Assembly: GCA_902774285.1 (NCBI GenBank) | Contig: CACYHO010000001.1 | Span: forward strand, 328,077 to 392,076 | Length of the DNA: 64,000 nt | DNA from: an uncultured Pseudomonadota bacterium | GTDB lineage: Bacteria > Pseudomonadota > Alphaproteobacteria > Rs-D84 | Direction of reading: 5' to 3' | Shown: positions 1-64,000 of the stretch, one piece after another | How the letters are laid out: every line of letters starts with the position of its first letter | How positions within the stretch are numbered: the first letter of the stretch is position 1 | Translations under genes and position numbers: made by a program | Notes under the pieces: generated by a model | The model's input: the letters and a program-made list of their open reading frames with translations, nothing else | The model's database searches: none | What the model was told of the DNA's origin: nothing

Positions 1-704
1 TTCCAGATATAGAAAACACAACTGTTGTTGAAGTTGGACCCGGGCCTGGTGGTTTGACGCGTGCCATATTAATGTCTGGGGTAAAAAAATTAATTGCGAT
101 AGAAAAAGATAAAACCACAGAACCAATTTTATCAAAAATAATAGATGCATCTGATGGCAGATTGGAAGTTATTTATGGCGATGCTTTGAAAACAAATTTA
201 TCGAATGTCGATAAAGACGGTTTTGCCATTTGTTCAAATTTACCATACAATGTTGGTACAGAATTGTTAATTGGTTGGATGCACAAAATTGCAAGTGGTG
301 AAAAAATAAAATCTTTAACTTTAATGTTTCAAAAAGAAGTTGCACAACGTATTGTGGCAAAGGTTGGTGATACGCAATACGGCAGATTATCTGTATTGTG
401 CAATTTAATTGCAGATACAAAAATATTATTTGATGTTCCAAACACTGCATTCGTTCCACGTCCAAAGGTTCAATCTGCGGTTGTTCAAATTATTCCTAAT
501 AAAAACAAGATAAATAAAATAGACGATGTTTCTGTATTAGAAAAATTAACTGCAAAATTATTTGGACAACGTCGTAAAATGATACGTGGAATTATAAAAA
601 CAGATTGGGCACAATATGGATTAACAGGGACAGAACGTGCGGAAGAAATTTCACCAGAATTATTCTTAAAAATTTCGCACAATATTGATGTAAATCTGTT
701 ATAA
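1..704 (+). CDS. rsmA: 16S rRNA (adenine-N6,N6) dimethyltransferase RsmA/KsgA, 5' end missing
   Basis: This enzyme dimethylates two adjacent adenines in the terminal helix of 16S rRNA, using S-adenosylmethionine, during small-subunit maturation. The frame is already open at base 3 and enters with the SAM-binding motif VVEVGPGPGG, so the N-terminal part lies outside the window; the TTG at base 54 is internal and is not the start. The catalytic N6-adenine motif NLPYNVGT follows about 95 residues in, and the C-terminal rRNA-binding domain ends with FGQRRKMIRG, typical of the family. The stop is 23 bases before the antiporter gene, suggesting co-transcription. Identity is secure; only the start is unknown. 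Confidence 0.95.
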   Translation, partial: PDIENTTVVEVGPGPGGLTRAILMSGVKKLIAIEKDKTTEPILSKIIDASDGRLEVIYGDALKTNLSNVDKDGFAICSNLPYNVGTELLIGWMHKIASGEKIKSLTLMFQKEVAQRIVAKVGDTQYGRLSVLCNLIADTKILFDVPNTAFVPRPKVQSAVVQIIPNKNKINKIDDVSVLEKLTAKLFGQRRKMIRGIIKTDWAQYGLTGTERAEEISPELFLKISHNIDVNLL

Positions 705-727
705 TATAACTGAAACGGAGAGAGAAC

Positions 728-2431
728 ATGTCAACAGCAACACTTATATTTTTCGCAATAGCATTTGTCGCAGTATTTTTTATGCGTCTTTTTAAGATGG
801 GGACTTTATTAGCGTTTTTATTGACAGGTATTTTGGCTGGACAGCATGTTTTGGGATTGTTTGAATTATCTGGAACATGGAATTTTTTGGGCGAATTGGG
901 CATAATGTTTTTGTGGTTTAATATTGGTTTGCAAATCAATATGCAAAGACTTTGGCAATTAAGACACACCATTTTCGGACTGGGCGCATCCCAGGTGTTA
1001 ATGGTGGCGGTTATGCTTTTCCCGATGCTTGTTGGAATTACATCATGGTCTTTGATTGGGACAGCGATGATATCTTTGATTTTGGCGATGTCCAGTACGT
1101 CTGAAGATTTACAGATATTAATCGACAGAAACCAATTACAAACAAATATGGGGCGTCAAACATTTTCTATTTTATTATTTCAAGATTTATTATCAATTCC
1201 ATTACTTGCGATGTTGCCAATTATGGCGGGCAAATCTATAAACCTTGGTGCGTCTGCAATTGATATTTTGGTAATGTCATTGGGTTTAATATTGGGGGTA
1301 GTAATCGTTTCAAAATTTATTATAAATCCATTGATGCGTGTTGTTGCACGTATAAAATCTACCGAAGCATTTGTTTTGGCGATAATGGTAAATATCGCGG
1401 TATGGGCTGTTGTTTTAAATTTGATGGGATTACCACCGGCATTGGGGGCGTTCTTGGCTGGTATGTTAATGTCGGAAACAGTTTACAGACACCAGGTAAA
1501 TGCAGCCATCGAACCATATTCAATGTTGTTCTTGTCTTTCTTTTTCATTGTTTTGGGCATGGAAATAAATTTACCATTCTTGATAGATCATTGGGATATG
1601 GTTTTAATCGGTGTTGCTGGATTGGTTTTTATCAAATTTTTCGCTTTATATATCGTTGCACGTGTGCGTCATGTCCAATCACGTGAAGCAACATTAATGT
1701 CTCTTATTTTGGCCCAGGGCGGTGAATTTGGATTGTTGATTTTACAAACAATGAAAATAAACGGTATTTCTGCGATTCCAGCAGAACATCAGGAAATTTT
1801 AACTGCTATAATCATAGTTTCTATTATGATGACACCAATATTATTGCTATTATATGACCAATTATTAAAAGCTGGCAAAATATTTAATGGGTCACGTAAT
1901 AAAAAATTGTCAGAACAAATCAAAGTAGAAACACCAAGTGTTATAATTTGTGGTTTTGGCCGTATGGGTCAAATTGTCGCACAGATGTTGGAATCGGAAC
2001 ACATATCATATGTTGCAATTGATGGTAATGTTGATGAAGTGGTTATGGCACGTGAATTAGGTTATAATGTTATATATGGTGATTCCAAGAAAAAAGCGAT
2101 TTTATTGGCAGCAGGACTTAAAGCACGTAAAACAAAAGCCGTAGTTATTTCATTAAATGATGAAATTGTTGCGCGTGATATTGTTCAAACTTTGCATGGC
2201 ATATCAAAGCAGATAAAAATATTTGCGCGTGCACACAATTTGCAATCATCGCGTGATTTATTGCAAATGGGCGTAAAATCAGCAACTCCTGAAATTATAG
2301 AATCTTCATTTATTTTGGGGTCTGATGTTATGGAAAGTATGGGGCTTTCAAAACCAAAGATAAATGCACTGGTAAGTTATTTGCGTGAAAATGGCTATGA
2401 AAATGTTAAAAAGCCAATTGACACAAAATAA
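728..2431 (+). CDS. Kef-type monovalent cation:proton antiporter (CPA2) with RCK/TrkA-N domain
   Basis: Inner-membrane antiporter that probably exchanges K+ or Na+ for H+. The first roughly 390 residues are a long series of hydrophobic segments with the CPA2 pattern (for example LGELGIMFLWFNIGL and LSFFFIVLGMEINLPF). From about residue 400 there is a Rossmann-type TrkA-N domain beginning VIICGFGRMGQ, which binds NAD(H) or another nucleotide and gates transport. The 567-residue length fits KefB/KefC/YbaL-type proteins. A good purine-rich site (GGAGAGAG) precedes the ATG. The gene sits between rsmA and lspA. Which ion is moved, and whether it is glutathione-gated, cannot be read from the sequence. 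Confidence 0.88.
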   Translation: MSTATLIFFAIAFVAVFFMRLFKMGTLLAFLLTGILAGQHVLGLFELSGTWNFLGELGIMFLWFNIGLQINMQRLWQLRHTIFGLGASQVLMVAVMLFPMLVGITSWSLIGTAMISLILAMSSTSEDLQILIDRNQLQTNMGRQTFSILLFQDLLSIPLLAMLPIMAGKSINLGASAIDILVMSLGLILGVVIVSKFIINPLMRVVARIKSTEAFVLAIMVNIAVWAVVLNLMGLPPALGAFLAGMLMSETVYRHQVNAAIEPYSMLFLSFFFIVLGMEINLPFLIDHWDMVLIGVAGLVFIKFFALYIVARVRHVQSREATLMSLILAQGGEFGLLILQTMKINGISAIPAEHQEILTAIIIVSIMMTPILLLLYDQLLKAGKIFNGSRNKKLSEQIKVETPSVIICGFGRMGQIVAQMLESEHISYVAIDGNVDEVVMARELGYNVIYGDSKKKAILLAAGLKARKTKAVVISLNDEIVARDIVQTLHGISKQIKIFARAHNLQSSRDLLQMGVKSATPEIIESSFILGSDVMESMGLSKPKINALVSYLRENGYENVKKPIDTK

Positions 2432-2488
2432 TGATTTATATTTGATTTTGCCTTTCCTTGTTGCTATATTCTTGAAAACGGAGAAAAT

Positions 2489-3049
2489 ATGAAAAAGTTT
2501 TTAAAGTATGTAGCAATTATTCTGTTGGTTTTCGCGGCAGATTTCTTTTCAAAACAGTATTTGTTAGATTTATTATCGAACAAATATGGTGATGTTATAT
2601 TTAACCCAAATTCGATTTGTGCGAAATGCCATATAAACGGCGTGATTATTTCGTGGTCTGATTTAATTGGCGGTGATTACGGTTTGTCTAATTTATTTAA
2701 TATACATTTTGTATGGAACAAAGGGGTTTCGTTTTCCGCTTTTAATTCTGTAATGCCTGTTATTTTAACTATTATAACGGCACTTATAATTTTGTGGTTG
2801 ATTTATTATGCAATCAAAAAATCTTGTGATTATGAAAAATTGCCTTTGGCAATGATTATAGGTGGTGCAATTGGTAATTTGGTAGACAGAATACATTATG
2901 GCGCAGTGGCTGATTTTATACAATGGCACATTGGTGGTTTGTGGACATTCCCTGCGATATTTAATATTGGTGATATGTTTATCACATTTGGTGTGGTTTT
3001 ATATTTAATCAATATGTTTTTAAACAGAAAGAAATGCAGTTGTAAATAA
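2489..3049 (+). CDS. lspA: Lipoprotein signal peptidase (signal peptidase II)
   Basis: Membrane aspartyl protease that cleaves the signal peptide of diacylglyceryl-modified prolipoproteins. The conserved family boxes are visible: FVWNKGVSFSAF, then GNLVDR with the first catalytic aspartate, and FNIGDMFI with the second. Four hydrophobic segments are present. At 186 residues it is slightly longer than the usual 160-170 because of an extra loop after residue 35 containing the pair CAKC. Its partner lgt lies far away at 61.5 kb. GGAG precedes the ATG, and yidC follows after 13 bases, so the envelope genes lspA and yidC are probably transcribed together. Confidence 0.95.
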   Translation: MKKFLKYVAIILLVFAADFFSKQYLLDLLSNKYGDVIFNPNSICAKCHINGVIISWSDLIGGDYGLSNLFNIHFVWNKGVSFSAFNSVMPVILTIITALIILWLIYYAIKKSCDYEKLPLAMIIGGAIGNLVDRIHYGAVADFIQWHIGGLWTFPAIFNIGDMFITFGVVLYLINMFLNRKKCSCK

Positions 3050-3062
3050 AAAGGAAACGTAA

Positions 3063-4613
3063 ATGGTACAGTATATGGATAATCAATCAGGTTTTAATCA
3101 ATGGCGTCAAATGAATGTAACAAAAAAGCAATCAAAGTTTTCAGGTTTTTTCTGGTGGTTGGTTTTGTTCTTGTTTGCATGGTGGATAATGGGTGCTTGG
3201 TTTAAACCACAAAATACAGAAATAAAAGAAGTTGCACCAATCAGTGTTGAACAATCCAAGGCAACAAAACGCAATCTTGTAAATGAAGATGTTTCTTTTG
3301 ATGTCCAGGGGTTGCGTATATCCAATGTATCATTAAATAAACATAAAAAAGATTCTAAATCCGAAGAACATGTTTCTTTGTTGGATAAAGAAAATAATTT
3401 TGTAGAAATTGGTTATGTTTCATCTGATATTGTTGTTCCAAATATAAACACTCATTGGGAAATGAAATCTGGTGAAATGCATTGGGATAACCCAAGTGTA
3501 CATTTTGCGCGCAAGATATCTGTTAATGGTTATGTTATAAATGTGACAGATATAATAAAAAATAAAACAAACCATGAAATTAATGTTGCGCCTTATGTCC
3601 TGATGACACAAAGTGCGAACGATAAATCGTCAGTGGCAGTAGAAACAGGCGGGGTAGTTTATGCAAATTCAGATCTTGATTATATAAGTTGGAATAAATT
3701 AAATAACAAATCTTTTGCGTATTCGTCTGTTAATGCTTCATTCGGTTTTGCAGAACAATATTGGGAAACAATCGCTTCTGTTGACGCAAAAGATCAAACA
3801 ATAAGTATGAAAAAAAGTGGTGATTTATATTTGGCAAATACAAATGCCGCACCAGTAAAGATTGCGCCAAAATCACAATCTGAAATAAATACATATATGT
3901 TTGCGGGACCACGTCAAAGTGATGTATTGAATGTCGCATCACATAATATTCCTGGCATATCAAAAACAATGGATTATGGTTGGTTTTGGTTCTTTGCGCA
4001 ACCAATGTTATGGATGATAAATTGGTTGTATGCTTTGGTTGGTAATTATGGTATTGCGATTATTTTGATGACTTTGATTTTAAGATTGTTGATATGGCCA
4101 TTAACACGTAAATCTTATGTTTCAACAATGGCCATGCAAAGAATGCAACCAGAATTACAACGTGTTCAAAAATTATATGCAAATGACAAAGCGCGTCTTC
4201 AAATGGAAATGATGAAAGTGTATCAGACACATAAAACATCACCAATGTCCGGTTGTTTGCCAATGTTGATACAAATACCGATCTTTTTCGCATTGTATAA
4301 AGCGTTAATAATATCTGTGCCAATGCGCAGCGCACACTTTTTATGGATATCTGATTTGGCTGTGATGGACCCATATTTTATATTGCCAATATTGATGGGT
4401 GCAACAATGTGGGTACAACAATATTTGCAATCACCAAAACAAACATCAAATACGAATGATATTGCTGCATCTACGCAACGTGCGATGAAATGGATGCCGT
4501 TGTTGTTCACAGTAATGTTTGCATGGATGCCGGCGGGTTTGGTGTTGTATTGGACGGTATCCAATGTCTTTGGTATTTTACAAATGTATATAATTAAAAA
4601 GACAATAAAATAA
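3063..4613 (+). CDS. yidC: Membrane protein insertase YidC
   Basis: Inserts and folds inner-membrane proteins, alone or with SecYEG. The protein has an N-terminal transmembrane anchor at about residues 30-47, a periplasmic beta-rich domain to about residue 300, and then the conserved insertase core with five hydrophobic segments, including GNYGIAIILMTLILRLLIWP and SGCLPMLIQIPIFFALYKAL. The length of 516 residues fits Gram-negative YidC, although the periplasmic domain is on the short side. AAGGAAA precedes the ATG; an in-frame ATG at codon 5 is an alternative. A strong intrinsic terminator follows immediately, so this gene probably closes the operon. Confidence 0.96.
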   Translation: MVQYMDNQSGFNQWRQMNVTKKQSKFSGFFWWLVLFLFAWWIMGAWFKPQNTEIKEVAPISVEQSKATKRNLVNEDVSFDVQGLRISNVSLNKHKKDSKSEEHVSLLDKENNFVEIGYVSSDIVVPNINTHWEMKSGEMHWDNPSVHFARKISVNGYVINVTDIIKNKTNHEINVAPYVLMTQSANDKSSVAVETGGVVYANSDLDYISWNKLNNKSFAYSSVNASFGFAEQYWETIASVDAKDQTISMKKSGDLYLANTNAAPVKIAPKSQSEINTYMFAGPRQSDVLNVASHNIPGISKTMDYGWFWFFAQPMLWMINWLYALVGNYGIAIILMTLILRLLIWPLTRKSYVSTMAMQRMQPELQRVQKLYANDKARLQMEMMKVYQTHKTSPMSGCLPMLIQIPIFFALYKALIISVPMRSAHFLWISDLAVMDPYFILPILMGATMWVQQYLQSPKQTSNTNDIAASTQRAMKWMPLLFTVMFAWMPAGLVLYWTVSNVFGILQMYIIKKTIK

Positions 4614-4615
4614 AG

Positions 4616-4638
4616 AATGCCCATTTGGGCATTTTTTT
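4616..4638 (+). terminator. Intrinsic terminator after yidC
   Basis: A perfect 7-bp stem (AATGCCC/GGGCATT) with a 4-base loop runs into seven T residues. It begins just after the yidC stop and reaches the tail of the convergent gene, so it ends the rsmA-yidC transcript. Confidence 0.9.
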
Positions 4639-4975
4639 ATTTACCATTTAAATATTTGAACAGTGCCAACGGTGTTTGTATTTTTATGTTCTTAATACCG
4701 CATACACTTTTTGTAAATTGCACACATGTCAGATAGAAAAAATCTGGTATGCGTTCTGTGTCTGTCGGGTATTTAATAAATTTCCATCCGTGTCGTCTAA
4801 GGATTTTTAGATCCTTTTTTTGAATGGTTATTTTTACAATTTTATTTATGTGAACGAATTGATGAATAACAGCGGTATCACCATTGATTATGATTGGTGC
4901 GCAGTGTTTGTATTCATTACATAATAATCTTGCATAAAGTTTAGAGGAATAATTTGAAAATCCTATATATAACAT
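4637..4975 (-). CDS. Small unknown protein, possibly a permuted papain-like (NlpC/P60-type) cysteine peptidase
   Basis: A 112-residue protein of unknown function. I chose the ATG at 4975 because it has the site AAAGGAA at good spacing and removes the overlap with the upstream gene; a longer frame to 5023 is possible. The N-terminus reads IGFSNYSSKLYARLL followed by KHC, and the C-terminal third contains TCVQFTKSVCGI and then TPLALFKYL. That order, an early His and then a late Cys before a (F)TP...L..YL segment, resembles permuted papain-fold proteins of the YiiX/phage type. The similarity is from memory only and is weak. It lies 16 bases after the unknown gene 4992-5345, probably in the same transcript. 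Confidence 0.55.
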   Translation of the reverse strand: MLYIGFSNYSSKLYARLLCNEYKHCAPIIINGDTAVIHQFVHINKIVKITIQKKDLKILRRHGWKFIKYPTDTERIPDFFYLTCVQFTKSVCGIKNIKIQTPLALFKYLNGK

Positions 4976-4991
4976 GTTTAATTCCTTTTGT

Positions 4992-5345
4992 TTAATCAAC
5001 CAACCAGCCTTTTTGTGACGCATATAGTGTCAATGTATCCATTGCAGATTTCCAAAGTGCAGCAGCACGATTTTCAGAATAAATATATTGATGTGGTGCA
5101 CGTTTTTTATCACCAAATTTTTTCATAATTTCCAATTGGTCATTATTTAATTTTCCACAAAGGTAAAGTTTTGTAACAAGGCTTTCTACATCTAAAATTT
5201 CACATGGACGTTTCACAGATGATCGATGATAATGAAAACCGTTTTGAACAGATTTAGAATATAAAAACCAAAACCATAATTGTTCTGCATTTTGGAATTT
5301 TTCTGTTGTGTTGATTTCGTCTTTTTTGATTGTGTTTTGTAACAT
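4992..5345 (-). CDS. Conserved-looking hypothetical protein
   Basis: A 117-residue protein I do not recognise. The start at 5345 is chosen for its strong site AAAGGAG; an upstream in-frame ATG at 5390 would lie inside a hairpin and is less likely. The protein has no signal peptide or membrane segment. It is rich in aromatic residues (EQLWFWFLYSKS) and has a helical centre (LNNDQLEIMKKFG) followed by ALWKSAMDTLTLYA, and looks like a small helical cytoplasmic protein. It precedes the possible peptidase gene by 16 bases. A terminator-like hairpin stands in its leader, and three GANTC sites lie further upstream, so its expression may be regulated. Confidence 0.65.
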   Translation of the reverse strand: MLQNTIKKDEINTTEKFQNAEQLWFWFLYSKSVQNGFHYHRSSVKRPCEILDVESLVTKLYLCGKLNNDQLEIMKKFGDKKRAPHQYIYSENRAAALWKSAMDTLTLYASQKGWLVD

Positions 5346-5381
5346 ATTATGTTTCTCCTTTGTTATTTTTTTGTTATTAAA

Positions 5382-5408
5382 AAAGTGCATTATTTCCTAA
5401 TGCACTTT
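5382..5408 (-). promoter_or_regulatory. Terminator-like hairpin in the leader of the 4992-5345 gene
   Basis: An 11-bp perfect stem (AAAGTGCATTA/TAATGCACTTT) with a 5-base loop. On the minus strand it is followed by a run of six T residues counting the end of the arm, and the gene's ribosome site begins about 20 bases later. The virB10 operon upstream already has its own terminator at 5521-5546, so this hairpin is better read as an attenuator than as a second operon end. Confidence 0.55.
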
Positions 5409-5409
5409 A

Positions 5410-5520
5410 AAGTATAATAAAAATCGAATCGTGTAAAATTATACAACTCTAAATAGAAACACGAATTGAAAAACCGATTCGATTTTGATATTTGTATAAT
5501 CAATTTCGAATCGGCTAAAT
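5410..5520. promoter_or_regulatory. Intergenic promoter region with three GANTC sites
   Basis: There is no gene here. GAATC occurs at 5426-5430 and 5508-5512, and GATTC at 5476-5480. The first two lie within a 12-base inverted repeat (AAAATCGAATCG and CGATTCGATTTT). -10-like hexamers occur on both strands. GANTC is the CcrM methylation site that GcrA reads in alphaproteobacteria, so this may be a methylation-sensitive promoter for the minus-strand gene. That use is inference. Confidence 0.4.
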
Positions 5521-5546
5521 AAAAAAATCCGCATTTGCGGATTTTT
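5521..5546 (-). terminator. Intrinsic terminator of the virB8-virB9-virB10 operon
   Basis: The stem ATCCGC/GCGGAT has the loop ATTT and is flanked by A and T runs. Read on the minus strand, the stem ends in a run of T directly after the virB10 stop. The symmetry would also let it work in the other direction. Confidence 0.85.
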
Positions 5547-7923
5547 ATTTAACTTCTATTGGTGGGAAACAATCACCACCTGTATCAGGACAACAATTAA
5601 ATCCTGCTTCGCCCATATCTGTATAAGTTTCACCGGCACAACATCCATTAATGTCTGGTGCGACACCACCGTCACATGTTAATACTTCTTCAGCAACAGG
5701 ATCATTCGGTGTATCCCATGGATTTATAATATTGTTTGCATCATCATATTTCAACCCAAGGACATCCTGATTGTATGCTTTTACTTGTTCATCTGAACCA
5801 CTTTGAGAAAATTGACCTGTTGTTTGATTAAATGTAACATTGCCGTATTTCTTTTCGGCTTGTGTTTTTACACTTTCGTTATATGCTGCTTGTTTAGCAT
5901 TATTTTTGGCTTGATAATTTTGTGATTCACAATACATATAAACTGTTCTGTAATCATAACCGGATTTTGCCCAATCGGAGCCAATTGATACTTTGCCGTT
6001 ATTGTCTGTATTACAATACTTTATCAAATCAAATGAACGAACTTGACCAACCCAAGAAGGATCTTGTGTGTCTATTGTTACTTTGTTTTTCAATTCAGAC
6101 CAAGGTCTACGTGGAAGGTCATCATATGTTGTAAATGCACATTTTTTGCCTTTGTTTTCGTTTTCATCACATGTGACAATTAAATCAACAGGTGAAAATA
6201 CATTTATACGTGTTCCGGCCGCAATAGAAAATGGTGGAACGGTATTATCAATTGCATCAACAATCAATTTTTGTGTGATTTTATTCCAAGTATTGATAAC
6301 TTCTTGTTTTGCCAATTCAGATGAACGAATTGTTCCAGATTGAACAACGGTATTATTATCCAAATCTATTTGATTAATAACGGTATCTGCAATTGGTGCA
6401 ATCATATTAACCGCCGCAGGAACCAAAGATGTTAATATTGGCATAACCATTTGTTCAACATAATCAGTACTGCCGTGACCAGGAACTCCAACGCGTCCTT
6501 GTGCGTCCGCAGAATATGGGTCTTGGTTATCAGTTCTAAAGTTAAATTCTACACCATCTGGACGGATAAATTGATACCATTTAATATTCATACGGCCAAA
6601 TGCCTGGTATGGCCCTGGCAATTTACCATCCAAATACCCCATTAATAATGTACCGGTTGGTAATATTATTGTGCGACCATCGTCTGAATAAACATTTCTG
6701 TCAACCGTTGCACGAACAGGGATACTGTGATTTTCTTCAGCATTACATTTGCCTGATTGTTGGTTGGAACAACCATAAACGCTTGGGTCTGCACGAACTT
6801 CAGAAACTATTGTTGCAGGAATTGGTTTAAATTGACGCAATATAAATGTTCTGTCATATGGACGTGAAGATGTTACAGATTCAGTGCCAAAGCCAGAGCC
6901 TCGTAAAGCTATTGGATCAAAATCAGCAGTTGCGTTTCTATCAAATTTTTTAATTTCTTTTTGTGCACCAGGATCATTATCTTTTATCCAAACTGCATCA
7001 TCACCAAACGTTCCATTAGTTGCAGAAATTTTGGAGGATTTCAATTGTGGAACAGTTAAATTACGTGAACGAACATTACGATATCCAAGATGATCAGAAT
7101 CTGTTCCTATTTTTGAACCATCTTTTAATGAAGTAATTATGCCAGTCGTTAAATCATATTTACCTGTTGGATTTGAACAATCTTTGTCAGAAAAAGGATA
7201 AAAATAATTCGCACCATGTTCTGGTTTTATCCAACCAATTTGACGACCAGATTGATCATATCCAGGAATTGCAAATTCAGAACATTTTTCAGGTGCCAAT
7301 ATAACAGGTTCTTCTTCTTTGAAAGGATTTTCAACAGCGATAGTTTTTATTTCTTCAACAGCCTTTTCAATAATTGGTTCTGGTTCGTATTCGATAACTT
7401 CTGGTTCCGGTTCTGGTTCTTTTACAACAGGTTCAGGTTTCTTTACTTCTTTCTTCCAAGAAGAATATTTTACAGAAACTTCAGCTGTTTTAACAATGTC
7501 AGATTGTGATTCAACATACCAATTTATTTTTACGGTTGTATCTGATTCTGGTTGAACAAATGTCGGACGATAAGTAAGTTTTATAATACAAGTATCAGTT
7601 AAATTATCGCAGGTGTCAGTTGATTTGATTTCATCAACACCTGTATCGATACTTTCTATAACCACAGGTGCACTTACAGAAACATCGATGCTTTCACTGT
7701 ACGATGCGCCAACTTCAATGTCAGTAAAATCGATAAAATTTGGTTCAACTTCAAAAGAAATATTTTCGTCCATGTTATCAGCAGGCGTGTTATTAGATTT
7801 ATGCCCCAATAACAATACTAATAATATGATAACAACAATAAAAGCGGCACCCAACAATATCCATTGGATATGTCGTGGTGTATTGGTTTTAAATTCTTTA
7901 AATTGTTGTTTTAAACTTTTCAT
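5545..7923 (-). CDS. virB10: Type IV secretion VirB10/TrbI-family protein with Cys-rich tail
   Basis: VirB10 spans both membranes and links the inner-membrane energy source to the outer-membrane pore of type IV secretion systems. Here there is a short cytoplasmic N-terminus, one transmembrane helix at about residues 20-41, a beta-rich periplasmic stretch, and a Pro/Glu-rich spacer at about 163-200. The VirB10 beta-barrel core then includes PVRATVDRNVYSDDGRT, LPTGTLLMGYLDG and a late AAGTRINVFSPVDL. After the core comes an unusual extension of about 190 residues ending in a Cys-rich tail (CDGG...NGCCAG...NCCPDTGGDC). At 792 residues it is about twice the usual VirB10 length. It lies 7 bases after virB9 and is followed by a terminator, with no virB11 here. 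Confidence 0.85.
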   Translation of the reverse strand: MKSLKQQFKEFKTNTPRHIQWILLGAAFIVVIILLVLLLGHKSNNTPADNMDENISFEVEPNFIDFTDIEVGASYSESIDVSVSAPVVIESIDTGVDEIKSTDTCDNLTDTCIIKLTYRPTFVQPESDTTVKINWYVESQSDIVKTAEVSVKYSSWKKEVKKPEPVVKEPEPEPEVIEYEPEPIIEKAVEEIKTIAVENPFKEEEPVILAPEKCSEFAIPGYDQSGRQIGWIKPEHGANYFYPFSDKDCSNPTGKYDLTTGIITSLKDGSKIGTDSDHLGYRNVRSRNLTVPQLKSSKISATNGTFGDDAVWIKDNDPGAQKEIKKFDRNATADFDPIALRGSGFGTESVTSSRPYDRTFILRQFKPIPATIVSEVRADPSVYGCSNQQSGKCNAEENHSIPVRATVDRNVYSDDGRTIILPTGTLLMGYLDGKLPGPYQAFGRMNIKWYQFIRPDGVEFNFRTDNQDPYSADAQGRVGVPGHGSTDYVEQMVMPILTSLVPAAVNMIAPIADTVINQIDLDNNTVVQSGTIRSSELAKQEVINTWNKITQKLIVDAIDNTVPPFSIAAGTRINVFSPVDLIVTCDENENKGKKCAFTTYDDLPRRPWSELKNKVTIDTQDPSWVGQVRSFDLIKYCNTDNNGKVSIGSDWAKSGYDYRTVYMYCESQNYQAKNNAKQAAYNESVKTQAEKKYGNVTFNQTTGQFSQSGSDEQVKAYNQDVLGLKYDDANNIINPWDTPNDPVAEEVLTCDGGVAPDINGCCAGETYTDMGEAGFNCCPDTGGDCFPPIEVK

Positions 7924-7930
7924 TTCTTTT

Positions 7931-9394
7931 TTATTGTATTCTTACAACGTGACAACTTGCACCGCTGAACTTTAACAATTGATCACATAACTTTTGTGCT
8001 GTATCGATATCAGACAATGGACCAATACGTAAACGATACAAACGTGCAGTTGCAGAATTAGAACCCAAATCGCCAACACCTTGTTCGTCAACAGCAAAGA
8101 ACACGCTGTTTTTATAAGGTGTTAAAATTCCTTCGCCATCATCGCCGCTGAATTTAGCCAACAAACTTGTCCAATAATCATTCAATGCTTTGACAGATGT
8201 GTCTGATTTTAATTCAACAGCGACACCGCTTTGGTTGCTGGATATTAATGGAATATTTGTTTGTGGCAAATATGCACCAGCTGTTGTGCGTGCTGTTGGA
8301 ATCATTGCTGCGCCAGCAGAACCAGCCGCAACCGGCATAACATTTGGTTGATTAGAAATATACATTGGTGTTGCGCTGTAATCCATAATGCTTTGATCTA
8401 TGGCATATTGTTCATTGCCATAAGCAACAGCGTCCAAAGATTGATTTGCGTATAATGATTGTGCAACATTTGCTTCCGCCAATGCCATTACAGATGCAGT
8501 GTCGGCAATCAAGAAAGGTTTTGCACGTTTTTTGATACAAACAATTCTTTGACCGCTGCGTAATACCATATCACCAACAGCTTCGACAATTAACAAACGA
8601 CCGTCTTCGCCATCTGTACGGAATCCAACAGGGCTTTCGCCACCTTCGACCAAAAGTGATACAACAGGGCGTTGAGTCATAGAAATAACTTTGTCACCGA
8701 AATCAATGTATGTGAATATACGATCACGCCACACACGTTCAGGTGCAATTACATAATCATCTGGATTTGGAACAAATATATCCAAATCAAAACGGAATTC
8801 AGATGGATCGATTTTCATTGTTTTTATCCATCCATAATCTTCGCCGTCAACACCAATTGTTGAAGTTGTATTTGAAGATTTTTTAAATACAGATCCCATA
8901 GAACCAGATGGTGCCGCAGCAGCGACAGATGGAATACTTGAATTTTGTCCCAATGAAATATCAACCTGGGAATATGTGATTTCGCTTGAGTTTATTGGAT
9001 AGGCACGAAGATAGAAAATATATTTATTGCCAGATTGACCCGTCACAATCATATTTGTATCATTTCCATGATTGCCAGGGGCAGGTGTGATATACATCAT
9101 TTGATCACCAGGTTTAGTATTACCTAAATCGAACAATTCTTCATTACCCACAACAATGTCTGCGATCTTTTCACCATTAGGCAATGTTACTAATGTTGCC
9201 ATACCAGCACGTGTTTTAATTGGTAATACTGTTCCTGTGGACCATGCAAGATTTGCATAACCTGGTTTAGTAGAACCAGCCGCCATATTGGCATTTGGGT
9301 TGTCCCATGCGGCCTGAAAATCAGCACACGCAGGAAACGCGCAACATAAAATTGCCAACAAAGAAAAACTTAATTTACATGTTTTTAAAGTCAT
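7931..9394 (-). CDS. virB9: Type IV secretion VirB9/TrbG/CagX-family protein with C-terminal SPOR domain
   Basis: VirB9 forms the outer part of the type IV secretion core complex with VirB7 and VirB10. The protein opens with a signal peptide (residues 1-24, ending PACA). An N-terminal VirB9-like beta domain follows, containing KTRAGMATLVTLPNGEKIADI. The C-terminal VirB9 domain has VISMTQRPVVSLLVEGG and VGFRTDGEDGRLLIVEAVGDMV (given in pieces), as expected. The final 40 residues (RLYRLRIGPLSD...) look like a SPOR domain, which binds denuded septal peptidoglycan. That is not a normal part of VirB9. A purine-rich ribosome site precedes the ATG. The gene is 29 bases from virB8 and 7 from virB10. 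Confidence 0.82.
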   Translation of the reverse strand: MTLKTCKLSFSLLAILCCAFPACADFQAAWDNPNANMAAGSTKPGYANLAWSTGTVLPIKTRAGMATLVTLPNGEKIADIVVGNEELFDLGNTKPGDQMMYITPAPGNHGNDTNMIVTGQSGNKYIFYLRAYPINSSEITYSQVDISLGQNSSIPSVAAAAPSGSMGSVFKKSSNTTSTIGVDGEDYGWIKTMKIDPSEFRFDLDIFVPNPDDYVIAPERVWRDRIFTYIDFGDKVISMTQRPVVSLLVEGGESPVGFRTDGEDGRLLIVEAVGDMVLRSGQRIVCIKKRAKPFLIADTASVMALAEANVAQSLYANQSLDAVAYGNEQYAIDQSIMDYSATPMYISNQPNVMPVAAGSAGAAMIPTARTTAGAYLPQTNIPLISSNQSGVAVELKSDTSVKALNDYWTSLLAKFSGDDGEGILTPYKNSVFFAVDEQGVGDLGSNSATARLYRLRIGPLSDIDTAQKLCDQLLKFSGASCHVVRIQ

Positions 9395-9423
9395 GTTCTT
9401 CTATCCTTACCTTTTCAAAATCT

Positions 9424-10119
9424 TTACCAAGATTCTGTATCTGAATCAAGTGGGTCACCACGATTATCCAAAACATCATATTGAACAACCTGAAGCCCAA
9501 GCGGATTATCGCGCAGTTTTTCAAGGTTATCTAGTGTTCCAGATATATTTTTATCCAGATCAGATTTTATCTTTATTTGTATCTTATAATTTTTTTGTGT
9601 GGTCTGTCCACCAATATTTTCACAAACCCAAGTAAATTTTACATGATATGTATTATCGTTGCTCATTCTTAAAATTGGCTTGTCATTATCAGGACTTGAA
9701 AAATTAACAGAACAAGACATATTTGGCAGATGTTCACCATCGGCAAATTCCCTGTAAAGACTGGTTTGTTTAAGTTGTGAGAAAACCTTAGAAGAAGACC
9801 ATGGTTTAACAATTCTGGACCAGTTTTTGCGTGTGTATCCTGGTGACATAGACAAAGTATTTCGTGCGATTACATATTCGCGTATAAAACCCTTTTGATA
9901 CAAATCGATGGCTTCTTTGTTACTGCTGTCAGGGACCAATGGTTTGATAGTGACGTTTGTAGAACGGGTAGGTGTGTGTAAAAAGAATACTTCTGGACGT
10001 TCCAGTGGCATCATTTTCATCAAAGTGAACCCTAATGCGCACAGCACAACAACAGACGTGGCCAGCACGAAAGTCAGTATTCTGGACAGCAAAACCGGTG
10101 GTTCAACAATCTTTGCCAC
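9424..10119 (-). CDS. virB8: Type IV secretion VirB8-family inner-membrane protein
   Basis: VirB8 is a bitopic assembly factor of type IV secretion systems that contacts VirB9 and VirB10. It has a short cytoplasmic tail, one transmembrane helix at about residues 13-35, and a periplasmic NTF2-like domain. The domain contains FIREYVIARNTLS, the helical motif typical of VirB8, and near the end NPLGLQVVQYDV, which matches the conserved NPxG segment. At 231 residues it is the normal size. It heads the operon virB8-virB9-virB10. No other secretion genes (virB4, virB6, virB11, virD4) lie in this window, so the rest of the machine must be elsewhere or absent. Confidence 0.83.
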   Translation of the reverse strand: MAKIVEPPVLLSRILTFVLATSVVVLCALGFTLMKMMPLERPEVFFLHTPTRSTNVTIKPLVPDSSNKEAIDLYQKGFIREYVIARNTLSMSPGYTRKNWSRIVKPWSSSKVFSQLKQTSLYREFADGEHLPNMSCSVNFSSPDNDKPILRMSNDNTYHVKFTWVCENIGGQTTQKNYKIQIKIKSDLDKNISGTLDNLEKLRDNPLGLQVVQYDVLDNRGDPLDSDTESW

Positions 10120-10193
10120 ACAAAACTCCTACATTATGTATGTTGATTGTAGACAATTTTATTTATATAGCGCAAGTAAAAAATTATGCTTTT

Positions 10194-10964
10194 TTATTGG
10201 TTTGATTCCATACTGTCGTCAAAGACACAATAAGTGTTATTTCCAAAACTGACTTTTAATTTTCGTTCGGTTTGAATATTCATTGGTGTATCAGATAAAC
10301 TCATATTCGCAGAATAAATATTTCCATTAACCCTGGTGTATAAACGATGTTCGGTTGGGTGCGCTGGCGATTGATGCATATACATAACATAATCGCCCAA
10401 ATGTAATTTACGACCACATTGCGATTCCAACCACATACCAGCCGGGGCAAATGGGTGATTCTCTGGACAAGATATGATTCCTTGTGGGGTTGTTTCATTA
10501 AATGTTAAATTTCCACCGGGGCAATAGTTATTTTGTGGACATTGGGTACAAGCATCAACATTCGCCGGTAAATAATACCCCAGTGAACAATTATGAATAT
10601 TTGGTGTAAATGTAGCAGTAATATTGGCTATATTGTTATAAGCACGTAAAAAATTTTCTTTACAACCATTCCTTATATTTTCTGTAACTTGGGTTTTGAA
10701 TTTGTTCCCTTGGTCATACTCTTCATTAAAATAAAAAGTTCCACCATTACAATCATAAACATCTGGACACACAACACAACCATCATTATTGGCTGGCACA
10801 TAATATCCAGAACCACATTGATATTGATTTGGTGTAAAGTTAGCCCATAAGTAAGTATCAGTATTCAAACCAGACGAACAACCATTTGGAATGTTTGACA
10901 TAATCAAATCGTCTGCAAATGCAGATATGGGCATTATTAAAAATAATAACCATTTGTATTTCAT
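10194..10964 (-). CDS. Exported Cys-rich repeat protein, second gene of secreted module A
   Basis: A 256-residue protein with a signal peptide (ending AFA) and two imperfect copies of a Cys-rich unit: FTPN...C..GYY.PAN.D.C..CP....C.GG...FNE. The C-terminal domain contains CPENHPFAPAGMW, SQCGRKL and YMHQSPAHPT. The same order and nearly identical C-terminal motifs recur in the protein encoded at 48449-49261. The paired cysteines suggest disulfide-stabilised repeats on a cell-surface or secreted protein. The start ATG overlaps the stop of the upstream gene (TAATG), so the two are translationally coupled. Its function is unknown; nothing catalytic is visible. Confidence 0.75.
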   Translation of the reverse strand: MKYKWLLFLIMPISAFADDLIMSNIPNGCSSGLNTDTYLWANFTPNQYQCGSGYYVPANNDGCVVCPDVYDCNGGTFYFNEEYDQGNKFKTQVTENIRNGCKENFLRAYNNIANITATFTPNIHNCSLGYYLPANVDACTQCPQNNYCPGGNLTFNETTPQGIISCPENHPFAPAGMWLESQCGRKLHLGDYVMYMHQSPAHPTEHRLYTRVNGNIYSANMSLSDTPMNIQTERKLKVSFGNNTYCVFDDSMESNQ

Positions 10965-11722
10965 TATTGTAAAACTGAACCTGCTATAAATTGCCCTGTG
11001 CCTTGGTTATAGAAAAATTGTTCTGTCACTTTGTCGTACATACATGGAGTGCCATCTTTATCAAGAACAGGGATAAAATCACGAACAAGGGTATTGTTGT
11101 CGTAGATTTTACAGTAATAAATACGACAGAAGCCAATATTAACGTTTGTTGGCCTTTTGTCCGCAAACAAACACATATTATAAGGAGAAATAAAATCATT
11201 ATTATTTGATGATAACACAAAATATGTATCGTTATTGTTGTACGCGTATTGAACGTTACGGCCATACCAATTGACAGTAAAAGGATTTGCTCCTGGTAAT
11301 GATTGTGCTGTGACACCAGAATAAATAAACTGCAAAGTACCACCCCAAATATATAATTCAAACGATTTTGAATGGGCACTTTCTCCGGAACCAAAAAAAA
11401 TATTTTCTGCTGATAAATCGTTTTTTGTGTTTTGTATTTTTATTTCTATCCCTGTAAGATTATTTGGAATATATCCTGTATCAATATACTGGGTACCTGT
11501 AGATTCCAAATATTCAATTGGTCTATAACTAGCAAGTTTCCAGCCTGTAAAAGTATAACCGTATTTTGTTGGTGGGGTGGATGGTAAAATTAAATCACTG
11601 TTAATTTCACATGTTGAATCTTGGTATGTTGTTCCGTCATAATTTAACCAATGCAGGTTTATTGTATCTGCAAATGCAAAACCGATAAACAGTAATGATA
11701 ATAATACAATAAACCGTTTCAT
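10964..11722 (-). CDS. Exported protein with InlB-type repeat and LamG-like domain, first gene of secreted module A
   Basis: A 252-residue protein. I chose the ATG at 11722 because it has the site AGGGGG and opens directly into a signal peptide (MKRFIVLLSLLFIGFAFA); the frame extends further upstream but only into the RNA leader. After the signal comes a short Listeria-Bacteroides (InlB B-type) segment with PPTKYGYTFTGW. A concanavalin/LamG-like domain follows, opening IEYLESTGTQYIDTGY. The C-terminus reads MYDKVTEQFFYNQGTGQFIAG. A homologue lies at 47685-48449 with the same ends but a strongly divergent middle. It may bind a carbohydrate or surface ligand; this is inferred from the folds only. 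Confidence 0.75.
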   Translation of the reverse strand: MKRFIVLLSLLFIGFAFADTINLHWLNYDGTTYQDSTCEINSDLILPSTPPTKYGYTFTGWKLASYRPIEYLESTGTQYIDTGYIPNNLTGIEIKIQNTKNDLSAENIFFGSGESAHSKSFELYIWGGTLQFIYSGVTAQSLPGANPFTVNWYGRNVQYAYNNNDTYFVLSSNNNDFISPYNMCLFADKRPTNVNIGFCRIYYCKIYDNNTLVRDFIPVLDKDGTPCMYDKVTEQFFYNQGTGQFIAGSVLQ

Positions 11723-11743
11723 TTGATGTTTCCCCCTGAATGC

Positions 11744-11948
11744 AAATAAAAAGACCGCCAAGAAAATGGGCGGTCGGGGAGTTAGCAATAACACATTAAA
11801 TGTTCCGTTCCCTTACGGTAAAACGGCTCCCCAACCGTAAGGTCAGGGATGATAACGGCGCAAAAAGCACCGACAACATCAGATTTACGATGCTTTCGCA
11901 CCGAATGTGTAGGCTTGCTACAGCCCCGAACCCAATCCCTTGGATTCA
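11744..11948 (-). promoter_or_regulatory. Structured RNA leader A, candidate cis-regulatory element
   Basis: About 200 nt upstream of secreted module A, homologous to the leader at 47410-47628. On the minus strand it folds into GAATCC/GGGTTC, GGCT/AGCC, CGGTGC-GAAA-GCATCG, CGGTGC/GCGCCG and a 9-bp CCTTACGGT/ACCGTAAGG helix whose loop holds GGGGAG. The matching CTCCCC lies at 11781-11776, directly beside a terminator hairpin. Every helix is kept in copy B despite sequence change. It does not match any riboswitch class I can recall. It could instead be an independent small RNA. Confidence 0.65.
11748..11775 (-). terminator. Terminator-like hairpin at the end of leader A
   Basis: The stem GACCGCC/GGCGGTC has a 9-base loop and five T residues on the minus strand. 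It ends about 25 bases before the start codon of module A's first gene, so it would stop transcription before the gene unless it is overridden. Confidence 0.75.
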
Positions 11949-12030
11949 TGTCAATTTTATCATAAAATTCAAAAATTAACAATGCTTTTTCGCTTGCGCA
12001 AAAAAGTGAAAAATATTATAATATTTCCGC

Positions 12031-12058
12031 TTGATTTTTTATATTGGTGTGCTATCCT
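12031..12058 (+). promoter_or_regulatory. Probable promoter of tRNA-Trp and the secE operon
   Basis: TTGATT and TATCCT are separated by 16 bases, about 65 bases before the tRNA. A second -10-like TATAAT stands a little further upstream near 12015-12022. The rest of 11949-12123 is AT-rich and contains no gene. Confidence 0.45.
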
Positions 12059-12123
12059 TTCACCGATTATCAGTATAAAATGGCATAAATGCTGGGGTGT
12101 CGGTATGGGTAGTAATTGAAATT

Positions 12124-12197
12124 AGGGGCTTAGTTCAACGGTAGAATATCGGTCTCCAAAACCGCGGATAAGGGTTCGATTCCTTTAGCCCCTGCCA
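12124..12197 (+). tRNA. tRNA-Trp (anticodon CCA)
   Basis: A full cloverleaf with the acceptor stem AGGGGCU/AGCCCCU, discriminator G and encoded CCA. The anticodon loop CUCCAAA gives anticodon CCA, and the T arm has GGUUCGAUUCC. The position directly before secE is the standard bacterial arrangement. Confidence 0.95.
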
Positions 12198-12237
12198 GAA
12201 AAAAACTGATAAACAACGCAGAAAATTAGGAAAACGT

Positions 12238-12417
12238 ATGAAAAAAGTAATAGAATTTATCAAATCAGTCCGCAGCGAATGGTTCAAAATTGTATGGCCA
12301 ACACGTGAAACTGTTATTAATACTACATTTATGATATTGTTGTTTTCCGGTGCTGCCGCGTTGTTCTTTTTTGTTATAGATAGCATTTTGAATGCTTTGG
12401 TAAACTGGATTTTCTAA
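12238..12417 (+). CDS. secE: Preprotein translocase subunit SecE
   Basis: A small single-span subunit of the SecYEG channel that clamps SecY. The product is only 59 residues: an amphipathic N-terminal helix with VRSEWFKIVWPTRETV, the conserved SecE signature, then one transmembrane helix (MILLFSGAAALFFFVI). AGGAAAA precedes the ATG. The position between tRNA-Trp and nusG confirms the identity. Confidence 0.94.
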   Translation: MKKVIEFIKSVRSEWFKIVWPTRETVINTTFMILLFSGAAALFFFVIDSILNALVNWIF

Positions 12418-12438
12418 AGAAATACAAAGGGAAGTATC

Positions 12439-12984
12439 ATGGAAGAAAAAATGCAGTGGTTTGTCGTCAATGTTCACACAAGTTGTGAAGATAAAGTTGC
12501 GCGTGAATTGCGTGAACAGATTGATAAACGTAAATTAAATGCTTATTTTGGTGAAATTTTGGTCCCAACACGTGAAGTTTCTGAAATCAAAGCAGGCAAA
12601 CGTGTTAAAACTGAAAAGAAATTTTTCCCAGGATACATTGTTGTTCAAATGGTTATGAACAACGAAACATTCTCTTTGGTTAAATTGATGCCACAAGTTG
12701 TTATGTTTTTGGGTCAAAAAGTTAAAAACCAATCTAAACCTATTCCTATCAGTGAAGCAGAAGCCCGTCGTTTGTTGAAACAAGTTGAAGAAGGTTCTGT
12801 TATCACAGAAGACACTGTCTATGAAGATGGTCAAGAAGTTCATGTTATTGACGGACCATTTGCTAACTTTAACGGTATCGCATCTAATGTTGATAATGTA
12901 AAACAAAAGATGACAGTGACTATATTAGTATTTGGACGTGAAACCAGTGTAGAATTGGAATTCGCCCAAGTCGAAAGAGTTTAA
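12439..12984 (+). CDS. nusG: Transcription termination/antitermination protein NusG
   Basis: Binds RNA polymerase, suppresses pausing and links it to Rho or to the ribosome. The N-terminal NGN domain opens MQWFVVNVHTSCEDKVA and includes KKFFPGYIVVQM. The C-terminal KOW domain contains VHVIDGPFANFNGI. The 181-residue length is normal. The preferred start is the ATG at 12439 (AAGGGAAG upstream); the Met at codon 5 is possible. It sits 21 bases after secE. Confidence 0.96.
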   Translation: MEEKMQWFVVNVHTSCEDKVARELREQIDKRKLNAYFGEILVPTREVSEIKAGKRVKTEKKFFPGYIVVQMVMNNETFSLVKLMPQVVMFLGQKVKNQSKPIPISEAEARRLLKQVEEGSVITEDTVYEDGQEVHVIDGPFANFNGIASNVDNVKQKMTVTILVFGRETSVELEFAQVERV

Positions 12985-13059
12985 TCGCAAGATTAAAAAC
13001 CACGTGGTAGATACGCCATATCGCACCACGACACTAACAAATAAAAATGAGGTGAAAAA

Positions 13060-13370
13060 ATGGCAAAAAAAGAACTTAAAGGGATTGTAAAATTAGTAGT
13101 CCCTGCAAAACAAGCTAACCCAGCTCCTCCTATTGGACCAGCATTGGGTGCTGCGGGTGTTAACATCGCAGAATTCTGTAAACAATTTAATGACAAAACA
13201 GCAGATAAAGAACCAGGAATGCCAATTCCTTGCATAATCACTGTACAAAAGCTCAAATCGAAGAAATTGCAAAGAACAAAATGCCTGACTTGAATTGCTC
13301 TACTATTGAATCAGCATGCAATATTGTTGCTGGTCAATGCCGTTCTATGGGCGTAAAGGTGGAGGGCTAA
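13060..13370 (+). pseudogene. rplK: 50S ribosomal protein L11, internal deletion and frameshift
   Basis: L11 forms the GTPase-associated stalk base of the large subunit. The first 62 or so codons are normal ([22 protein letters not shown] through IPCIITV). At about 13244 the next expected block (YADxSFTFxTKTPP... through GKV) is missing. The frame that resumes is shifted: it reads [17 protein letters not shown] from 13245 to the stop at 13370. Compared with E. coli L11, roughly 41 codons plus one base are absent. Read literally, translation stops at 13293 after 77 residues. Because flanking genes are intact and L11 is nearly universal, a sequencing or assembly error is likely. Confidence 0.85.
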
Positions 13371-13373
13371 GTC

Positions 13374-14048
13374 ATGAAAGTTACAAAAAGAAAACAAACT
13401 TGGGCCAACTTGGACGCCAAAAAAGTATACGCTTTGGACGAAGCTATCGAAACATTGCGTGGTTTTTGTTCTAAAAAATTCGACGAAAGTTTAGAAATTG
13501 CAATCAAATTGGGTATCGATGTAGCAAAAGCTGACCAAAATATCCGTGGTATGTTATCTTTGCCAAACGGCACAGGTAAAAAAGTTCGCGTTGCAGTATT
13601 CACAGTTAATTCTCAAGATGAAGCTAAAAAGGCTGGCGCTGATGTTATCGGTGGTGAAGAATTGATTGACAAAGTTGCAAACGGATTTTTGGATTTTGAT
13701 CGTGTTATTGCAACACCTGATATGATGCCAAAGATGTCAAAAGTTGCCCGTGTTTTGGGACCAAAAGGCTTGATGCCAAATCCTAAACTTGGCACTGTTA
13801 CAAACAATATAGCAGAAGCTGTTGCCAGTGCAAAAGCAGGACAAATTGAATACCGTGCTGAAAAGAAAGGTATCATCCATGCAGGTATTGGTAAAATGTC
13901 TTTTGAAACATCTAAATTGGTCGAAAATGCAAATGCTTTGATCGAACAATTGAAAAAAGTTAAACCTGCATCCGCCAAGGGTCAATATATCTTGGGTTGC
14001 AGTGTTGCTACAACTCAAGGCCCAGGTCTGAAAGTTGAAGTAAAATAA
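13374..14048 (+). CDS. rplA: 50S ribosomal protein L1
   Basis: Binds 23S rRNA at the mobile L1 stalk; in many bacteria it also represses its own operon. The 224 residues include the signatures GTGKKVRVAVF, VLGPKGLMPNPKLGTVT and IEYRAEKKGIIHAGIG. The start lies 3 bases after the rplK stop, with GGAGG close upstream, so translation is coupled to rplK. Confidence 0.96.
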   Translation: MKVTKRKQTWANLDAKKVYALDEAIETLRGFCSKKFDESLEIAIKLGIDVAKADQNIRGMLSLPNGTGKKVRVAVFTVNSQDEAKKAGADVIGGEELIDKVANGFLDFDRVIATPDMMPKMSKVARVLGPKGLMPNPKLGTVTNNIAEAVASAKAGQIEYRAEKKGIIHAGIGKMSFETSKLVENANALIEQLKKVKPASAKGQYILGCSVATTQGPGLKVEVK

Positions 14049-14052
14049 TTTT

Positions 14053-14229
14053 ATGGTGGGAACACCCCACCATAAACCGAGATTTCTGTCCAAGACTGAT
14101 GGTGTGAAGAAAATCACTTAATTTCCATCATAGACAAAGAAAAATTCTTTGGGGCAGGAACCAAAGCCCCACCCGTGGGAAACCCCACAGATGGAAAGAT
14201 TAACAAAAAGCTTAAAAGGATATATAAAG
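14053..14229 (+). promoter_or_regulatory. Probable L10 autoregulatory mRNA leader
   Basis: A 180-base gap before rplJ. It opens with an 8-bp hairpin (ATGGTGGG/CCCACCAT) at 14053-14074 and contains further stems (GGGGC/GCCCC and GTGGG/CCCAC near 14150-14195). In bacteria the L10(L7/L12) complex represses rplJ-rplL by binding a structured leader at this place. That this is such a leader is inferred from position and folding. Confidence 0.5.
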
Positions 14230-14709
14230 ATGAGACGCGAAGAAAAATCAGATTTGATTTCAGCGTTGCAGTCGTCCTTGAAAGAAGCAGACGGTGTTTT
14301 CGTTATTGAAAATCATGGTTTGACAGTGAAAGAAATGGAATCTTTGCGTAATGAATTACGTCCATTGGTTTCTATGTTCAAAGTTGTCAAAAACCGTTTG
14401 ATGAAATTGGCGTTGAAAGACACTAATTTCGAAGCTGTATCTGAATTGATGAAACACCCAACAGCTGTTGCAGTTGCAACTGATGCGTTGGCTGTTACCA
14501 AAGTATTGGCAAAATTTGCTGAAGAACATCAAAATTTGACAATTCTTGGTGGTAAAATGGATGCAGAACTTCTGGATGTGAACGGCGTTGTGCAATTATC
14601 CAAGCTTCCATCACTGTTGGAAATTCGTGGTACTATCGCACGTATATTGATAGAACCAGCATCACGTCTTGCACGTGTTTCTGCAGAATATGGAAAAAAA
14701 CAAAATTAA
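14230..14709 (+). CDS. rplJ: 50S ribosomal protein L10
   Basis: Base of the L7/L12 stalk. I chose the ATG at 14230, preceded by AAAGGA, giving 159 residues (MRREEKSDLISALQ...). The frame runs upstream into the leader without L10-like sequence. ADGVFVIENHGLTVKEME and FKVVKNRLMKLAL are typical, as is the C-terminal stalk helix. Confidence 0.94.
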   Translation: MRREEKSDLISALQSSLKEADGVFVIENHGLTVKEMESLRNELRPLVSMFKVVKNRLMKLALKDTNFEAVSELMKHPTAVAVATDALAVTKVLAKFAEEHQNLTILGGKMDAELLDVNGVVQLSKLPSLLEIRGTIARILIEPASRLARVSAEYGKKQN

Positions 14710-14733
14710 TAAAAACTCACAAGGAGTATTAAA

Positions 14734-15102
14734 ATGGCAGATATTCAAAAAATCGTTGAAGAATTGTCAAAATTGACTGTTCAAGAAGCAGTTGAATTAT
14801 CAAAAGCATTGGAAGAAACATGGGGCGTAAGCGCTGCTGCTGCTGTTGCAGTTGCTGCTGGTCCTGCTGCTGGTGCTGCAGCTGAAGAAAAAACAGAATT
14901 TGACGTTGTATTGGCTGACGCTGGTGCAAACAAATTGGCTGTTATCAAAGCTGTTAAAGACATCACAGGTTTGGGTTTAGGCGAAGCAAAAGCTTTGGTT
15001 GAATCTGCACCTAAGGCTGTTAAAGAAGCAGTTGCTAAAGATGAAGCTGAAAAAATGAAAGCTACATTAGAAGCAGCTGGTGCAAAAGTAGAAATGAAAT
15101 AA
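14734..15102 (+). CDS. rplL: 50S ribosomal protein L7/L12
   Basis: Stalk protein that recruits translation factors. Its 122 residues have the N-terminal dimerisation helix, an Ala-rich hinge (about residues 35-50), and the conserved C-terminal domain ([22 protein letters not shown] in pieces, [12 protein letters not shown]). AAGGAG precedes the ATG. Confidence 0.97.
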
Positions 15103-15160
15103 TTTCTATTTTTCCGAAATCGAAAGATTTCAAAATAATTGCAGAAATGCAATTTTCGCC

Positions 15161-15190
15161 GCCCGCCCGGATGTAAAATCTACGGCGGGC
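15161..15190 (+). promoter_or_regulatory. Hairpin between rplL and rpoB
   Basis: GCCCGCC and GGCGGGC enclose a 16-base loop, followed about 20 bases on by a weaker A/T hairpin. A partial terminator or RNase site between rplL and rpoB is known in other bacteria; its action here is inferred. Confidence 0.5.
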
Positions 15191-15266
15191 ACACAGGCGT
15201 AAAAAGGTTTTATACTTTTTTCGTTTGCAAAATACACAAAAAAGACAAATAAAAAGGATTCAGAAA

Positions 15267-18200
15267 ATGGCAGTTATCCAGAAACTTAGAAAATCTTTTG
15301 GTAAAAGTTTTTTGCAAACTCCGCTTCCTGATTTGGTTGAAATTCAGTACAATTCTTACAGAGATTTCTTACAGGCAGATGTAGCCCCAGAAAACAGAAA
15401 AAATATCGGGCTGCAAAATGTATTCAAATCTATGTTCCCAATTAAAGACTATGCGGGAATTGCAGATTTGGAATTCATCGAATATACATTGGATAAACCT
15501 GTATATAATGTTCAAGAATGTATGCTGCGTAATTTAACATATTCCAGCAAACTGAAATTGAAGCTGAGATTGATTTTATGGGATATCGCAGAAGATGGTA
15601 AAAAATCTTTGCGTGATATCAAAGAACAAGAAATATTTATGGGTGATGTTCCACTTATGACAGAACGTGGTAGCTTTATCGCTGCTGGTGTGGAACGTGT
15701 TGTGGTTTCACAAATGCACCGTGCCCAGGGTGTTGTTTTTGGTACAACAAAAGAAGCAAAAGTTGCTGGAAATCCAGAAACATATACAGGTCGTATAATT
15801 CCAGAACATGGTTCTTGGATTGATTTTGAAGAATCCAAAGGCATTATTTATGTTCGTATTGATCGCAGACGTAAAATACCTGCAACAGTATTGTTGCGTT
15901 GTTTGCCTGCAGCAAGCGATGAAAAGAAATTTGCCGCAGATCCACGTAAAGCCAATATCGCGGGTATGAGCGCCGAAGAAATTTTAGGTGCTTTCTATAA
16001 ACAAATCCCATTGGCATTTGATGGTAAATTGTGGGTTGGCGATACTGCAAGTTTCGAAGGTTTGGATAAATATCGTTTGAATTATGATTTGATTAATCCA
16101 AAAGATAAAAAAGCTTTGGCAAACAAAGGTGATCGTTTGAATGCTAAACGTTTGTCAAAGATTTTAACAGCTTCTAAACAATTTGGTATTGAACGCGATG
16201 CTTTGATTGGTGAATATTTATTCAGCGCTGTTAAAAATGGCGAAGAAGTTTTGTTCCCAGAAGGCACAGAAATTACAGATGAAGTATTAAATGAAATCGA
16301 AAAATTGGGTGTTAAAAACATTTCTTTGATTTCTATCGATAATACTACAATCACTGCACATATGCGTAATACTTTGGTTGCAGATAAGACTTCAAATCGT
16401 GAAGAAGCTTTGATTGCTATCTATGATTTGGTACGTCCAGGTGAACGTCCAACATTAGAAGCTGCTATCAATTTGTTCTTGCGTCAAGGTTTTGATCCAG
16501 CATATTACGATTTGTCCGCTGTTGGTCGTTTCAAAATGAATAAACGTTTGAAAATCGATTCAGGCAAAAGACCAGAAGATGAACGTACATTGTCAAAATC
16601 TGACTTCTTGGCAGTATTGAAAACATTAACAAATATTATTGACCACAAAGACGTAATTGATGATATTGATAATTTGTCTAACCGTCGTGTTCGTGCGGTT
16701 GGTGAATTATTTGAACAAACTTTCCGCAGTGGTATGTTGCGTATCGAAAGATTGGTTCGTGAAAGTTTGACTTCCCCAAATATTGCTACTATGCAACCAC
16801 AAGACGTTATCAATGCAAAACCATTGATGTCTTTGATTGCAGAATTTTTGGGAACATCTCAATTATCTCAATTTATGGATTCTTATAACCCATTGGCCGA
16901 AGTAGAACATAAACGTTTGATTTCTGCATTGGGTCCTGGTGGATTGAATCGTGAACGTGCAGGCATTGACGTCCGCGACGTGCACCCAACACACTATGGA
17001 AGATTGTGCCCAATTCACACCCCAGAAGGTGCGAACATTGGTTTGATTTCTCACTTGTCTTCTTATGCACGTGTTAATCCATACGGATTTATTGAAACAC
17101 CTTACTATGTTGTAAAGAACAGCAAGATTACTGAAGAAATGGTATATCTGACTGCAGATGAAGAATTGGGACACAAAATTGCCCAAGGAAACACACCTAC
17201 AACTTCAAGCGGTGTTTTGGCAGAAGATATGGTTACCGCACGTGTTGACGGCGAATTTACAATGGTGCCAAAGGCTGAAATCGATTTAATCGACGTGGCC
17301 CCACGTCAGGTAGTATCTATTGCTACTGGTTTGATACCATTCGTTGCTAACGACGACGCGAACCGTGCTTTGATGGGATCTAACATGCAACGTCAGGGTG
17401 TTCCATTAATGCGCGTAGAAGCTCCATTGGTTGGAACAGGTATTGAACGCGAAGTTGCACGTGATTCACGTACAGGTAAGGTTGCAAAACACAGTGGTGT
17501 TGTTGAATCTGTGGATGCAAATCGTATCGTTGTTAAATGTATGAATTCACGTAACGTTGTGACAGGTGTTGATATTTACAACCTTGAAAAATTCCAACGT
17601 TCTAACGGTGAAACTTTGGTACACCAAAAACCATTGGTTCATGTTGGTGACAGAATTTCTGCAGGTGATATCATCGCTGACGGTTCATCTATGAATTACG
17701 GTGAATTGGCTTTGGGACGCAACGTATTGGTTGCATTCGTGCCATGGCGCGGATATAACTATGAAGACGCTATCGTGATTTCTGAACGTATCTCTCGTGA
17801 TGACGTTTATACATCTATCAAGATTGTTGAAAAAGAAATCAAATTGCGCGATACACAACTGGGCCCAGAAAGCTTTACACGTGATATTCCAAACGTTGGT
17901 GAAGAAGCACTGAAAAACTTGGATGAATCAGGTATTATTTATGTTGGTGCACGCGTAAAACAAGGCGATATTTTGGTTGGTCGTGTTTCTCCTAAATCTG
18001 AAACATTGTTGACCCCAGAAGAAGCTTTGTTGCGTAACATCTTTGGTGAAAAAGCTTTGAATGTAAAAGATACTTCATTAAAGGTTGGGCCAAACGAAGA
18101 AGGTACAGTTATTGGTGTTAACGTCTTGACACGTCACGGTGTTAAAAAAGACGACAGAACACAAATGATTGAATTGCAAAAGATCGAAAAAATCAATAAA

Positions 18201-19403
18201 GATCGCGATGAAGAAACAGCGATTATAGAAGATGGTTTTGCAGATCAAGTGTTCCAATTGGCAGAAAATGCAACAATTTCTGCAGGAACAGGCAGTTTGA
18301 AACCTTTCGTTGGTAAAAAATTAACAGCCGAAGTTTTCGAAGGTATCAGACCTACGGATATGAAAAAATTGGTTGTTTCCAACAAAGAAATTCAAGCAAA
18401 AATTGATGAATTGCGTGAACAACATTTGTTGAAATTGAAAGATTTGAATGAACGTGCAGATGCTGAAATTGCTAAAGCAACAGAAAGCACATCTTTGGGT
18501 GCAGGTGTATTGAAAGAAGTTAAAGTTTACATCGCACACAAAATGAAATTACAACCTGGTGATAAAATGGCAGGTCGTCACGGAAACAAGGGTATCGTAT
18601 CCCGCGTTGTTCCAATCGAAGATATGCCACATATGGAAGACGGAACACCTGTAGATATCGTTTTGAATCCATTGGGTGTGCCATCTCGTATGAATATCGG
18701 TCAGATATTTGAAACACACCTTGGTATGGCTGCAAGAACATTGGGTCAACAGATTGGCGAAGTTTTAGACGAAGTAAAACAAAAACGCGCTGTGACTGAC
18801 GATTTGCGTAATATTATGGGCAAGATTTATGGTAAATCTGTGGCTGAAAAGCTTGAAAAAATGACAGATACAGATGTTCGTGCCCAGGCTGCATTGTTGC
18901 GTAATGGTGTCCCAATGGCTACACCTACATTTGATGGTGCAACACCAGAAGAAATCAAAGCAATGTTGAAATTGGCTAAATTACCAGAATCTGGACAATT
19001 CACATTGTATGACGGTGTAACAGGTGAAAAATTTGCCCGTCCAGTAACTGTCGGTGTAATGTACATGATGAAATTGCATCACTTGGTTGATGAAAAGATT
19101 CATGCTCGTTCAACCGGTAATTACTCTTTGGTCACACAACAACCTTTGTCTGGAAAGGCTCACATGGGTGGTCAGAGACTTGGAGAAATGGAAGTTTGGG
19201 CATTGGAAGCACACGGTGCTGCACACTTGTTGCGCGAAATGTTAACTGTTAAATCTGACGATATCGTTGGAAGAAATAAAATGTACGAAGCAATTATTTC
19301 TGGAAACAACGACATTCAAACAGGTACCCCAGAAGCGTTTAACGTTTTGGTACGTGAATTGAGAGGTTTGGGTTTAGCATTAACACCAAAGAAAATTGAT
19401 TAG
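15267..19403 (+). CDS. rpoB: RNA polymerase subunit beta
   Basis: Catalytic subunit of RNA polymerase. The ATG at 15267 (MAVIQKLRKSFGKS), with AAAGGA upstream, gives 1378 residues, the normal alphaproteobacterial size. Seen in order: the N-terminal protrusion, the rifampicin region (GTSQLSQFMDSYNP...HKRLISALGPGGL), the active-site side with GYNYEDAIVISER, and the C-terminal switch and clamp region with KMxGRHGNKG and GGQRLGEMEVWALEAHGAA. At the Rif pocket the usual residues (Gln, Asp, His, Ser) are present, so the enzyme looks wild type. Confidence 0.97.
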   Translation: MAVIQKLRKSFGKSFLQTPLPDLVEIQYNSYRDFLQADVAPENRKNIGLQNVFKSMFPIKDYAGIADLEFIEYTLDKPVYNVQECMLRNLTYSSKLKLKLRLILWDIAEDGKKSLRDIKEQEIFMGDVPLMTERGSFIAAGVERVVVSQMHRAQGVVFGTTKEAKVAGNPETYTGRIIPEHGSWIDFEESKGIIYVRIDRRRKIPATVLLRCLPAASDEKKFAADPRKANIAGMSAEEILGAFYKQIPLAFDGKLWVGDTASFEGLDKYRLNYDLINPKDKKALANKGDRLNAKRLSKILTASKQFGIERDALIGEYLFSAVKNGEEVLFPEGTEITDEVLNEIEKLGVKNISLISIDNTTITAHMRNTLVADKTSNREEALIAIYDLVRPGERPTLEAAINLFLRQGFDPAYYDLSAVGRFKMNKRLKIDSGKRPEDERTLSKSDFLAVLKTLTNIIDHKDVIDDIDNLSNRRVRAVGELFEQTFRSGMLRIERLVRESLTSPNIATMQPQDVINAKPLMSLIAEFLGTSQLSQFMDSYNPLAEVEHKRLISALGPGGLNRERAGIDVRDVHPTHYGRLCPIHTPEGANIGLISHLSSYARVNPYGFIETPYYVVKNSKITEEMVYLTADEELGHKIAQGNTPTTSSGVLAEDMVTARVDGEFTMVPKAEIDLIDVAPRQVVSIATGLIPFVANDDANRALMGSNMQRQGVPLMRVEAPLVGTGIEREVARDSRTGKVAKHSGVVESVDANRIVVKCMNSRNVVTGVDIYNLEKFQRSNGETLVHQKPLVHVGDRISAGDIIADGSSMNYGELALGRNVLVAFVPWRGYNYEDAIVISERISRDDVYTSIKIVEKEIKLRDTQLGPESFTRDIPNVGEEALKNLDESGIIYVGARVKQGDILVGRVSPKSETLLTPEEALLRNIFGEKALNVKDTSLKVGPNEEGTVIGVNVLTRHGVKKDDRTQMIELQKIEKINKDRDEETAIIEDGFADQVFQLAENATISAGTGSLKPFVGKKLTAEVFEGIRPTDMKKLVVSNKEIQAKIDELREQHLLKLKDLNERADAEIAKATESTSLGAGVLKEVKVYIAHKMKLQPGDKMAGRHGNKGIVSRVVPIEDMPHMEDGTPVDIVLNPLGVPSRMNIGQIFETHLGMAARTLGQQIGEVLDEVKQKRAVTDDLRNIMGKIYGKSVAEKLEKMTDTDVRAQAALLRNGVPMATPTFDGATPEEIKAMLKLAKLPESGQFTLYDGVTGEKFARPVTVGVMYMMKLHHLVDEKIHARSTGNYSLVTQQPLSGKAHMGGQRLGEMEVWALEAHGAAHLLREMLTVKSDDIVGRNKMYEAIISGNNDIQTGTPEAFNVLVRELRGLGLALTPKKID

Positions 19404-19440
19404 TGGCCGGGCCCACGGGCGATTTATCGCCCGCCGGCCA
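19404..19440 (+). promoter_or_regulatory. Strong hairpin between rpoB and rpoC
   Basis: Two stacked stems (TGGCCGG/CCGGCCA and CGGGCGA/TCGCCCG) close a 4-base loop. There is no T tract, so it is probably an RNA-processing or stability element and not a terminator. Confidence 0.55.
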
Positions 19441-19477
19441 CAAGGCACTTTTAGTGACTTAAAAGGAGCAAAAACAC

Positions 19478-21853
19478 ATGACAAATATGTTGCAAAAGAT
19501 ATTTGGACAAATAGAAACCAAGGAACAGTTTGATGCTTTGCGTATTTCTATTGCGTCCCCAGAAGAAATTCTGTCTTGGTCGCATGGTGAAGTTAAAAAG
19601 CCAGAAACAATCAACTATCATTCCTTGAAACCAGAAGCCGAAGGTTTGTTCTGCCAACAAATTTTTGGACCTGTTAAAGATTACGAATGCGCATGCGGAA
19701 AATACAAACGTATTAAATTCCGTGGTGTTGTTTGTGAACGTTGTGGTGTGGAAGTTGGTTCATCAGCAGTTCGTCGTGAACGTATGGGACACATTAAATT
19801 GGCAATTCCTGTTGCACACACTTGGTTCTTACGCGAAGGCAAAATTGCTACATTGTTGAACAATTTGCCACAAAAGAAATTGGAACAAGTTATTTCTTAT
19901 GATGCTTATATTGTTACAGAACCAGGTTTAACCAGTTTGAAACAATATGATGTTATCAGTGAAGATGAATACCAAGCAGCCGTTGAAGAATTCGGTGAAG
20001 ATTCTTTCCATGTTGGCATTGGTGCCGAAGGTATTCGTTCAATTATCGCTAATTTGGATATGGGTGATGAAAGAACACGTTTGCGTGCTGAATTGGCAGA
20101 AACAAAATCAGAAGCAAAACGTAAATCTATCATCAAACAATTGAAATTGGTTGAATCATTTTTGGATTCTAAAACAGAACCAGCATGGATGTTACCGGAT
20201 ATTATCCCAGTAATTCCACCAGATATGCGTCCATTGGTTACTTTAGATGCGGGCCATGTTGCAACATCTGATTTGAACGATTTGTATCGTCGTGTAATTA
20301 TTCGTAACAATCGTTTGAAAAGATTTATTGAAATGCACGCACCTGAAATCATCGTACGTAATGAAAAACGTATGTTACAGGAAGCGGTTGATTCATTGTT
20401 CGATAACGGACACAAAGCACGTCCAATGGTTTCACAAAACCGTCGTCCTTTGAAATCTTTGTCTGATTCATTGCGTGGGAAACAAGGTCGTTTCCGTATG
20501 AACATGTTGGGTAAACGTGTAGATTATTCTGGACGTAGTGTTATTACACCTGGACCAACACTTCGTATGCATCAGGTTGGTTTGCCAAAAACAATGGCAT
20601 TGGAATTGTTCAAACCATTTGTGTTTGCTAAATTGTTAGCTGGCGATTATGCTAATACATTAAAGACAGCACGTAAGATGGTTGAAAACGGTGAAGATAT
20701 TGTATGGGAAATTTTGGAAAAAGTTATTTACCAACATCCTGTATTGTTAAACCGTGCGCCATCATTGCATAGATTGTCTTTGATTGCGTTCGAACCAGTT
20801 TTGATTGAAGGTAAAGCAATCCGTTTGCACCCATTGGTATGTAAAGGATTCAATGCGGACTTTGACGGTGACCAGATGTCTGTGCACGTTCCAATTTCAT
20901 TAGAAGCACAATTGGAAGCACGTACATTGATGTTATCTACAAATAACGTATTGTCACCTGCTAATGGTGAACCTATGACAGTTCCATCTCAGGACATGGT
21001 GTTGGGTGTTTACTATATCTCTTTGATGAATGGTGAACACGACGAAAAGAAATCACCAAGATTTTCTGGTATGGACGAAGTTCAATTGGCTTTGGAAAAC
21101 AAAACAATCACATTACATACACCAATTTATGCACGTATCAATGGTAAGACATATGCCACAACAGCCGGTCGTATGATTTTGGGACAATTATTACCAGAAG
21201 GAATGCCTTTTGATTCTGTGAATAAAGTGATGCCAGTGAAAGAAATCAAAAAATTATTAGCAAAAACTTATGAAGTTTGTGGTGATAAGGCAATGATTTT
21301 ATTGGCTGACGCTTTGAAAGATACAGGTTTCGAACAAGCTGTACGCAGTGGTATTTCAATCGGATTTGATGATATCGTTGTTCCTGCTGAAAAAGAAGCA
21401 ATGATTGCGAAATCTGAAAAAGCAGCAGCAGAAATCGAAGAACAATATCAAAACGGTTTGTTATCCAGTGGTGAACGTCACAATAAATTGATCGACTTGT
21501 GGCAACACACAACTGACGAATTGGGTGATAAAGCATACGCTTCTTTGGGTAATACCGAAGGTGACAAATGGAATTCTATCCATATGATGGCTTTGTCTGG
21601 TGCTCGTGGATCCAAAGGTCAGATTCAACAGTTGGCAGGTATGCGTGGTATGATGCAGAAACCAGACGGTTCTATTATTGAAGTTCCTATTATTTCGAAC
21701 TTTAAAGAAGGTTTGACCATGTCTGAATACTTTACATCAACCCACGGTGCACGTAAAGGTATGTCGGATACATTAACACTGTCATTACAGAACACGATTG
21801 CGGAACACATGAATTTATTACAGCTAAACCTGTATATCAAGGTTCTACATTGA
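19478..21853 (+). CDS. rpoC: RNA polymerase subunit beta', N-terminal part of a frameshifted gene
   Basis: N-terminal 780 or so residues of beta'. The zinc-binding set [19 protein letters not shown], the clamp and rudder region and the catalytic magnesium loop NADFDGDQM are all intact. The normal sequence ends at GARKGMSDT near 21770. The next expected block (ALKTANSGYLTRRLVDVAQ, the bridge helix) is absent and the frame shifts, giving a short nonsense tail to the stop at 21853. About 55 bases are missing relative to the conserved protein. AAGGAG precedes the ATG. Beta' without its bridge helix could not work, so the break is probably an assembly fault. Confidence 0.93.
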
Positions 21854-23529
21854 CTGTTGCGCTGGGTGACGTTGTTTTAGGCCGTACAGCAGCACACGAT
21901 GTTATCCATCCTTTGACCAAAGAAGTCATTGTAAAGGCTGGCGATTTGATTACAAAAGCAGCAGCACGTCAAATCAATGAATCTGGTTTGCCAAGTGTTG
22001 ATGTTCGCAGCGTTTTGACATGTCAAAGTGACGGTTTGTGTGCAAAATGTTATGGTATGGATTTGTCCAGAAATGCATTAGTACATGTTGGTGAACCAGT
22101 AGGTTTGATTGCTGGACAATCAATTGGTGAACCTGGAACCCAGTTAACCTTGCGTACCTTCCACATTGGTGGTATTGCAGAAGGTGGTTCAGAATCTCAC
22201 TTTATCGAAATGCCGGTTGCTGGAAAAATCAAATTGGATAATGTGAATACAATTACTAATTCTGCTGACCGTGTTGTAGTGTTGTCTCGTACTGGTAAAA
22301 TAGGTGTCGTCGATGATGAAGGCAAAGAATTGTTCACAGTTGCATTGCCTTATGCATCTATGTTATTGGTAAATGATGGCGACAAAGTTGAAAAAGGTCA
22401 AAAAGTTGCAGAATGGGATCCATATTCCAATACAATTATTGCTGAAAAAGACGGTATCGTATCGTTCAACGATTTGATTGAAAACGTTTCTTATCAAGAA
22501 GAAGTCGATTCAATGACAGGTATCGTTTCTCGCAAGGTTATCAATTGGAAAACAAATACCAAAAAGGCATTAAGCCCATCTATAAGATTGGTTGATGACA
22601 AAGGTAATATGATTTCATTGGGTGGCAAAAAAGTCGCAGAATATCTGTTGCCAACATATTCGACTTTGAATGTGTCAAATGGTGACAAGATACACGCTGG
22701 TGATATTTTGGCACGTATCCCTGTTCAATCAAAGAAGACAGGCGATATTACCGGTGGATTGCCACGTGTTGAAGAATTGTTGGAAATCCGTCGTCCTGCA
22801 AACCCAGCATTGTTGGCCGAAATTGATGGGACAGTCGAATTAGAAGATGCAAAATCAAAGATTATAATTCGTATTGAACCAGCAGATGGCACAGCACCTG
22901 TTGAATACGCAGTACCAAAGGGAACTAATTTATTGGTTCGCAGCGGTGATACTGTTCATAAAGCTGATAAATTGGTCGATGGTGACCCAGTTCCACAAGA
23001 TATTTTGCGCATCTTGGGTCAAAAAGCATTGGCACAATTTATGGTTGAACAAGTTCAGCAAGTTTACCGTTTACAGGGTGTGTCCATCAATGACAAACAT
23101 ATTGAAATTTTGATACGTGAAATGACTCGTCGTGTAGAAATCAGCAATCCTGGTGATACTGCATTCTTAAGCGGACAAGTTATTGACCGTGTTGATTTCG
23201 AAGAAGAAAATGCACGTGTTGCAAAAGACGGTGGTCGTGTCGCCGAAGCTTCTCAAGTTTTGGTTGGTTTGACCCGCGCTTCTTTGACTTCTCGTTCATT
23301 TATATCCAATGCATCGTTCCAACAAACAACGAAAGTATTGGTTGACGCGGCAATCAGTGGTTCTACCGATAAATTGGTTGGTGTGAACGAAAACTTGATT
23401 GTTGGTCGTTTGATACCAATTGGAACAGGTGCTTATGTTCGTCGTGTTCGTGAAATCGCGAAAGAAGAAGAAAAGGCTGAAAAATTGGCCCGTGAAGGTG
23501 GCGAACAACAACAATTGTTGGATATTTAA
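21850..23529 (+). CDS. rpoC: RNA polymerase subunit beta', C-terminal part of the frameshifted gene
   Basis: The C-terminal part of beta' continues in another frame. Its frame is open from about 21775, where it reads [20 protein letters not shown], so the TTG at 21850 is not a real start. The second zinc site ([12 protein letters not shown]), the conserved [20 protein letters not shown] trigger-loop region and the C-terminal clamp and jaw are all present. It ends the operon at 23529 and is followed by a hairpin. Joined to the N-terminal part with about 19 missing codons restored, total length would be about 1390 residues, as expected. Confidence 0.93.
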
Positions 23530-23540
23530 TAAAACAACAA

Positions 23541-23581
23541 AATGCCCGGTAATTTTGCATTTGCGAAATGCCGGGTATTTT
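23541..23581 (+). terminator. Probable terminator of the rpo operon
   Basis: A hairpin built on CCCGG/CCGGG, with an inner palindrome GCATTT-GCG-AAATGC, ends in TATTTTA. The T tract is short, so efficiency is uncertain. Confidence 0.6.
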
Positions 23582-23595
23582 ATGGATTAAAAGAA

Positions 23596-23994
23596 ATGAA
23601 AGAAATACCTGCGATTTTTTGTGATATAGATGGTGTGGTGACACATAAATTTGCGGTACCAAATTATGATCATTTTGGTGCGCCAAACGAAACAATGCTG
23701 CCAGTGTTGGAATGTTTGGGACGCGAATTCACACTTGTATTTATCACAGGGCGTTGGGCAATGGGTCAAGAAAAGGTTGAAAAACTGTTAAATGATTTAT
23801 TACCAAACGCGAAAAAACTGGTGTTTTGCAAATCGCATGATTATCCTGGAACAACTGCTGAATATAAATTGGCGACAATATGCGAATTGGAAAAACAGGG
23901 TTATAAATTTCATTTCGGTATTGATGATCACAGTGCTGTGGTTGGTCTGATGCACAATCATGGTATGTTTATTGCCCAGGCATTAAGCGATTAA
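23596..23994 (+). CDS. HAD-superfamily phosphatase-like protein
   Basis: A 132-residue protein from the ATG at 23596 (MKEIPAIFCDIDGVVTH). It shows HAD motif I (DIDGV, nucleophile and acid), motif II (FITGR) and motif IV (GIDDH), with no large cap domain. An earlier in-frame ATG at 23542 lies within the rpoC terminator and is unlikely. It resembles compact phosphatases of the KdsC/PNKP-like type; the substrate cannot be named. It sits between rpoC and rpmF. Confidence 0.7.
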   Translation: MKEIPAIFCDIDGVVTHKFAVPNYDHFGAPNETMLPVLECLGREFTLVFITGRWAMGQEKVEKLLNDLLPNAKKLVFCKSHDYPGTTAEYKLATICELEKQGYKFHFGIDDHSAVVGLMHNHGMFIAQALSD

Positions 23995-24065
23995 GATAGT
24001 ATTTTTTGCTTGCAAATAACGAATAATTGAATAGAATTAACAAAGTCAAATAAAAGGATTGTAAA

Positions 24066-24215
24066 ATGGCAACTCCAAAAAGTAAAACAAGTAAAGCACG
24101 TTCTGCACAACGTCGTTCACATGATGCATTGTCTGTAATGCCTGTAAGCGTTTGCAAAAAATGTGGCGAAAAGAAACGCCCACATCATGTTTGCCCTGCG
24201 TGTGGTTCAAAATAA
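24066..24215 (+). CDS. rpmF: 50S ribosomal protein L32
   Basis: A 49-residue protein opening MATPKSKTSKARSAQRRSHD with the zinc ribbon CKKCGEKKRPHHVCPACG, the four-Cys form of L32. AAAGGA precedes the ATG. The rpmF-plsX order is the classical one in Gram-negative bacteria. Confidence 0.95.
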   Translation: MATPKSKTSKARSAQRRSHDALSVMPVSVCKKCGEKKRPHHVCPACGSK

Positions 24216-24279
24216 TACTTGAAAAAGGGAATTAAAGGGCATGGATGTGTTTATCCAGTCGCCCTTTTTTTATATAATA

Positions 24280-25353
24280 ATGTCAGATACAAAGAAAATT
24301 ATTTCAGTTGATGCAATGGGCGGTGATCATGCGCCAATAGCTGTGTTGGGTGGTATGAATCAATTCCTTTATCAATACGGAGAAGGCAGTGTATTTTTCC
24401 GCGTCTTTGGTAATGAAAGAATATTGCGTGATTTATTAAAAAAATATCCACGTGTTGCGCGTAATTGCGAAATTATACATTCAAATGAAGTAATTTCTGG
24501 GTCTGATAAAGTTCGCGATGTTATTCGTCATGCCCAAGATACATCGATGTATATGGCGGTGAAAGATGTTCGCGAAGGAAATTCCAGTGCTGTTGTATCG
24601 GCTGGTAATACCGGTGTGTTGATGGCATTATCTAAATTAGCGTTGAAAACAGTTGATGGTATATCGCGTCCTGCAATTACAACTATGTTACCATCTGGAA
24701 ATGGTGATACGCGTGTGGTAGGGCTTGATTTGGGCGCAAATGTTCAATGCGATGAAGAAATATTGTTTGATTTTTCAATTTTGGGCAGTGTTTATGCCGA
24801 AATAATTGGTGGTATGACACGTCCACGCGTGGGTATTTTAAATATTGGTGAAGAAGAAACCAAGGGTAATGAAGCGTTGCAACGTTTAAATAAAGTTTTA
24901 ACAGAACATATCGATGAATTGCCATACGAATACATTGGGTTCGTAGAAGGTAATGATGTGACCGCTGGACGTGTCCAGGTTGTCGTCACAGATGGCTTTA
25001 CAGGCAATGTTATGTTAAAAACGGTAGAAGGTACCGCAAAACTGATTTCACGCATTGTAAAGGCAAATTACAAGCGTTCTTGGCTGGCTATATTGGGGAC
25101 ATTTTTCCTTATTCATTTGTTTAAAAGATTAAAACATAAAATTGACCCACGTTCTTATGCTGGGGCTGTATTTTTGGGACTTAATGGATTTTCAATAAAA
25201 ACCCATGGAAATTCAGATGCTTTGGCATGGGCACATGCACTGGAATATGCGGTTAATTTATCTAAATCAGATTTTTATGGCAAAATCCGTGAAAGAACAG
25301 ATGCCCTTGCTGGTATCAAAAACGAATTAAAGAATTTTGATAACGCGGAATAA
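24280..25353 (+). CDS. plsX: Phosphate acyltransferase PlsX
   Basis: Converts acyl-ACP to acyl-phosphate for phospholipid synthesis. The ATG at 24280 (MSDTKKIISVDAMGGDHAP) gives 357 residues with the signature DAMGGDHAP, SAGNTGVLMALS and DGFTGNVMLKTVEG. An earlier in-frame ATG at 24241 would add 13 hydrophobic residues without family similarity. The gene fabH that often follows is absent; a non-coding gap and terminator come next. Confidence 0.93.
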   Translation: MSDTKKIISVDAMGGDHAPIAVLGGMNQFLYQYGEGSVFFRVFGNERILRDLLKKYPRVARNCEIIHSNEVISGSDKVRDVIRHAQDTSMYMAVKDVREGNSSAVVSAGNTGVLMALSKLALKTVDGISRPAITTMLPSGNGDTRVVGLDLGANVQCDEEILFDFSILGSVYAEIIGGMTRPRVGILNIGEEETKGNEALQRLNKVLTEHIDELPYEYIGFVEGNDVTAGRVQVVVTDGFTGNVMLKTVEGTAKLISRIVKANYKRSWLAILGTFFLIHLFKRLKHKIDPRSYAGAVFLGLNGFSIKTHGNSDALAWAHALEYAVNLSKSDFYGKIRERTDALAGIKNELKNFDNAE

Positions 25354-25398
25354 TTTTCTGATTATTTAGACTTCATTGAAACATATAAATATATTATG

Positions 25399-25430
25399 GA
25401 TGCTCACGGGGCTGTCGCCCCTCAGCATGA
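25399..25430. repeat. REP-like palindromic element
   Basis: A palindrome with TGCT/AGCA outside and GGGGC-TGTC-GCCCC inside, lying in the 218-base gap after plsX. It looks like an extragenic palindromic repeat; no second copy was seen in this window. The remainder of 25431-25542 shows no gene. Confidence 0.45.
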
Positions 25431-25542
25431 CAATGGTGCTTTAATGTTGTAAGTACGAATGATGCCAGTCAAAAAACATTGTCGGTCCGGGCGTGGGGTG
25501 GGAATCTATTCTTTTTTATTCTTCTCTGGCTGGTAGGGAATT

Positions 25543-25571
25543 AAAAAAACCGCCGTGTTGGCGGTTTTTTA
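25543..25571. terminator. Bidirectional terminator between plsX and the 25572-28040 gene
   Basis: AAAAAAACCGCC and GGCGGTTTTTT surround the loop GTGTT. It can serve plsX on the plus strand and the convergent exported-protein gene on the minus strand. Confidence 0.9.
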
Positions 25572-28040
25572 TTAGATAGATGAACTTTTTATACATTGTA
25601 ATGTCAGAGTACCATTCTCATCAATCAATTTTGTCGGATCTGCATAGTAATCCTCATATCCTTCTGGACAAGAACATGTTCTTGCCTGAGCGCCAGCAGA
25701 TCTTGTCTTAACTGGGGTATCACCAGTATCCCCGTATCCAGGAATTGATGCATCATATGCTACAACTTGTACATTAGGACAAGGCTTGCATGCAACAGCT
25801 TTTCCAGGTATATTACCAGAAGTATCATATAATGTACCAGCACCGATACCGTCGTCATACAGGTAATAATCTACAGGGCAGCTGATCAACATACTGGATA
25901 CCCAATCATTCATTGCACGTAATGTCAATTTTGAACCATCTTTTGGTGTGTATCCGCCAACAGACATACATGTTGTGATTTCTGATGTACATGCATTAAC
26001 AGCCGTTCTGGATGTTGTTGATGAAGTATTTGATTCATCATATCCATTTGTTGATAAACAAGATTGAACGTCTGCACGGCATCCTTCGGCGTAATCTGCC
26101 AAAATCGCATCTTGTTGGACTTTGATTTTTGCCAATGTATTTGTCAAATATTGACGAACAACTTCATTGGCTGGAATATAGCTTTTAGATGATTTTTGGC
26201 TGTTGAATGTATAATCTTGACATTGTTTCATAACAGATGCACACATACCATGAACTTTGTCATTTCCATCGATATATCCAATTTTTTGCAACAGGTACGT
26301 TGCCATGTTGTCTGTCTTGGTTGTGTCTTTATAGTCTGTATAATTATCTTTCCAGTCATTCAAGGCTTCATTAATATACCCACCAAGATTTTCGCTGTTA
26401 CCAACACTCCAAGCATTCAATTCCTTATTGTTTTTCTTATAATTCCATGTGGCATATAAATCATACATACCACCACTGGTCCAATCTGCGTTACTTGGAT
26501 CATATTCTGTTGTGGTTTTGTTTTGTCCGCCAGAAACGCCAGGTGTTCCACCCTTTACGATTTCGCCGTTGGCCAAATATTTACCAGTTGGATCCAAACA
26601 TAATTCATAATCGGAACCACAAACATATTCGTCTTGCATACAAGAATCAATTGCTGCAACACAACCACGCAAATCATATGAATTCTTGTTTTGTGTTAAC
26701 AACAGACGTGCCTGTTGCAAGATATTTGTTGCATTGATAACATTGTTTTTCATTTCTGTATTTGCTTCGTTAAGACTGCGTTCGTAAGCAATACATTGTT
26801 TATCGATTTCCAAATCATATGAATTTGTAATAACGTTTGCATCGATACCCTGGGCAGTACAAGAATTCAACACAGCGGTTTTACAACGATTGGTTGCTGT
26901 TTTATACAATTGTTCGCCACGTTGATTAGAAACGCTGGTTGTATTGTTGTTTTTTGCACCCAAGAACGAATTCAAATCAAATCCACCGGTAAAATCTGCG
27001 TTTAACAAACCGTTCATATCCAAAGATATACCGCTTGTTGCAGCGTCATATGAAGTGGATGTTGGTGTTGATACGTCAACAATTTTCTTTTTAATAGAAT
27101 CTAAACTTGTCTTTAAACGAGAAGTATCAGAATTAGATTTCATTGAAATTTCTGCTTCTGTTTCTGCAAACAAAGCTTCGATTTGAGAACCTGTTAAACC
27201 AATATATTTGATTTTTTGAACAGCTTCTTGGAAATCTTCAGTTGCTTTTTCAAGCGCTGCTTCTGTTCTGGCATAATTCTTTAAGTTCTTTGAACAAGAG
27301 CAACGACCCTGATTATCATCCAAAACGTTACAATAATTATCCATACATGCTGCATATTGTGCCTTGCAATAATCTGTCAATTCGGCAATAGCAGTCAAAC
27401 TTGTTGTTGTTGAAGAAACATCTTCTTCTGTGATCACCGGTGCAGCAGATGTTAATGATGAAGATGAAACACGTGAAGCCACGTTGCCGCGCGCTGTTAC
27501 ACGTGATTTGTTTGTGTTGCTTGGGATATATAATCTTGCGCCAGAATCATTCAATTCCTGTGCTGCTGAATATGAAATACCACGACTGGCGGACATAATC
27601 GGTCTGTCCATTGTGCCAACACGTGCTGTTACTGGTTTGCCACCTTGTGCATTGCGTGATGTTACGCTGGCACGTGAAGCGCCGGCAGAAGATTTATTTA
27701 TAACTGTATTTGTACGTGCAGTACGTGACGCGTTTCCGCGTGCAGTTCCTGTTGTGGAACGTGGAGATGCAGCCACTGCGCGTGAAGATGCGTTTGTGCG
27801 CGATGATCCCGAATTTGTTGCGGCTGATACAGCGCGTGATGCAGATGTTGAACGATTGATAGTGTTACGTTGGGTAACATTTTTCATTTGAACAGCATCT
27901 TGAGCTGCTTCTGCGACGATATCTTCGTCATCAAGCATTTCGTCAGTGTATTCGACAATTTCGTCGTAATAGACCGGCGCAACCTCTGCAAAAGCTGGTA
28001 AAACCAACAAACTACTTAATACAGTGATAAATCTTTTCAT
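25572..28040 (-). CDS. Large exported Cys-rich protein with basic low-complexity region
   Basis: An 822-residue protein of unknown function. The start at 28040 has the site AAGGAAGGGTG and opens a clear signal peptide (MKRFITVLSSLLVLPAFA); the frame extends upstream without a better site. Residues about 60-150 are Ser/Thr/Ala/Arg-rich and probably unstructured. The remainder holds many spaced cysteines (for example DYCKAQYAACMDNYC and CGSDYELC) with coiled-coil-like segments at about 240-300, and ends with a CPxGYEDYY...C segment. It is likely periplasmic or surface-located and disulfide-bonded. It stands alone between terminators. Confidence 0.75.
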   Translation of the reverse strand: MKRFITVLSSLLVLPAFAEVAPVYYDEIVEYTDEMLDDEDIVAEAAQDAVQMKNVTQRNTINRSTSASRAVSAATNSGSSRTNASSRAVAASPRSTTGTARGNASRTARTNTVINKSSAGASRASVTSRNAQGGKPVTARVGTMDRPIMSASRGISYSAAQELNDSGARLYIPSNTNKSRVTARGNVASRVSSSSLTSAAPVITEEDVSSTTTSLTAIAELTDYCKAQYAACMDNYCNVLDDNQGRCSCSKNLKNYARTEAALEKATEDFQEAVQKIKYIGLTGSQIEALFAETEAEISMKSNSDTSRLKTSLDSIKKKIVDVSTPTSTSYDAATSGISLDMNGLLNADFTGGFDLNSFLGAKNNNTTSVSNQRGEQLYKTATNRCKTAVLNSCTAQGIDANVITNSYDLEIDKQCIAYERSLNEANTEMKNNVINATNILQQARLLLTQNKNSYDLRGCVAAIDSCMQDEYVCGSDYELCLDPTGKYLANGEIVKGGTPGVSGGQNKTTTEYDPSNADWTSGGMYDLYATWNYKKNNKELNAWSVGNSENLGGYINEALNDWKDNYTDYKDTTKTDNMATYLLQKIGYIDGNDKVHGMCASVMKQCQDYTFNSQKSSKSYIPANEVVRQYLTNTLAKIKVQQDAILADYAEGCRADVQSCLSTNGYDESNTSSTTSRTAVNACTSEITTCMSVGGYTPKDGSKLTLRAMNDWVSSMLISCPVDYYLYDDGIGAGTLYDTSGNIPGKAVACKPCPNVQVVAYDASIPGYGDTGDTPVKTRSAGAQARTCSCPEGYEDYYADPTKLIDENGTLTLQCIKSSSI

Positions 28041-28188
28041 GTTTTTACACCCTTCCTTATGTGACAATTTTATCATAAACAAGATATCTTTACAAGTATA
28101 AAAAAACATTTTTATCAAATTGTTTTTAAACTTTGTGACAATTTTTTTATCAATATGAAAAAAATTTAAAAAAAGTTCATTTTTATAC

Positions 28189-28218
28189 TTGACGTGCGAA
28201 TCGGTTTTGTTCTAAGAT
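28189..28218 (+). promoter_or_regulatory. Promoter of the 28394-28723 gene, with a GANTC site
   Basis: TTGACG and TAAGAT are separated by 18 bases, with GAATC (28199-28203) inside the spacer. It predicts an untranslated leader of about 165 bases. The rest of 28041-28188 is A/T-rich and holds only the leader of the opposite gene. Confidence 0.6.
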
Positions 28219-28224
28219 GTTTGT

Positions 28225-28393
28225 ATAGACAAGGGGAAAGTTAGTTTAAACCCCCGGAAATCTGGAAAAAACCAGAAATCTGGGAAAAAACAAAAAATAA
28301 CAAAAAGTAAAAATAAAAATTTGTAAATACATCAGTAAATACAAAAATTTTTACTTTTTTACAAAAAAACAATATGAAAGGGGGGATAACCAC
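28225..28393 (+). promoter_or_regulatory. Long structured 5' leader of the 28394 gene
   Basis: Contains two copies of GAAATCTGG (about 28257-28285), able to form CTGG/CCAG, followed by a long A/U hairpin (GTAAAAAT...TTTGTA against TACAAA...ATTTTTAC). The ribosome site AGGGGGG lies after the hairpin and is not hidden by it. Its role is unknown. Confidence 0.4.
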
Positions 28394-28723
28394 ATGCCAA
28401 AAAACATAAAAGAAATAATGATTGCCCTTAATAAAGTACTTACTACAACAGTGTGGGTCAACGGGGATCGTCAAATCGTATCCTTAAGCGACGAATTGCA
28501 CATTGGTAAAAACAATGCGCCTCGTTCTATCGAAGATTTGTCTCGTGCTGCATTGATTGGGGCATATGTTTCGTTACAAATCAGAACAGACAATTTTGAT
28601 GTTGCTGCAGAATCTTTGGAAACACCAGCTTTGGCTTTGCGTGTAAAAGAAATGGTTTTTGCAGAAGCTAAAAAGATAATGGATGCTGGCGAAGTCGAAG
28701 AAGGTCAACGCAAAGCAGCCTAA
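28394..28723 (+). CDS. Small cytoplasmic protein of unknown function
   Basis: A 109-residue protein without a signal or membrane segment. It opens MPKNIKEIMIALNKVL, continues with a possible beta segment (TVWVNGDRQIVSLSDEL), then a helical part with APRSIEDLSRAALIGAY, and ends in a charged tail rich in Glu and Lys. I do not recognise it. Its size and position might suggest the omega subunit of RNA polymerase, but the omega motif is absent. An unusually strong ribosome site (AGGGGGG) and a good promoter suggest high expression. A terminator follows at once, so it is a single-gene unit. Confidence 0.7.
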   Translation: MPKNIKEIMIALNKVLTTTVWVNGDRQIVSLSDELHIGKNNAPRSIEDLSRAALIGAYVSLQIRTDNFDVAAESLETPALALRVKEMVFAEAKKIMDAGEVEEGQRKAA

Positions 28724-28752
28724 AACAGTTTCCGTTTATCGGAAGGAAGGGA

Positions 28753-28788
28753 GTCCCGCCACAGAAAAAAACTGTGGCGGACTTTTTT
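28753..28788 (+). terminator. Intrinsic terminator
   Basis: A long stem (CCGCCACAG/CTGTGGCGG) with an A-rich loop runs into six T residues directly after the 28394-28723 gene. Confidence 0.9.
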
Positions 28789-29092
28789 ATCGCCCATTGT
28801 TTAACATACGGACATCATCAAATTCTGGGTGCTCAATAAATATTTGTGAAATATATGGACATATTGACATAACTTTGCGGTGTTGTTCGCGTGCCATATT
28901 TATAATTTCTTGGACCAGATACAATTCTATGTCTTTTGTTTGATAGTTTGGGTCTATTTCGGCTTCACTTATCATTATTTTGTCTGGGCCAACACGTATA
29001 AAAAACAAATTGCCAATTTTTTTGCCGTTGCAAATCGCGTAAATGCGGCAACCATTATCACCAATCTGAAAAGTTATGTCGTTTTTGTTCAT
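28787..29092 (-). CDS. GNAT-fold N-acetyltransferase, YidJ/PF14542-like
   Basis: A 101-residue protein containing EIINMAREQHRKVMSICPYI followed by FIEHPEF, the hallmark of the small GCN5-related acetyltransferase family (CPY...HPEF). Earlier, FFIRVGPDKIMISEAEIDP matches the beta strands that line acetyl-CoA in these proteins. The substrate is unknown. The start codon comes six bases after a terminator-like hairpin whose 3' arm supplies the only likely ribosome site (GGGA). Confidence 0.78.
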   Translation of the reverse strand: MNKNDITFQIGDNGCRIYAICNGKKIGNLFFIRVGPDKIMISEAEIDPNYQTKDIELYLVQEIINMAREQHRKVMSICPYISQIFIEHPEFDDVRMLNNGR

Positions 29093-29097
29093 AAAAA

Positions 29098-29132
29098 ATC
29101 CCGTGCAATATGTTCAAAATATAACACGGGAT
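29098..29132 (-). promoter_or_regulatory. Hairpin between ldh and the acetyltransferase gene, overlapping the ribosome site
   Basis: ATCCCGTG/CACGGGAT with an inner ATAT/ATAT pair; on the minus strand six T residues follow and then the ATG. It is shaped like the ldh terminator, yet its 3' arm is also the presumed Shine-Dalgarno of the next gene. Read-through RNA would have a masked site. Confidence 0.6.
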
Positions 29133-29161
29133 ATTTCATAAAGACTATAAGATTGATTTCT

Positions 29162-30091
29162 TTAAATCAAATCAAAGTTCTTGCGAATGATTTTTGCACT
29201 TTTGCGCAAATCAGCTGATTCTGTTTTGCTTAATTTAGTATGTAAGTTCATAGTTACGCCATTTTCACCGACAATACGTGGCATGGACATTGCGACAGCG
29301 TCTTTGCCAACACCGTCAACAACAGATGTTGTAAGTATGCGTTTTTCATCGTTAATGATTGCGTGCAATAAATCTGCGACTGCCGCGCCAATGCCGTCCC
29401 ATGTTGCGCCGCGACCACGAATAATCTCGTATGCTGCGCCACGGACACGATGTTCAATAGTTTTGCGTGTTGTTTGTGGTAATGATATTTTTGCTTGTTT
29501 ACAAAAGTCGTCCAAAGCAATTCCGCCGATTGATGCTGATTCCCAATTTATAACCGAAGAATCACCATGTTCACCCAATACATAGGCATTGATTGAACGC
29601 GTAGAAACACCCAGTTGTCGCGATAATATGGCGCGAAGACGCGCTGAATCTAACATTGTGCCAGTACCTATAACACGGCCCACCGGTAATTTAGATAATT
29701 TTTGGGTCAACATAACCATTATATCTAATGGATTTGTGACGACAATAATCTTTACTTTCTTAGTATCAACATTTGCCATAACGCGTGGAACAATATCTTC
29801 GATAACAGACGCGTTCTTGTGTAATAAATCGGTGCGTGTTTCGCCAGGCTTTTGATTTGCGCCTGCAGCGATGATAACTATTTCACTGCCACGAATTGCG
29901 CGATATGTACTAACTGCTGTGATTTTTATATCGTAAGAAAATGCCCCGGCGTGTCCTAAATCTTCCGCGGCGGCACGTGCGCGAACACCATCGCTGTCGA
30001 ATAAAACTATTTCGTGGGCCAGGCCTGTGTTTTGAACGGCTGTTGCAACTGCGGATCCAACGGAACCAACACCAATAATTGCTATCTTCAT
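29162..30091 (-). CDS. ldh: L-lactate dehydrogenase
   Basis: Reduces pyruvate to L-lactate with NADH, regenerating NAD+ in fermentation. From the ATG at 30091 (MKIAIIGVGSVGSAVA, with GGAGAG upstream) it has 309 residues. The Rossmann motif GVGSVGSA is at the N-terminus. The substrate loop reads NQKPGETR, with the Gln that favours lactate over malate (malate dehydrogenases have Arg there). GEHGDSSV holds the catalytic His. The in-frame ATG at 30103 overlaps the ribosome site. It is divergent from the phosphotransacetylase-like gene. Confidence 0.88.
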   Translation of the reverse strand: MKIAIIGVGSVGSAVATAVQNTGLAHEIVLFDSDGVRARAAAEDLGHAGAFSYDIKITAVSTYRAIRGSEIVIIAAGANQKPGETRTDLLHKNASVIEDIVPRVMANVDTKKVKIIVVTNPLDIMVMLTQKLSKLPVGRVIGTGTMLDSARLRAILSRQLGVSTRSINAYVLGEHGDSSVINWESASIGGIALDDFCKQAKISLPQTTRKTIEHRVRGAAYEIIRGRGATWDGIGAAVADLLHAIINDEKRILTTSVVDGVGKDAVAMSMPRIVGENGVTMNLHTKLSKTESADLRKSAKIIRKNFDLI

Positions 30092-30179
30092 CTTTCTCTC
30101 CATTTTTGTTCATTATACCATAAAAAGTATTTGATAAAAATATTTATATTTTGTTAGTATATGGCGAAAGGTTAGTTTT

Positions 30180-30929
30180 ATGAAAAAAATCTTATGTTTT
30201 GGAAATGTGTCTGAAAAATATAAAAATGCGATAGAAAACGCAATGCGTGAATGTCCAAATATTGCGGGTTGGGAACAAGCACCAGATACAGACGATTTGT
30301 CAAATGCAAATGATGAATTTGTTCTTATGAAATGCGATATTCATACTGATGATTTTTTGCGTCATGTTATTGCTATCAATAAAAAACTTATGAACGGTGA
30401 AAAGTTTTATTTAACACATTGTTTTGTATTGTTTAATAAATCTTGCAATCGCGCGCCATTTATTTTAACTGATGCTGCATGTGTGCCAATGCCTGACGAA
30501 AGCCAATTAACGCATATTGTTGATAATGCGAAAGATTTGTTTGAAAATATGTTTAATAACACACGCGCACCATTTATATCGCTAATATCTGCGGGCGGTG
30601 ATACAAATACAAAATTATCCCCGTTATTAAATTCATGGTATAACGGACACGCAAAAGATTTTCCAGATAATACTTTAAGGATTGAACAATTGGATGTTGC
30701 GCTGGATAAAAATATACGCGGCGAAAAACATATTGGTGGTGAAACAGCAGACATAATTGTTGTTGATAATATTAATACTGGAAATGCAATATTAAAATCT
30801 TTGACTGTATTAAGTAATGATTGGTACGGTGTTGGTTTTTTAATTGGCGCGAAAAACACAGTTATATTAAATTCACGCAGTGCCAATGAATACGCATTGA
30901 TGCAAAATATAATTATGGCGTGCAAATAA
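30180..30929 (+). CDS. Phosphate acetyl/butyryltransferase-like protein
   Basis: A 249-residue protein. The second half reads like the PTA/PTB family: RIEQLDVALD followed by GETADIIVVDNINTGNA, corresponding to the conserved 'GPLxxDxA' and 'P(D/N)xNxGN' regions, and then GVGFLIGAKN. These enzymes move acyl groups between CoA and phosphate. The N-terminal half is poorly conserved and the protein is shorter than typical Pta (about 320 residues), so the activity is uncertain. No acetate kinase is nearby. Its placement opposite ldh suggests a role in fermentative carbon flow. Confidence 0.65.
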   Translation: MKKILCFGNVSEKYKNAIENAMRECPNIAGWEQAPDTDDLSNANDEFVLMKCDIHTDDFLRHVIAINKKLMNGEKFYLTHCFVLFNKSCNRAPFILTDAACVPMPDESQLTHIVDNAKDLFENMFNNTRAPFISLISAGGDTNTKLSPLLNSWYNGHAKDFPDNTLRIEQLDVALDKNIRGEKHIGGETADIIVVDNINTGNAILKSLTVLSNDWYGVGFLIGAKNTVILNSRSANEYALMQNIIMACK

Positions 30930-30930
30930 A

Positions 30931-30955
30931 AAAAAACGGGCAATGCCCGTTTTTT
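30931..30955. terminator. Bidirectional terminator
   Basis: AAAAAACGGGC-AAT-GCCCGTTTTTT between convergent genes. The same hairpin occurs again at 31862-31887. Confidence 0.92.
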
Positions 30956-31589
30956 AAAATGTATATCTTAATCCTATGCGATTTAATAATATGTGTGATA
31001 ATGCTTCTGTATCTGTCTTTAAAAATTTCATGCTGATACTTAATCCAAAACCGCGGGCATCTTCCGCAAGATATTCTATCTTTGCACCATAAAAATTGCC
31101 AGTATCTTTTATGTCCGTGTTTATAAATTCGGGCGTATATGTTGATCTGATTGTTCCTGCATCCAAACCAAGTACTATAAACACTTGCTGTCCATCTTGT
31201 TCATCTATTCTGATATAATTATCAAATTCTGCGCCAAATAAATTATGTGAAGTGTCTATATTAAATTTTGTGCTGCCATACGCAGAGGCCACATCTAATT
31301 TTGCATCCCCTGTCACATGATTATAAAACATTTGGATACCAGGATGATAAATATGAGAATCATCAAGAAATCGTATTCCAAAATTTCCACCATACGTGAA
31401 ATTCATACCATCAGAAGATAATGTACTGTATGGGACACCGTATTTTTCCATGACACCATTATTTTGTGCATTAACAGTTGCGCCCATTTCAGCAGTTATA
31501 AACGGGTGTATTTTATTAAAAATTTGTGATGCAAAAGACTGTTGTGAACATATTGCGCAACACATGCCGATAAAAAATAGTTTTTTCAT
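30954..31589 (-). CDS. Outer-membrane beta-barrel protein (opacity-type)
   Basis: A 211-residue protein with a signal peptide (to about residue 20, ending FAS), alternating hydrophobic strands and the C-terminal motif GLRYTF, with the terminal Phe needed for BAM-mediated insertion. Size and strand count suggest an 8-stranded barrel such as OmpW or opacity proteins. AAAGGATAA precedes the ATG. Its most notable feature is the structured leader at 31615-31770, which suggests that expression responds to some signal. Confidence 0.78.
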   Translation of the reverse strand: MKKLFFIGMCCAICSQQSFASQIFNKIHPFITAEMGATVNAQNNGVMEKYGVPYSTLSSDGMNFTYGGNFGIRFLDDSHIYHPGIQMFYNHVTGDAKLDVASAYGSTKFNIDTSHNLFGAEFDNYIRIDEQDGQQVFIVLGLDAGTIRSTYTPEFINTDIKDTGNFYGAKIEYLAEDARGFGLSISMKFLKTDTEALSHILLNRIGLRYTF

Positions 31590-31614
31590 TTTGTTATCCT
31601 TTTTTTATTAAAAT

Positions 31615-31770
31615 AACCGCCACAAAAAAGGCGGTTGGAGGTTAAGAACTATAATTACTAGAAAATAGCGTGCCTATTTTATCAAAAGATATTATTCGGC
31701 AACCCTCCAACCATATAAACGATTGGAGGTGTTTTTTGTCCCCACGGACACTAGTAATTTAGGGTTCTTA
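31615..31770 (-). promoter_or_regulatory. Structured leader C, switch-like (riboswitch or attenuator candidate)
   Basis: On the minus strand a 16-bp closing helix (TAAGAAC...AATTACTAG with CTAGTAATT...GTTCTTA) encloses three hairpins: TGTCC/GGACA, CCTCCAATC/GGTTGGAGG and AAAATAG/CTATTTT. A terminator-like stem AACCGCC/GGCGGTT (31636-31615) follows. CCTCCAACC at 31641-31633, overlapping that stem's 5' arm, is perfectly complementary to GGTTGGAGG of the middle hairpin, so two folds exclude each other. It lies about 25 bases upstream of the outer-membrane protein start. The ligand is unknown. Confidence 0.65.
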
Positions 31771-31861
31771 CGCCCAACACAACTTATTGTGCTGATTACA
31801 GAGTAAAATACTTGTATTATAAAATCAAGAATTTATTGCTGATATTAAATATATTTTGGTT

Positions 31862-31887
31862 AAAAAAACGGGCAATGCCCGTTTTTT
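31862..31887. terminator. Terminator after proS
   Basis: AAAAAACGGGC-AAT-GCCCGTTTTTT, identical to the hairpin at 30931-30955. On the minus strand it follows the proS stop directly. The gap 31771-31861 beyond leader C is AT-rich and presumably holds the promoter for leader C. Confidence 0.9.
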
Positions 31888-33322
31888 AATATGATTTTGC
31901 AACAAATACATATGTTGGATCTTTGTCATCCAAACAACGTCTGGATATTTTATATTTTTCAATCAATCCGTCAAATTCTTCATTTGTTGTTAAATCGTAT
32001 TTGATGCGGAAGAAACCAATTTTTCCAGATTCTAATGCAGATTCTAATTCTTTTAAATCTTTGATATCTGTAATCATTGTTTTATTTCTTTCTTCAACTG
32101 CAACCAACATATCGTGTTGAATTGTATTCAACATTTCTTGTGCTTTTGACATAAAATCATCAACAGATAAAGTTTGTTTTGATGCTTTGCCCAAGTCACG
32201 ACGTGTTACTGTCAATGTTTTTTCTTCCATTTCGCGCGCACCAATTTCAACACGTAATGGTACACCGCGTTTAATCCATTTCCACATTTTATCTGGTGCG
32301 CGTGCATCACTATCGTCGACCAATACGCGAATATTTAAACTGCGTAATTCTTCGCCAAGTTTATTAGCATAAGTATTCAATTCTTTTTCATTTTCTTCAC
32401 GTGTAATAGGGATAATAACAATTTGATATGGCGCAACTGCAGGTGGTAAAACAAGACCATCATCATCAGAATGTGTCATAAATAATCCGCCCATCATACG
32501 TGTAGATGTTCCCCAACTAGTTGTCCACGCATGTGTCAACTTTCCATCTGTACCAAGATATTGAATGCCAAATGATTTTGCAAAATGTTGTCCCAAATCA
32601 TGAGATGTTCCGGCCTGTAAAGCCTTGCCATCTTGCATAATTTGTTCGACTGTATATGTGTGGTCTGCACCTGCAAATCTTTCTTCTGGTGTTTTTTCAC
32701 CCATGATGACAGGTATAGCCAAAACATTTGCCATATATTCTGCATACATTTTATGCATCTTGCGTGCATCAGCATTTGATTCTTCGTGCGTGGCAAATAC
32801 ATTATGGCCTTCTTGCCAATTAAATTCAGCAGTTCTTAAGAATAATCTTGGACGCATTTCCCAACGCATAACATTTACCCATTGATTTAATTTCAAAGGT
32901 AAATCACGATATGATTGAACCCAACGTGACATCGCTTCGCCAATAATTGTTTCGGAAGTGGGGCGAATAACATAAGGTTCTGTTAATTTTGCATCTGGGT
33001 CAGGTTGCAACGTTCCGTCAATCATTTTTAATCTGTGATGTGTGACAACAGCACATTCTTTTGCAAAGCCTGCGACATGTTCTGCTTCTTTGTTAAAGAA
33101 ATCAATCGGTATCAACAATGGGAAATTAGCATTCAATACACCATTTGCCTTTATGCGTTTATCCATTTCATCACGCATCAATTCCCATATAGCCCATCCG
33201 TATGGTTTAATAGTCATACAACCACGTACTGGTGAATTTTCAGCCAGGTCAGCAGCTGTAATTAAATTTTGATACCATTCGTTAAAATTTTCTTCTCTTG
33301 TTGGAGTTATTGCTGTTTTCAT
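31886..33322 (-). CDS. proS: Prolyl-tRNA synthetase, type 3 (archaeal/eukaryotic-like)
   Basis: Charges tRNA-Pro. From the ATG at 33322 it has 478 residues. Class II motif 2 reads RTAEFNWQEGHNVF, and YVIRPTSETII and NFPLLIPIDFF are typical of the short, editing-domain-free type found in archaea, eukaryotes and some bacteria. The C-terminal zinc-like domain is short and ends YVFVAKSY. Most alphaproteobacteria have another ProRS type of similar length, so this may have come by transfer; this needs a tree. A GTG four codons upstream is an alternative start but overlaps the likely ribosome site. Confidence 0.88.
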   Translation of the reverse strand: MKTAITPTREENFNEWYQNLITAADLAENSPVRGCMTIKPYGWAIWELMRDEMDKRIKANGVLNANFPLLIPIDFFNKEAEHVAGFAKECAVVTHHRLKMIDGTLQPDPDAKLTEPYVIRPTSETIIGEAMSRWVQSYRDLPLKLNQWVNVMRWEMRPRLFLRTAEFNWQEGHNVFATHEESNADARKMHKMYAEYMANVLAIPVIMGEKTPEERFAGADHTYTVEQIMQDGKALQAGTSHDLGQHFAKSFGIQYLGTDGKLTHAWTTSWGTSTRMMGGLFMTHSDDDGLVLPPAVAPYQIVIIPITREENEKELNTYANKLGEELRSLNIRVLVDDSDARAPDKMWKWIKRGVPLRVEIGAREMEEKTLTVTRRDLGKASKQTLSVDDFMSKAQEMLNTIQHDMLVAVEERNKTMITDIKDLKELESALESGKIGFFRIKYDLTTNEEFDGLIEKYKISRRCLDDKDPTYVFVAKSY

Positions 33323-33337
33323 TTTTGTTACCACTCT

Positions 33338-34147
33338 TTATTTGTTTTCCATATATTTTTTTGAAACTATTTCGTGCAGTGCTTCTGCCATTTGTTTTCT
33401 GTCCATACCCGATAAATCGGGAACAGGTAAAATTTCAATTTCAACCAAGAATCCGCCCAACATCATTATATGAAATACCTGCATAAATGCACTGCGTTCG
33501 ATTTTACACAATGGGCCGCAATCCATTTTTTTATTAGCAAAATAAGCATAATGATTTGCCAAATCTTCATCGTTTATTTTTGTGCCGTCATGTAAACGAT
33601 AGTTTATAACCACAGGTTGCACAGTTGCACCAGTCTTTTCAATAACATCGAACATTGAACTTTTAAATTGTTTTACGTATGCACCATTTGTAGAAGTTCC
33701 TTCGGGGAATATAAACAAAGGATAATCAACAGATTCTAATTCGTGTTGAATTAAATCCAAGGCTTCATTTGCATGGGAAGGACGACGATCAATAAATACG
33801 ACACCAAATTTTTTTGCCATCCAACCAATCAATGGCCAAGATGCCAATTCTTTCTTGCTGAAAAAAGAACCACCAAATGCAGCGGCCATAGTTGATATTT
33901 CAAAAAGAGATATGTGATTGCACACACAAAGTAAAGGACGTTTTGATGAAAGTTTTCCCTTGATTTTATAACGAACCCCCATAAACCAATTAAATTGACG
34001 CATAAACAATTGCATGTATTTTACAGAAATTTTTCCGCGTGGTATAAAACACAAAACAATTGCATTTAAAACCACATACAACCATGCAACAACAAATTTA
34101 ACAGATGCCCAAACTGTGTTAAATATGTTCTGTTTACGAATTTTCAT
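33338..34147 (-). CDS. olsA: Lyso-ornithine lipid O-acyltransferase (PlsC family), OlsA
   Basis: Adds the second fatty acyl chain to lyso-ornithine lipid. The 269 residues begin with a transmembrane helix (about 14-35). The acyltransferase motif I is NHISLFE and motif III FPEGTSTNG. In motif I the usual Asp of HX4D is Glu, a conservative but uncommon change. The PlsC family also makes phosphatidic acid; the OlsA assignment rests on the gene directly upstream being olsB with only 3 bases between them. GAGGAAA precedes the ATG. Confidence 0.75.
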   Translation of the reverse strand: MKIRKQNIFNTVWASVKFVVAWLYVVLNAIVLCFIPRGKISVKYMQLFMRQFNWFMGVRYKIKGKLSSKRPLLCVCNHISLFEISTMAAAFGGSFFSKKELASWPLIGWMAKKFGVVFIDRRPSHANEALDLIQHELESVDYPLFIFPEGTSTNGAYVKQFKSSMFDVIEKTGATVQPVVINYRLHDGTKINDEDLANHYAYFANKKMDCGPLCKIERSAFMQVFHIMMLGGFLVEIEILPVPDLSGMDRKQMAEALHEIVSKKYMENK

Positions 34148-34150
34148 TTT

Positions 34151-35113
34151 TTATTTTTCCTCGGCTTCGGATTCTTCGTTTTCTTTATCAATGTATTCAA
34201 TATCATCAGCATCTTCACGCATAAACAATTCTGCAAATGCTTTGATTGCCTTTGCTGTACCAGTAATAGGTGACATGATTATTTTGCCCAACATATGTAA
34301 TGGGCCTTCTTTGATTCCCAAGTCATCAAATGCATTTTCGGAACCAGTGAAGTGTTTTTGATATGTTTTATCAACATCTTTTGTTTGTAACATAACAAAT
34401 ACATCGTATGTACCAAAAGGTTTATCAATAAATACACCACGACCAAATGTAGCCCCCAGTCGCAAGTAACCTTTAATCAAAGGAGTCATTTGTTTTTTTG
34501 CTTCTTCGTCATCAATAAATGCGCGTGGCAATATATTCATTTGTGTCATACGCGGATCAACACTTGAATCCAAATTTTCTTTTAACACTGTCGCACGTAA
34601 GTGTGATGGTGACAGGTGGTTATAATACAGGTAAGATATAGCCTGGGCAGACATTGCTGGGTTTGTTCCGACAAAAGAAGGGACACCAAATAAAATTACA
34701 ATTTTGCGTTTCACAACATATTCACAAAGTCCTGCCCACAACAAGCGCATAACCAAACCGTTTTCACGATATTCTTGTTTTACACAAGCACGTGACATTT
34801 CTGCGATATTGCCGTTAACACGTTTTATTTTTGATAAATTAAATTCGTGTTCTGTGTAAAATCCGCCCATTTTGTCAGCCGCTTCACGATCAATAATGCG
34901 GTAAGTACCAACGATTTTATTGTTGTGAAATACTGCCATATAATCGGCATATGTATCGTAAGAATCGTATTCTTCACCAAGGTTTTTTTGTTCTTCTGTT
35001 GCAGATGCGTTTTCTTCCAAGCAAAATACTTCATAACGCAATTGACGCACCTGTTTACGTTCTTCTTTTGTGCGGGTTAAACGGACTTCGTAATCACGAA
35101 CTTTTATAGCCAT
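34151..35113 (-). CDS. olsB: Ornithine N-acyltransferase OlsB
   Basis: Transfers a 3-hydroxyacyl chain from ACP to the amino group of ornithine, the first step to phosphate-free ornithine lipids. The 320 residues contain the GNAT-like OlsB core: LRYEVFCLEEN, then YDSYDTYADYMAVF and IVGTYRI, then EMSRACVKQEYRENG and ILFGVPSFVGTNP. The C-terminus is an acidic tail. Together with olsA it forms a compact two-gene operon. In other alphaproteobacteria such lipids rise when phosphate is short, but no Pho box is visible. Confidence 0.82.
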   Translation of the reverse strand: MAIKVRDYEVRLTRTKEERKQVRQLRYEVFCLEENASATEEQKNLGEEYDSYDTYADYMAVFHNNKIVGTYRIIDREAADKMGGFYTEHEFNLSKIKRVNGNIAEMSRACVKQEYRENGLVMRLLWAGLCEYVVKRKIVILFGVPSFVGTNPAMSAQAISYLYYNHLSPSHLRATVLKENLDSSVDPRMTQMNILPRAFIDDEEAKKQMTPLIKGYLRLGATFGRGVFIDKPFGTYDVFVMLQTKDVDKTYQKHFTGSENAFDDLGIKEGPLHMLGKIIMSPITGTAKAIKAFAELFMREDADDIEYIDKENEESEAEEK

Positions 35114-35223
35114 AATATATTCCTTTATAATGTATCAGATAAATAGTACCAAAGAAAAGCTTCATAAGCAATGTTTTTTATTTTTACTGGACTTTTAATT
35201 TTTTTAATATATACGGGAATGTT

Positions 35224-36223
35224 TTATTTCAATTTTTCAGACAATTCGCCGATTGCAATCGCATACCATGACGAATTATTCCATTTTTTGATTCTGTAAA
35301 AATTCGGATATGTTAGGTATGCATGAATAACTGGGGCAGGTGCAACATCTGTATCAACCGATTGATCGCTGTCATTTCTTTGTGGTTGATATAAATCACG
35401 TTTTGCAATTTCTTTTGTATCAGCTATTAACCCGACGATTGTATCTGATTGTTTAAGTGTTGTGCCGTCAAGATTCGTGACGCCCATTTTTGACCATTCT
35501 GTAAAACTTTTTTTAGTATCGCCGTTCAGCACCGTTCTATCAAAATCAGCCGGTAATACAACGCGTTTTATAATGGGTTCGTTTTTTGCCCAGCCCAATT
35601 TATTTAAATAATTTCCAGCACTGTACATAGCATCGCCAACACTGTGTATTATATCGATTTTGCCATCATTATTGCCGTCCACGCCATATTGAGATAACGT
35701 TGTCGGTATAAATTGAAAATGTCCCATTGCCCCGGCCCATGAACCATGAATAGAATTTATAGATAATTTATTTTTATCGGCAATTTTAATTAATGCGATT
35801 AATTAATTGATGTTTTGATTTTATTGCACCATAATTAGATTCCATACCCCAAAATGCCAACATAACATTTCTAGGAATACCATATTTGTTTTCAACACGT
35901 CCTAAAAGTGTTGGGTATTCTGCCGCTTTTTGACGACCTGTTTTTATTCTTGTGGTGCTGACTGTGCGGTTTAAATATTCGTCTAATGTTAATGTGAATT
36001 CTGATTGGTTTTTATCTGATTTGATTATCCCTGGAATAATGGACGGAGATTTAAGAGTTTCATCTATTACAGATTGACTGATTTTTTGTTCGGCTGCTTT
36101 GGTGCGTATGTTTTCAATAACTGTATCCCATCTTTCAAGATCAAACACGCCTTTGTTTGCAAACGCTGGCTTCTGCGTGCAAATACACAATATCCCCAAA
36201 AATATAGGCAGTCTATATTTCAT
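35224..36223 (-). pseudogene. mltB: Lytic murein transglycosylase B (MltB-type), disrupted by an internal deletion
   Basis: MltB cleaves peptidoglycan glycan strands. The N-terminal half (36223 to 35786) has a signal peptide and reaches FWGMESNYGAIKSKHQ, with the catalytic Glu, and then stops out of frame. The other half, in a different frame from about 35803, reads ALIKIADKNK...GSWAGAMGHFQFIP, with the rest of the SLT_2 fold and a C-terminal half ending AIAIGELSEKLK. The intervening segment (the YDGRR region) is missing, about 20-25 residues. ATTAATT occurs on both sides of the joint, 6 bases apart. It is either a real null allele or an assembly error. Confidence 0.8.
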
Positions 36224-36241
36224 AACTATCCATTATATCAA

Positions 36242-37714
36242 TTAAAACGAATATTTTAACCCGATGTGCAATCCAAAAGATTGCCATGTTGCTTCTTTTA
36301 AAGATTCAGACACATATTCGGTATAAGCAGGGTGTTCTTCAACTATCCAGCTGCCCGGTTGGTTTTCATCTTCATAGTACACTGTGGTTGCAGCAACATA
36401 TAATTCACCAGGTATTTTTCCAATATGGAAATAATTTGTATCGGCTTTCAATGATAATTGCATACGATCAGACAAGTTGTAAGTGTATTCAATTTCTGCC
36501 TCATAGGCAAAAGCCCCGTTAGATCCTTCGTCTAAGAAACTTGGATTCTGTTGCCAATCATCGCGATTAGGCCATGTTCCTTCAGATGAATACTTTGGCA
36601 TGCTAACTTGGGCATAGAAACGTAATTTGTCAGCTAATGTCATCTGTTTTTCTACTTCCAGTCCAAGATAAAAACCAGACCAAGTGGTATTATAAATATG
36701 GGTGGTTCCATCAACTCGTATAATTCCATCGCCCCCTATGACAACGCAGTCGCCTTCGGCAACACCCCATGGAATTGTACCAAGGTTTGATGTCCAATCG
36801 ACTGTGGTTAAAGAATTTCCTAATGGATAAATCGAAACACTTGTTGCAGATCCGTTGGCTGATACAACTTTGATATCTTCTGGACCCATACAAACTTGAT
36901 ATAATCCGGCATCGTCACTTACAGATGTATCTATGGAAACGCCATAATAATTTCCTGATGTGTCACCAAATACATAATCACCTGTATCTGTCATTAATGG
37001 CAAATATACCCCAGGATTAGGATATATATGATCGCTCATTTTCAGATTATGTTTGAAAATTTCATAACCGATATGTGGGGTTAGTTTCCACCCGCCAATA
37101 GACCAAATGTGGTGTGCAGCAAGACCCAATTTGAGTTTGCTAGAATCACCACTTTGATTACCCATGGATATAGTGAAAATTCCATCAGCAGGGTATGCGT
37201 AATCATATGGTTCCAAATCGTAATCCATTGACAAACCACCGCTTGATAATTTGCCATATGTATAATCTGCGTATAACGCTAAATCAAAGCCACGGATGTC
37301 GAAAATGTGTTTTGCACCAACATTGATTTCGTTGAAAATCATATCATCCCATTCCAAAATGGAATTAACACCTGTTTTGAATTCAAAGTCAGCAAAACGA
37401 CGCGCGTAACCCGCATAAAAAGTTGTGTTATTATCTGATGGCTGTGAAATACCGTTAGTTGTTGTAGATCCTATATAATTCGGTAATTGTGCGCGTGGCA
37501 CCTGATAAGAATAACTTTTTGAAGACACTATTTGTTTTTTGCCAGAATTACCGACATATTTCGTATAACCATAATTTTGATATTTACTGTAAGCATTGCG
37601 ATTTGCATTAGTAATTCTGTTGTTTGAGTAATATGAAGGTACCCCTTCGTTCGACGCAAAACACGCAGACGAAGCCGCAAACGAGCATAAAAGTGCAAAA
37701 AATGTCTTTCTCAT
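36242..37714 (-). CDS. Outer-membrane beta-barrel protein
   Basis: A 490-residue protein with a signal peptide (ending CFAS) and a low-complexity, Asn/Tyr/Ser-rich linker to about residue 90. A long run of alternating amphipathic strands follows (for example FDLALYADYTYGKL and WKLTPHIGYEIFKH), closing with LHIGLKYSF, so the last residue is Phe. It contains two cysteines around CMGPED and CVVIGGDG. It has the outline of omptin or porin-like barrels of 10-16 strands, but no catalytic residues can be pointed to. It lies 18 bases before the broken mltB in the same direction. Confidence 0.72.
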   Translation of the reverse strand: MRKTFFALLCSFAASSACFASNEGVPSYYSNNRITNANRNAYSKYQNYGYTKYVGNSGKKQIVSSKSYSYQVPRAQLPNYIGSTTTNGISQPSDNNTTFYAGYARRFADFEFKTGVNSILEWDDMIFNEINVGAKHIFDIRGFDLALYADYTYGKLSSGGLSMDYDLEPYDYAYPADGIFTISMGNQSGDSSKLKLGLAAHHIWSIGGWKLTPHIGYEIFKHNLKMSDHIYPNPGVYLPLMTDTGDYVFGDTSGNYYGVSIDTSVSDDAGLYQVCMGPEDIKVVSANGSATSVSIYPLGNSLTTVDWTSNLGTIPWGVAEGDCVVIGGDGIIRVDGTTHIYNTTWSGFYLGLEVEKQMTLADKLRFYAQVSMPKYSSEGTWPNRDDWQQNPSFLDEGSNGAFAYEAEIEYTYNLSDRMQLSLKADTNYFHIGKIPGELYVAATTVYYEDENQPGSWIVEEHPAYTEYVSESLKEATWQSFGLHIGLKYSF

Positions 37715-37811
37715 TTTCCTTTCGTATGTCTTATTATATCATAAAAAAGGATTTAAAAAAAGCGTTTGTTTATATTGAATTTTATTTTTCATGAATTATT
37801 ATGTTTTTGTT

Positions 37812-38867
37812 ATGAAAGTAGCCCATAATCTATATATTCATGTTCCGTTTTGTATGTCAAAGTGCAATTATTGTGCTTTTTATTCGTTTGCGTGCCAAAA
37901 TCCAGATTGGAATCAATATGCAAATAATATTTGTAAGGAATTAAGGTTTTGGGCTGAAAAACTTGGAAAAATTGGAATACCAACAATATTTTTTGGTGGG
38001 GGGACACCTTCTTTGATGCCAGTTGATATATTTGAACGGATAATGAATTGTATCAAAGAATGTTTTTGTGTGGATTATGATTGCGAAATAACTTTGGAAT
38101 CAAATCCAGGAACAATTGACAAAGAAAAATTATCTGGATTTGTTTCGAATGGTGTAAATCGTTTGTCTGTTGGTGTTCAATCATTGAAAGATGAAGAATT
38201 AAAATTTCTTGGACGCCGTCATGATGTAAAAACTGCGATAAGTTTATTAGATTGTGCAATGAATATGGGATTGCGTGTCAGCGCTGATTTTATCTATGGA
38301 TTGCCAAATCAAAATGTTAATGATGTAATTAATTTAAGCACTGATATAAATAAATTAGGCTTGTCGCATGTATCAATGTATGAATTAACCGTTGAACCAA
38401 ATACGCCGTTTGGAAAAATGAATTTGAATATGCCTGATAATGATACAATGGCACAAATGTACAGTATTATTCCAGAATATTTATCTTTGCCACGATACGA
38501 AGTTTCTAATTATGCAAAGCATGGGGAAGAATGTAGACATAATCAGAATGTTTGGAACGGTGAAGCGTACATAGGTATTGGACGTGGTGCTGCTGGACGT
38601 GTGTATTATGATAATGCCTGGTATGAACAACGTGGGAACGGGGAATTGTTCGAAAAGATAAAAAATGAAACGCGTGCAATTGAAAAAATATTAACAGGGA
38701 TGCGAACAATGCGTGGCGTAAAATTAAGTAATGATGTAAAAAATCAAATCAATTTTGATTGGTTAAATTCACACAAAGATTTGGTTGAAATAGGAGGTGA
38801 ATATTTGCATACTACGGATGCAGGTTTGTTAATATTAGATGACATAATTGCGGATTTAACAAAATGA
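37812..38867 (+). CDS. hemW: Radical SAM protein HemW (heme chaperone)
   Basis: HemW binds heme and a [4Fe-4S] cluster and was long misannotated as coproporphyrinogen oxidase. The cluster motif CMSKCNYC (CxxxCxxC) is near the N-terminus after LYIHVPF. FFGGGTPSLM, LESNPGT, NRLSVGVQS and ADFIYGLPNQ follow in the family order. The N-terminus has no clear ribosome site; the ATG at 37812 fits family ends, but the ATG at 37791 is possible. The stop overlaps the next start by four bases (ATGA). Confidence 0.9.
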   Translation: MKVAHNLYIHVPFCMSKCNYCAFYSFACQNPDWNQYANNICKELRFWAEKLGKIGIPTIFFGGGTPSLMPVDIFERIMNCIKECFCVDYDCEITLESNPGTIDKEKLSGFVSNGVNRLSVGVQSLKDEELKFLGRRHDVKTAISLLDCAMNMGLRVSADFIYGLPNQNVNDVINLSTDINKLGLSHVSMYELTVEPNTPFGKMNLNMPDNDTMAQMYSIIPEYLSLPRYEVSNYAKHGEECRHNQNVWNGEAYIGIGRGAAGRVYYDNAWYEQRGNGELFEKIKNETRAIEKILTGMRTMRGVKLSNDVKNQINFDWLNSHKDLVEIGGEYLHTTDAGLLILDDIIADLTK

Positions 38868-40846
38868 AAAATAAAATTTTGAATATAATTGGAATGATTG
38901 CCGTATTTATTGCGGTAGTTTTTTCTGTGGTTTTAATAAAAGGAAAAGAAATGAGCATTGGAATAAAAACTGAAAATATGGATTTGACTGTTAATCCAGG
39001 AAAAGACTTTTACGATTTTGCAACAGCGGGATGGCGTAACAATAATCCTATACCAGATGATTATACCAGATGGTCTTCTTTTCATCAATTAGACGCGATG
39101 AATTTAGAACGTGTTCGTGATATTGCCGAACAAGACACTGGAAAAATAGGTATGCTTTATAAAATTGCAATGGATGCTGAAAAATTAAATGCAGAAAAAA
39201 CAAATCCTGTAAAACCATATATTGATGAAATTAACGCGATAAAATCAAAAGACGACTTACCAAAATATCTTGGTAAAATGCATAAATTTGCAAATGCTTT
39301 TTGGGATACTGGTGTTTTACTAGACGATAAAGACAGTTCTCATTATATCTTTGTTTTTGCACAAGGTGGAACGGGTTTGTCACGTGATTATTATTTTGAT
39401 GATGATAACAAATCAAAAGAGGTCAGAAAGAAATATAAGGAATACATAAAAAAACAAATGGATAATTTTGGCGAAAAAGTAGATGTTGAAAAATTGTATG
39501 CGTTGGAAGAACGTATGGCTAAATCTTTTTACACCAAAGAAAAATTACGTGATCCATTGGCAAATTACCATAAAAAATCGTTGGCAGAATTAAAACAAGA
39601 AATAACAGGTTTTGATTGGAATGCTTATTTTGATGCACGTGGTGTTAAAACTGAATTTATTAACATAGAACAAGTAGAACCAATCATTGAATCTGTTGCG
39701 ATAATAAACGATACAGATTTAGAATTGATAAAAACATATTTGAAATTCAGAATTATAAATGGTTCTTCTGCTTTGTTAGATGATAAAACTTATGATATTG
39801 CATTTGATTTTTATAATCGTGTTTTGTCTGACCAAAAGGAACAAAAACCACGTTGGAAAAGGGCGGTTGCAATGTTGGACGGTTCTTTGGGTGAAGAAAT
39901 AGGCCAATTGTATGTAAAAAAATATTTTCCAGAATCAGCAAAAAAACGTATGAAAGTTTTGGTTGAAAACTTGAAACATGCATTGGAATCACGCATAAAA
40001 AATCTTGATTGGATGAGTGAAGATACAAAACAACAAGCATTAAATAAATTAAATACATTCAAAGCAAAAATAGGATACCCAGATAAATGGCGTGATTATT
40101 CAAAGTTGGAAATCAAAGAAGATTCTTTGTATGCTAATATGATGCGGGTCAGTGCGTTTGAAGATGCGTTTTGGTTGGAAAAAATAGGAAAAGAAAAAGA
40201 TCCAACTATTTGGTATATGAATGCACATGAAATAAATGCTTATTATGATCCTTCGACTAACGAGATTTGTTTTCCTGCTGGAATATTACAATATCCTTTC
40301 TTTGATATGGATGCTGATGATGCATTTAATTATGGTGCGATTGGTTCAGTAATTGGACACGAAATGACACATGGATTTGATGACAGCGGCCGTCATTTTG
40401 ATAAAGACGGCAATATGAAAGAATGGTGGACAGAAGATGACGCAAAGAAATTTGATGTTCATGCAAATATTATGAAAGAACATTTTAATAATATTATTGT
40501 GGCACCAGGTACCCATGCAAATGGTGAATTTACTTTGGGTGAAAATTTGGCTGATTATGGTGGTGTAACAATTGCTTTTGATGCATATAAAAAATTTTGT
40601 GAAAAATCAGAAAATGCAATTGGATTTACGCCTGAACAAAGATTCTTTATTGCATACGCCATGACAGAAGCAGGTAATATTCGTGATGCAGAAATTTTAA
40701 GAATGACAAAAACAAACGAACATTCCTTATCTCGTTGGCGTGTAAATGGAATCTTACCACATGTTGAGGCTTGGTATGATGTATTTAATATCGGGAAAGA
40801 TGATGTTTTATACATTGCACCAGATAAGCGTGTGAATTTGTGGTAA
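38864..40846 (+). CDS. pepO: M13-family (neprilysin/PepO-type) zinc metallopeptidase
   Basis: A zinc endopeptidase of 660 residues, anchored by an N-terminal transmembrane helix (about residues 7-27). The zinc site is VIGHEMTHGFDD, with the third ligand in GENLADYGG (ExxxD). The M13 N-terminal lobe (DFYDFATAGWRN) and NAHEINAYYDPSTNEICFPAGI in pieces are typical. The usual C-terminal CxxW ends here as VNLW, without the Cys. Its start overlaps hemW, so it is co-translated. It may digest peptides in the periplasm. Confidence 0.9.
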   Translation: MKNKILNIIGMIAVFIAVVFSVVLIKGKEMSIGIKTENMDLTVNPGKDFYDFATAGWRNNNPIPDDYTRWSSFHQLDAMNLERVRDIAEQDTGKIGMLYKIAMDAEKLNAEKTNPVKPYIDEINAIKSKDDLPKYLGKMHKFANAFWDTGVLLDDKDSSHYIFVFAQGGTGLSRDYYFDDDNKSKEVRKKYKEYIKKQMDNFGEKVDVEKLYALEERMAKSFYTKEKLRDPLANYHKKSLAELKQEITGFDWNAYFDARGVKTEFINIEQVEPIIESVAIINDTDLELIKTYLKFRIINGSSALLDDKTYDIAFDFYNRVLSDQKEQKPRWKRAVAMLDGSLGEEIGQLYVKKYFPESAKKRMKVLVENLKHALESRIKNLDWMSEDTKQQALNKLNTFKAKIGYPDKWRDYSKLEIKEDSLYANMMRVSAFEDAFWLEKIGKEKDPTIWYMNAHEINAYYDPSTNEICFPAGILQYPFFDMDADDAFNYGAIGSVIGHEMTHGFDDSGRHFDKDGNMKEWWTEDDAKKFDVHANIMKEHFNNIIVAPGTHANGEFTLGENLADYGGVTIAFDAYKKFCEKSENAIGFTPEQRFFIAYAMTEAGNIRDAEILRMTKTNEHSLSRWRVNGILPHVEAWYDVFNIGKDDVLYIAPDKRVNLW

Positions 40847-40847
40847 T

Positions 40848-40874
40848 AAAAAAACGCCAATTTGGCGTTTTTTT
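40848..40874. terminator. Bidirectional terminator
   Basis: AAAAAAACGCC-AATTT-GGCGTTTTTTT lies between the convergent peptidase and coiled-coil genes. Confidence 0.92.
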
Positions 40875-41136
40875 ATTTCGATTTTGATTTTAATTCGGCT
40901 ATTTCTTGGTTGTATCTTTCTTCCAATAAACTCATCTCTCTTTCTATGGCATATCGTTCGTTTCTTGCTTCGGTAATAGATTGGCCTGAATCACAATGGT
41001 TAAGATTTTGTTCTGCTTCGAACAGTTCTACCTCCAGTTTTGCGCGTGCAGCATTAAATGCGGCTGTCTTTTCATCAATTTCTTGTTGTAAGAACATATC
41101 TTGCATGCCAGCATATCTATCAGATTTTTTTGCCAT
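40873..41136 (-). CDS. Small coiled-coil protein
   Basis: An 87-residue charged protein, almost all helical, with heptad-like spacing (EEIDEKTAAFNAARAKLEV and REMSLLEERYNQEI in outline). It has no signal and no known domain. AAAGGGAT precedes the ATG. It lies 12 bases after ihfA and probably shares its transcript. Confidence 0.65.
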   Translation of the reverse strand: MAKKSDRYAGMQDMFLQQEIDEKTAAFNAARAKLEVELFEAEQNLNHCDSGQSITEARNERYAIEREMSLLEERYNQEIAELKSKSK

Positions 41137-41148
41137 AATATTATCCCT

Positions 41149-41436
41149 TTATTTTTCAGAAACCATTTCTCTAAATTCGGTGCTTGGACGAAAAGATGCA
41201 ACGCGACGTGCAGGTATCACAGCCGGTACACCTGTTTTTGGATTGCGACCAATACGTGCAGATTTTGCCAATATTTTAAATGTGCCAAATCCAGCAATCT
41301 TAACATCTTCGCCGTTAATCAAAGATTGTTCGATTTCATCAAAGATAATATCTATCATTCTGTAAGAATCGGCGGCGGTCAAACCAAACCGATTACGTAA
41401 TGCATTTGCTAAATCTATGCGTGTTATTGTAGCCAT
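41149..41436 (-). CDS. ihfA: Integration host factor alpha-like (HU/IHF family) protein
   Basis: A DNA-bending protein. From the ATG at 41436 (MATITRIDLANAL), with AGGAAT upstream, it has 95 residues; the longer frame lacks a ribosome site. The HU/IHF core GEDVKIAGFGTFKI and the arm region GRNPKTGVPAVIPARRVASFRPS (pieces) match IhfA better than HU, including the TG(V)..IPARRV segment. The C-terminal helix is slightly short. No ihfB is in the window, so the partner is unseen. Confidence 0.83.
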   Translation of the reverse strand: MATITRIDLANALRNRFGLTAADSYRMIDIIFDEIEQSLINGEDVKIAGFGTFKILAKSARIGRNPKTGVPAVIPARRVASFRPSTEFREMVSEK

Positions 41437-41541
41437 AATATTCCTATATTTGTCTATATGGAACATTATACAGGCTCTTTTTAATAAAGCAATCACTAAA
41501 TATTGATTTATTTTTTTATTGGTGTAAAATCAAAGCCGTTC

Positions 41542-41617
41542 GTCCCCATAGTTCAATCGGATAGAACAAATCCCTCCTAAGGATTAGATGCAGATTCGAA
41601 TTCTGCTGGGGACGCCA
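41542..41617 (+). tRNA. tRNA-Arg (anticodon CCU)
   Basis: A full cloverleaf with the acceptor GUCCCCA/UGGGGAC, discriminator G and encoded CCA. The anticodon loop CUCCUAA gives CCU, reading AGG. Confidence 0.93.
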
Positions 41618-41634
41618 CTAAAAAAGGTCAAAAA

Positions 41635-41961
41635 ATGAAAAATAAAGCAGTTAAAATAGGTATTGTAGCATCAATTTTGCCACATTTGTTTTGTTGTGTT
41701 TTACCAATAGTTTTGTCTTTAATTGGATTATTTGCGCCAGAGGTTGCACACACTGCTTTTATTCCAGAATGGATTGAGCCATGGTTATTTGTGTTTTCTT
41801 CTTTGATGTTGGGTTTGTCATGGATTTTGACTTTGCAAGATTGTCCATGTGCAGATTGCCATGAAGAAAAATCACATAAAACACAAAAGATAATTTTATC
41901 GGTGATAACCACATTGTTCGTGGTAAGTGTCGTTTTGCATATATTTGCACACGGACACTAA
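41635..41961 (+). CDS. Small membrane protein with Cys pairs, possibly MerC-like
   Basis: A 108-residue protein with three hydrophobic segments. The first ends in HLFCCVLPIVLSL, a Cys-Cys pair within the membrane as in mercury or metal-handling proteins of the MerC/MerT kind. A loop with CPCADCHEE and a terminal HIFAHGH could also bind metal. The gene begins just after tRNA-Arg. The metal-related role is a guess from cysteine placement. Confidence 0.55.
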   Translation: MKNKAVKIGIVASILPHLFCCVLPIVLSLIGLFAPEVAHTAFIPEWIEPWLFVFSSLMLGLSWILTLQDCPCADCHEEKSHKTQKIILSVITTLFVVSVVLHIFAHGH

Positions 41962-41963
41962 AT

Positions 41964-42701
41964 TTATTTTAATACGTATTTGTCTGTTTCTTTTTTTATG
42001 GCAATTTTGCGAAGTTTGCTGACATAACCTTTGTGTTTAAAATATCTGACTGCCATATATACAGGGTTTATAATACGTTTGTTATCGTTGTCTAAACTGT
42101 ACCGTTTAGAAGCGATAAGGTTATCGTAAAATTGTTTAATTTCATTTGGTTGGAAACCATTTTTTTTGACTTTTTTATAATCTGATAATATTTGCTTGTA
42201 AATATTATCAGCTTGTTTTGTCATTGTTTTTAGTTCTTGTCTTGTCACAACAACGTGTTTAAAAAGCCATTTGTTTTTTAATAATGAATAATTTGGACCA
42301 CGTATATGTCTATCTTCGCATTCTGGTGTCTTTTCGTCATGAATGTTTAAGTCAATTTTACGCCCATAAATTTTACAAATGTGAATCATGGCCCAATCGT
42401 AATAGTAAAGCTTTAACATACGAGGTATATTTATGTTCGGATGTTTTTGCTGTATTTTGTCCATATTTAATACGATACACATATCTATATCTGATTTATT
42501 GTCATAAAAAAGTTGTGTGATGGAACCGACAACAATTATATCAATAATATCACTTTTGTATATTGGCATATCGTATTCGTTTCGAACATAATCTATATAA
42601 GCCCATGCAATAGATAAAAGCATGTTGGAAACCGTTGGATTTATTTGTTCGTTTTTATCCCATATTTTTTTATCAAGATTTTTATGTAATTTAATTTTCA
42701 T
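41964..42701 (-). CDS. Nucleotidyltransferase-fold protein
   Basis: A 245-residue cytoplasmic protein. VVGSITQLFYDNKSDIDMCI holds the GS...DxD signature of the nucleotidyltransferase superfamily, and a third acidic strand appears as RKIDLNIHD. The rest is helical, Lys-rich and unrecognised. It directly follows the glycosyltransferase-like gene without a gap, so it may modify a sugar or lipid product of the same operon or transfer a nucleotide to a protein. Candidate families include those near MNT toxins/antitoxins, but no partner gene was recognised. Confidence 0.6.
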   Translation of the reverse strand: MKIKLHKNLDKKIWDKNEQINPTVSNMLLSIAWAYIDYVRNEYDMPIYKSDIIDIIVVGSITQLFYDNKSDIDMCIVLNMDKIQQKHPNINIPRMLKLYYYDWAMIHICKIYGRKIDLNIHDEKTPECEDRHIRGPNYSLLKNKWLFKHVVVTRQELKTMTKQADNIYKQILSDYKKVKKNGFQPNEIKQFYDNLIASKRYSLDNDNKRIINPVYMAVRYFKHKGYVSKLRKIAIKKETDKYVLK

Positions 42702-43499
42702 TTATTTGTTCGTTTTTTTTAGTATATAACACATTATTCTGTATCGTAAAGGTATAAATTGCAAGGGTATTGATGTACAGAATTTCAGAAATGATTTTTT
42801 ATCATTTGTTTTCACTGTTTCAGAAATGACAATTGGTGTTATACATTTAAAATATTTGATCCAAAAATTTTTCGATATTTTATTGTAATTATTTTTATAA
42901 TTGTCAATCACGTCATCAATAGATATATTTGGATAATTTTGTTTTATTAAATACGTTTGCTTTGTTAATGCCATATCTTTTGCTGTTGATAGTGCTGTTG
43001 TTAAAAATGAAGATACAGATTGTACAGCATCTATTTCTGAAATTATTTCTTTTTTTAAACAAAATTCAGAAATGTTGTCAAAAGCGCAATCTAAAATAGT
43101 TTCTTTGTTGAATATATATTTGAATATACATTTTCTATCGGATACTTCTGGTAATGATTCTGATAACAATTGTGAATTATATTTTATTATATCGGCATCT
43201 GTGAAATCTATCATACATAGTATATTGTTTATCGCGTCATTAAGTAATATATCATTTGAATCAATAAAGACGATATATTGCCCTTTGGAACGTTTTATTG
43301 CTTCATTTATTGCATTCAGATTATTTTCATAATTCAATATCTTAAATCTGTTATCGTTAATAACGTATTGTTCTATGTTTTTAACAGAATTATTCACAAG
43401 GAAACATTCCCAATTGTTATTGTTTTGTTGTAACAAAGAAGAAATCGCAGATACATCGCGATTTGATTTGATAATTATACTTACTTTTTTATTATTCAT
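42702..43499 (-). CDS. Family 2-like glycosyltransferase
   Basis: A 265-residue protein with the GT-A order: KVSIIIKSNRDV at the N-terminus (nucleotide-binding strand), NNLNAINEAIKRSKGQYIVF, then DSND, the DxD-like metal site. The C-terminal part is basic and may touch membrane. Typical GT2 proteins add sugars to lipopolysaccharide or surface polymers. It lies between an exported-protein gene and the nucleotidyltransferase-like gene. Confidence 0.7.
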   Translation of the reverse strand: MNNKKVSIIIKSNRDVSAISSLLQQNNNNWECFLVNNSVKNIEQYVINDNRFKILNYENNLNAINEAIKRSKGQYIVFIDSNDILLNDAINNILCMIDFTDADIIKYNSQLLSESLPEVSDRKCIFKYIFNKETILDCAFDNISEFCLKKEIISEIDAVQSVSSFLTTALSTAKDMALTKQTYLIKQNYPNISIDDVIDNYKNNYNKISKNFWIKYFKCITPIVISETVKTNDKKSFLKFCTSIPLQFIPLRYRIMCYILKKTNK

Positions 43500-43502
43500 A
43501 TC

Positions 43503-44315
43503 TTATTGATTATAAAATCTTACAAGTGATGATCCAGCAAAGTTTTTTGTATAAAAACAGTTCGTTTTTGATAAAGTGTCTTGAGAACCGCTCGACGCAT
43601 ATACATAAGTGCCATCTGTATCTTCAAATTCATTCATATAACAATCTGCTATTGTATGAACGTTCCAGGAATCCCACAATATTTTACCAGTGTCATACGC
43701 GTCTTGTTGTACGGTTGATCTTTCAACATAGGCATTATTTGGACATGGTGCACAATGTATGATGTCATCTGTCGGTACATTGCCATCTTCATCAGTACAG
43801 AAATTTGATAACAATTGATAGAGATGCCATTTATAGTCTTCAGGATAAGCGACGGAAGTTGCATAGACAAATAACGAACCCGATGGTTTTGATCTTGATG
43901 TATATATCAGCGGTTCAGTATGCGCAAACAGTTTTTTTAAATTTTCCATGTGAATTGTATCAGAGGTTTGTGTGTTGTATGAATAATAATCTGGTGTTTC
44001 TGTGCCATCTGATTTTTTTAAACCTTTTAACCAATTTGTCCCTATAAGCCTTAGTTTGTTACCTTTACCGCAAGCTCCTAAATATTGTCCAGATTGACAC
44101 AATTTTATAGTATGTGTATTTCTGTTGCCCACATCATCTGTTGATATAAAATATTGTGTTGTCATTTTGGGATCGGCGACAATGGATGCAACATCTGACA
44201 CAGGTACCGGTGTTGTTTCAGATTCTTCGGCAAACGCACAATTAGAATCAATGTGACATACGAAAGCCATGGTCACACTAAATATTTTCCATAACAAATT
44301 TCCTAAATTGTTCAT
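43503..44315 (-). CDS. Exported Cys-containing protein of unknown function
   Basis: A 270-residue protein. I chose the ATG at 44315 for its site AAGGAA and the following signal-like segment (NLLWKIFSVTMAFVCHI, cleavage near AFAEES); the frame extends to 44363. The mature part has spaced Cys (CQSGQYLGACGKG, HCAPCPNNAY, ADCYMNEF), resembling the Cys-rich exported families elsewhere in this window. It is probably periplasmic or surface-located. Confidence 0.62.
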   Translation of the reverse strand: MNNLGNLLWKIFSVTMAFVCHIDSNCAFAEESETTPVPVSDVASIVADPKMTTQYFISTDDVGNRNTHTIKLCQSGQYLGACGKGNKLRLIGTNWLKGLKKSDGTETPDYYSYNTQTSDTIHMENLKKLFAHTEPLIYTSRSKPSGSLFVYATSVAYPEDYKWHLYQLLSNFCTDEDGNVPTDDIIHCAPCPNNAYVERSTVQQDAYDTGKILWDSWNVHTIADCYMNEFEDTDGTYVYASSGSQDTLSKTNCFYTKNFAGSSLVRFYNQ

Positions 44316-44442
44316 ATTCCTTGCCTTGTCAAACATTCTATAATCTTTGCTTTTTTTTCGCAAGGGAAAAATAAAAAACGCTTGCTTTTGTTCTTGCGTT
44401 TTTTTTATAATTCGTTCGTCTAAGGAATTAAAGGAGTTTTTT

Positions 44443-45003
44443 ATGAAATTATCAAAGTTATTGTTTGCTTTTTTGTGTGGTGCGGTTATGTGCAGTGCGA
44501 ATGCCGCAGATGTTACAATTTATTATTCGCCAACCTGTCCACATTGTCACCATGCGCGTGATTTTGTTGAAAACACTTTGATATATGAATATGAAACTTT
44601 AAAAGTGTCAGAAGTAAATGTTATGAATGCAGATAATCGTCAAGACTTTTTTGCTGCACTTAAAAAATGCGGTTATGAAAGTGGCGGTGTTCCTGTGTTG
44701 GTTGTTGGTGAAAAATGTTTTCAGGGTTATTCTGATGCTTTACAGCCTGAATTGCGCATTGCAGTGGAAGCTGATTTGACAGCACAACAGAAAGAAATGG
44801 CGGCTGCAAACAAAGCAGAAATGGAAAAAAACAAAGAAGAATTTGTTGCATCGCACAGCGACAGAAAAAATGCTGTGTCTAATAAAGAACCTAAAAAAAA
44901 ACTAACGAATAAAACAAACAATATATCAGATATTGTGCTGTATGGATTCTTTGGTTTGTTGTTAATAGGATTGGGAATCGTTTTATTCAAAAAACAGAAA
45001 TAG
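44443..45003 (+). CDS. Exported thioredoxin/glutaredoxin-fold protein with C-terminal membrane anchor
   Basis: From the ATG at 44443 (AAAGGAG upstream) it has 186 residues. A signal peptide ends at about ANAA, followed by VTIYYSPTCPHCHHARDFV with the redox motif CPHC, and the cis-Pro region GGVPVLVVG. From about residue 105 a charged Ala/Lys/Glu-rich spacer leads to a hydrophobic helix (DIVLYGFFGLLLIGLGIVLF) near the C-terminus. It probably handles disulfides outside the cytoplasm, which fits the many Cys-rich exported proteins here. It is 10 bases before cvpA. Confidence 0.72.
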   Translation: MKLSKLLFAFLCGAVMCSANAADVTIYYSPTCPHCHHARDFVENTLIYEYETLKVSEVNVMNADNRQDFFAALKKCGYESGGVPVLVVGEKCFQGYSDALQPELRIAVEADLTAQQKEMAAANKAEMEKNKEEFVASHSDRKNAVSNKEPKKKLTNKTNNISDIVLYGFFGLLLIGLGIVLFKKQK

Positions 45004-45013
45004 GTAAAAAACA

Positions 45014-45709
45014 ATGTTTGATTTGACTGTTCTTGATTATATTTATGTCGCGATTATTTTAGCTTCGACAGTTTGGGCAACTGTGCGTGGTGGTGTTTAT
45101 GAAACAATTGCTACTTTATCCTGGGTTGTTGCAGCTATATCTGCAAGATTTGTATCACCGTATTTGGATGGTTTGTTGCAGAAATGGTTTGGTTTACCAG
45201 ATTCGACAGTTGTCACATTGGTCGCTTCATATTTCATAGTATTTTTTGTTATTTTGGTGATAGTTAGTTTTATCAATCAAAAAATTCGTGAAAGAATCCA
45301 AGACAGTTTTTTATCTGTAACCGACAGAACGCTTGGGGTTGTTTTTGGTATTGTTCGCAGTATTGTCGTTATGGGGTTTGTATATTGGGGTGTTCTTTGG
45401 TATTATTCCGATGTGCCACGCGGGTTGCCAAAATGGGTCAGTGAAGCAAGAACACGTCCTGTTATGCAATTGACTGCTATTAAAATGGATGATTGGTTCT
45501 TTTTTGGAAACAGCAAGCTGTTAAAGAACGATTTAAAACAGGATCAAAATCAACATACTAATTTGATAAATCCTATGGTTGAAAAAAAGAAAACAGATGA
45601 TGCTGAAAAAACGGCAGAAACGGGATATAAATCTTCTGAACGCGCTGCATTGGAAAATCAGTTGTTACAAATAGAATCTGTTGCGAACGCAATCCAAGAA
45701 GAAAAATAA
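45014..45709 (+). CDS. cvpA: CvpA family membrane protein
   Basis: A 231-residue inner-membrane protein with four hydrophobic segments at the N-terminus (DLTVLDYIYVAIILAST; VYETIATLSWVVAAISA; VASYFIVFFVILVIVSF; LGVVFGIVRSIVVMGF) and a charged tail. This is the CvpA (colicin V production) pattern. In other bacteria it maintains envelope integrity. It ends at a terminator. Confidence 0.83.
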   Translation: MFDLTVLDYIYVAIILASTVWATVRGGVYETIATLSWVVAAISARFVSPYLDGLLQKWFGLPDSTVVTLVASYFIVFFVILVIVSFINQKIRERIQDSFLSVTDRTLGVVFGIVRSIVVMGFVYWGVLWYYSDVPRGLPKWVSEARTRPVMQLTAIKMDDWFFFGNSKLLKNDLKQDQNQHTNLINPMVEKKKTDDAEKTAETGYKSSERAALENQLLQIESVANAIQEEK

Positions 45710-45712
45710 TTT

Positions 45713-45737
45713 AACCGACCATTTGGTCGGTTTTTTT
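45713..45737 (+). terminator. Terminator after cvpA
   Basis: CCGACC-ATTT-GGTCGG followed by seven T residues. Confidence 0.92.
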
Positions 45738-45755
45738 ATTTGGAATAGCGTCCTG

Positions 45756-45785
45756 TTGTAATACAGGCTTTTGTGTGGTTATAAT
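45756..45785 (+). promoter_or_regulatory. Promoter of the 45791 gene, predicting a leaderless mRNA
   Basis: TTGTAA and TATAAT are separated by 18 bases. The -10 ends 5 bases before the ATG at 45791, so transcription would start at or within a base or two of the start codon. No ribosome site exists. Confidence 0.6.
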
Positions 45786-45790
45786 GTAGT

Positions 45791-46216
45791 ATGCGCAAAA
45801 TAAAAATATATATAACGATTTTATTATTGTATGAATTGACGATATTAACAATATTACAAATACCAGATTATTGTTTTGGCGTTTTTAATTTCAACTTTTG
45901 TGATACGTCTTTCAGATATTTTTTAATGTGCATAGTTATTCCATGTTTGTTTTGTTTGTTGGCGTGGTGGTGGACAGAAATATCAAGTTTATTTTGTAAA
46001 AAATGCCAATGTGAAATACAAGATGACACCTCTATTAAAAATATATTCAAAGAAATAATATCAAAACAAGACATAGAAAAATTTATAACCGCCGCAGTTA
46101 TTATGGGAATTCAAAAATTTGCTGCTACACACCCAAAAACCAAAGAAACATTTGATAATATTTTGAATGTCCTTGATAACAGTAATACAAATAGAAAAAG
46201 CCGGTTGACAAAATAA
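45791..46216 (+). CDS. Small membrane protein of unknown function
   Basis: A 141-residue protein with two hydrophobic segments (about 5-25 and 45-66), a Cys pair CKKCQC right after the second, and a soluble helical C-terminal part (IIKEIISK... FITAAVIMGIQKF in outline). It is not recognised. It appears to be translated from a leaderless message. The next gene is an HNH-type protein with the same promoter arrangement. Confidence 0.6.
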   Translation: MRKIKIYITILLLYELTILTILQIPDYCFGVFNFNFCDTSFRYFLMCIVIPCLFCLLAWWWTEISSLFCKKCQCEIQDDTSIKNIFKEIISKQDIEKFITAAVIMGIQKFAATHPKTKETFDNILNVLDNSNTNRKSRLTK

Positions 46217-46233
46217 TGTTTTTGTGTTATATA
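46205..46233 (+). promoter_or_regulatory. Promoter of the HNH-type gene, predicting a leaderless mRNA
   Basis: A perfect TTGACA, a 17-base spacer and TATATA. The ATG follows the -10 by 7 bases and no Shine-Dalgarno sequence is present. The -35 overlaps the end of the preceding gene. Confidence 0.7.
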
Positions 46234-46240
46234 TAAAAAT

Positions 46241-47275
46241 ATGTCAGAAAAATTTTGTATATTTTGTGGTGGAAAGCCAGAAAAAAAGAATCGCGAACAC
46301 GTTATTCCGCAATGGTTAATTCGTATGACCGGCCGTGAAAAGAAAGATGTTTTTACGCATTTTCCCGAAGATGCCAAACATATGGCGTTTATGAATTTTA
46401 CTTTTCCGGCATGTGAAAAATGTAATTCTGATTATTCGGCACTGGAAATCGCGGCCAAGGCCGTTATGGAAAAGGTTTTATCTGGTGGCAAAATCACAGG
46501 AACCGAAGCCAGCGTTTTAATGGACTGGTTTGATAAAGTCCGTATTGGTTTGTGGTTGTCGTGGATGTATTATGATCCAAAATTAAAATCTGCTGTCCAG
46601 CCACACTTTTTTATAAATTCACGTGTTGGAACTTGTGACAGAATGTTAAATATTCGCAAATTAAACCTGGCAGCCGACGAAAACAAAGGAATTTTGTTTA
46701 TGGGGACAGATAATACTTGGTTTAATTACTGTCCAAGCGCCTTTACCATGGTCATTAACGATTACTATTTTATGAATGCATCAACTAATAATCTGGTGTC
46801 GCGAAATCTGGGATTTCCAATTATGCGCAAGCCTGAAATTTTCGATCAAGATACAGGTAGATTTTGCGCGGATATTGAAATGGGTAATCAAAGAATTATC
46901 AGCCCTGTTATCAAAGGTTTTGTTCCGCATCCTGAATCTGTCACTTTTTATCAGCCGATGTACCATGAAATCGCATCTGCGAAAGATGATAGTCCATCTT
47001 GGCAATATATAACAGAACGCAGTTATGATTCTGATAATGGTGTCGGTGGGGTTTTCTTTCAAAAAGGTAATGCCAATAATACCAGATATTTACAGCCACA
47101 ATCACTGGCAAATTTGAAAATGAAAGCAACTGTGTGGCCGGATTTAGAATCTGATATCTTGAAATTTCAAAATGTGATTGGCGACAGAACTTTCCTGCAA
47201 ACGCGCGAAACTTTGCTGGGGATGAGTCTTAACAAAAAGTATTTGGCGGCCCTGCAACAAGCAAAACAAAAATAA
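46241..47275 (+). CDS. HNH-type zinc-finger protein, possible endonuclease
   Basis: A 344-residue protein. The N-terminal part carries CIFCGG, then REHVIPQWL, then CEKCNSDYS, the CxxC...(E)H(V/I)IP...CxxCN order of HNH endonuclease-like proteins. The rest is unrecognised, with no second known domain, and its local base composition is slightly richer in G+C than neighbours. It has its own promoter and terminator, lies beside the duplicated secreted module, and could be a nuclease of a defence or mobile element. That is inference from the fold and location. Confidence 0.65.
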   Translation: MSEKFCIFCGGKPEKKNREHVIPQWLIRMTGREKKDVFTHFPEDAKHMAFMNFTFPACEKCNSDYSALEIAAKAVMEKVLSGGKITGTEASVLMDWFDKVRIGLWLSWMYYDPKLKSAVQPHFFINSRVGTCDRMLNIRKLNLAADENKGILFMGTDNTWFNYCPSAFTMVINDYYFMNASTNNLVSRNLGFPIMRKPEIFDQDTGRFCADIEMGNQRIISPVIKGFVPHPESVTFYQPMYHEIASAKDDSPSWQYITERSYDSDNGVGGVFFQKGNANNTRYLQPQSLANLKMKATVWPDLESDILKFQNVIGDRTFLQTRETLLGMSLNKKYLAALQQAKQK

Positions 47276-47299
47276 AAAACGCACCGAATGGTGCGTTTT
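47275..47299 (+). terminator. Terminator after the HNH-type gene
   Basis: ACGCACC-GAAT-GGTGCGT with flanking A and T runs, directly at the stop codon. The 110 bases that follow (47300-47409) contain no gene and presumably hold the promoter of leader B. Confidence 0.85.
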
Positions 47300-47409
47300 A
47301 ATTCAAATTTATAATTCCTGACAGGAATATATACAAATGGTTTTGGTGGGGATTTTTTATTAAAGTTTTTTCTGTTTACATTTGATAACCCGTATTTTAT
47401 AATAATTTT

Positions 47410-47628
47410 TGAATCCAAGGGATTGGATTCAGGGCTGTCATAAGCCAACTTTGTCCGGTGCGAAAGCATCGTTATCTGATGTTATCGGTGTTTTTTTGCA
47501 CCGTTATCATCCCTGATTGTTATGGTCGGGGAGCCGTTGGTTATAAAATACGAGCAATCGAAAGACCGCGGAATCAATGACAAAGTGATTTATGAACTCC
47601 CTGACCGCCCTTTGAGACGGTCTTTTTT
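47410..47628 (+). promoter_or_regulatory. Structured RNA leader B, candidate cis-regulatory element
   Basis: Homologue of leader A (11744-11948, minus strand). Helices: GAATCC/GGATTC (47411-47430), GGCT/AGCC (47433-47446), CGGTGC-GAAA-GCATCG (47456-47471), GATG...CATC enclosing CGGTGT/GCACCG (47478-47511), and TTATGG/TTATAA (47520-47546), whose loop holds GGGGAG. CTCCCT (47597-47602) can pair with that loop. A terminator-like hairpin GACCG/CGGTC with six T residues ends it at 47628. Compensatory differences from A support the fold. Function unknown. Confidence 0.65.
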
Positions 47629-47657
47629 GTCGCGGCTTTGCGACAGCAAAGACGGAT
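47628..47657. repeat. 30-base repeat, copy 1 (second at 49619-49648)
   Basis: A 30-base sequence, TGTCGCGGCTTTGCG followed by two variable bases and then AGCAAAGACGGAT, occurs again at 49619-49648 in the same orientation with 28 of 30 matches. It contains CTTTGC/GCAAAG and can form a hairpin. The two copies bracket secreted module B and the GIY-YIG gene. Leader A has no counterpart at this position. Confidence 0.7.
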
Positions 47658-47684
47658 TATTTGCATTCGGGGAGAAAACATCAG

Positions 47685-48449
47685 ATGAAACGGTTTTTAA
47701 TATTATTATCATTACTGTTATGTAATACGGTATGTGCAGAAACAATAAATATAAATTGGATGGTTGATGAACAACAATATGGCACCCCAACAACTTGTGA
47801 ATACAGTGGTGATGTAATATTACCAACCCCCCCAACAAAATATGGTTATACCTTCGCCGGCTGGGAACCAAGCACTTATATTTTCTTGGAGTATATTCAA
47901 AATTCAGGGACTCAGAAAATAGATACAGGTGTAACAATAACAAATGGTAAGAGATTTGAGATTGATGTACAATTGAACAGCGATAGCCCAACCGAAAGTT
48001 CTATTATGGGTACAGGTGGTGGTTATGATACTAACTTTGTTTCAATACGCGCGGGAAATTATTTTAGTAATAATATATTTGGGTTCATAAAGAATCTAAA
48101 ATATTACACACCTGGAAATATAACCAAAGATGCACAGAGACACTTGTTTGTAATTGATTTGAATAATAATAAAGTAAGAATTGATCAATATGAGGCGATT
48201 ACAGACGGTACAACAAACAGTAGCCTAACTTGGTGGATTGGAAGTTATATGGGAAGTACTTCATCTGGATTTGATTGGATAGGTAAATATTATGGTATAA
48301 AGATATATGATAACGAAGAATTAATACATGACTTTATACCTGCAAAACGATTGTCTGATAATGCTGTTGGTATGTATGATTTTGTAAGTGGGACCTTCTT
48401 TGGTAATGCCGGAACCGGAACATTTATTGCGGGGCCAGTTGCTAACTAA
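47685..48449 (+). CDS. Exported protein with InlB-type repeat and LamG-like domain, first gene of secreted module B
   Basis: A 254-residue homologue of the 10964-11722 product. The start at 47685 has the site GGGGAG and opens a signal peptide (MKRFLILLSLLLCNTVCA). An InlB-type segment (PPTKYGYTFAGW) follows, then a LamG-like domain opening FLEYIQNSGTQKIDTG, and the shared C-terminal motif MYDFVSGTFFGNAGTGTFIAG. The central 150 residues diverge strongly between the copies while both ends stay alike. That would fit diversification of a binding face. Its stop overlaps the next start (TAATG). Confidence 0.75.
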   Translation: MKRFLILLSLLLCNTVCAETININWMVDEQQYGTPTTCEYSGDVILPTPPTKYGYTFAGWEPSTYIFLEYIQNSGTQKIDTGVTITNGKRFEIDVQLNSDSPTESSIMGTGGGYDTNFVSIRAGNYFSNNIFGFIKNLKYYTPGNITKDAQRHLFVIDLNNNKVRIDQYEAITDGTTNSSLTWWIGSYMGSTSSGFDWIGKYYGIKIYDNEELIHDFIPAKRLSDNAVGMYDFVSGTFFGNAGTGTFIAGPVAN

Positions 48450-49261
48450 TGAAAAAGATATTTGTATCTTTGTTGTTTATATTTGTTATGCAAAATGCAT
48501 TGGCGGTATTGTACACAAACGATATTTCAAATGGATGTATAAATTCTGTTATTCATCCTTATAATAATAATGCAGAAATGACGGCACGTTGGACACCGAA
48601 TACACATACATGTAATGTTAACGAATTTTTACCCGCAAATACAGATGCTTGCGTTGCGTGTCCAATGGGGCAAACATGCACCGGTGGAACATTTGATTTT
48701 AACGAAACAGAACCCCAAGGAATCACATACACCACACCAATATTGTATAATCAAAATAATTCTTGTGTTAATGAATTATTAAAACCAAGTGATAACACTT
48801 CGTATATGATGGCCAAATTTACACCAAATGTTCATAATTGTAATCCGGGATATTATTTACCGGCAAATATTGACGAGTGTAGGAAATGTTTGAACGACCA
48901 TTATTGTCCTGGTGGAACTTTGACATTTAACGAAACAACACCACAAGGAATAATAGATTGTCCAGAAAATCATCCTTTTGCTCCGGCTGGTATGTGGCAA
49001 CAATCACAATGTGGTCGAAAATTATATGTTGGCGAAGATATTTTATACATGCACCAATCACCAGCACATCCAACAGTCCATAGATTATATATTGGTCACC
49101 CTAATGGTATATATTCGGCAAATGCAGTCCAACGGGATATGAATTCAAATACTTTTCCGAAAATGTCAGAAGGTATGTCAAAAGGATTTCATGTAAAGAT
49201 AGATGGTGTTGAATATTTGGTATGTGATGATTCCATTCCAGAATGTAGAAACGGCCAATAA
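48449..49261 (+). CDS. Exported Cys-rich repeat protein, second gene of secreted module B
   Basis: A 270-residue homologue of the 10194-10964 product, with a signal peptide ending in ALA and two Cys-rich units (FTPNVHNCNPGYYLPAN and CPMGQTCTGG-type). The C-terminal domain has the same CPENHPFAPAGMW, SQCGRKL and YMHQSPAHPT blocks, which are the best conserved part between copies. The overlapping start makes it translationally coupled to the LamG-like gene. The pair probably acts together at the cell surface. Confidence 0.75.
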   Translation: MKKIFVSLLFIFVMQNALAVLYTNDISNGCINSVIHPYNNNAEMTARWTPNTHTCNVNEFLPANTDACVACPMGQTCTGGTFDFNETEPQGITYTTPILYNQNNSCVNELLKPSDNTSYMMAKFTPNVHNCNPGYYLPANIDECRKCLNDHYCPGGTLTFNETTPQGIIDCPENHPFAPAGMWQQSQCGRKLYVGEDILYMHQSPAHPTVHRLYIGHPNGIYSANAVQRDMNSNTFPKMSEGMSKGFHVKIDGVEYLVCDDSIPECRNGQ

Positions 49262-49295
49262 TCTGTCCGCCCTTCGCCAATCTTTAATTTTGTAA

Positions 49296-49535
49296 TTAAA
49301 AATGGTTTTTACAAAATTTACGTCCAGAATGTGTTTTTAAATATTTCTCAAATGCTATGGCTTTTTGTTCATTATCAAAAGCAATATAATTTTTTAATGC
49401 CCAAGGTATAAATTTTTTGGTATAAGGAGAATATCCGGAATTATGGTCTTGTAACCTTTTTTGTAAATCACATGTAAAGCCAATATAAAAGTTTTCAGGG
49501 AAAGATAGGGATTGTAATACGTATACATAAAACAT
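49296..49535 (-). CDS. GIY-YIG nuclease-like protein
   Basis: From the ATG at 49535 (AAGGACGGG upstream) it has 79 residues: MFYVYVLQS, the GIY strand, then NFYIGFTCDLQKRLQDHN with the YIG-like strand and the catalytic Arg, and further YTKKFIPWAL and EKAIAFEKYLK-like helices. Such small single-domain proteins (UPF0213/YhbQ) are putative endonucleases of unclear role. It is convergent to secreted module B. Confidence 0.8.
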   Translation of the reverse strand: MFYVYVLQSLSFPENFYIGFTCDLQKRLQDHNSGYSPYTKKFIPWALKNYIAFDNEQKAIAFEKYLKTHSGRKFCKNHF

Positions 49536-49618
49536 CTTGCCCGTCCTTTGCTTTGTTCGCACTTCGTGCGCCTACAGCCAAAGGCCGCGGCATTCCGTTT
49601 TGCACGCTTAAACCCGCC

Positions 49619-49648
49619 TGTCGCGGCTTTGCGCTAGCAAAGACGGAT
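49619..49648. repeat. 30-base repeat, copy 2, abutting tRNA-Thr
   Basis: 28/30 match to 47628-47657 in the same orientation. Its last base coincides with the 3' CCA end of the tRNA-Thr gene. Between the GIY-YIG start and here lie a CGCAC/GTGCG hairpin and G+C-richer non-coding sequence. Confidence 0.7.
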
Positions 49649-49723
49649 GGTGCCGGTTGTCGGACTTGAACCAACGACCCTCTGATTACAAATCAGATGC
49701 TCTACCAACTGAGCTAAACCGGC
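49648..49723 (-). tRNA. tRNA-Thr (anticodon UGU)
   Basis: On the minus strand: acceptor GCCGGUU/AACCGGC, discriminator A, encoded CCA. The anticodon loop UUUGUAA gives UGU, and the T arm is GGUUCAAGUCC. It is a clean cloverleaf. Confidence 0.95.
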
Positions 49724-49790
49724 AGGCATCGCATATATTATAGGTATTTAAAACTTTTTGCAAGAAAAAAATACAAAATATAGCGTTTTG

Positions 49791-50396
49791 TTAAAAATCA
49801 TACAGATGTTGTATGTTTTTCACGGCAACTTGGGCCATGTATTGATCTTTTGCCCTTTTGTATAATTTTGCATAGTTTGGTTTTTTGTCTGGGGATATGC
49901 TGCATACCGTGTAAAGTGTGTTTACCAATTCATATCGTTTAAAACCGTATTGACCGGTCTTTTTATTGTGGCCAATTGCAAAACCTGCAATTCCAGAATT
50001 TGTAACCATATATGTTTCAAAATCACCACGCATTTGATATATTACATCTGAATCAATCAATATATCGTTATAAATTATCGAAAAATCTCTGTGTGCACGA
50101 ATGGCAATCTGTTCGATTTTGTATGCAAAAGCGACAGTTTCAAAAATTTCATCATAATTCAGTTTTGTATCGGATGCCAGGCCGTGTTTTGCATATTGTG
50201 ATTTAAACAAATTTGTGCATGTAAATTCGTATTTGTTCATATCGTTACGAAAAGTAATTGTGAACATTATACCATCGTCATTATATACGACGTATGCTTC
50301 GCCAGTGTCACCATTTGCATATTTGATGTTTGATGTTGACAATGTTTTGCTTAATAAATCTGTGAATTTAGAATGTGTTTCTATGTCCATTTTCAT
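49791..50396 (-). CDS. Unknown cytoplasmic protein, coupled to the 50393-50764 gene
   Basis: A 201-residue protein with mixed beta and alpha segments (for example GEAYVVYNDDGIMFTITF) and a helical Lys-rich end (KLYKRAKDQYMAQVAVKNI). It has no signal, no membrane segment and no recognised motif. Its ATG overlaps the stop of the upstream gene by four bases. Confidence 0.6.
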   Translation of the reverse strand: MKMDIETHSKFTDLLSKTLSTSNIKYANGDTGEAYVVYNDDGIMFTITFRNDMNKYEFTCTNLFKSQYAKHGLASDTKLNYDEIFETVAFAYKIEQIAIRAHRDFSIIYNDILIDSDVIYQMRGDFETYMVTNSGIAGFAIGHNKKTGQYGFKRYELVNTLYTVCSISPDKKPNYAKLYKRAKDQYMAQVAVKNIQHLYDF

Positions 50397-50764
50397 CTTC
50401 TTCGTTTAATAGAGTTTGTTTGTAAAAATTGCGACAGTAAAAACTGTTTTTTATTCATCGTTGTTTGAATAAGTCCATGTTGTTGGGCAAATTTATCAAA
50501 CATACGATTTGCAATAATTGCCACATCATAATTGTTTTCAAATTGTTCAGCGGTCCGGGCAAAATGATTTATACTCGCAACATATTCGCCATTGATTTTG
50601 ATGGTAAAACGAGGCAGATCCCCATCAAAACATTCTACGGACATTAATAATCTGTGTTTGTGACCGAATAATTTGTATTCATAATGTGTGTCAGAATATT
50701 CGGTTGCTTCAACCGTGTTGTTTTTTATTGCGCGTAAAATGTTTCTTTTAAATTCTTTGTTCAT
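50393..50764 (-). CDS. Unknown small protein, first of a coupled pair
   Basis: A 123-residue protein that opens with a basic helix (KEFKRNILRAIKNN). A beta-rich middle (RLLMSVECFDGDLPRFTIKI) follows, then a helical, basic end (SIKRRR). The middle resembles the beta-rich opening of the downstream product (YVVYNDDGIMFTITF), so the two may be distant relatives. Not recognised. Confidence 0.58.
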   Translation of the reverse strand: MNKEFKRNILRAIKNNTVEATEYSDTHYEYKLFGHKHRLLMSVECFDGDLPRFTIKINGEYVASINHFARTAEQFENNYDVAIIANRMFDKFAQQHGLIQTTMNKKQFLLSQFLQTNSIKRRR

Positions 50765-50865
50765 AATGCGAATTGTTGCACAAAATATACGATTGTCAAT
50801 ATTTTTGATAACTATACCTTGAATTTTGGTTTTTATCTGATAAAATCGCGAAAAAGGGTGTATAT

Positions 50866-52110
50866 ATGGTTAAATTACCAGAGCTTTTGGCGCCGGGTGG
50901 CACATTAGATGCTTTTAAAACCGCAATTTTGTACGGTGCAGATGCTATTTATGCCGGCCTGCCTGGTTTTTCTATGCGTGCACGTGCTAAAATTACTGTT
51001 GATGAAGTAAAGCAGGGCATAGATTTTGCGCACGAACATGGCAAAAAAGTATATTTAGCGTTTAATCTGTTTGCCCATGATCGCGATTATGAAAATATGG
51101 GACGCGTATCAGAGGTTTTAAACTACCTTAAACCCGATGCTTTAATTATTTCTGATGCTGGTGTTTTAATGTGGGTAAAAGAACATCATCCTGATATTCC
51201 AATTCATATATCAACCCAAGCGAATATTTGCAGTGCATCAACGGTTAAGTTTTGGCAAAATGCGGGCGCTGTGCAATGTGTGTTGGCGCGTGAAGTATCG
51301 CACAAAGAATTTGAATCTATACGTGAACAGTGTCCGGATATTGGATTAGAGATATTTATTCATGGTGCAATGTGCATGTCTTATTCTGGACGTTGTTTAT
51401 TGTCGAATTATATAACAGGTCGTCCTTCTAATCGTGGCGCATGTGCGCAATTGTGTCGTTGGAAATATGATGTTATTTTGCGTGAAAAAGAATCTGGTAT
51501 AGAAATGCCAATTGAAGAAGATGAACGTGGTGCATATATTATGAACAGTAAAGACTTGTGCCTGATGCCGCGTTTGAAAGAGGTTATAGAATCACATCCA
51601 GATACGCTTAAAATCGAAGGTCGTAATCGCAGCGAATATTATGTTGGTATGGTAACACGTGCATATCGTAATGCGCTGGACGCTTATGCGCGTGATCCAG
51701 AACATTTTGATCCAACACCATTTATGGATGATTTGAATCTGTTGGAAACACGTGGTTATACAACGGCTTTCTTTGATGGACCTTTGCCACCTGATGCGCA
51801 CGATTACGAACAAACACATTCTAATTCAGATTATTGTGTTGCTGGTGTAGTGACAGGTGTAGATGATAAAAATATAACATTTGAATTGCGTAACGAGATT
51901 AAAGCTGGTGATACGATCAATTTTGTTTTGCCGTATATTCAAGATAAAGTTTCGATTACATTGGACAAGATTATAAATGCCAAAGACGGTGGCGAATTGT
52001 CAAAGATGTCTGCGGGTCAGGGTAATTCATTGCTGATCCCAATTGAAAAAACACCAGAACGATATCGTGAAAAAATTGTCCCATTGATTTTGGCATACAA
52101 ACATAAATGA
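50866..52110 (+). CDS. trhP: Peptidase U32-family protein, TrhP-like tRNA hydroxylation factor
   Basis: U32-family proteins such as TrhP (YegQ) and RlhA put a hydroxyl group on tRNA U34 or rRNA C2501, using prephenate-derived chemistry and an Fe-S cluster. The 414 residues contain ELLAPGGTLDAFKTAILYGA, HISTQANICSASTVKFW in pieces, and the U32 signature E.FIHGAMCMSYSGRCLLS with the GACAQLCRW block that supplies cluster cysteines. Length and order fit TrhP better than RlhA. AAAGGG precedes the ATG. Confidence 0.82.
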   Translation: MVKLPELLAPGGTLDAFKTAILYGADAIYAGLPGFSMRARAKITVDEVKQGIDFAHEHGKKVYLAFNLFAHDRDYENMGRVSEVLNYLKPDALIISDAGVLMWVKEHHPDIPIHISTQANICSASTVKFWQNAGAVQCVLAREVSHKEFESIREQCPDIGLEIFIHGAMCMSYSGRCLLSNYITGRPSNRGACAQLCRWKYDVILREKESGIEMPIEEDERGAYIMNSKDLCLMPRLKEVIESHPDTLKIEGRNRSEYYVGMVTRAYRNALDAYARDPEHFDPTPFMDDLNLLETRGYTTAFFDGPLPPDAHDYEQTHSNSDYCVAGVVTGVDDKNITFELRNEIKAGDTINFVLPYIQDKVSITLDKIINAKDGGELSKMSAGQGNSLLIPIEKTPERYREKIVPLILAYKHK

Positions 52111-52114
52111 TAAA

Positions 52115-52849
52115 ATGTTTTTAGAAAATAGTCCTGCTTATACAATCAGTAATGAAAATCAACGTTGGGCAACGCAAGTTGTTCCGAATGTAAAATCTGT
52201 TTTAACTGTTGCTGGTTCCGGTGATCAGGCCTTGTTTTATAAATTGTCTGGTGCAAAGATTGTGGATACTTTTGACATAAATAATAATGCACGTGTTATC
52301 CAAGATATCAAATGTGCCGCAATAAAACATTTAAAAATTTCGGAATATAAAGATTTGTTGACCAAATTACATAATGCAAATGCCCGTGATATAATTGATA
52401 TGCCGGAAATGCATTACATTTTACAATTTTTGCCGAAAGAATCATCGGATATAATAAAACAAAACAATTTCGCGTGTAATTGTGGTTTAAATATAGATTT
52501 TTATCCTGAAAATATACCAACAGACACAGAATTCGAAACATTGAAAAATATGTTGAATAAATCATTTAATTTTATATGGTCAGATTTAGAATCTGTTGGT
52601 ACCACATTAACCAGAAAATATGATTTAATAAATATTTCCAATATTTTTGACTATAAACACAGTGGTGAAAAACAAATCAAGATTTTGAACGAATTATCAA
52701 CGCATCTTAATAAAAATGGACATATTGTTTGTTTGCCACAGATTCACAGATACAGTTATAAAAAATTGGAATTGCCACATCTATCTTATGAAAGAACAGA
52801 ACACGACGAAAAGCATACGAAAGTAATTATATTTCAAAGAACAAGATAA
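52115..52849 (+). CDS. DUF3419-like protein (BtaA-related SAM-dependent transferase), paralogue 1
   Basis: A 244-residue protein starting 4 bases after trhP. VLTVAGSGDQALFYKLSGAK and VDTFDINNNAR form a SAM-binding Rossmann pattern as in DUF3419; BtaA of that family transfers 3-amino-3-carboxypropyl to diacylglycerol. This protein is shorter than BtaA, and the substrate could be a different lipid or molecule. It has a paralogue at 62894-63694 that shares the ASGD...GAK..DTFDI signature. Confidence 0.68.
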   Translation: MFLENSPAYTISNENQRWATQVVPNVKSVLTVAGSGDQALFYKLSGAKIVDTFDINNNARVIQDIKCAAIKHLKISEYKDLLTKLHNANARDIIDMPEMHYILQFLPKESSDIIKQNNFACNCGLNIDFYPENIPTDTEFETLKNMLNKSFNFIWSDLESVGTTLTRKYDLINISNIFDYKHSGEKQIKILNELSTHLNKNGHIVCLPQIHRYSYKKLELPHLSYERTEHDEKHTKVIIFQRTR

Positions 52850-52873
52850 AAAAACGCCATTTCGGCGTTTTTT
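52849..52873. terminator. Bidirectional terminator
   Basis: AAAAAACGCC-ATTTC-GGCGTTTTTT lies between convergent genes. Confidence 0.92.
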
Positions 52874-54587
52874 ATTGTTGTGATTTTTTCCAATCTGGAA
52901 TTTCTACATAATCGTTATATTTGCTTAAATAACGATTTCCTGTTATACAGACGAAATTAGATAAAGAATCTTCGTATTCACGAACAGCGGCGGTCCAGCG
53001 ATCTGTTATTTCTGATTGTGCGCCTTGGTATCCGGCAAATCCGCCCAATGCACCACCTGCAGCAGCACCAACAGCAGTTCCTTTGGCGCGTGCCTTGTTT
53101 GATATATCAATTAAACCACCATCACTTGCATCACGCGATAATGGTGTGAAAACGATTTTATCTTTTTCTTGTTGTTCTTTTGTTGTTATCATTGAACCAA
53201 CCGAACCATTACTGTTACGGTTAAAATATTCAAAATCTCTGCCTTTGATCAAATTGGAAAAATCTGATATTTTATAACCCTTGATAGAATTCACAACATC
53301 ATCTTTAAATACTATATACACATGCTTTTCATTTTTTGCTTCATAAGCTTTTGCTATTTCATAATATGAATTATCTTTGTGCGTATCTGTATATTTAGTG
53401 AAATCAGTATCGTTGTTTTCTGATTTAATATATTTGGTTAAATATTCAAATTCTGAATTATTTACTGATGCAGTGCCAAATATAGACTTAAATGCCACCG
53501 GTCCTTTACCACCAGAATGTACCAAGTATATTTCTACCAGATTACCGCTATACGGTGTGCAGTTTAAATTAGAGTCGCCTGTGCAAACTTTTATATTACC
53601 AGCAGCATTGATAAGGAACTTTTTATCAGGTTCCAATTCCGTTAAATCTTTACCTTTTTCTGCGGCTCTTCCTGCTATACAATCTTTTTCACCATTGTAT
53701 CCAGATGGCCCGTCGGATATATTACATGTTTGTATATCCAAATAACTGTCGCCTGTGCCGGCACCGGCCAACATATTGCCAACAATCATTCCAGATGCTG
53801 CATTAACAGCGGTAGATTTGATTGTATCACCGGCAACTTTGCCAGAATAAGAACTCGCAGCCATAATGCCTGCGCCAGTTGCCACGCCAGCGGCTGTGCC
53901 GATCAATTGGTCTTTGCCAGTACCGAACAGTTTTGAATTGCCTGCTTCTTTTGGTGCCAATATATTTCCAGCAACACCTGCAATAATAGCGCCCGCAGCA
54001 ATCTTAAACCCAGCATTTTGTCTTTGTTCGGCATTCATTACCGCTTCCACATCTGCCATAGTTGGCGCAGCATCCGCAGGTAATTCTGTTTTTTCTACGA
54101 CTACACGGTTCATTCCAGATTCTGGAAAATTATCAATATTACATTTGAAACTGTCACCAGATGCTACAGTCGTTGTGGCTAAAACCGCATTCGTATTTGC
54201 GTCGACCAAAGAAACAACGGCGACACATTGATCATATGGATTACGACGTATTCCTGATTCAGGTACTTCCCATCTAAATACACCGTTTGGATAAATCATA
54301 GAGCATGCATCCAAATCAGATATTGTTGTTTCGGATGTGTTATTTAATATTGCGGCTGATAGTTTTTCGTTTGAAACCATAACAGGTAAAGTAGCAGTCG
54401 CAGATGCTGTTGTTACAGTATTTGCATCTGCGTATTCTTGTTGATAGCGCATAGCATTAACCTGATTATAAGCTTCAGCATAAGAACGCGATGAATTTCC
54501 CACGCGTATCGTGGCATCCGCTGGCAATGTCGAAAGGCTTGCCAAAATCGCAGTAAACAAAGAAATTTTACATACTTTATTTGTCAT
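52872..54587 (-). CDS. Exported protein with glycine-zipper segments
   Basis: A 571-residue protein with a signal peptide (to about residue 25, ending ADA). Two or three Gly/Ala-rich stretches (FKIAAGAIIAGVAGNILAP; IGTAAGVATGAGIMAA; GTAVGAAAGGALGGFAGYQ) have the GxxxG spacing of glycine zippers that insert into or span membranes. Between them is a large region with a few Cys (CNISDG, CTGDSNLNC). It lies in tandem with an outer-membrane barrel gene (7 bases apart), so the pair may form an envelope complex. Function unknown. Confidence 0.68.
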   Translation of the reverse strand: MTNKVCKISLFTAILASLSTLPADATIRVGNSSRSYAEAYNQVNAMRYQQEYADANTVTTASATATLPVMVSNEKLSAAILNNTSETTISDLDACSMIYPNGVFRWEVPESGIRRNPYDQCVAVVSLVDANTNAVLATTTVASGDSFKCNIDNFPESGMNRVVVEKTELPADAAPTMADVEAVMNAEQRQNAGFKIAAGAIIAGVAGNILAPKEAGNSKLFGTGKDQLIGTAAGVATGAGIMAASSYSGKVAGDTIKSTAVNAASGMIVGNMLAGAGTGDSYLDIQTCNISDGPSGYNGEKDCIAGRAAEKGKDLTELEPDKKFLINAAGNIKVCTGDSNLNCTPYSGNLVEIYLVHSGGKGPVAFKSIFGTASVNNSEFEYLTKYIKSENNDTDFTKYTDTHKDNSYYEIAKAYEAKNEKHVYIVFKDDVVNSIKGYKISDFSNLIKGRDFEYFNRNSNGSVGSMITTKEQQEKDKIVFTPLSRDASDGGLIDISNKARAKGTAVGAAAGGALGGFAGYQGAQSEITDRWTAAVREYEDSLSNFVCITGNRYLSKYNDYVEIPDWKKSQQ

Positions 54588-54593
54588 TTTATA

Positions 54594-55778
54594 TTAGAAT
54601 TCCAATCTTAATCTGACGCCCACATCTAAACTTGCTAATGTTCCGCTTTCAAACCAGTTTGTATAATGGAAAACGCTGTCATAAGGTGCTTCGTATTCGC
54701 CATCGCTTGCACCACTGCCGTCACTTAACCATTCTGTTTGTGATACAACGATTGAACCAGATGTTCTAACTTTACCCAAATGAGCGTATCTTACAAAGAA
54801 ATCAAGTTTTAAACCTTCATTCATAGATGTTGTGACACCGCCTTCTAATTGGAAAGCTAAATTTTCCATTGTTCCGCCGTTATGATATGCGTAAATATCG
54901 GAAATACCAGTCAATGCACCAGCAGGCTGACTGCCTGGACCCAGTCCATTTGTTTCATCATAGAAATGGTTATCAAATACAACGTAGTCCGCGATACTGT
55001 TCAAAGCCAAACCAACACCAGCGCCGACATATGGACGCAAAGAGCCGCCTGCAACATATCCGGTAAATGAATCAATGTTATAATAAACATTTAACATTGT
55101 TGCGTTTGATGTGATTGCGCCACCTGATACAGTCGCATCTGTAAATCCGTCACCAGTAGATGTTTGAATTTTATCTGCATATGAAATACCAGAATAGCGT
55201 GAATAAGAGAAATCTACGCGGACATCACTGTTAATTGCGGCACCAACAGAAACAGATAATGGAATAACGCTGTCTGATTTAAAATCAGAAGCACGGAAAG
55301 ATCCAGGTGCAAAAAATGCCTTATCTTGACCAGAATAATCAGCAGACATTTGACCACTTATCATGGTACTGTATGATGCAGATAAACCAATATATAACCC
55401 GCTGTCGGCCAATCTGTCATAATCTGCAGCCTGGTAATATTGACGCCCTGCATTTGTTGCCGAAGAACCCACGCGTGGCAATGCCCCGGTTATACGATTT
55501 GGATTGGTTGCACTAACATTTGTGGCCATTGGACGGCCATTTACTGCAGATGCGGCGGCCATTTGCTGGGTAGTAATATTTGTGCGTCCAACCATCTGAG
55601 GTTGTTGTTGATAACGTTGGACCCCAGAATAGCGAGCATTTTGTTGCGGATATTCATTTATCACATAACCTTGGCGTGCCAATTGTTGTGGATTATATAC
55701 TGGATATGCGGCACGTGCCCCAAACGGGACTGATACCATAATGCCGGTCAAAACCGCAAGAATCTTGGTATTTTTCAT
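54594..55778 (-). CDS. Outer-membrane beta-barrel protein
   Basis: A 394-residue protein with a signal peptide (ending GARA), a Gln/Asn/Tyr-rich low-complexity linker to about residue 115, then a barrel starting LYIGLSASYSTMISGQM and ending VGVRLRLEF. Predicted strands such as VRVDFSYSRYSGISY and LRPYVGAGVGLAL are typical of OmpA/OmpX/Lom-type 8-stranded barrels. It is upstream of the glycine-zipper gene, with the same direction and little gap. The low-complexity linker resembles that of the barrel at 36242-37714. Confidence 0.76.
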   Translation of the reverse strand: MKNTKILAVLTGIMVSVPFGARAAYPVYNPQQLARQGYVINEYPQQNARYSGVQRYQQQPQMVGRTNITTQQMAAASAVNGRPMATNVSATNPNRITGALPRVGSSATNAGRQYYQAADYDRLADSGLYIGLSASYSTMISGQMSADYSGQDKAFFAPGSFRASDFKSDSVIPLSVSVGAAINSDVRVDFSYSRYSGISYADKIQTSTGDGFTDATVSGGAITSNATMLNVYYNIDSFTGYVAGGSLRPYVGAGVGLALNSIADYVVFDNHFYDETNGLGPGSQPAGALTGISDIYAYHNGGTMENLAFQLEGGVTTSMNEGLKLDFFVRYAHLGKVRTSGSIVVSQTEWLSDGSGASDGEYEAPYDSVFHYTNWFESGTLASLDVGVRLRLEF

Positions 55779-55850
55779 CTTTCCTTCAGACTTCCTTTGT
55801 GAATATTATATCATAAATTGGGTCTTAAAAAAAGCGCTAAAATATATTTT

Positions 55851-55889
55851 GTTTAATAAAAAAATACACCCGGGTTTTACCCCGGATGT
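55851..55889 (-). terminator. Terminator of the 55926-56942 outer-membrane protein gene
   Basis: A TACA...TGTA outer and CCGGG/CCCGG inner stem; on the minus strand it is followed by a run of T residues and lies about 35 bases after the stop. Confidence 0.78.
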
Positions 55890-55925
55890 AAATTGTCCAA
55901 TATAATTTATTTTTTTTGATTCAAA

Positions 55926-56942
55926 TTAGAATTTCAGGTTTGCGCGCATACCCCATTCCATTTTGAAATCTGTAGCATTCTGAGACATTGGCTGAGCCTT
56001 GTCATATGTGTATTCCAAGAATGTAGCCAATTGGAAATAGTCTGTGAATTGATACGCAGTATTGATTTTGAATACGTATTCATCCCAACCATCTTCCATG
56101 TTGTTGGTTTTTTCTAACAAGTTTGCAACAACAGTTTCTGTTGAATAAGGCCCCATAGTTTTGTTTGGCATTTGTGTGTGAATGCTTTTTACACCATTGT
56201 TGTAGTGTTCGATAAATTCAAAACCACCACCAAATGACCATCTTTGTGTAGCCTGATACATTGCATCAAATCCAAATGTCCATTCATGAGTTGATCTTAA
56301 ATCAACAGATATTTCTTCTGGTAAAAAATATGCAAAATTATTTGCTGGGTCTATTTTGATTTTGTTATTATGGTTTCCAAAAGTTTGCAAATATTCAACG
56401 TGGGCACCCAATGTGAATTTATCCCATGTTTTACCAAAACGTGTTCCAACAATTGCGCCCCAACGGCCATTGGAATAATTGTCAAAATCAAATGCAAACT
56501 CTGAACCATAAGGTTTAACAGTTCCTTTCATTGGTGTAACACCAGACAAATATGCGTCAGCATATAAATCTAATATCAAAGGAGCGTTTTCTGTTAACAC
56601 ACGGTACATTGTTCCAATGCGTCCACGGTGCATACCTTTACGATCAATTTCACCGTCTTTTGTATATCCAAAATGTCCATGGATATCCCATCTGTCTGTG
56701 ATACCATAGCCCAAATCACCGGTAAAACGCCATACAGGGAATTCTAAATTACCATCGTTATGTTTTCTTTTTGTTGCTTGTGTTCCTTCTACTGTTTTTG
56801 CCATCATTGCAGCGCCAGCTTTTACATAAGTATCATTAGCCTTTGGCATGTAAAGTGGATTTTCAATATTTGATGTCGCAAATGCGCCTGTTGAAATAAC
56901 AGATGCAGTCAATGCAACCAAACTTATCAAAGGTTTTTTCAT
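55926..56942 (-). CDS. Outer-membrane beta-barrel protein (porin-like)
   Basis: A 338-residue protein with the signal peptide MKKPLISLVALTASVISTGAFA and alternating amphipathic strands (WRFTGDLGYGITDRWDIHGHFGYT in pieces, TLGAHVEYLQTFG, WSFGGGFEFIEHY). It ends GMRANLKF with the terminal Phe. No function can be given beyond a barrel of perhaps 10-14 strands. GGAGAAAAAGG precedes the ATG. Its upstream region has two identical 14-base direct repeats that may be operators. Confidence 0.78.
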   Translation of the reverse strand: MKKPLISLVALTASVISTGAFATSNIENPLYMPKANDTYVKAGAAMMAKTVEGTQATKRKHNDGNLEFPVWRFTGDLGYGITDRWDIHGHFGYTKDGEIDRKGMHRGRIGTMYRVLTENAPLILDLYADAYLSGVTPMKGTVKPYGSEFAFDFDNYSNGRWGAIVGTRFGKTWDKFTLGAHVEYLQTFGNHNNKIKIDPANNFAYFLPEEISVDLRSTHEWTFGFDAMYQATQRWSFGGGFEFIEHYNNGVKSIHTQMPNKTMGPYSTETVVANLLEKTNNMEDGWDEYVFKINTAYQFTDYFQLATFLEYTYDKAQPMSQNATDFKMEWGMRANLKF

Positions 56943-56981
56943 CCTTTTTCTCCTTTTTTTACTCGATGAAATTAACCAACC

Positions 56982-57031
56982 CCCATTATTGGCAAGATTG
57001 GTGTTGTACCCGTACCACCCATTATTGGCAA
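56982..57031. repeat. Two 14-base direct repeats upstream of the outer-membrane protein gene
   Basis: CCCATTATTGGCAA at 56982-56995 and 57018-57031 are identical, start-to-start 36 bases. On the minus strand they read TTGCCAATAATGGG and lie 40-90 bases upstream of the barrel gene start. They may be operators or a duplicated promoter element. Confidence 0.6.
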
Positions 57032-57100
57032 TAGCACGCTTTGCGGTATAACAGGAACATTTTGAAACATTATCAAAACAATGTCAAAAAATAAATTGTC

Positions 57101-57126
57101 TTGACATACGACTTGAAATATGTCAA
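57101..57126. promoter_or_regulatory. Palindromic operator candidate over a -35 region
   Basis: TTGACATA and TATGTCAA form a perfect 8-bp inverted repeat with 10 bases between. TTGACA or the internal TTGAAA could serve as -35; TATATA stands about 15 bases after the TTGAAA. It lies about 60 bases before the 57187 gene. Similar half sites occur at 60200-60221. Confidence 0.5.
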
Positions 57127-57186
57127 TCGCGTCCTATATATTTTGTTGAGAGGGGTGAAACCGGCCCAAAACCAAAGGAGTTCGCC

Positions 57187-57744
57187 ATGACACAGACATT
57201 AAATTCAGATGCACAAAAAAATGAATTGTTGCAAAAACAATTTTTAATGATGGGTGGTATGCTTGATCAGCAAAAAAAATTGACCCCACAAGAAATTAAA
57301 AAAATAGAACAAGATTACAGAACAATGTATTTCGGTCTGACTTCTTTGAATTGGTCCCAAGGTATGACATTGGGTATGGCATGGCAAAAAGCATTGGAAC
57401 AAATGTGGTCTTTTATCGGTGGTAAAACGAAAAACGGAAATCAGCTTGTTAATGAACATTTAGTAAAGATACATACCCGTTTCAAACAAGATCAATCGAA
57501 ACACATAATGGAATGCACAGGAAAAGAATCTGAAACAAAATTAAGCAAAGAGATGGCAAAATTCTTTCAAAACGGTGGTGCTGAAATGGTTCAAAAAGGC
57601 AAAGAAGTAATTGATAAAGTTTATGAAAAATATCATACAGAACAAAATGTTCAGAAAAATTCTGATGGTAAAAAATTCGAAATTGCAAAATATAATGTTC
57701 AAAAAATTGTGCAACAAATGTTGATGCGTCAACGTAATGCGTAA
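57187..57744 (+). CDS. Unknown helical cytoplasmic protein
   Basis: A 185-residue, Gln/Lys/Met-rich and mostly helical protein (LLQKQFLMMGGMLDQQKK at the start, a long Lys/Glu helix after LTPQEIKKIEQDYR, IAKYNVQKIVQQMLMRQ at the end). It has no signal and no recognised motif. AAAGGAG precedes the ATG. It has its own palindrome-bearing promoter and terminator, so it is an independent unit. Confidence 0.68.
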   Translation: MTQTLNSDAQKNELLQKQFLMMGGMLDQQKKLTPQEIKKIEQDYRTMYFGLTSLNWSQGMTLGMAWQKALEQMWSFIGGKTKNGNQLVNEHLVKIHTRFKQDQSKHIMECTGKESETKLSKEMAKFFQNGGAEMVQKGKEVIDKVYEKYHTEQNVQKNSDGKKFEIAKYNVQKIVQQMLMRQRNA

Positions 57745-57747
57745 AAT

Positions 57748-57773
57748 AAAAAACCGCCATTTTGGCGGTTTTT
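57748..57773. terminator. Bidirectional terminator
   Basis: AAAAAACCGCC-ATTTT-GGCGGTTTTT lies between the convergent 57187 gene and glycyl-tRNA synthetase. Confidence 0.92.
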
Positions 57774-57774
57774 A

Positions 57775-59136
57775 TTAATGTCTTACTATTTCCAGTAATT
57801 TTTTCGCAACGTCACTGGATTTTATTCTTTCTTGTTCCATTGTGTCACGATAACGGATTGTAACTGTGCCGTCTTCTAATGTTTGGTGATCAACAGTTAT
57901 GCAAACTGGTGTTCCAATTTCATCGTGACGACGATAGTTTTTACCAATGTTACCAGAATTTTCCAATTCAATTTTACCAATTGCCAGACCACGCAATTCA
58001 TCAACAATTTTATTTGATAAATCTACGATTTCTGGAACATTGCGAACCAATGGAATAACCGCAGCTTTTACCGGTGATAACCATGGTTTTAATTTTAATA
58101 CTGTGCGTGATTTGCCATCGCCCAAATCTTCTTCATCGTATGCTTCTATCATCACAGCCAACATTGCACGATTTACGCCCATAGCTGTTTCAATAACATA
58201 TGGGATAAAGTTTTCACCGGTTTGTGCATCGCTGTATGATAATTTGGTTGTGGAATCTTTGTTTTCCATAACGTTTGCAGCCAATTTGAATTCATTTTGA
58301 GATTTTGTATGGGAACCCAAATCAAAATCTTGACGGTTGTGAACACCTTCGACTTCGTCAAATCCATCAGGAAATGCGTATTCAATATCAACCGCAGCCT
58401 TGGCATAGTGTGCCAATTTTACGTGTGGCAAGAAACGAAGTTTTTCAGATGGAATACCCAAAACATTTGTCCACCATGCAAGACGTGTTGCCTTCCAATA
58501 TTCAAAATATTTTTCGTCTTCGGCAGGGTTAACGAAATATTGCATTTCAGCCTGTTCAAATTCACGCATACGGAAAACGAATCCACGTGGTGAAATTTCA
58601 TTACGGAAAGCCTTACCAATTTGTGCAATTCCAAATGGTAATTTATGTGGTTTAGAATCTAAAACATTTTTGAAATTTACATAAGTTGTAGTTGCAGTTT
58701 CTGGACGCAAATATGCGTTAATTGCACCGTCTGCCATCGCACCAATTGAAAGTCCCATCATCAATTGATATGCGCGTGGTTCGGTAATATCAGTGCTGCC
58801 ACAATTGTCGCATTTTGTTGGGTCTTTCATTTTATCTTGGCGCATGCGGGCACCACATTTTTTGCATTCTACCAATGGATCTGAAAAACTGCTTTCGTGA
58901 CCAGAATATTTCCACATTAAACGATTAGAAATTAATGCGGCATCTAATCCTTCGATATCATTACGGGCGTAAATCATCGCGTTCCACCATGCGTTGCGAA
59001 TATTGCGCATTAATTCAACACCATATGGACCGTAATCGTAAGCACCACCAAGGCCACCATAGATTTCAGAACCTGTGAAAATAAAACCACGTCTTTTGCA
59101 AAGTGCGACGATATCATTAACTGATTTTGCTGGCAT
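57775..59136 (-). CDS. glyQS: Glycyl-tRNA synthetase, single-chain dimeric type
   Basis: Charges tRNA-Gly. The 453 residues show class II motif 2 (GKAFRNEISPRGFVFRMREFEQAEMQ in pieces), an insertion with the zinc pairs CKKCG and CDNCG, LRPETA, and the C-terminal anticodon-binding domain. It is the eukaryotic/archaeal and Gram-positive type (one polypeptide) and not the alpha2-beta2 GlyQ/GlyS pair usual in proteobacteria. The class IIa C-terminal domain is complete. Compare proS at 31886, also of the archaeal-like type. Confidence 0.93.
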   Translation of the reverse strand: MPAKSVNDIVALCKRRGFIFTGSEIYGGLGGAYDYGPYGVELMRNIRNAWWNAMIYARNDIEGLDAALISNRLMWKYSGHESSFSDPLVECKKCGARMRQDKMKDPTKCDNCGSTDITEPRAYQLMMGLSIGAMADGAINAYLRPETATTTYVNFKNVLDSKPHKLPFGIAQIGKAFRNEISPRGFVFRMREFEQAEMQYFVNPAEDEKYFEYWKATRLAWWTNVLGIPSEKLRFLPHVKLAHYAKAAVDIEYAFPDGFDEVEGVHNRQDFDLGSHTKSQNEFKLAANVMENKDSTTKLSYSDAQTGENFIPYVIETAMGVNRAMLAVMIEAYDEEDLGDGKSRTVLKLKPWLSPVKAAVIPLVRNVPEIVDLSNKIVDELRGLAIGKIELENSGNIGKNYRRHDEIGTPVCITVDHQTLEDGTVTIRYRDTMEQERIKSSDVAKKLLEIVRH

Positions 59137-59196
59137 TTTTAAACCTCTATTAATTTATTTGCCAAATATATTAAATCTTTTTTATTCGTTTGCAAC

Positions 59197-59382
59197 TTAT
59201 AAATCTGGTTCAATTGCACTAACCGGACAAATAGATGCACAGGTTCCGCATCCCATACAGTTGTCTTTATCAATTTTGCATTTACCGCCCAAAGATTCTG
59301 CGATAGCCATTGCTGGACATACTGCCATACAGCTGTGACAACCGATACAATTCATTTGATCTATTTTATAAGTATTAGCCAT
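59197..59382 (-). CDS. 2[4Fe-4S] ferredoxin
   Basis: A 61-residue electron carrier with two cluster-binding motifs, CIGCHSCMAVCP and CMGCGTCASICP, each with CxxCxxCxxxCP spacing. This clostridial-type ferredoxin commonly serves anaerobic reactions such as pyruvate:ferredoxin oxidoreductase. AAAGGAAAA precedes the ATG. It fits a low-oxygen lifestyle together with ldh. Confidence 0.93.
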   Translation of the reverse strand: MANTYKIDQMNCIGCHSCMAVCPAMAIAESLGGKCKIDKDNCMGCGTCASICPVSAIEPDL

Positions 59383-59410
59383 TTTGTTTTCCTTTCTTTT
59401 TTTTGTTTTT

Positions 59411-60112
59411 TTAATCTCTGCTGTTTAACAGGCCAAGTATATATTCAAACATTGCTACGAATGAAATATACATGTGTAATGCACCAAGGACTGCCAATTG
59501 GTCTTTCTGTTCGCCATTACCAACAGCATAATAAGCATTTTTCAATGTTTGCATATCATAAGCTGCAAATAAAGCAAAAACTAATACGCCGATTAAGCAT
59601 ACGATTTGATTAAATACTACGCCCATTGGACCTGTGAATATAGAAACAATCCCAACCAATAATAAACCAATCATGCCCAGGAACAAGAATATACCAAGGA
59701 ACGATAAATCTTTGGCTGTCTTATAACCAAACAGTGCCATGCATGCGAACATAACTGCTGCTAAAATTAATGCGATAAGAATTGTTAATGGTGAAGATAC
59801 TAAAATCATCGGTGTCAAAGCAACACCCATTAAAACAGAATATAAGAATAACAAAATCTTTGCAGTTGATGGCTTCATAGAGAAAGCGCGTGCTTGGGCC
59901 CAAAGAGATAATCCCAGACCACCGAAAGCGATAATGTAATATGTCACAGATAATCCGCCTTTGCTAATCAAAGCAGTCCATGCACCAGAAATCAACATAA
60001 TAAAAGTTGTTAATGCTGTGATGCCAACTGCGCCAGTCATAAGTCTGAAAATCTTTTTAAGATATAATTCTATGCCGCCGATCGCTTTAGATACAGGTTT
60101 CTTTGCAGCCAT
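59411..60112 (-). CDS. Bax inhibitor-1/YccA family membrane protein
   Basis: A 233-residue inner-membrane protein with seven hydrophobic helices. From the ATG at 60112 (AAAGGAG upstream) it opens MAAKKPVSKAIGG. The BI-1 signature is visible near the end: FALFAAYDMQTLKN, then LGALHMYISFVAMFEYILGLL. Bacterial BI-1 proteins act as pH-sensitive calcium leak channels or interact with FtsH. It is upstream of the ferredoxin gene. Confidence 0.9.
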   Translation of the reverse strand: MAAKKPVSKAIGGIELYLKKIFRLMTGAVGITALTTFIMLISGAWTALISKGGLSVTYYIIAFGGLGLSLWAQARAFSMKPSTAKILLFLYSVLMGVALTPMILVSSPLTILIALILAAVMFACMALFGYKTAKDLSFLGIFLFLGMIGLLLVGIVSIFTGPMGVVFNQIVCLIGVLVFALFAAYDMQTLKNAYYAVGNGEQKDQLAVLGALHMYISFVAMFEYILGLLNSRD

Positions 60113-60199
60113 GATATTCTCCTTTGTTCGTATGTTGGAAATATAATACACAATGGGTAATAATTCAAGGGATAACAAAATATATTTTATACAAAAGTC

Positions 60200-60228
60200 T
60201 TGACAAATGTGTTTTTGTCAATTATATT
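60200..60228 (+). promoter_or_regulatory. Promoter with palindromic operator candidate, for the 60260 and 60560 genes
   Basis: TTGACA, 17 bases, TATATT: a near-consensus promoter. TTGACAAA and TTTGTCAA form a perfect 8-bp inverted repeat (6-base spacer) that covers the -35 and most of the spacer. It resembles the palindrome at 57101-57126. Confidence 0.68.
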
Positions 60229-60259
60229 ATAGTCATAAACAATTCAAAAAGGATTGAAA

Positions 60260-60541
60260 ATGGCAAAAACAAACGAAATTATAAGCGTTGCAAGTGGGTT
60301 GTGTGCAACACCAAAAAAACAGTATATAGAAGAATGTGTCGCAAATATTTCCAAAATGAAGAGGGAAATAGAACAATTAGAACAAGAAAAAGCTGTTTTG
60401 GAGCCAGGAAGTTTTGAATTTTTTCGTTGTCAAAAACGTATAGCAAAACGTCATTCTATAATTAAAGATTGCGAACAATCTATCTTTGCTATCGGCAATC
60501 AAATCAATTTACCAACACACGCAAGATTTCGTGGTTTATAA
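60260..60541 (+). CDS. Small coiled-coil protein of unknown function
   Basis: A 93-residue protein; a central charged helix with heptads (ISKMKREIEQLEQEKAVLE) is followed by basic segments. I chose the ATG at 60260 (AAAAAGGATT upstream); a TTG two codons earlier is possible. It has no known domain. It is followed after 18 bases by the 60560 gene in the same transcript. Confidence 0.65.
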   Translation: MAKTNEIISVASGLCATPKKQYIEECVANISKMKREIEQLEQEKAVLEPGSFEFFRCQKRIAKRHSIIKDCEQSIFAIGNQINLPTHARFRGL

Positions 60542-60559
60542 TAACTAAGGAGTTAAAAA

Positions 60560-60811
60560 ATGTCATTTGTACACCATTATAGTGACGGCGTTAATAAACC
60601 AAAATTGTGCCTAAAAAGCGATATGGATATTTTGGCATCACGCGCAAGAGTTGAAGAAACAGTAATAGGTATGGCAGATAAATACAAATCTGTTAAGGAA
60701 CAACGTGATGCAGAAACAAACCGTAAATATCCAAATACAGACTTTATTAAACGTTGCGATGTAATTCTGGCGCGTTTATTGCCAGCATATCAAAAAGTAT
60801 ATGGCATTTAA
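60560..60811 (+). CDS. Small protein of unknown function
   Basis: An 83-residue, helical, charged protein (MDILASRARVEETVIGMADKYKS in part, CDVILARLLPAYQKVYG at the end). It has a strong site, AAGGAG, and no known domain or signal. Both proteins of this operon are small and helical, so they might bind each other; that is a guess. Confidence 0.62.
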   Translation: MSFVHHYSDGVNKPKLCLKSDMDILASRARVEETVIGMADKYKSVKEQRDAETNRKYPNTDFIKRCDVILARLLPAYQKVYGI

Positions 60812-60830
60812 TAAATTTAAAATTTGGATC

Positions 60831-60858
60831 AAGGTCGCCAATGGCGGCCTTAATTTTT
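60831..60858 (+). terminator. Terminator of the 60260-60811 operon
   Basis: AAGGTCGCC-AAT-GGCGGCCTT followed by AATTTTT. Confidence 0.85.
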
Positions 60859-60923
60859 GGTTGAAAAAGACATTTTTGATAATAAAATACGAATGATAGC
60901 AAAATACAAACAAAGGATGTTTT

Positions 60924-61457
60924 ATGTCAAATGTTAGTACTTTCAAAGGTAACAATTTATTTGGTATATTAATGTGCATTTTGGAATATACAGAAATTCA
61001 TCAAGATGCAGCTAACAGATATTATGTGATTTCAAAAGATGGCAATATAAAGGTTGTTTTTCTTGTAAAAGATTATAATTCAGAATCTGACAAGGATTTA
61101 TCTGTTTATACCATGTCTCCAAAACTAGAAGGGGCTTGTGAATTGTCTTTTTCAAAACAAGATAAACAAAGTTTATTAAGATCATTGGATTCCAGAATAC
61201 GCAATAAAAATGTCAAAAAATTATCTGCATCGGATTTTGACAAGATTTTTACAGAAATAAAAAAACAATACGTGAATTCAGATGAAACAGAAAGAGATTC
61301 AATAGAAAGAACTTTTGCCCATTCTTTAAGAGAAGTTTTTAAAGACATTCCTGGTAAAGAAAAATATATAAACAGAATGTATACCACACGTCTGTTTGCA
61401 CAGCACGTGTATGGTTCTTATGATAAAATCAAAGAAAAACCGGGTGTTGTAAGATAG
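60924..61457 (+). CDS. Unknown cytoplasmic protein
   Basis: A 177-residue protein with mixed beta and helical segments (GNIKVVFLVKDYN; DKQSLLRSLDSRIRNK; FDKIFTEIKKQYV). It has no recognised domain and no signal. AAAGGAT precedes the ATG. It lies 37 bases before lgt and may be its operon partner. Confidence 0.62.
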   Translation: MSNVSTFKGNNLFGILMCILEYTEIHQDAANRYYVISKDGNIKVVFLVKDYNSESDKDLSVYTMSPKLEGACELSFSKQDKQSLLRSLDSRIRNKNVKKLSASDFDKIFTEIKKQYVNSDETERDSIERTFAHSLREVFKDIPGKEKYINRMYTTRLFAQHVYGSYDKIKEKPGVVR

Positions 61458-61494
61458 ATTATATACGACAAAGCAAAGGAAAGGAATTAGCACT

Positions 61495-62319
61495 ATGGCT
61501 ATTATTATTGATCCAATTAATCCAGTTGCATTTTCTGTTTTTGGTTTACCGATTCGGTGGTATGCGCTGGCATATATCGTTGCATTTGTTACGGGTTTTT
61601 ATTTGATGAAATATTTCACATCGCGCAAAGATGCAGAAATACCATTATCTAAAAAACAGATGGATGATTTTTTAAGTTATTTTGTATTGGGAACAATCAT
61701 TGGTGGTCGTTTGGGTTATGTGTTGTTTTATAATTTGCCGTTTTTCTTGCATCACCCATTGGAAATATTTGCGCTTTGGCATGGTGGCATGAGTTTTCAC
61801 GGTGGTTTTCTTGGTGCAATAGCAACCACATTTTTATTCGTGAAAAATCAGCATTTTAAAAACGGTTCAATTATTGGTAATTCATTTAAAATATTGGATA
61901 TATTGGCAGTATTATCACCAATTGGATTGGCTTTGGGAAGAATTGCTAATTTTATAAATATGGAAATAATGGGTCGTGCAACAGATTCCCCATTGGGCGT
62001 GGTCTTTGTTGGGCAAACAGATATTCCGCGTCACCCAAGTCCACTTTATGAATTTGCAACCGAAGGTGTGATTTTATTCACAATAATGATGTTGCTTTAT
62101 TTTAAAACGAATTTAAGAAAACATACTGGCGCATTATCTGGAATCTTTTGCATATTGTATGCGATATTCAGAATATTCTGTGAACAATTCCGCCAACCAG
62201 ATGCCCAAATAGGATTTTTAACCAGTTGGGGTTTAACAATGGGAATGACACTGTCATTGGGCGTGATGGCAATCGGGATAATCGTTTTGACTTGCGCATA
62301 TCGTAAAAAGGATATATAA
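61495..62319 (+). CDS. lgt: Prolipoprotein diacylglyceryl transferase
   Basis: Adds diacylglycerol to the lipobox Cys of prolipoproteins, the step before LspA. The 274 residues have seven hydrophobic segments with HGGMSFHGGFLGA, then GRIANFINMEIMGR (the family's GRxxNFxNxExxG) and PRHPSPLYEF. AAGGAA precedes the ATG. It is the companion of lspA at 2489. Confidence 0.96.
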   Translation: MAIIIDPINPVAFSVFGLPIRWYALAYIVAFVTGFYLMKYFTSRKDAEIPLSKKQMDDFLSYFVLGTIIGGRLGYVLFYNLPFFLHHPLEIFALWHGGMSFHGGFLGAIATTFLFVKNQHFKNGSIIGNSFKILDILAVLSPIGLALGRIANFINMEIMGRATDSPLGVVFVGQTDIPRHPSPLYEFATEGVILFTIMMLLYFKTNLRKHTGALSGIFCILYAIFRIFCEQFRQPDAQIGFLTSWGLTMGMTLSLGVMAIGIIVLTCAYRKKDI

Positions 62320-62348
62320 TTTAAATACAGATGAAAAAGGAGTCCGCC

Positions 62349-62399
62349 ATGACAATAAAAAAAGAGATTGAATTTTTGCGTGATGATAACCAAGATTAA
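62349..62399 (+). CDS. Micro-ORF 1 of three (16 residues)
   Basis: MTIKKEIEFLRDDNQD, preceded by AAGGAG at normal spacing. An in-frame ATG at 62331 is less likely since the ribosome site lies after it. It follows lgt by 29 bases. It may be a peptide product or a leader-type element. Confidence 0.4.
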   Translation: MTIKKEIEFLRDDNQD

Positions 62400-62415
62400 T
62401 TTTAAGGAGGAAAGC

Positions 62416-62445
62416 ATGGGAACAGATATAGAAGTAGAGGATTAA
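62416..62445 (+). CDS. Micro-ORF 2 of three (9 residues)
   Basis: MGTDIEVED, with a perfect AGGAGG five bases before the ATG. So strong a site for 9 codons is remarkable. Confidence 0.35.
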   Translation: MGTDIEVED

Positions 62446-62447
62446 TT

Positions 62448-62480
62448 ATGAGATTATTAAAAGACGATACAGAAGGTTAA
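62448..62480 (+). CDS. Micro-ORF 3 of three (10 residues)
   Basis: MRLLKDDTEG. The start lies 2 bases after the stop of micro-ORF 2, and the ribosome site AGAGG is inside that ORF. All three peptides are acidic at the C-terminal side. Confidence 0.35.
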   Translation: MRLLKDDTEG

Positions 62481-62540
62481 ATAAAAACTGTTTGACTTTT
62501 TTTGGCACTGAATATAAACTGTGCCTTGCATTACAGTTCA

Positions 62541-62630
62541 GGATGGTTGGCAGAGCGGTCGAATGCGGCGGTCTTGAAAACCGTTGACGGGGCAACTCGT
62601 CCGGGGGTTCGAATCCCTCACCATCCGCCA
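62541..62630 (+). tRNA. tRNA-Ser (anticodon UGA)
   Basis: Type II tRNA with a long variable arm. Acceptor GGAUGGU/ACCAUCC, discriminator G, encoded CCA. The anticodon loop CUUGAAA gives UGA. Confidence 0.95.
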
Positions 62631-62645
62631 CGAAATTAAAATCTT

Positions 62646-62676
62646 AAACCGCCCCATAGTGGGCGGTTTTGATTTT
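62646..62676 (+). terminator. Terminator after tRNA-Ser
   Basis: AAACCGCCC/GGGCGGTTT with a 6-base loop and a GATTTT tail. Confidence 0.82.
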
Positions 62677-62735
62677 AACGTGGCGGCGGGGAGGGATCCG
62701 CCAGAGCACCATTAGGTGCGCATGGCGAATACGCA

Positions 62736-62811
62736 GACAAACAATTAACAAACCTGCAAAAACGGATATATTTAATAGAGTTTTTGCATATAGGTTTGGT
62801 TGTTGTTTGTC
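62736..62811. ncRNA. Long imperfect hairpin, possible small RNA
   Basis: Two arms of about 28 bases pair almost fully: GACAAACAA with TTGTTTGTC, AACAAACCT with AGGTTTGGTT (one bulge), GCAAAAAC with GTTTTTGC, around a 16-base loop. A small GCACC/GGTGC hairpin stands before it (62706-62720). It lies between the tRNA-Ser terminator and the promoter of the DUF3419-like gene. No T tract follows, and it matches no RNA family I recognise. Confidence 0.45.
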
Positions 62812-62840
62812 AAGGAGCCTCACTATCTATTGCTTAAATG

Positions 62841-62868
62841 TTGACATTTTTTATTTTTGTAGTATGTT
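62841..62868 (+). promoter_or_regulatory. Promoter of the second DUF3419-like gene
   Basis: TTGACA, 16 bases, TATGTT. The in-frame ATG at 62864 overlaps the -10, which supports the later start at 62894. Confidence 0.5.
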
Positions 62869-62893
62869 TGCCCATGTAATCAAAGATAATCAT

Positions 62894-63694
62894 ATGATAC
62901 CAAGTATTAAACAGGCAAAGAAAAATTTTTTTGAACGTGGTTTTGCTCCGTATTCTACGGCGTATGTTGTGACGAACGAAGATTTGCGCAATGCGTTGAC
63001 GTGTATGCCGGCAGATACCAATCGGGCATTAACTGTTACGGCGTCTGGGGATCATCCGATATTTACACAATTATATGGTGCAAAATATGTTGATACATTT
63101 GACATATCTTTTAACGCGCGATTAATTATGGATATAAAAACAAGTGCTTTGTCTTTGTTAAATCACACAGAATATTGTACATTATTAAAAAATCTTTATA
63201 CGGATAACGATATTGCACGCATTAAAAATATGCCGCAAATAATGGAAAAGTTGACGCCATTTGAACAAAAGTATATCAACGCAATGCGTGGAATAAATCT
63301 GTTTAATAAACCGCTTGATTATATTTCGAATTCTTTGCCGGCAGAACCAGAATTTGAAAAAATGCAACAGAGCGTAAAAAAGCCATTTAAATTTATTTTT
63401 TCAGACATACAAACATTGCATAAAAAATTAAAAAGGAATTATGATTTTATGCATTTGTCAAATATATTTGATTATTTAAGAACTTATCAAACCTGTGTGG
63501 AAGTTTTGGGTTCTTTGGCGCAATACAGCAATCCAGGTTGCAAAATATGTTTTACATGTTTTGTGAAAGATGCAGAAGCAATTTGTGAAAAATTCATATG
63601 GGAACAAGAATTATCATCAGATAAAAAACAAGTCTGGATGGCAAATGCTGTTCCAAAGGCAGACAGAACTTACGTTATACAGCGTATTCGCTAG
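62894..63694 (+). CDS. DUF3419-like protein (BtaA-related SAM-dependent transferase), paralogue 2
   Basis: A 266-residue paralogue of 52115-52849. ALTVTASGDHPIFTQLYGAK and VDTFDISFNAR match the SAM-binding pattern at the same place; FKFIFSDIQTLHKKL and FDFMHLSNIFDYL-type segments match in the C-terminal half. The start is chosen downstream of the promoter, though there is no strong ribosome site. The family may act on lipid headgroups, which would suit an organism that also carries olsBA. The substrate is unknown. Confidence 0.68.
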   Translation: MIPSIKQAKKNFFERGFAPYSTAYVVTNEDLRNALTCMPADTNRALTVTASGDHPIFTQLYGAKYVDTFDISFNARLIMDIKTSALSLLNHTEYCTLLKNLYTDNDIARIKNMPQIMEKLTPFEQKYINAMRGINLFNKPLDYISNSLPAEPEFEKMQQSVKKPFKFIFSDIQTLHKKLKRNYDFMHLSNIFDYLRTYQTCVEVLGSLAQYSNPGCKICFTCFVKDAEAICEKFIWEQELSSDKKQVWMANAVPKADRTYVIQRIR

Positions 63695-63741
63695 AGTTTT
63701 TATACATTTTTAAAAAAAATAAAAAAAATTAAAAATCGCAT

Positions 63742-63770
63742 TTGGTTTTGGGCCAATTTTGTGGTATACT
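63742..63770 (+). promoter_or_regulatory. Promoter of the 63788 gene
   Basis: TTGGTT, 17 bases, TATACT, about 18 bases before the start codon. Confidence 0.55.
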
Positions 63771-63787
63771 GTTGTAAGAGTAGAGAC

Positions 63788-64000
63788 ATGAAACAAATCA
63801 ATATGCGATTTTTATCAAGTATATTTGTGCTGTGTGTGTTTGGCATTGCAGATGCGTTTGCTGCGCCAAGTGTAAAGATGTTGGGCACAAATAAAGCGCG
63901 TGTTGGTTCGAATGCGGCGGTTGTTACATCTAATACAAATTCTGGTTCTTTATCACAGCCACAACAAAGATTGGGCAGTGTTCGTGCTAAAACAATAAAC
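63788..64000 (+). CDS. Exported protein, 3' end beyond the window
   Basis: The first 71 codons of a protein with a signal peptide (FLSSIFVLCVFGIADAFA) and a mature start with APSVKMLGTNKARVGS and a Ser/Thr/Asn/Gln-rich stretch. Its style resembles the exported protein at 25572-28040, which also has a basic, low-complexity N-terminal region. No function can be given. The ATG at 63803 is an alternative start. Confidence 0.7.
   Translation, partial: MKQINMRFLSSIFVLCVFGIADAFAAPSVKMLGTNKARVGSNAAVVTSNTNSGSLSQPQQRLGSVRAKTIN

Follow-up and report, generated by a model that had tools for sequence, protein, structure and literature searches.

The C4 RNA of phages P1 and P7 (RF01695) precedes an antirepressor operon and carries strands complementary to the ribosome-site region; a further pair of target strands lies upstream. 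In the accessible text of PMC12197685, the c4 RNA blocks translation of ant near its ribosome site, and c4 and the 24B_1 RNA are both described as acting on antirepressor genes (PMC12197685, PMC10732415). The latter, from phage Phi24B, is an 80-nt precursor, its gene lying between lom and vb_24B_43, with a proposed role in control of the antirepressor d_ant (PMC10732415, PMC12197685). A further family, sRNA-Xcc1 (RF02221), is annotated as a stand-alone, trans-acting sRNA. In a Xanthomonas integron cassette, it is found upstream of symE (PMC12444791, in part). For Xylella vesicles, a trans-acting role is discussed, and the RNA is also proposed as a vesicle cargo that acts in plants (PMC12189769, in part). 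Rfam 15 lists two extra covarying pairs for this family (PMC11701678, in part). Among open-licence PMC papers, we found none that treats sRNA-Xcc1 together with an antirepressor, and no description of the full leader, the double pairing, or the Enterousia set reported below.

Here we analyzed a leader in a stretch of 64,000 nucleotides (the window) from the genome of an uncultured alphaproteobacterium, which we infer to belong to the genus Candidatus Enterousia. A first-pass annotation of the window had proposed a pseudoknot next to a terminator just before a start codon.

RESULTS

Architecture of the leader in copy A

The leader studied, copy A, is described in Table 1 together with its further copies in the window. 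The first-pass annotation held that GGGGAG (11832-11827) is fully complementary to CTCCCC (11781-11776), which abuts the terminator just before the start codon. Reading the minus strand, we found this complementarity to be exact, with CTCCCC adjoining the 5' arm of the terminator-like hairpin and the ATG located downstream. The full match is longer and comprises the strands that we call mid and S, which form 10 pairs, one of them G-U; as a result, four bases of the 5' arm of the terminator are also taken. Copy B, for which the same arrangement had been claimed, indeed has it (GGTCGGGGAG/CTCCCTGACC). Conversely, the description of GGGGAG as a hairpin loop did not hold for the family, as the 9-bp hairpin CCTTACGGT/ACCGTAAGG of copy A shows little conservation (pairing in 410 of 654 cells; at least 6 of the 9 pairs in 36 of 90 rows). 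What is kept instead is the neighboring 4-bp stem at the base of P6. The T run that had been noted after the terminator is present in copy A and imperfect in many other copies: at least five consecutive T within 9 nt 3' of the hairpin were found in 49 of 88 leaders, a count from which 11 of 99 leaders were left out because their S pattern was unmatched.

Table 1. Positions of the leader copies, their parts, and adjacent features in the window.
Feature	Positions	Strand	Description
Leader RNA, copy A	11748..11947	-	Starts with the first base of 5' hairpin P1, ends with the T run
-10-like box	11954..11959	-	TAAAAT, read in the sequence; P1 begins 6 nt further on
P1, 5'-terminal hairpin	11928..11947	-	GAATCCAA/TTGGGTTC; 8 pairs, 96.5% paired, both-side changes at 5 pairs (90 leaders)
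P2 hairpin	11911..11926	-	11926-11923 with 11914-11911, L2 in the loop; 97.1% paired, both-side changes at 2 of 4 pairs
L2, loop strand	11915..11920	-	TAGCAA, partner L2' (11788-11783); 91.8% paired, both-side changes at 4 of 6 pairs
J	11904..11910	-	ACACATT, partner J' (11797-11791); 90.1% paired, both-side changes at 7 of 7 pairs
P3 region	11856..11903	-	Hairpins 11903-11888 (100.0% paired) and 11872-11856 (98.7% paired), largely invariant; joining sequence around CTGATG is conserved
P5a, alternative partner of mid	11842..11848	-	CCCTGAC; main helix 94.9% paired, both-side changes at only 1 of 6 pairs
mid	11827..11836	-	GGTTGGGGAG, includes GGGGAG; pairs with S
P6 hairpin	11805..11826	-	Base CCGT/ACGG; 99.1% paired, both-side changes at 4 of 4 pairs
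J' and L2'	11783..11797	-	J' 11797-11791, L2' 11788-11783; covariation, own-versus-swapped tests
S, switch strand	11772..11781	-	CTCCCCGACC; complementary to mid, P2 5' arm, terminator, and Shine-Dalgarno sequence
Terminator-like hairpin and T run	11748..11775	-	GACCGCC (11775-11769)/GGCGGTC (11759-11753), TTTTT (11752-11748)
Shine-Dalgarno-like sequence	11731..11736	-	GGGGGA; complementary to CTCCCC of S
Start codon	11722-11720	-	ATG, with GGGGGA in front
Gene behind copy A	10964..11722	-	Secreted-looking protein, Listeria-Bacteroides repeat
Leader copy B	47411..47626	+	R1 E 3.8e-62; paralogous gene from 47685
Leader copy D, diverged	31611..31794	-	mid GGTTGGAGGG, S ACCTCCAACC; R1 E 7.7e-9

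Of 95 leaders, 67 have a TATAAT-like box (at least 5 of 6 matches) immediately 5' of P1, compared to 19.9 expected from shuffles, and the transcript of copy A probably starts near 11947, as suggested by its own -10-like box. The start codon usually lies about 16 to 40 nt past the hairpin. The fold of the whole copy A leader had a z score of -5.34 relative to dinucleotide shuffles. The calculated energies of the individual pairings were -18.5 kcal/mol for mid:S, -13.8 for P5a:mid, -11.3 for P2a:S, -11.4 for the terminator, and -10.3 for S with the Shine-Dalgarno (SD) sequence, values that leave every one of the rival pairings in play.

Covariation of the fold

We aligned 90 unique leaders from 94 references (alignment A2; four near-duplicates were left out) and derived from them a covariance model of 43 pairs, R1. 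The compact pseudoknotted fold, composed of P1, P2, L2:L2', J:J', the two P3 hairpins, P6, and mid:S, had 96.0% of its 4,100 cells paired, compared to 85.3% in shuffles, none of which equalled the real fold. Changes on both sides of a pair were seen at 27 of 46 pairs and in 455 cells (17.9 and 130.6 in shuffles), and covariation was 0.366 versus 0.165. Slid versions of the fold reached at most 46.2% paired cells and a covariation of 0.082. The mid:S helix by itself was 97.0% paired (94.4% shuffled), with both-side changes at 5 pairs versus a shuffle mean of 2.0, a count reached by 2 of 500 shuffles; slid by 1 to 3 columns, it never rose above 57.5%. The helix GGUUGGGGAG/CUCCCCGACC covaries and is incompatible with part of the terminator stem, and the terminator-like hairpin (7 pairs) is 91.2% paired, with both-side changes at 4. 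S and the 5' arm of P2 could pair in 97.2%, yet both-side changes occurred at one pair only. Wobble pairs are kept, with G-U in 88 of 90 leaders at one pair and U-G in 63 of 90 at another.

The helices L2:L2' and J:J' ranked top by mutual information in a separate alignment of 73 leaders. We also compared each strand with its own and with swapped partners, using the 24 distinct of 82 Enterousia leaders. L2 and L2' scored 14.8 with their own partner and 10.2 when swapped, and for both this helix and J:J' none of 2,000 permutations was as high. In the further leader types B and C of the genus, J' and L2' likewise match their own upstream strands (0 of 2,000 permutations). The first-pass annotation had overlooked these two main helices, along with the relationship to RF02221 and to phage elements and the match of S to the ribosome site. 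Taken together, these comparisons show that the leader, as judged from its alignment, is a real and widespread RNA with a predicted pseudoknotted fold that covaries.

The P3 hairpins, one with a GAAA loop and one with a U-run loop, can alternatively be drawn as one long hairpin with GAAAGC paired to the U-run, and the alignment fits both. By eye, a U-run 3' of a hairpin was seen at the place of P3 in phage-type elements, too. We also considered an integron attC site, since the 5' strand of the leader resembles an attC end; the covariation of the leader as an RNA speaks against it.

Copies and distribution

In the genus, R1 matched 115 of 123 genomes (E <= 1e-4), defining a leader class of about 200 nt with at least 903 matches and a median of 6 per genome, the 8 genomes without a match being counted in. 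Eight genomes had at least 19 matches, and the complete genome G080 had 24 copies when every candidate was scored. Scored in the same way, the genome of the window has 4 copies, three of which (A, B, and D) are inside the window; copy A matched with an E value of 3.3e-54 (G000:C1:339825-340023, window 11749-11947). A DNA search recovered three strong copies in this genome; of 192 relatives, 98 had matches. The P3 pattern was found in 115 stretches of the genome contigs, 75 of which were leaders by profile, and the remainder resemble chance matches. Outside the genus, R1 matches were also detected: at E <= 1e-3, 25 of 289 genomes of the class had a match, 22 of them outside the genus.

Inverted arms at 10339-10624 and 48804-49089 are 77% complementary; the genes next after the leader genes of copy A (10194-10964, minus strand) and copy B (about 48680-49100, plus strand) are paralogous as well, a pattern that would fit joint duplication of a leader with two genes. 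The 5' part of an Enterousia leader stands at the end of a contig titled Oscillospiraceae (Firmicutes) (L197, 122-1, minus strand); this is either a mis-binned contig or a transfer. In a contig of a viral collection, near the contig end, the last 150 nt of a leader (L258, 13455-13244, minus strand) are identical to those of the bacterial loci L055 and L254; this is either a prophage or misclassified bacterial DNA.

Genes downstream of the leader

For the gene behind copy A, the PF09479 match (E 3.3e-5, 24.4 bits) is below the curated cut-off of 27. Copy D sits before a gene for a secreted-looking protein that starts at 31589. Pfam searches were performed with 85 of 94 downstream proteins, nine being left out (near-duplicates, one very long protein, and doubtful starts). 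Listeria-Bacteroides repeats were found in 8 and outer-membrane barrels in 3; EcoRI-type, N6, and C5 DNA methylases, family-2 glycosyltransferases, and ankyrin repeats were found in 2 each; many proteins had no match. By a simple heuristic, 59 of the 85 have an N-terminal hydrophobic stretch, compared to 141 of 402 other frames (p 1e-8). Enterousia leaders thus appear to precede accessory genes, mostly for predicted exported proteins, with some for DNA methyltransferases and glycosyltransferases. In G080, four paralogous small cysteine-containing secreted proteins (MKKHLIIAGIIC...; L429, L432, L435, and L437) each have their own leader.

The Shine-Dalgarno sequence follows strand S

The SD sequence tracks S: CUCCCC occurs with GGGG, CCUCCUG with CAGGAG, and CCUCCAACC with GGAGG. 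Within 16 nt upstream of the start, GGGG was present in 37 of 82 genes behind leaders versus 15 of 179 other genes, start codons being approximate in both sets. The further leader types carry compensating changes in mid and S (type B, GGTCAGGAGG/CCTCCTGACC; type C, GGTTGGAGG/CCTCCAACC), and their patterns match 28 and 55 of 117 genomes, respectively; a control pattern read backwards matched 0 of the 117. Among the loci retrieved, a CAGGAG SD preceded 19 of 33 type B, 1 of 34 type C, and 1 of 91 type A genes (B versus C, p 5e-7), GGAGG preceded 10 of 34 type C versus 3 of 91 type A genes (p 1e-4), and GGGG preceded 39 of 91 type A versus 14 of 67 type B and C genes (p 0.004). CAGGAG is absent from 14 of the 33 type B genes, some of whose start codons are probably misassigned. 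That SD type follows S type is what pairing between S and the SD predicts; joint copying or descent of leader and SD could partly account for the link.

Since S has possible partners both in the leader interior and at the ribosome-binding site, the leader resembles an RNA switch. Most likely, S chooses between the leader interior and the terminator or SD. As in transcription attenuators and riboswitch platforms, successive strands are mutually exclusive and a terminator-like hairpin stands before the gene; here it is followed by a U-tract and partly excluded by the upstream mid:S helix, and termination is predicted. The leader differs from such systems in that it is pseudoknotted, in that S also matches the SD, in that it lacks a recognized leader peptide or ligand, and in a gene set that does not form a single pathway. 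The earlier interpretation as a riboswitch expression platform or antitermination site is partly supported: the conserved leader before a gene, the predicted GGGGAG/CUCCCC pseudoknot, the partial exclusion of the terminator, and the U-rich tail agree with it.

Relatives in Rfam and in phages

The sole Rfam lead for copy A was RF02221 (24.3 bits, E 0.038), below the gathering cut-off of 53 bits; the entire model (1-87) aligns to window 11836-11764. The best genus copy in the scan, L057, scored 44.1 bits (E 1.6e-4), again below this cut-off, and further genus copies scored 42.5 and 39.7 bits, while types B and C had no RF02221 match at E values up to 1. In three genomes (G328, G367, and G082), RF02221 and R1 match the same element, which in G328 scores 56.2 bits, above the cut-off, and an R1 E value of 6.9e-16. 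RF02221 matches were found in 36 of 289 genomes of the class (E <= 1e-3), 47 of 299 of the phylum (E <= 1e-4), and 0 of 14 control genomes. The leader and RF02221 have in common the mid-to-S closing helix around the inner hairpin, in model order, and mid:S and P6 covary; RF02221 differs in covering the 3' half alone. By these alignments, the 3' half of the leader is homologous to RF02221. That the leader stands immediately in front of start codons speaks for cis action over an independent trans-acting sRNA. A 1.4-Mb alphaproteobacterial genome (G225, loci L122-L134) has 13 RF02221-like leaders, many before members of one family of small related proteins.

A pattern for the inner hairpin matched at least 120 stretches in viral contigs, 95 of them unique among the matches listed, and a plasmid of Azospirillum. 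The viral stretches inspected precede frames that, judged by eye from their N termini, look like phage antirepressor, BRO-N, and KilA-N proteins; in Acinetobacter phage 4316, the match lies 81 to 117 nt upstream of an annotated KilA-N gene. From the 95 viral elements, 80 with a usable start gave 45 distinct ones for strand-specific swap tests. Own pairs scored higher than swapped pairs, with 0 of 2,000 permutations as high, for J' with the SD region (16.60 versus 11.32), L2' with L2'', which immediately precedes that region (15.40 versus 11.83), J' with the upstream leader (17.64 versus 14.48), L2' with the upstream leader (17.20 versus 14.53), and mid with S (24.71 versus 16.89). A negative control gave 1,514 of 2,000 permutations as high, and an earlier permutation test with wide windows had given weaker signals. 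P5a:mid was not significant in the phage set (135 of 2,000), and we regard this pairing as weak. J' and L2' of the phage elements consequently have two rival partners, one over the ribosome site. In Enterousia, 1,847, 1,993, and 1,500 of 2,000 permutations equalled or exceeded the own match of J' and L2' to the downstream region, and in types B and C the number was 337 of 2,000, while the upstream pairing has lost none of its strength (0 of 2,000); the phage mechanism is therefore not simply retained. Together, these tests show that S and, in phages, J' and L2' have mutually exclusive predicted partners that include the ribosome site.

In comparison with C4, the strands complementary to the ribosome-site region are J' and L2' in phage-type elements and S, not J' and L2', in Enterousia, where, in contrast to C4, pairing would stay within one leader. 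C4 itself had no Rfam match on copy A (E up to 10) or on 35 other loci (E up to 1). For 24B_1, short BLAST matches to lambdoid and toxin-converting phage records suggest that it may be the same element. Two further candidates were rejected. IsrK/anrP was just a weak Rfam match in L057, outside the leader. A link to aba of the KilA-N-like prophage defence protein BstA was dropped, as aba is DNA-based and the accessible text of PMC8585504 describes no such leader.

DISCUSSION

We consider it likely that the leader is a cis-acting regulatory 5' leader RNA in which competition for S among mid, the SD, and the terminator would switch expression, in a direction that we infer as follows. While S is held by mid, the SD would be free and the 5' arm of the terminator partly occupied, and the gene would be on. 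Once released, S would pair with the SD, or the terminator hairpin would form, or both, and expression would drop. The phage relatives may follow the same logic through J' and L2', for which the rival partners would be upstream leader strands and the SD region of a KilA-N- or antirepressor-type gene. In Enterousia, the leader appears to have multiplied and now stands before many accessory, mostly exported, proteins.

A doubtful though serious alternative is a C4-like antisense precursor, the mid-to-S domain of which, released by cleavage or by termination, would target in trans the ribosome sites of antirepressor-type mRNAs, with the Enterousia copies as its descendants. The size of that domain agrees with the 88-nt sRNA-Xcc1 mapped by 5' and 3' RACE (PMC2996969, in part), transcripts of seven homologues are reported from Xylella in the accessible text of PMC12189769, and the phage-type J' and L2' are complementary to the SD region of the gene that follows, much as c4 acts near the ribosome site of ant. 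Against this, J' and L2' of Enterousia match their own upstream strands rather than the downstream region, the elements stand directly before a gene and pair in cis, and Rfam scans of the tested elements gave no C4 match.

It is unlikely that the leader is a ligand-binding riboswitch, with P1, P2/L2, J, and P3 as a putative aptamer and S, the terminator, and the SD as its expression platform. One fold that seemingly serves two platforms (SD pairing in phages; terminator and S:SD pairing in Enterousia) recalls riboswitch classes, as does the near-invariant P3 region in Enterousia, but the downstream genes have no common pathway and, by eye, the conserved joining sequence was not seen in the phage-type elements inspected. 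We hold a constitutive structural leader, such as an mRNA stabilizer or antitermination element that does not switch, to be quite improbable; the stable 5'-terminal hairpin, the strong fold, and the very mixed gene set would suit it, yet it leaves unexplained both the complementarity of S to mid and SD and the agreement of SD type with S type. A DNA element, for example a recombination site or cruciform repeat, is hardly credible in spite of the many copies at unrelated loci and the sRNA-Xcc1 cassette in Xanthomonas integrons (PMC12444791, in part), given the maintained wobble pairs, the 5' end fixed by a -10-like box, and the location of copies just before start codons.

Returning to the cis-acting leader, we tentatively propose, as a reading that may well prove wrong, that a phage antirepressor riboregulator was taken over by a small-genome gut genus and multiplied genome-wide, with as many as two dozen leaders, alike in switch strand and trigger but each with private helices, together setting which surface-protein and DNA-modification genes are expressed. 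If this takeover is true, the sRNA-Xcc1 family would be a fragment of a leader class and not a set of trans-acting sRNAs. RF02221, which has been studied as trans-acting virulence sRNAs, would then largely be the core of cis-acting leaders, and this would change how the data on it are read. The leader would also serve as a test case for the conversion of a phage control element into a bacterial regulon, and the competing pairings of this very strongly covarying RNA would be open to simple reporter mutations.

Follow-up and report, generated by a model that had tools for sequence, protein, structure and literature searches.

The leader that begins at 47410 of the window (the whole 64,000-nt stretch of DNA analysed here) raises the question of what a structured RNA does in front of a gene for an exported protein. 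An initial annotation had proposed that this leader (leader B, plus strand) and a second one (leader A, minus strand) align as a single structured element. The two are indeed copies of one element, alignable over about 215 nt (78% mean column identity in an alignment of 343 columns), and both fold better than dinucleotide shuffles (z=−3.9 for B and z=−6.8 for A). Two of the helices then listed, GAATCC/GGATTC and CGGTGC/GCRCCG, are kept with base changes, as claimed. The third does not hold, since CCTTACGGT/ACCGTAAGG occurs only in leader A, where P5 has been replaced, and its supposed counterpart TTATGG/TTATAA is unpaired in B. Nor is GGGGAGCCGTT a loop; GGTCGGGGAG serves both as the 3' strand of P4 and as the 5' strand of a rival helix, in which it pairs with CTCCCYGACC. 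Missing from the list were the helices with the strongest covariation, a (ACTTTGTC/GACAAAGT) and b (TCATAA/TTATGA in leader B). The element had also been counted as present twice; besides A and B the window contains an overlooked third copy at 31795-31595, with its own addresses and a GGUUGGAGG/CCUCCAACC closing helix, and the genome holds four. A further close copy in the same genome lies at G000:C1:132618-132849 (minus strand). The features are as follows.

47375-47403, plus strand: leader B promoter, TTTACA (47375-47380), 17-nt spacer, TATAAT (47398-47403), read from sequence
47410-47642, plus strand: leader B, full element, RNA start at about 47410 (covariance model R1, 228.3 bits, E 1.5e-62)
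47411-47430, plus strand: P1, 5' hairpin of leader B (covariation z=19)
47438-47443, plus strand: address strand b1 of leader B, UCAUAA, in the P2 loop (covaries with b')
47448-47455, plus strand: address strand a1 of leader B, ACUUUGUC (covaries with a')
47456-47503, plus strand: P3 region of leader B, four strands CGGUGC/GCAUCG/CGGUG/GCACCG with two alternative pairings (minimum free energy folds, alignment)
47510-47533, plus strand: P4 hairpin of leader B (z=2.0; competing closing helix z=5.9)
47524-47610, plus strand: sRNA-Xcc1-like domain of leader B, its extent set by homology to the matches in L019, L017 and L035, B itself giving no RF02221 match
47579-47586, plus strand: strand a' of leader B, GACAAAGU (helix a z=87, 360 double changes in 119 sequences)
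47590-47595, plus strand: strand b' of leader B, UUAUGA (helix b z=57, 177 double changes)
47597-47606, plus strand: closing-helix 3' strand of leader B, CUCCCUGACC, whose last bases are the terminator 5' arm (columns 196-199 common to both)
47603-47627, plus strand: intrinsic terminator of leader B, GACCGCC...GACGGUC-U6 (covariation z=7.8; read from sequence)
47685-48449, plus strand: first gene behind leader B, exported protein with a List_Bact repeat-like segment
48449-49261, plus strand: second gene of the pair behind leader B, overlapping the first by ATGA
11733-11948, minus strand: leader A, full element, P5 hairpin replaced (R1, 185.5 bits)
11920-11915 and 11788-11783, minus strand: b1 and b' of leader A
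11910-11904 and 11797-11791, minus strand: a1 and a' of leader A
10194-11722, minus strand: gene pair behind leader A
31595-31795, minus strand: third leader copy, diverged (R1, 62.5 bits, E 9e-16)
30954-31589, minus strand: gene behind the third copy, with a signal peptide, likely an outer-membrane barrel

In its general anatomy the leader, of about 215 nt, runs from a σ70-like promoter and an RNA start at TGAATCC through an intrinsic terminator to a Shine–Dalgarno (SD) sequence and the start codon. The TATAAT of leader B ends 6 nt 5' of TGAATCC, and the positions of the −35 and −10 sequences relative to the element start are kept across 128 copies. Because the promoter lies at this fixed distance, the element is predicted to begin at or next to +1. 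At the 3' end GACCGCC...GGCGGTC is followed by a U-run, the SD sequence and the start codon. A terminator placed between promoter and start codon, together with a conserved competing helix, is the arrangement of an intrinsic-terminator attenuator. The arm and loop of P1 in leader B are complementary to the terminator loop region, and P1 matches the terminator of its own leader better than foreign terminators (z=12.6, not corrected for the tree).

Covariation was assessed in 119 sequences less than 90% identical, against 30 pairing-free alignments simulated along the inferred tree. Nine column pairs exceed all 30 simulations, and all of them lie within helices a and b. Helix a (columns 42-48 with 172-178) reaches a whole-helix z of 87 and helix b (columns 32-34 with 185-187) one of 57, followed by P1 (19), P5 (15), the P5 tip (13.5), the terminator (7.8), Pa, GGGG/CUCCCC (6.9), the closing helix GGUCGGGGAG/CUCCCCGACC (5.9) and P2 (4.4); covariation in P4 is weak (2.0). 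Selection for RNA structure, as proposed in the annotation, is strongly supported by these excesses over the simulated nulls. The 3' strand of P4, GGUCGGGGAG (47524-47533 in leader B), has an alternative pairing partner at 47597-47606. The closing helix has columns 196-199 in common with the base of the terminator and CUCCCC in common with Pa, so that it cannot coexist with either, and since it excludes the terminator the leader can be regarded as a switch. For both A and B the fold with P4 and the terminator is predicted to be better than the enforced closed domain by about 6-7 kcal/mol (pseudoknots ignored), a gap that appears close enough for switching although it is no proof of it. Sequestration of the SD sequence by AACUCCC favours own over foreign partners with only a small effect (z=3.3), and we do not rely on it.

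How such a leader might work can be outlined. Comparison shows the promoter, the helices, the overlap between closing helix and terminator, the private addresses, the diverse cargo and the kinship with phage antirepressor leaders, and we consider it somewhat likely that the element attenuates transcription as a self-addressed leader, apparently akin to phage antirepressor-control RNA. Transcription would start at TGAATCC. In the OFF fold a1 and b1 would pair with the RNA's own a' and b', P4 would form, and the terminator would halt transcription ahead of the gene, releasing an RNA of about 215 nt. In the ON fold GGUCGGGGAG would pair with CUCCCYGACC and close the sRNA-Xcc1-like domain; the closing helix would take the 5' arm of the terminator and RNA polymerase would read through. 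The role of the a/b-paired fold as the OFF state, the action of the released RNA in trans and the trigger of the switch are what we infer.

The element is by no means confined to this genome. A search of related genomes with a covariance model (R1, built from 27 leader copies), which the annotation had suggested, gave matches in 55 of the 59 genus genomes and, at the level of the order, in 174 out of 190. The highest copy numbers per genome of about 1 Mb are 50, 48, 34, 33 and 32, with more candidates scored, and some 20 genomes elsewhere in the class carry one to six copies each, an undercount under strict filters. By a conserved protein (RpoB, recognized by size and context) the relatives are rumen and gut alphaproteobacteria, with about 80% protein identity to Candidatus Enterousia. 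Enterousia has been assigned to the reduced-genome order Rs-D84 (PMC12306168), and the genome of the window is accordingly taken to be a probable member of this order or a near neighbour of it.

Equally, the genes behind the leader are far more varied than the secreted pair that had been named as its partner. A downstream ORF is present for 155 of 162 leader copies, with its start codon (ATG in 143 of the 155) a median of 6 nt beyond the end of the model, and these ORFs fall into 98 families unrelated at E 1e-5. More than half are secreted, lipoprotein or membrane-anchored by a crude rule. The proposal that the RNA controls surface-protein expression thus agrees with the most frequent cargo, secreted and surface genes, but was too narrow, as glycosyltransferases, nucleases, DNA methyltransferases and others stand behind the same leader. 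Pfam and PADLOC matches include outer-membrane barrels, autotransporters, ankyrin repeats, glycosyltransferases and LicD, as well as type I, II and III DNA methyltransferases, an Mrr nuclease and a superinfection-immunity family. Between-genome pairs of leaders with identical addresses carry unrelated cargo in 16 of 24 cases, and the common unit may span no more than about −30 to +240. In G004 two genes intervene between the leader and the gene that stands directly behind it in G016. Gain or loss of operon genes behind a collinear leader was also seen when L500 was compared with L501, L493 with L494 and L498 with L499, directly behind the leader in two of these comparisons. The genes of the secreted pair, overlapping by ATGA behind B, are adjacent behind A and are separated by a repeat-like insertion at the third genomic copy (L036 2720-2840). 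The pair behind A is followed immediately by a VirB8-like gene (9427-10119), and its surroundings (window 5545-11794, minus strand) look like a type IV secretion cluster.

The strands of helices a and b differ from copy to copy in a manner that gives each leader its own address. Across 98 copies in five genomes, own a1/a' pairing averages 6.96 of 7 positions and own b1/b' pairing 5.98 of 6, and the preference of a'/b' for own over foreign a1/b1 has a z of 37. Joint a+b addresses among the fetched copies are all distinct within a genome (41/41, 19/19, 19/19 and 13/13); for the 41 of G014, a draw from the pool of other genomes would be expected to yield about 34 distinct addresses (P=0.001 for all distinct). 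When copies at least 90% identical elsewhere are considered, the address is shared with the nearest same-genome copy in 0 of 27 cases and with the nearest copy from another genome in 15 of 31 (Fisher 1e-5, the pairs not being independent). Short-read MAGs may drop exact duplicates; assembly collapse is unlikely at 80-95% identity, and there the contrast persists, with 0 of 60 shared within and 15 of 73 between genomes. Between close paralogues the divergence of a1 is about sixfold that of the remaining leader. Avoidance of cross-matches by single arms was not seen within genomes, where single arms match slightly more than they do between genomes, and single arms recur in new combinations; it seems to be the joint address, rather than the single arm, that counts. 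The private addresses suggest selection against cross-talk between copies, which would make sense if leader RNAs could meet other leaders in trans. Since each copy has a private address, a leader RNA would be able to engage its own locus only. Tentatively, we raise the possibility of addressing on a genome-wide scale, in which an antisense switch of the phage lysogeny type was captured and then amplified to tens of promoter-leader units with private two-part addresses, each acting in trans on no locus but its own. Every new copy would need a fresh address, and dozens of accessory surface and defence genes could be switched independently in a genome of about 1 Mb.

The sRNA-Xcc1 family (Rfam RF02221) is known from Xanthomonas as an sRNA of integrons, plasmids and transposons, and the 3' part of the leader is apparently a distant relative of it. 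At gathering level Rfam finds only tRNAs over the window and nothing at the leaders; to that extent the earlier statement that no described class is recognizable stands, but the 3' domain is a repeated sub-threshold match to RF02221. Full-length matches below threshold cover this domain in L019, L017 and L035 (alignments 1-87; scores of the repeated full-length leader matches 41.4, 38.6 and 38.6 bits). Leader A scores 24.3 bits (E 2.8), below the gathering score of 53 bits, and no match was obtained for leader B at E≤5 or for the third window copy at E≤1; the window copies, far under the cut-off, are not filed as members. A genus copy in front of a phage Rha-type ORF (G020:C7:80229) reaches 57.8 bits, with a graded series beneath it (50.3, 46.7 and 46.2 bits), and RF02221 matches occur in 0 of 14 control genomes. 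The RF02221 secondary structure is found in the leaders as the covarying closing helix (z=5.9), P5 (z=15) and P5 tip (z=13.5).

A blastn search of plasmids and phages with the sRNA-Xcc1 consensus gave few, weak matches. Scanning viral contigs for the exact motif (22 specified bases) did far better and located at least 120 contig stretches. Fifty-four of the 66 non-redundant ORFs downstream of the phage elements belong to one cluster, and the sampled ORFs, directly behind RF02221, are of the AntA, Phage_pRha, Bro-N with P22_AR_C, P22_AR_N and KilA-N types. RF02221 scored above gathering in 10 of 10 phage contigs scanned and the c4 model (RF01695) in 0 of the 10; seven leader loci searched with RF01695 at E≤5, and L096 at E≤10, likewise gave no match, and c4 was not found in the 70-94.8 kb stretch of phage P1. 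For 43 non-redundant copies from phages, the P3-loop/J3-1 segment has complements in the element's own downstream region, often the SD sequence (z=7.8), and in its own upstream region (z=6.4), several copies having the same 7-8 nt on both sides. Phage c4 RNA has this a1b1/a'b'/a2b2 layout, and according to a passage in PMC5320573 that cites Citron and Schuster its a' and b' bind the target mRNA and occlude the ribosome-binding site. Because the complements lie up- and downstream, as described for c4, RF02221 is predicted from its sequence to work like c4 without matching the c4 model. No paper making this point turned up in a limited literature search, an outcome that counts weakly as evidence of absence. 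The bacterial leaders show at best a weak downstream a2b2 target at the SD sequence of the controlled gene (z=2.5), and they are therefore not c4 systems as such. It was also observed that sRNA-Xcc1 is widespread in phages and prophages (IMG/VR L047-L126), just 5' of antirepressor-type genes with swapped N-terminal domains, and that one phage contig with such an element holds a sok antitoxin RNA match (104.3 bits, L118 4061-4232, minus strand). An 88-nt sRNA-Xcc1 RNA has been mapped (PMC2996969), and in Xanthomonas the RNA is reported in integron cassettes upstream of symE (PMC12444791). The current account of it, as a virulence sRNA that acts in trans, seems incomplete.

The main rival to a self-addressed leader with action in trans is the same attenuator working in cis only, with helices a and b as architecture, addresses that drift neutrally by compensatory change, and released RNAs inert on other loci. 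All partners lie within one transcript and pair almost perfectly, Hfq (PF17209) was not found in eight genus genomes (G000, G010, G014, G032, G039, G049, G051 and G058; the same search matched 5 of 14 control genomes), and mean single-arm cross-matching is slightly higher within genomes than between them. This cis-only reading is nevertheless rather unlikely, as within a genome the full a+b address is always distinct, yet near-identical leaders of other genomes often share it, and a1 outpaces the remainder of the leader about sixfold between close paralogues even though each step takes two changes. A metabolite or ion riboswitch, with the AUAMAAUA/GAA internal loop and GNAA hairpin as pocket and the closing helix as ligand-stabilized P1, is improbable: its anatomy of conserved internal loop, three-strand switch and terminator is present, and one class stands before many genes, but the cargo has no common metabolic theme, most of the conserved P5 loop is missing from leader A, and the diversified addresses would be left unexplained.

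The title of reference 82 in PMC12444791 describes RF02221 as a trans-acting sRNA, and the mapped 88-nt RNA (PMC2996969) would fit a small RNA that acts on distant mRNAs and stands before genes incidentally. This we regard as highly improbable, given that nearly all copies lie directly 5' of a start codon and that the complements are the element's own flanks in phages and bacteria alike. Recurrence of a unit of about −46 to +240 at non-syntenic loci, with different cargo right behind it in different genomes, and the integron cassettes with sRNA-Xcc1 (PMC12444791) recall a DNA-level recombination site (attC- or attI-like) that folds as single-stranded DNA and has cargo swapped behind it. Integron integrase (TIGR02249) scored above cut-off in 0 of 8 genomes, the promoter, U-run terminator and SD spacing are features at the RNA level, and in one case the new genes lie in a single operon with no second leader or recognizable site, all of which makes such a site extremely unlikely. 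There is hardly any likelihood left for a regulator dedicated to the secreted gene pair, the narrow version first put forward. Three copies in this genome do precede homologous pairs, but the census of 98 unrelated downstream families refutes it and the gene behind the diverged window copy is unrelated.

The attenuation leader favoured here can be set beside several known systems. With sRNA-Xcc1 it has in common the closing helix and the AUAMAAUA/GAA internal loop with a GNAA hairpin, and in both a third hairpin with a' is followed in the same order by a joining strand with b'. The bacterial leader differs in having about 115 nt more upstream (P1, P2/b1, a1, P3 and the P4 5' strand) and a strong terminator, and in occurring in many copies before unrelated genes. 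Like the c4 antisense RNA of phages P1 and P7, it is a small structured RNA 5' of the gene it would control, with recognition strands a' and b' in which a few bases set specificity, and the phage relatives resemble c4 also in their complements on both sides and their position before antirepressors. The c4 model does not match, however, and the bacterial leaders have an intrinsic terminator in place of a clear a2b2. The C4-derived Group 1 sRNAs of Acinetobacter baumannii (PMC5320573) are likewise a multiplied phage antirepressor-control RNA in a bacterial genome with a variable a'; the c4 model detects them, and they have been described as sRNAs that arise by processing, whereas the present copies are 5' leaders that retain their own complement. 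Attenuating leaders and riboswitches share the three-strand competition of closing helix and terminator before a start codon. Here, in contrast, there is no known ligand and copy-specific address helices are the dominant conserved feature.

If this reading is true, a single RNA switch, multiplied into copies that avoid each other like orthogonal parts in synthetic biology, governs a large share of the accessory surface and defence genes of tiny uncultured gut bacteria. Rfam sRNA-Xcc1, so far a virulence-linked trans-acting sRNA, would be re-read as a family of antirepressor leaders, and the natural set of compensating address variants would offer a gauge of the RNA cross-talk that a cell tolerates.

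A palindromic repeat of about 30 nt, TTTTGTCGCGGCTTTGCGACAGCAAAGA, lies between the terminator and the SD sequence of leader B (window 47628-47661). It is found again beside the tRNA-Thr gene (window 49619-49648) and, at 85-100% identity, in many related genomes. The repeat is a REP-like insertion, and the longer spacer between terminator and SD sequence in leader B is due to it.

Follow-up and report, generated by a model that had tools for sequence, protein, structure and literature searches.

Two copies of a two-gene unit, here called A and B, stand on opposite strands of the 64,000-nucleotide stretch of DNA that we analysed (the window), which comes from an uncultured alphaproteobacterium. 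The locus raises the question of which of the parts shared by the copies deserves attention. The preliminary description had pointed to antigenic or ligand-specificity variation of the encoded proteins. We found that it is the shared leader RNA, and not the variability of A and B, that carries most of the interest.

The A+B gene pair in the window and in relatives

The genes of the two window copies are the following.

10964-11722, minus strand: gene A of copy 1, an open reading frame (ORF)
10194-10964, minus strand: gene B of copy 1, an ORF
47685-48449, plus strand: gene A of copy 2, with a signal peptide, a Listeria-Bacteroides-repeat-like part, a LamG-like variable middle and a conserved end
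48449-49261, plus strand: gene B of copy 2, with a signal peptide, Cys-rich YLPAN repeats and a conserved C-terminal domain

The two-gene unit described before is real, and both opposite-strand copies have the gene order and the leader in common. The TAATG overlap of A and B and the N-terminal signal-peptide-like sequences were likewise found in both pairs, and both B proteins retain CPENHPFAPAGMW and YMHQSPAHPT, as had been reported; the A proteins end in FIAG[SP]V. Inverted repeats of 286 nt (77%), 49 nt (88%) and 40 nt (85%) occur between the copies, and the aligned window leaders show a mean column identity of 82%. The likeness of the copies is not due to chance, because the longest exact inverted match is 19 nt between the copies versus 15 nt between copy 2 and the rest of the window, and because the two B proteins match each other with E=1.1e-74. 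The duplication as such was thus seen in the window, while the number of copies had been set too low: the genome holds a total of four A+B pairs, on contig C1 near 130.9k, 338.3k, 375.5k and 448.8k (assembly of 855 kb in 4 contigs, 77% complete), and relatives hold more. One of these four own pairs (L019) has a 146-nt gap in place of TAATG. As stated before, rpoB and rpoC lie between the window copies; the rpoC reading frame is broken in this assembly. Recombination between the copies had been suggested to invert the 36 kb between them, which is unlikely with a longest exact inverted match of only 19 nt, and an inversion hot spot was rejected on this ground.

A profile of B detected relatives in 131/141 genomes of the genus (E<=0.001), often as the C-terminal domain only, within very large proteins. 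The adjacency of A and B was kept in 22/22 parsed pairs, all picked for having both genes. The two genes overlapped or lay at most 4 nt apart in 19 of the 22, and gaps of 61, 61 and 146 nt separated them in the other three.

The variable centre of protein A

The contrast between conserved flanks and a fast-diverging centre of A was borne out. Among the four own copies, mean column identity was 0.65 in the signal peptide, 0.71 in the repeat-like part, 0.62 in the EYLESTGTQ part and 0.61 at the end, against 0.17 in the middle. The middle also evolves faster than the ends, with a nonsynonymous divergence of 0.96-1.53 in the six own pairs versus 0.08-0.39 in the N-terminal flank and 0.14-0.54 at the end. 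No dN/dS ratio is claimed, because synonymous sites of A are mostly saturated or show high divergence. By eye, segments of B are shared in a mosaic fashion among the four own copies.

The predicted model of A, of low confidence (pLDDT 57), is all-beta, with a beta-sandwich and weak pentraxin/galectin/LamG-like matches. The best PDB match of this low-confidence model was a pentraxin (E 4.4e-4, TM 0.36-0.44), and ligand binding by A is plausible on the basis of the model. Function from predicted folds was dropped as too weak, with a pLDDT of 57 for A and an unusable 48 for B. The Listeria-Bacteroides repeat (PF09479) scored 23.9 and 24.4 bits in A, below the Pfam gathering score of 27.

A structured leader RNA lies ahead of gene A

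The shared leader had been noticed before; what had been missed is that it belongs to a family of conserved structured RNAs whose members also stand ahead of many unrelated genes. In all four own copies, a structured RNA of ~150-200 nt lies between a promoter-like site and gene A. These leaders fold as a chain of hairpins with an intrinsic terminator shortly 5′ of the ATG, and the A+B pairs of relatives mostly have an equivalent leader. Two subtypes were distinguished, type I in both window copies and the third own copy, and type II in the fourth. Their common topology runs from a 5′ hairpin through hairpin A, b1, P3, s1, s2, P6, P5, a′ and s3 to the terminator. The loop of hairpin A (a1) is complementary to a′, the strand after P5 (PK-A), and b1, the strand after hairpin A, is complementary to b′, the loop of P5 (PK-B); the boundaries of a′ and b′ are our own assignment. 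Both s1 and s3 are complementary to s2, and the terminator takes its 5′ arm from the 3′ part of s3. We built two covariance models, R1 (type II) from 12 sequences and R2 (type I) from 10, whose E-values, here and below, are rough by construction. The elements in the window are listed below.

47375-47403, plus strand: promoter-like hexamers of copy 2 (TTTACA, 17 nt, TATAAT), a consensus match only
47411-47609, plus strand: type I leader of copy 2, C4/sRNA-Xcc1-like (R2 197.9 bits, E 2.3e-59; a training sequence of R2)
47411-47430, plus strand: 5′ hairpin P1 of copy 2 (helix 1, 97.7% of cells paired)
47432-47446, plus strand: hairpin A of copy 2 (5/5 PK-A pairs changed on both sides)
47438-47442 with 47591-47595, plus strand: PK-A of copy 2, a1 with a′ (pairing and covariation)
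47448-47455, plus strand: b1 of copy 2, forming PK-B with the P5 loop b′ at 47579-47586 (7/7 pairs doubly changed; outside the search model)
47456-47471, plus strand: hairpin P3 of copy 2, CGGTGC GAAA GCATCG (sequence and pair counts)
47511-47517, plus strand: strand s1 of copy 2, which pairs with s2 as an alternative to the antiterminator
47524-47533, plus strand: strand s2 of copy 2, the 5′ side of the C4-like core, starting GGT
47572-47590, plus strand: hairpin P5 of copy 2 with loop b′ (pairing analysis)
47597-47606, plus strand: strand s3 of copy 2, complementary to s2 (antiterminator) and start of the terminator
47524-47614, plus strand: sub-threshold match of copy 2 to RF02221, sRNA-Xcc1 (39.6 bits versus a cut-off of 53)
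47603-47628, plus strand: intrinsic terminator of copy 2, GACCG..CGGTC TTTTTT (from the sequence)
11769-11947, minus strand: type I leader of copy 1 (R2 183.6 bits, E 5.5e-55; a training sequence of R2)
11912-11926, minus strand: hairpin A of copy 1, with PK-A between a1 at 11915-11920 and a′ at 11783-11788 (sequence positions)
11904-11910 with 11792-11797, minus strand: PK-B of copy 1, b1 with b′ (sequence positions)
11841-11848, 11827-11836 and 11772-11781, minus strand: strands s1, s2 and s3 of copy 1 (sequence positions)
11748-11775, minus strand: intrinsic terminator of copy 1 (from the sequence)
31630 to ~31792-31794, minus strand: third window leader, type II (R1 66.9 bits, E 1.2e-15; in neither training set)
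30954-31589, minus strand: 211-aa signal-peptide-like ORF after the third leader (no Pfam family at E<=0.001)

R2, the type I model, also detected the type II leader at ~31630 (25.5 bits, E 2.1e-6), which supports a common origin of the two types. The secreted protein of this third leader differs from A and B.

The pseudoknots covary and the terminator competes with an alternative helix

PK-B is absent from both search models. In 104 distinct type II RNAs, the mean longest PK-B helix was 7.73 within an RNA versus 4.51 between RNAs, a value reached by none of 2000 shuffles (reassignment maximum 4.96). The 39 type I RNAs gave 8.08 within versus 4.27 between, again with 0/2000 shuffles and a maximum of 5.03. 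P6 and hairpin A, which are also outside the models, exceeded all shuffles in the type II set. In the type I alignment, 95.9% of cells were paired versus 85.1% when shuffled, 24 pairs were doubly changed versus 10.8, and the covariation score reached 0.311 versus 0.122 when shuffled and at most 0.058 when slid. Doubly changed pairs made up 5/5 of PK-A and 7/7 of PK-B, whose type I columns were the best of three registers. The pseudoknot strands vary between copies yet remain complementary, and the sequence of the P6 loop (GAATATATTGAATAA) is conserved across copies. In one type I RNA (L294) neither pseudoknot is kept, and its 3′ half is identical to that of another (L293); by its sequence it looks like a chimera, and it was retained in the type I counts.

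The s2:s3 helix covaries as well. In type II, the majority of rows have GGTTGGAGG with CCTCCAACC, while GGTTGGAGT goes with AACTCCAACC in 7 rows, GTCAGGAGG with ACCTCCTGAC in 4 and GGCAGGAGA with ATCTCCTGCC in 1; two rows with GGTTGGAGT and ACCTCCAACC are a counter-example. The s2:s3 pairing is partly circular for the 79/104 type II rows that came from a pattern requiring s1, s2 and s3; in two genomes searched without the strand pattern, 24/25 RNAs had an s2:s3 helix of 9-10 bp. Strand s2 starts with GGT in 98/104 type II RNAs; for phage C4, RNase P processing is placed at a GGW at the base of the closing stem. As for the terminator, its helix had at least 5 of 7 pairs in 99/104 type II RNAs, above all 2000 shuffles, and at least 4 T followed within 8 nt in 100/104.

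The leader fronts secreted and accessory genes

An ATG ORF with a Shine-Dalgarno-like site began 28-62 nt 3′ of the RNA in 79/103 type II loci, compared with 1/98 on the opposite side and 86/2060 at random places. For type I the corresponding counts were 30/39, 0/39 and 22/780. By one liberal heuristic, 73/104 type II cargos were secreted-like versus 22/58 window genes, a moderate enrichment. About 22 of the 31 non-secreted type II cargos looked like small HTH proteins by eye, and a Pfam HTH domain was matched at E<=0.01 by 8/9 such ORFs tested, in some cases with scores short of the cut-offs that Pfam sets. Among type I cargos, 24/39 were secreted-like, with 8/38 of the loci searched having been chosen via protein A or B; the others included, by eye, methylases, a helicase, glycosyltransferases, lipoproteins and a LysR-like protein.

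Distribution of the leader family

All genomes compared were metagenome assemblies, the draws used for R1 and R2 overlapped, and per-genome counts are lower bounds set by the candidates scored. R1 matched 122/132 genomes of the genus and found nothing in the other 10/132; R2 matched 86/96 and found nothing in 10/96. Family-wide, R1 matched 170/183 genomes in all 13 genera sampled, and an order-wide draw gave 98/114 genomes, with weak matches in only 5/18 outside the family. A one-contig genome (G080) held at least 24 type II leaders (150 candidates scored) and at least 14 type I leaders (26 scored). A strand-pattern scan of 84,980 species returned at least 118 stretches. Among the 80 matches listed, the names were Alphaproteobacteria, proteobacterium, Proteobacteria, Pseudomonadota, Rickettsiales, Candidatus Enterousia or plain bacterium. 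The genus carrying the leaders is presumably Enterousia, an assignment made because a match in OX097180.1 (Ca. Enterousia intestinigallinarum) equals one of G080 in score and length. PMC12306168 places Enterousia in order Rs-D84 and describes its genomes as reduced and its life as probably dependent on a partner. A strand-pattern search of viral contigs yielded no more than 2 stretches, each with a 99.6-bit RNA, and in one of them (L348) the RNA precedes a signal-peptide-like ORF; this does not establish that the copies studied here came from phages.

Kinship with sRNA-Xcc1 and phage C4

sRNA-Xcc1 (RF02221) is an integron-cassette sRNA of Xanthomonas. Chen et al. 2011 reportedly described it as a trans-acting sRNA. 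The phage C4 antisense RNA with a1/b1 (RF01695) corresponds to the 'c4-a1b1' motif of Weinberg et al. 2010. RF02221 scored 39.6 bits over s2-P6-P5-s3 in copy 2 and 24.3 bits in copy 1, short of the gathering score of 53. These matches came from smaller stretches, and we did not trust them alone because a larger permissive Rfam scan (L001-L004) lacked them. At gathering scores, Rfam returned only tRNAs and no C4 in the whole window, and the type II leader of the fourth own copy had no Rfam match at E<=2. The C4 model itself (RF01695) gave nothing over its cut-off in 7 genomes tried, and one weak match of 18.1 bits outside the genus.

RF02221-like RNAs were present in 22/142 Alphaproteobacteria (E<=0.01; 3 over the cut-off) and 0/14 control genomes. 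Hairpin A and both partner strands lie 5′ of RF02221 matches, outside Rfam's model. They were first read upstream of 17/20 loci, 3 being lost to contig ends, and 20 more were fetched, giving 37. Over the 125 nt upstream of these 37 matches, the PK-A region gave 7.41 within versus 4.98 between and the PK-B region 7.43 versus 5.18, with 0/2000 shuffles each; at least 6 bp were reached in 33/37 loci in each test. Conversely, R1, trained on the genus only, matched 10/44 RF02221-type loci at E<=1; five of these reached E<=1.4e-4, the best one 7.9e-11. Six records of a plasmid collection match the RF02221 consensus; five were read, scoring 68.8-72.6 bits, and 4 of the five have an ORF 31-45 nt 3′ of the RNA. 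Three of 4 proteins tested behind RF02221-type RNAs carry Bro-N, pRha or ORF6N domains. By eye, s1 was not evident in many of these loci.

The a′ and b′ strands of 42 RF02221-type loci match the region before the start codon in a copy-specific manner (5.36 versus 4.20 and 5.50 versus 4.56; 0/2000). Such repeats of a and b at the ribosome site are the a2/b2 arrangement that the text of PMC5320573 gives for phage C4. In the genus studied here, copies of a2/b2 at the ribosome site are largely absent or faint. The type II P5 loop gave 4.45 within versus 4.41 between against downstream sequence, a difference reached by 296/1000 shuffles, while the type I P5 loop gave 5.05 versus 4.68, reached by 16/1000. 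For the PK-A strand, type II gave 4.22 versus 3.99 (0/1000) and type I was not significant.

Discussion

Read from sequence and pairing, each A+B pair is probably a cargo of a regulatory RNA that belongs to the C4/a1b1 type, exists in many copies and would act as an on/off attenuation switch. Attenuation is proposed because the s2:s3 and terminator helices are mutually exclusive. The nascent leader would choose between two states. In a knotted state, a1:a′, b1:b′ and s1:s2 would form and leave s3 free; the terminator could then form, transcription would stop and the gene would be off. In a C4-core state, s2:s3 would close the three-stem core and occupy the terminator arm, so that RNA polymerase would read through and the gene would be on. 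Processing at GGT, where s2 begins, could moreover release core RNAs that act in trans on transcripts with matching a1/b1. The switch may be triggered by RNase P processing or by a protein, a ligand or a further core RNA. In this lineage, an antisense circuit of phages or mobile elements thus seems to have become a copy-specific layer of control, present many times over, for surface and accessory genes.

The RNA could instead be a free-standing, terminator-ended sRNA gene that acts only in trans, as described for sRNA-Xcc1, with the next gene being a neighbour or expressed by leak-through. Each copy does end in a terminator, sRNA-Xcc1 was detected as a band of ~100 nt and measures 88 nt by its mapped ends (PMC2996969), and C4 of ~77 nt arises by cleavage of a longer transcript (PMC5320573). 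We consider this account unlikely, since the spacing and orientation of the ORFs are nearly constant (79/103 versus 1/98 on the other side), the RNA-to-ORF spacing leaves little room for a second promoter, and the conserved competition between s2:s3 and the terminator arm would be needless in a plain sRNA. Less probable still is a riboswitch or protein-sensing leader, in which the knotted fold with its conserved P6 loop would be a metabolite or protein aptamer. The complex fold and the loop sequence kept across copies would suit an aptamer, as would an output that differs by lineage, a terminator here and a ribosome-site mimic in RF02221-type loci. However, the cargo genes have no common pathway, the pseudoknot strands are variable rather than conserved, and phage C4 works by base pairing with its target, according to the account in PMC5320573; a ligand-driven riboswitch, at first the leading account, was demoted once RF02221-type loci were seen to repeat the pseudoknot strands at the ribosome site.

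The variability of protein A could also be put at the centre, the pairs being cassettes for antigenic or ligand variation whose leader and flanks serve as recombination arms kept alike by gene conversion, with RNA structure secondary. This would agree with the identity of the A flanks (0.6-0.7) against that of the middle (0.17), with a synonymous divergence of the N-terminal flank below that of the middle in all six own pairs, and with the mosaic B segments seen by eye. It is nevertheless highly improbable: the RNA fronts unrelated genes in all 13 family genera sampled, homogenisation would not yield covarying strands, and the longest exact match between the window copies is 19 nt.

Within the attenuation model, a broader joint reading is speculative, and we hold it to be doubtful as a whole. 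The variable pseudoknot strands would be addresses, so that a processed C4-like RNA would recognise only leaders with its own a/b code; dozens of mutually insulated RNA switches would decide the expression of surface and accessory genes; and sRNA-Xcc1 and its relatives would be cis-wired leaders of mobile genes, not free virulence sRNAs. We found no description of a C4-type RNA used as an address network outside phages. The literature found did not join sRNA-Xcc1 with C4/a1b1 either, nor report such RNAs in Enterousia/Rs-D84; PMC8040213, with thousands of candidate RNAs from human microbiomes, may contain such RNAs in its supplements.

If the attenuation model is true, a phage-type RNA circuit, in multiplied form, governs much of what is secreted by a whole lineage of genome-reduced gut symbionts (Ca. 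Enterousia/Rs-D84); these symbionts are thought to depend on partner cells, as PMC12306168 puts it. sRNA-Xcc1, which as an Rfam sRNA family has been discussed for a role in virulence control in plant pathogens, would then be the 3′ half of a larger, gene-tied leader RNA, and its published target predictions would deserve rechecking. Every leader copy is a natural compensatory-mutation experiment, which makes the switch model directly testable by reporters.

Among known systems, sRNA-Xcc1 resembles these leaders in having two equivalent pseudoknots just upstream of RF02221 matches in other bacteria. It differs in that Rfam models its 3′ half only, and the leaders described here reach 24-40 bits where the cut-off is 53. 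In Xanthomonas integrons, sRNA-Xcc1 lies upstream of symE in matching orientation, as described in PMC12444791. The Group 1 C4-like sRNAs of Acinetobacter baumannii likewise are many C4-derived RNAs in a bacterial genome, but PMC5320573 treats them as processed sRNAs with undefined targets, whereas here leader and terminator are wired to their own gene. With the C4 of phages P1/P7 and its a1/b1, the leaders share the three-stem core (s2 to s3 ~70-85 nt), the closing stem that starts with GG, the complementary a/b strands upstream on one transcript and the position ahead of a gene. The anatomy of the leader, as far as sequence tells, is that of the phage C4 antisense RNA, with a terminator apparently replacing the ribosome-site pairing. 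Elsewhere, C4-related loci lie in front of antirepressor-type genes and carry further copies of a/b at the ribosome site. In contrast, the leaders of this genus have neither an RF01695 match nor clear a2/b2 copies, and their terminator competes with the closing stem of the core. Tens of them stand on the chromosome in front of surface and accessory genes, and, unlike the antirepressor target of C4, their cargo consists of secreted and small HTH proteins, antirepressor-type domains being found only in the RF02221 loci of other bacteria.

Domain architecture of A and B

The C-terminal domain of B, the second protein of the secreted pair, was found again at two sites in the genome of the window (G000:C2:11204-11584 and C3:7556-8026), in both cases as part of a huge reading frame, of 4110 codons at the first site and 3085 at the second. 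Because of this recurrence, it may be a common surface-attachment or secretion domain. At locus L056, A was fused to B in a single open frame of 579 codons, which supports that both proteins act jointly. In addition, the B variants of L075 and L088 retained the N-terminal half while their C-terminal end was an A-type repeat-like domain, which suggests a domain exchange between the partners.

Surroundings of copy 2 and integrity of rpoC

The features flanking copy 2 were as follows (window positions).

47628-47657 and 49619-49648, both sides of copy 2: 30-nt palindrome-like element, 93% identical
49296-49562 (-): short ORF, GIY-YIG endonuclease-like by eye, immediately downstream of copy 2

REP-like elements resembling the 30-nt element also occurred 3′ of other leaders.

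Elsewhere in the window, rpoC (19478-23529) was split into two ORFs by a frameshift near 21770. Its product presented a gap after GARKGMSDT, lacking around 20 residues that, judging from other RpoC proteins, we take to be normally present. The gene is essential, and the defect most likely reflects an error of the assembly.

Unusual leaders and RF02221-like RNAs in another family

The two halves of the L294 leader (1501-1696) were mismatched and its 3′ half was that of L293, so it may be either a recombinant leader or a chimeric assembly. The small proteins behind leaders L205 and L210 looked VirB2/TrbC pilin-like by eye; a Pfam search with that of L205 returned no match.

G293, a 1.4-Mb alphaproteobacterial genome from another family, carried 13 RNAs resembling RF02221, the Rfam model of sRNA-Xcc1 (E<=0.01), perhaps representing an independent expansion.
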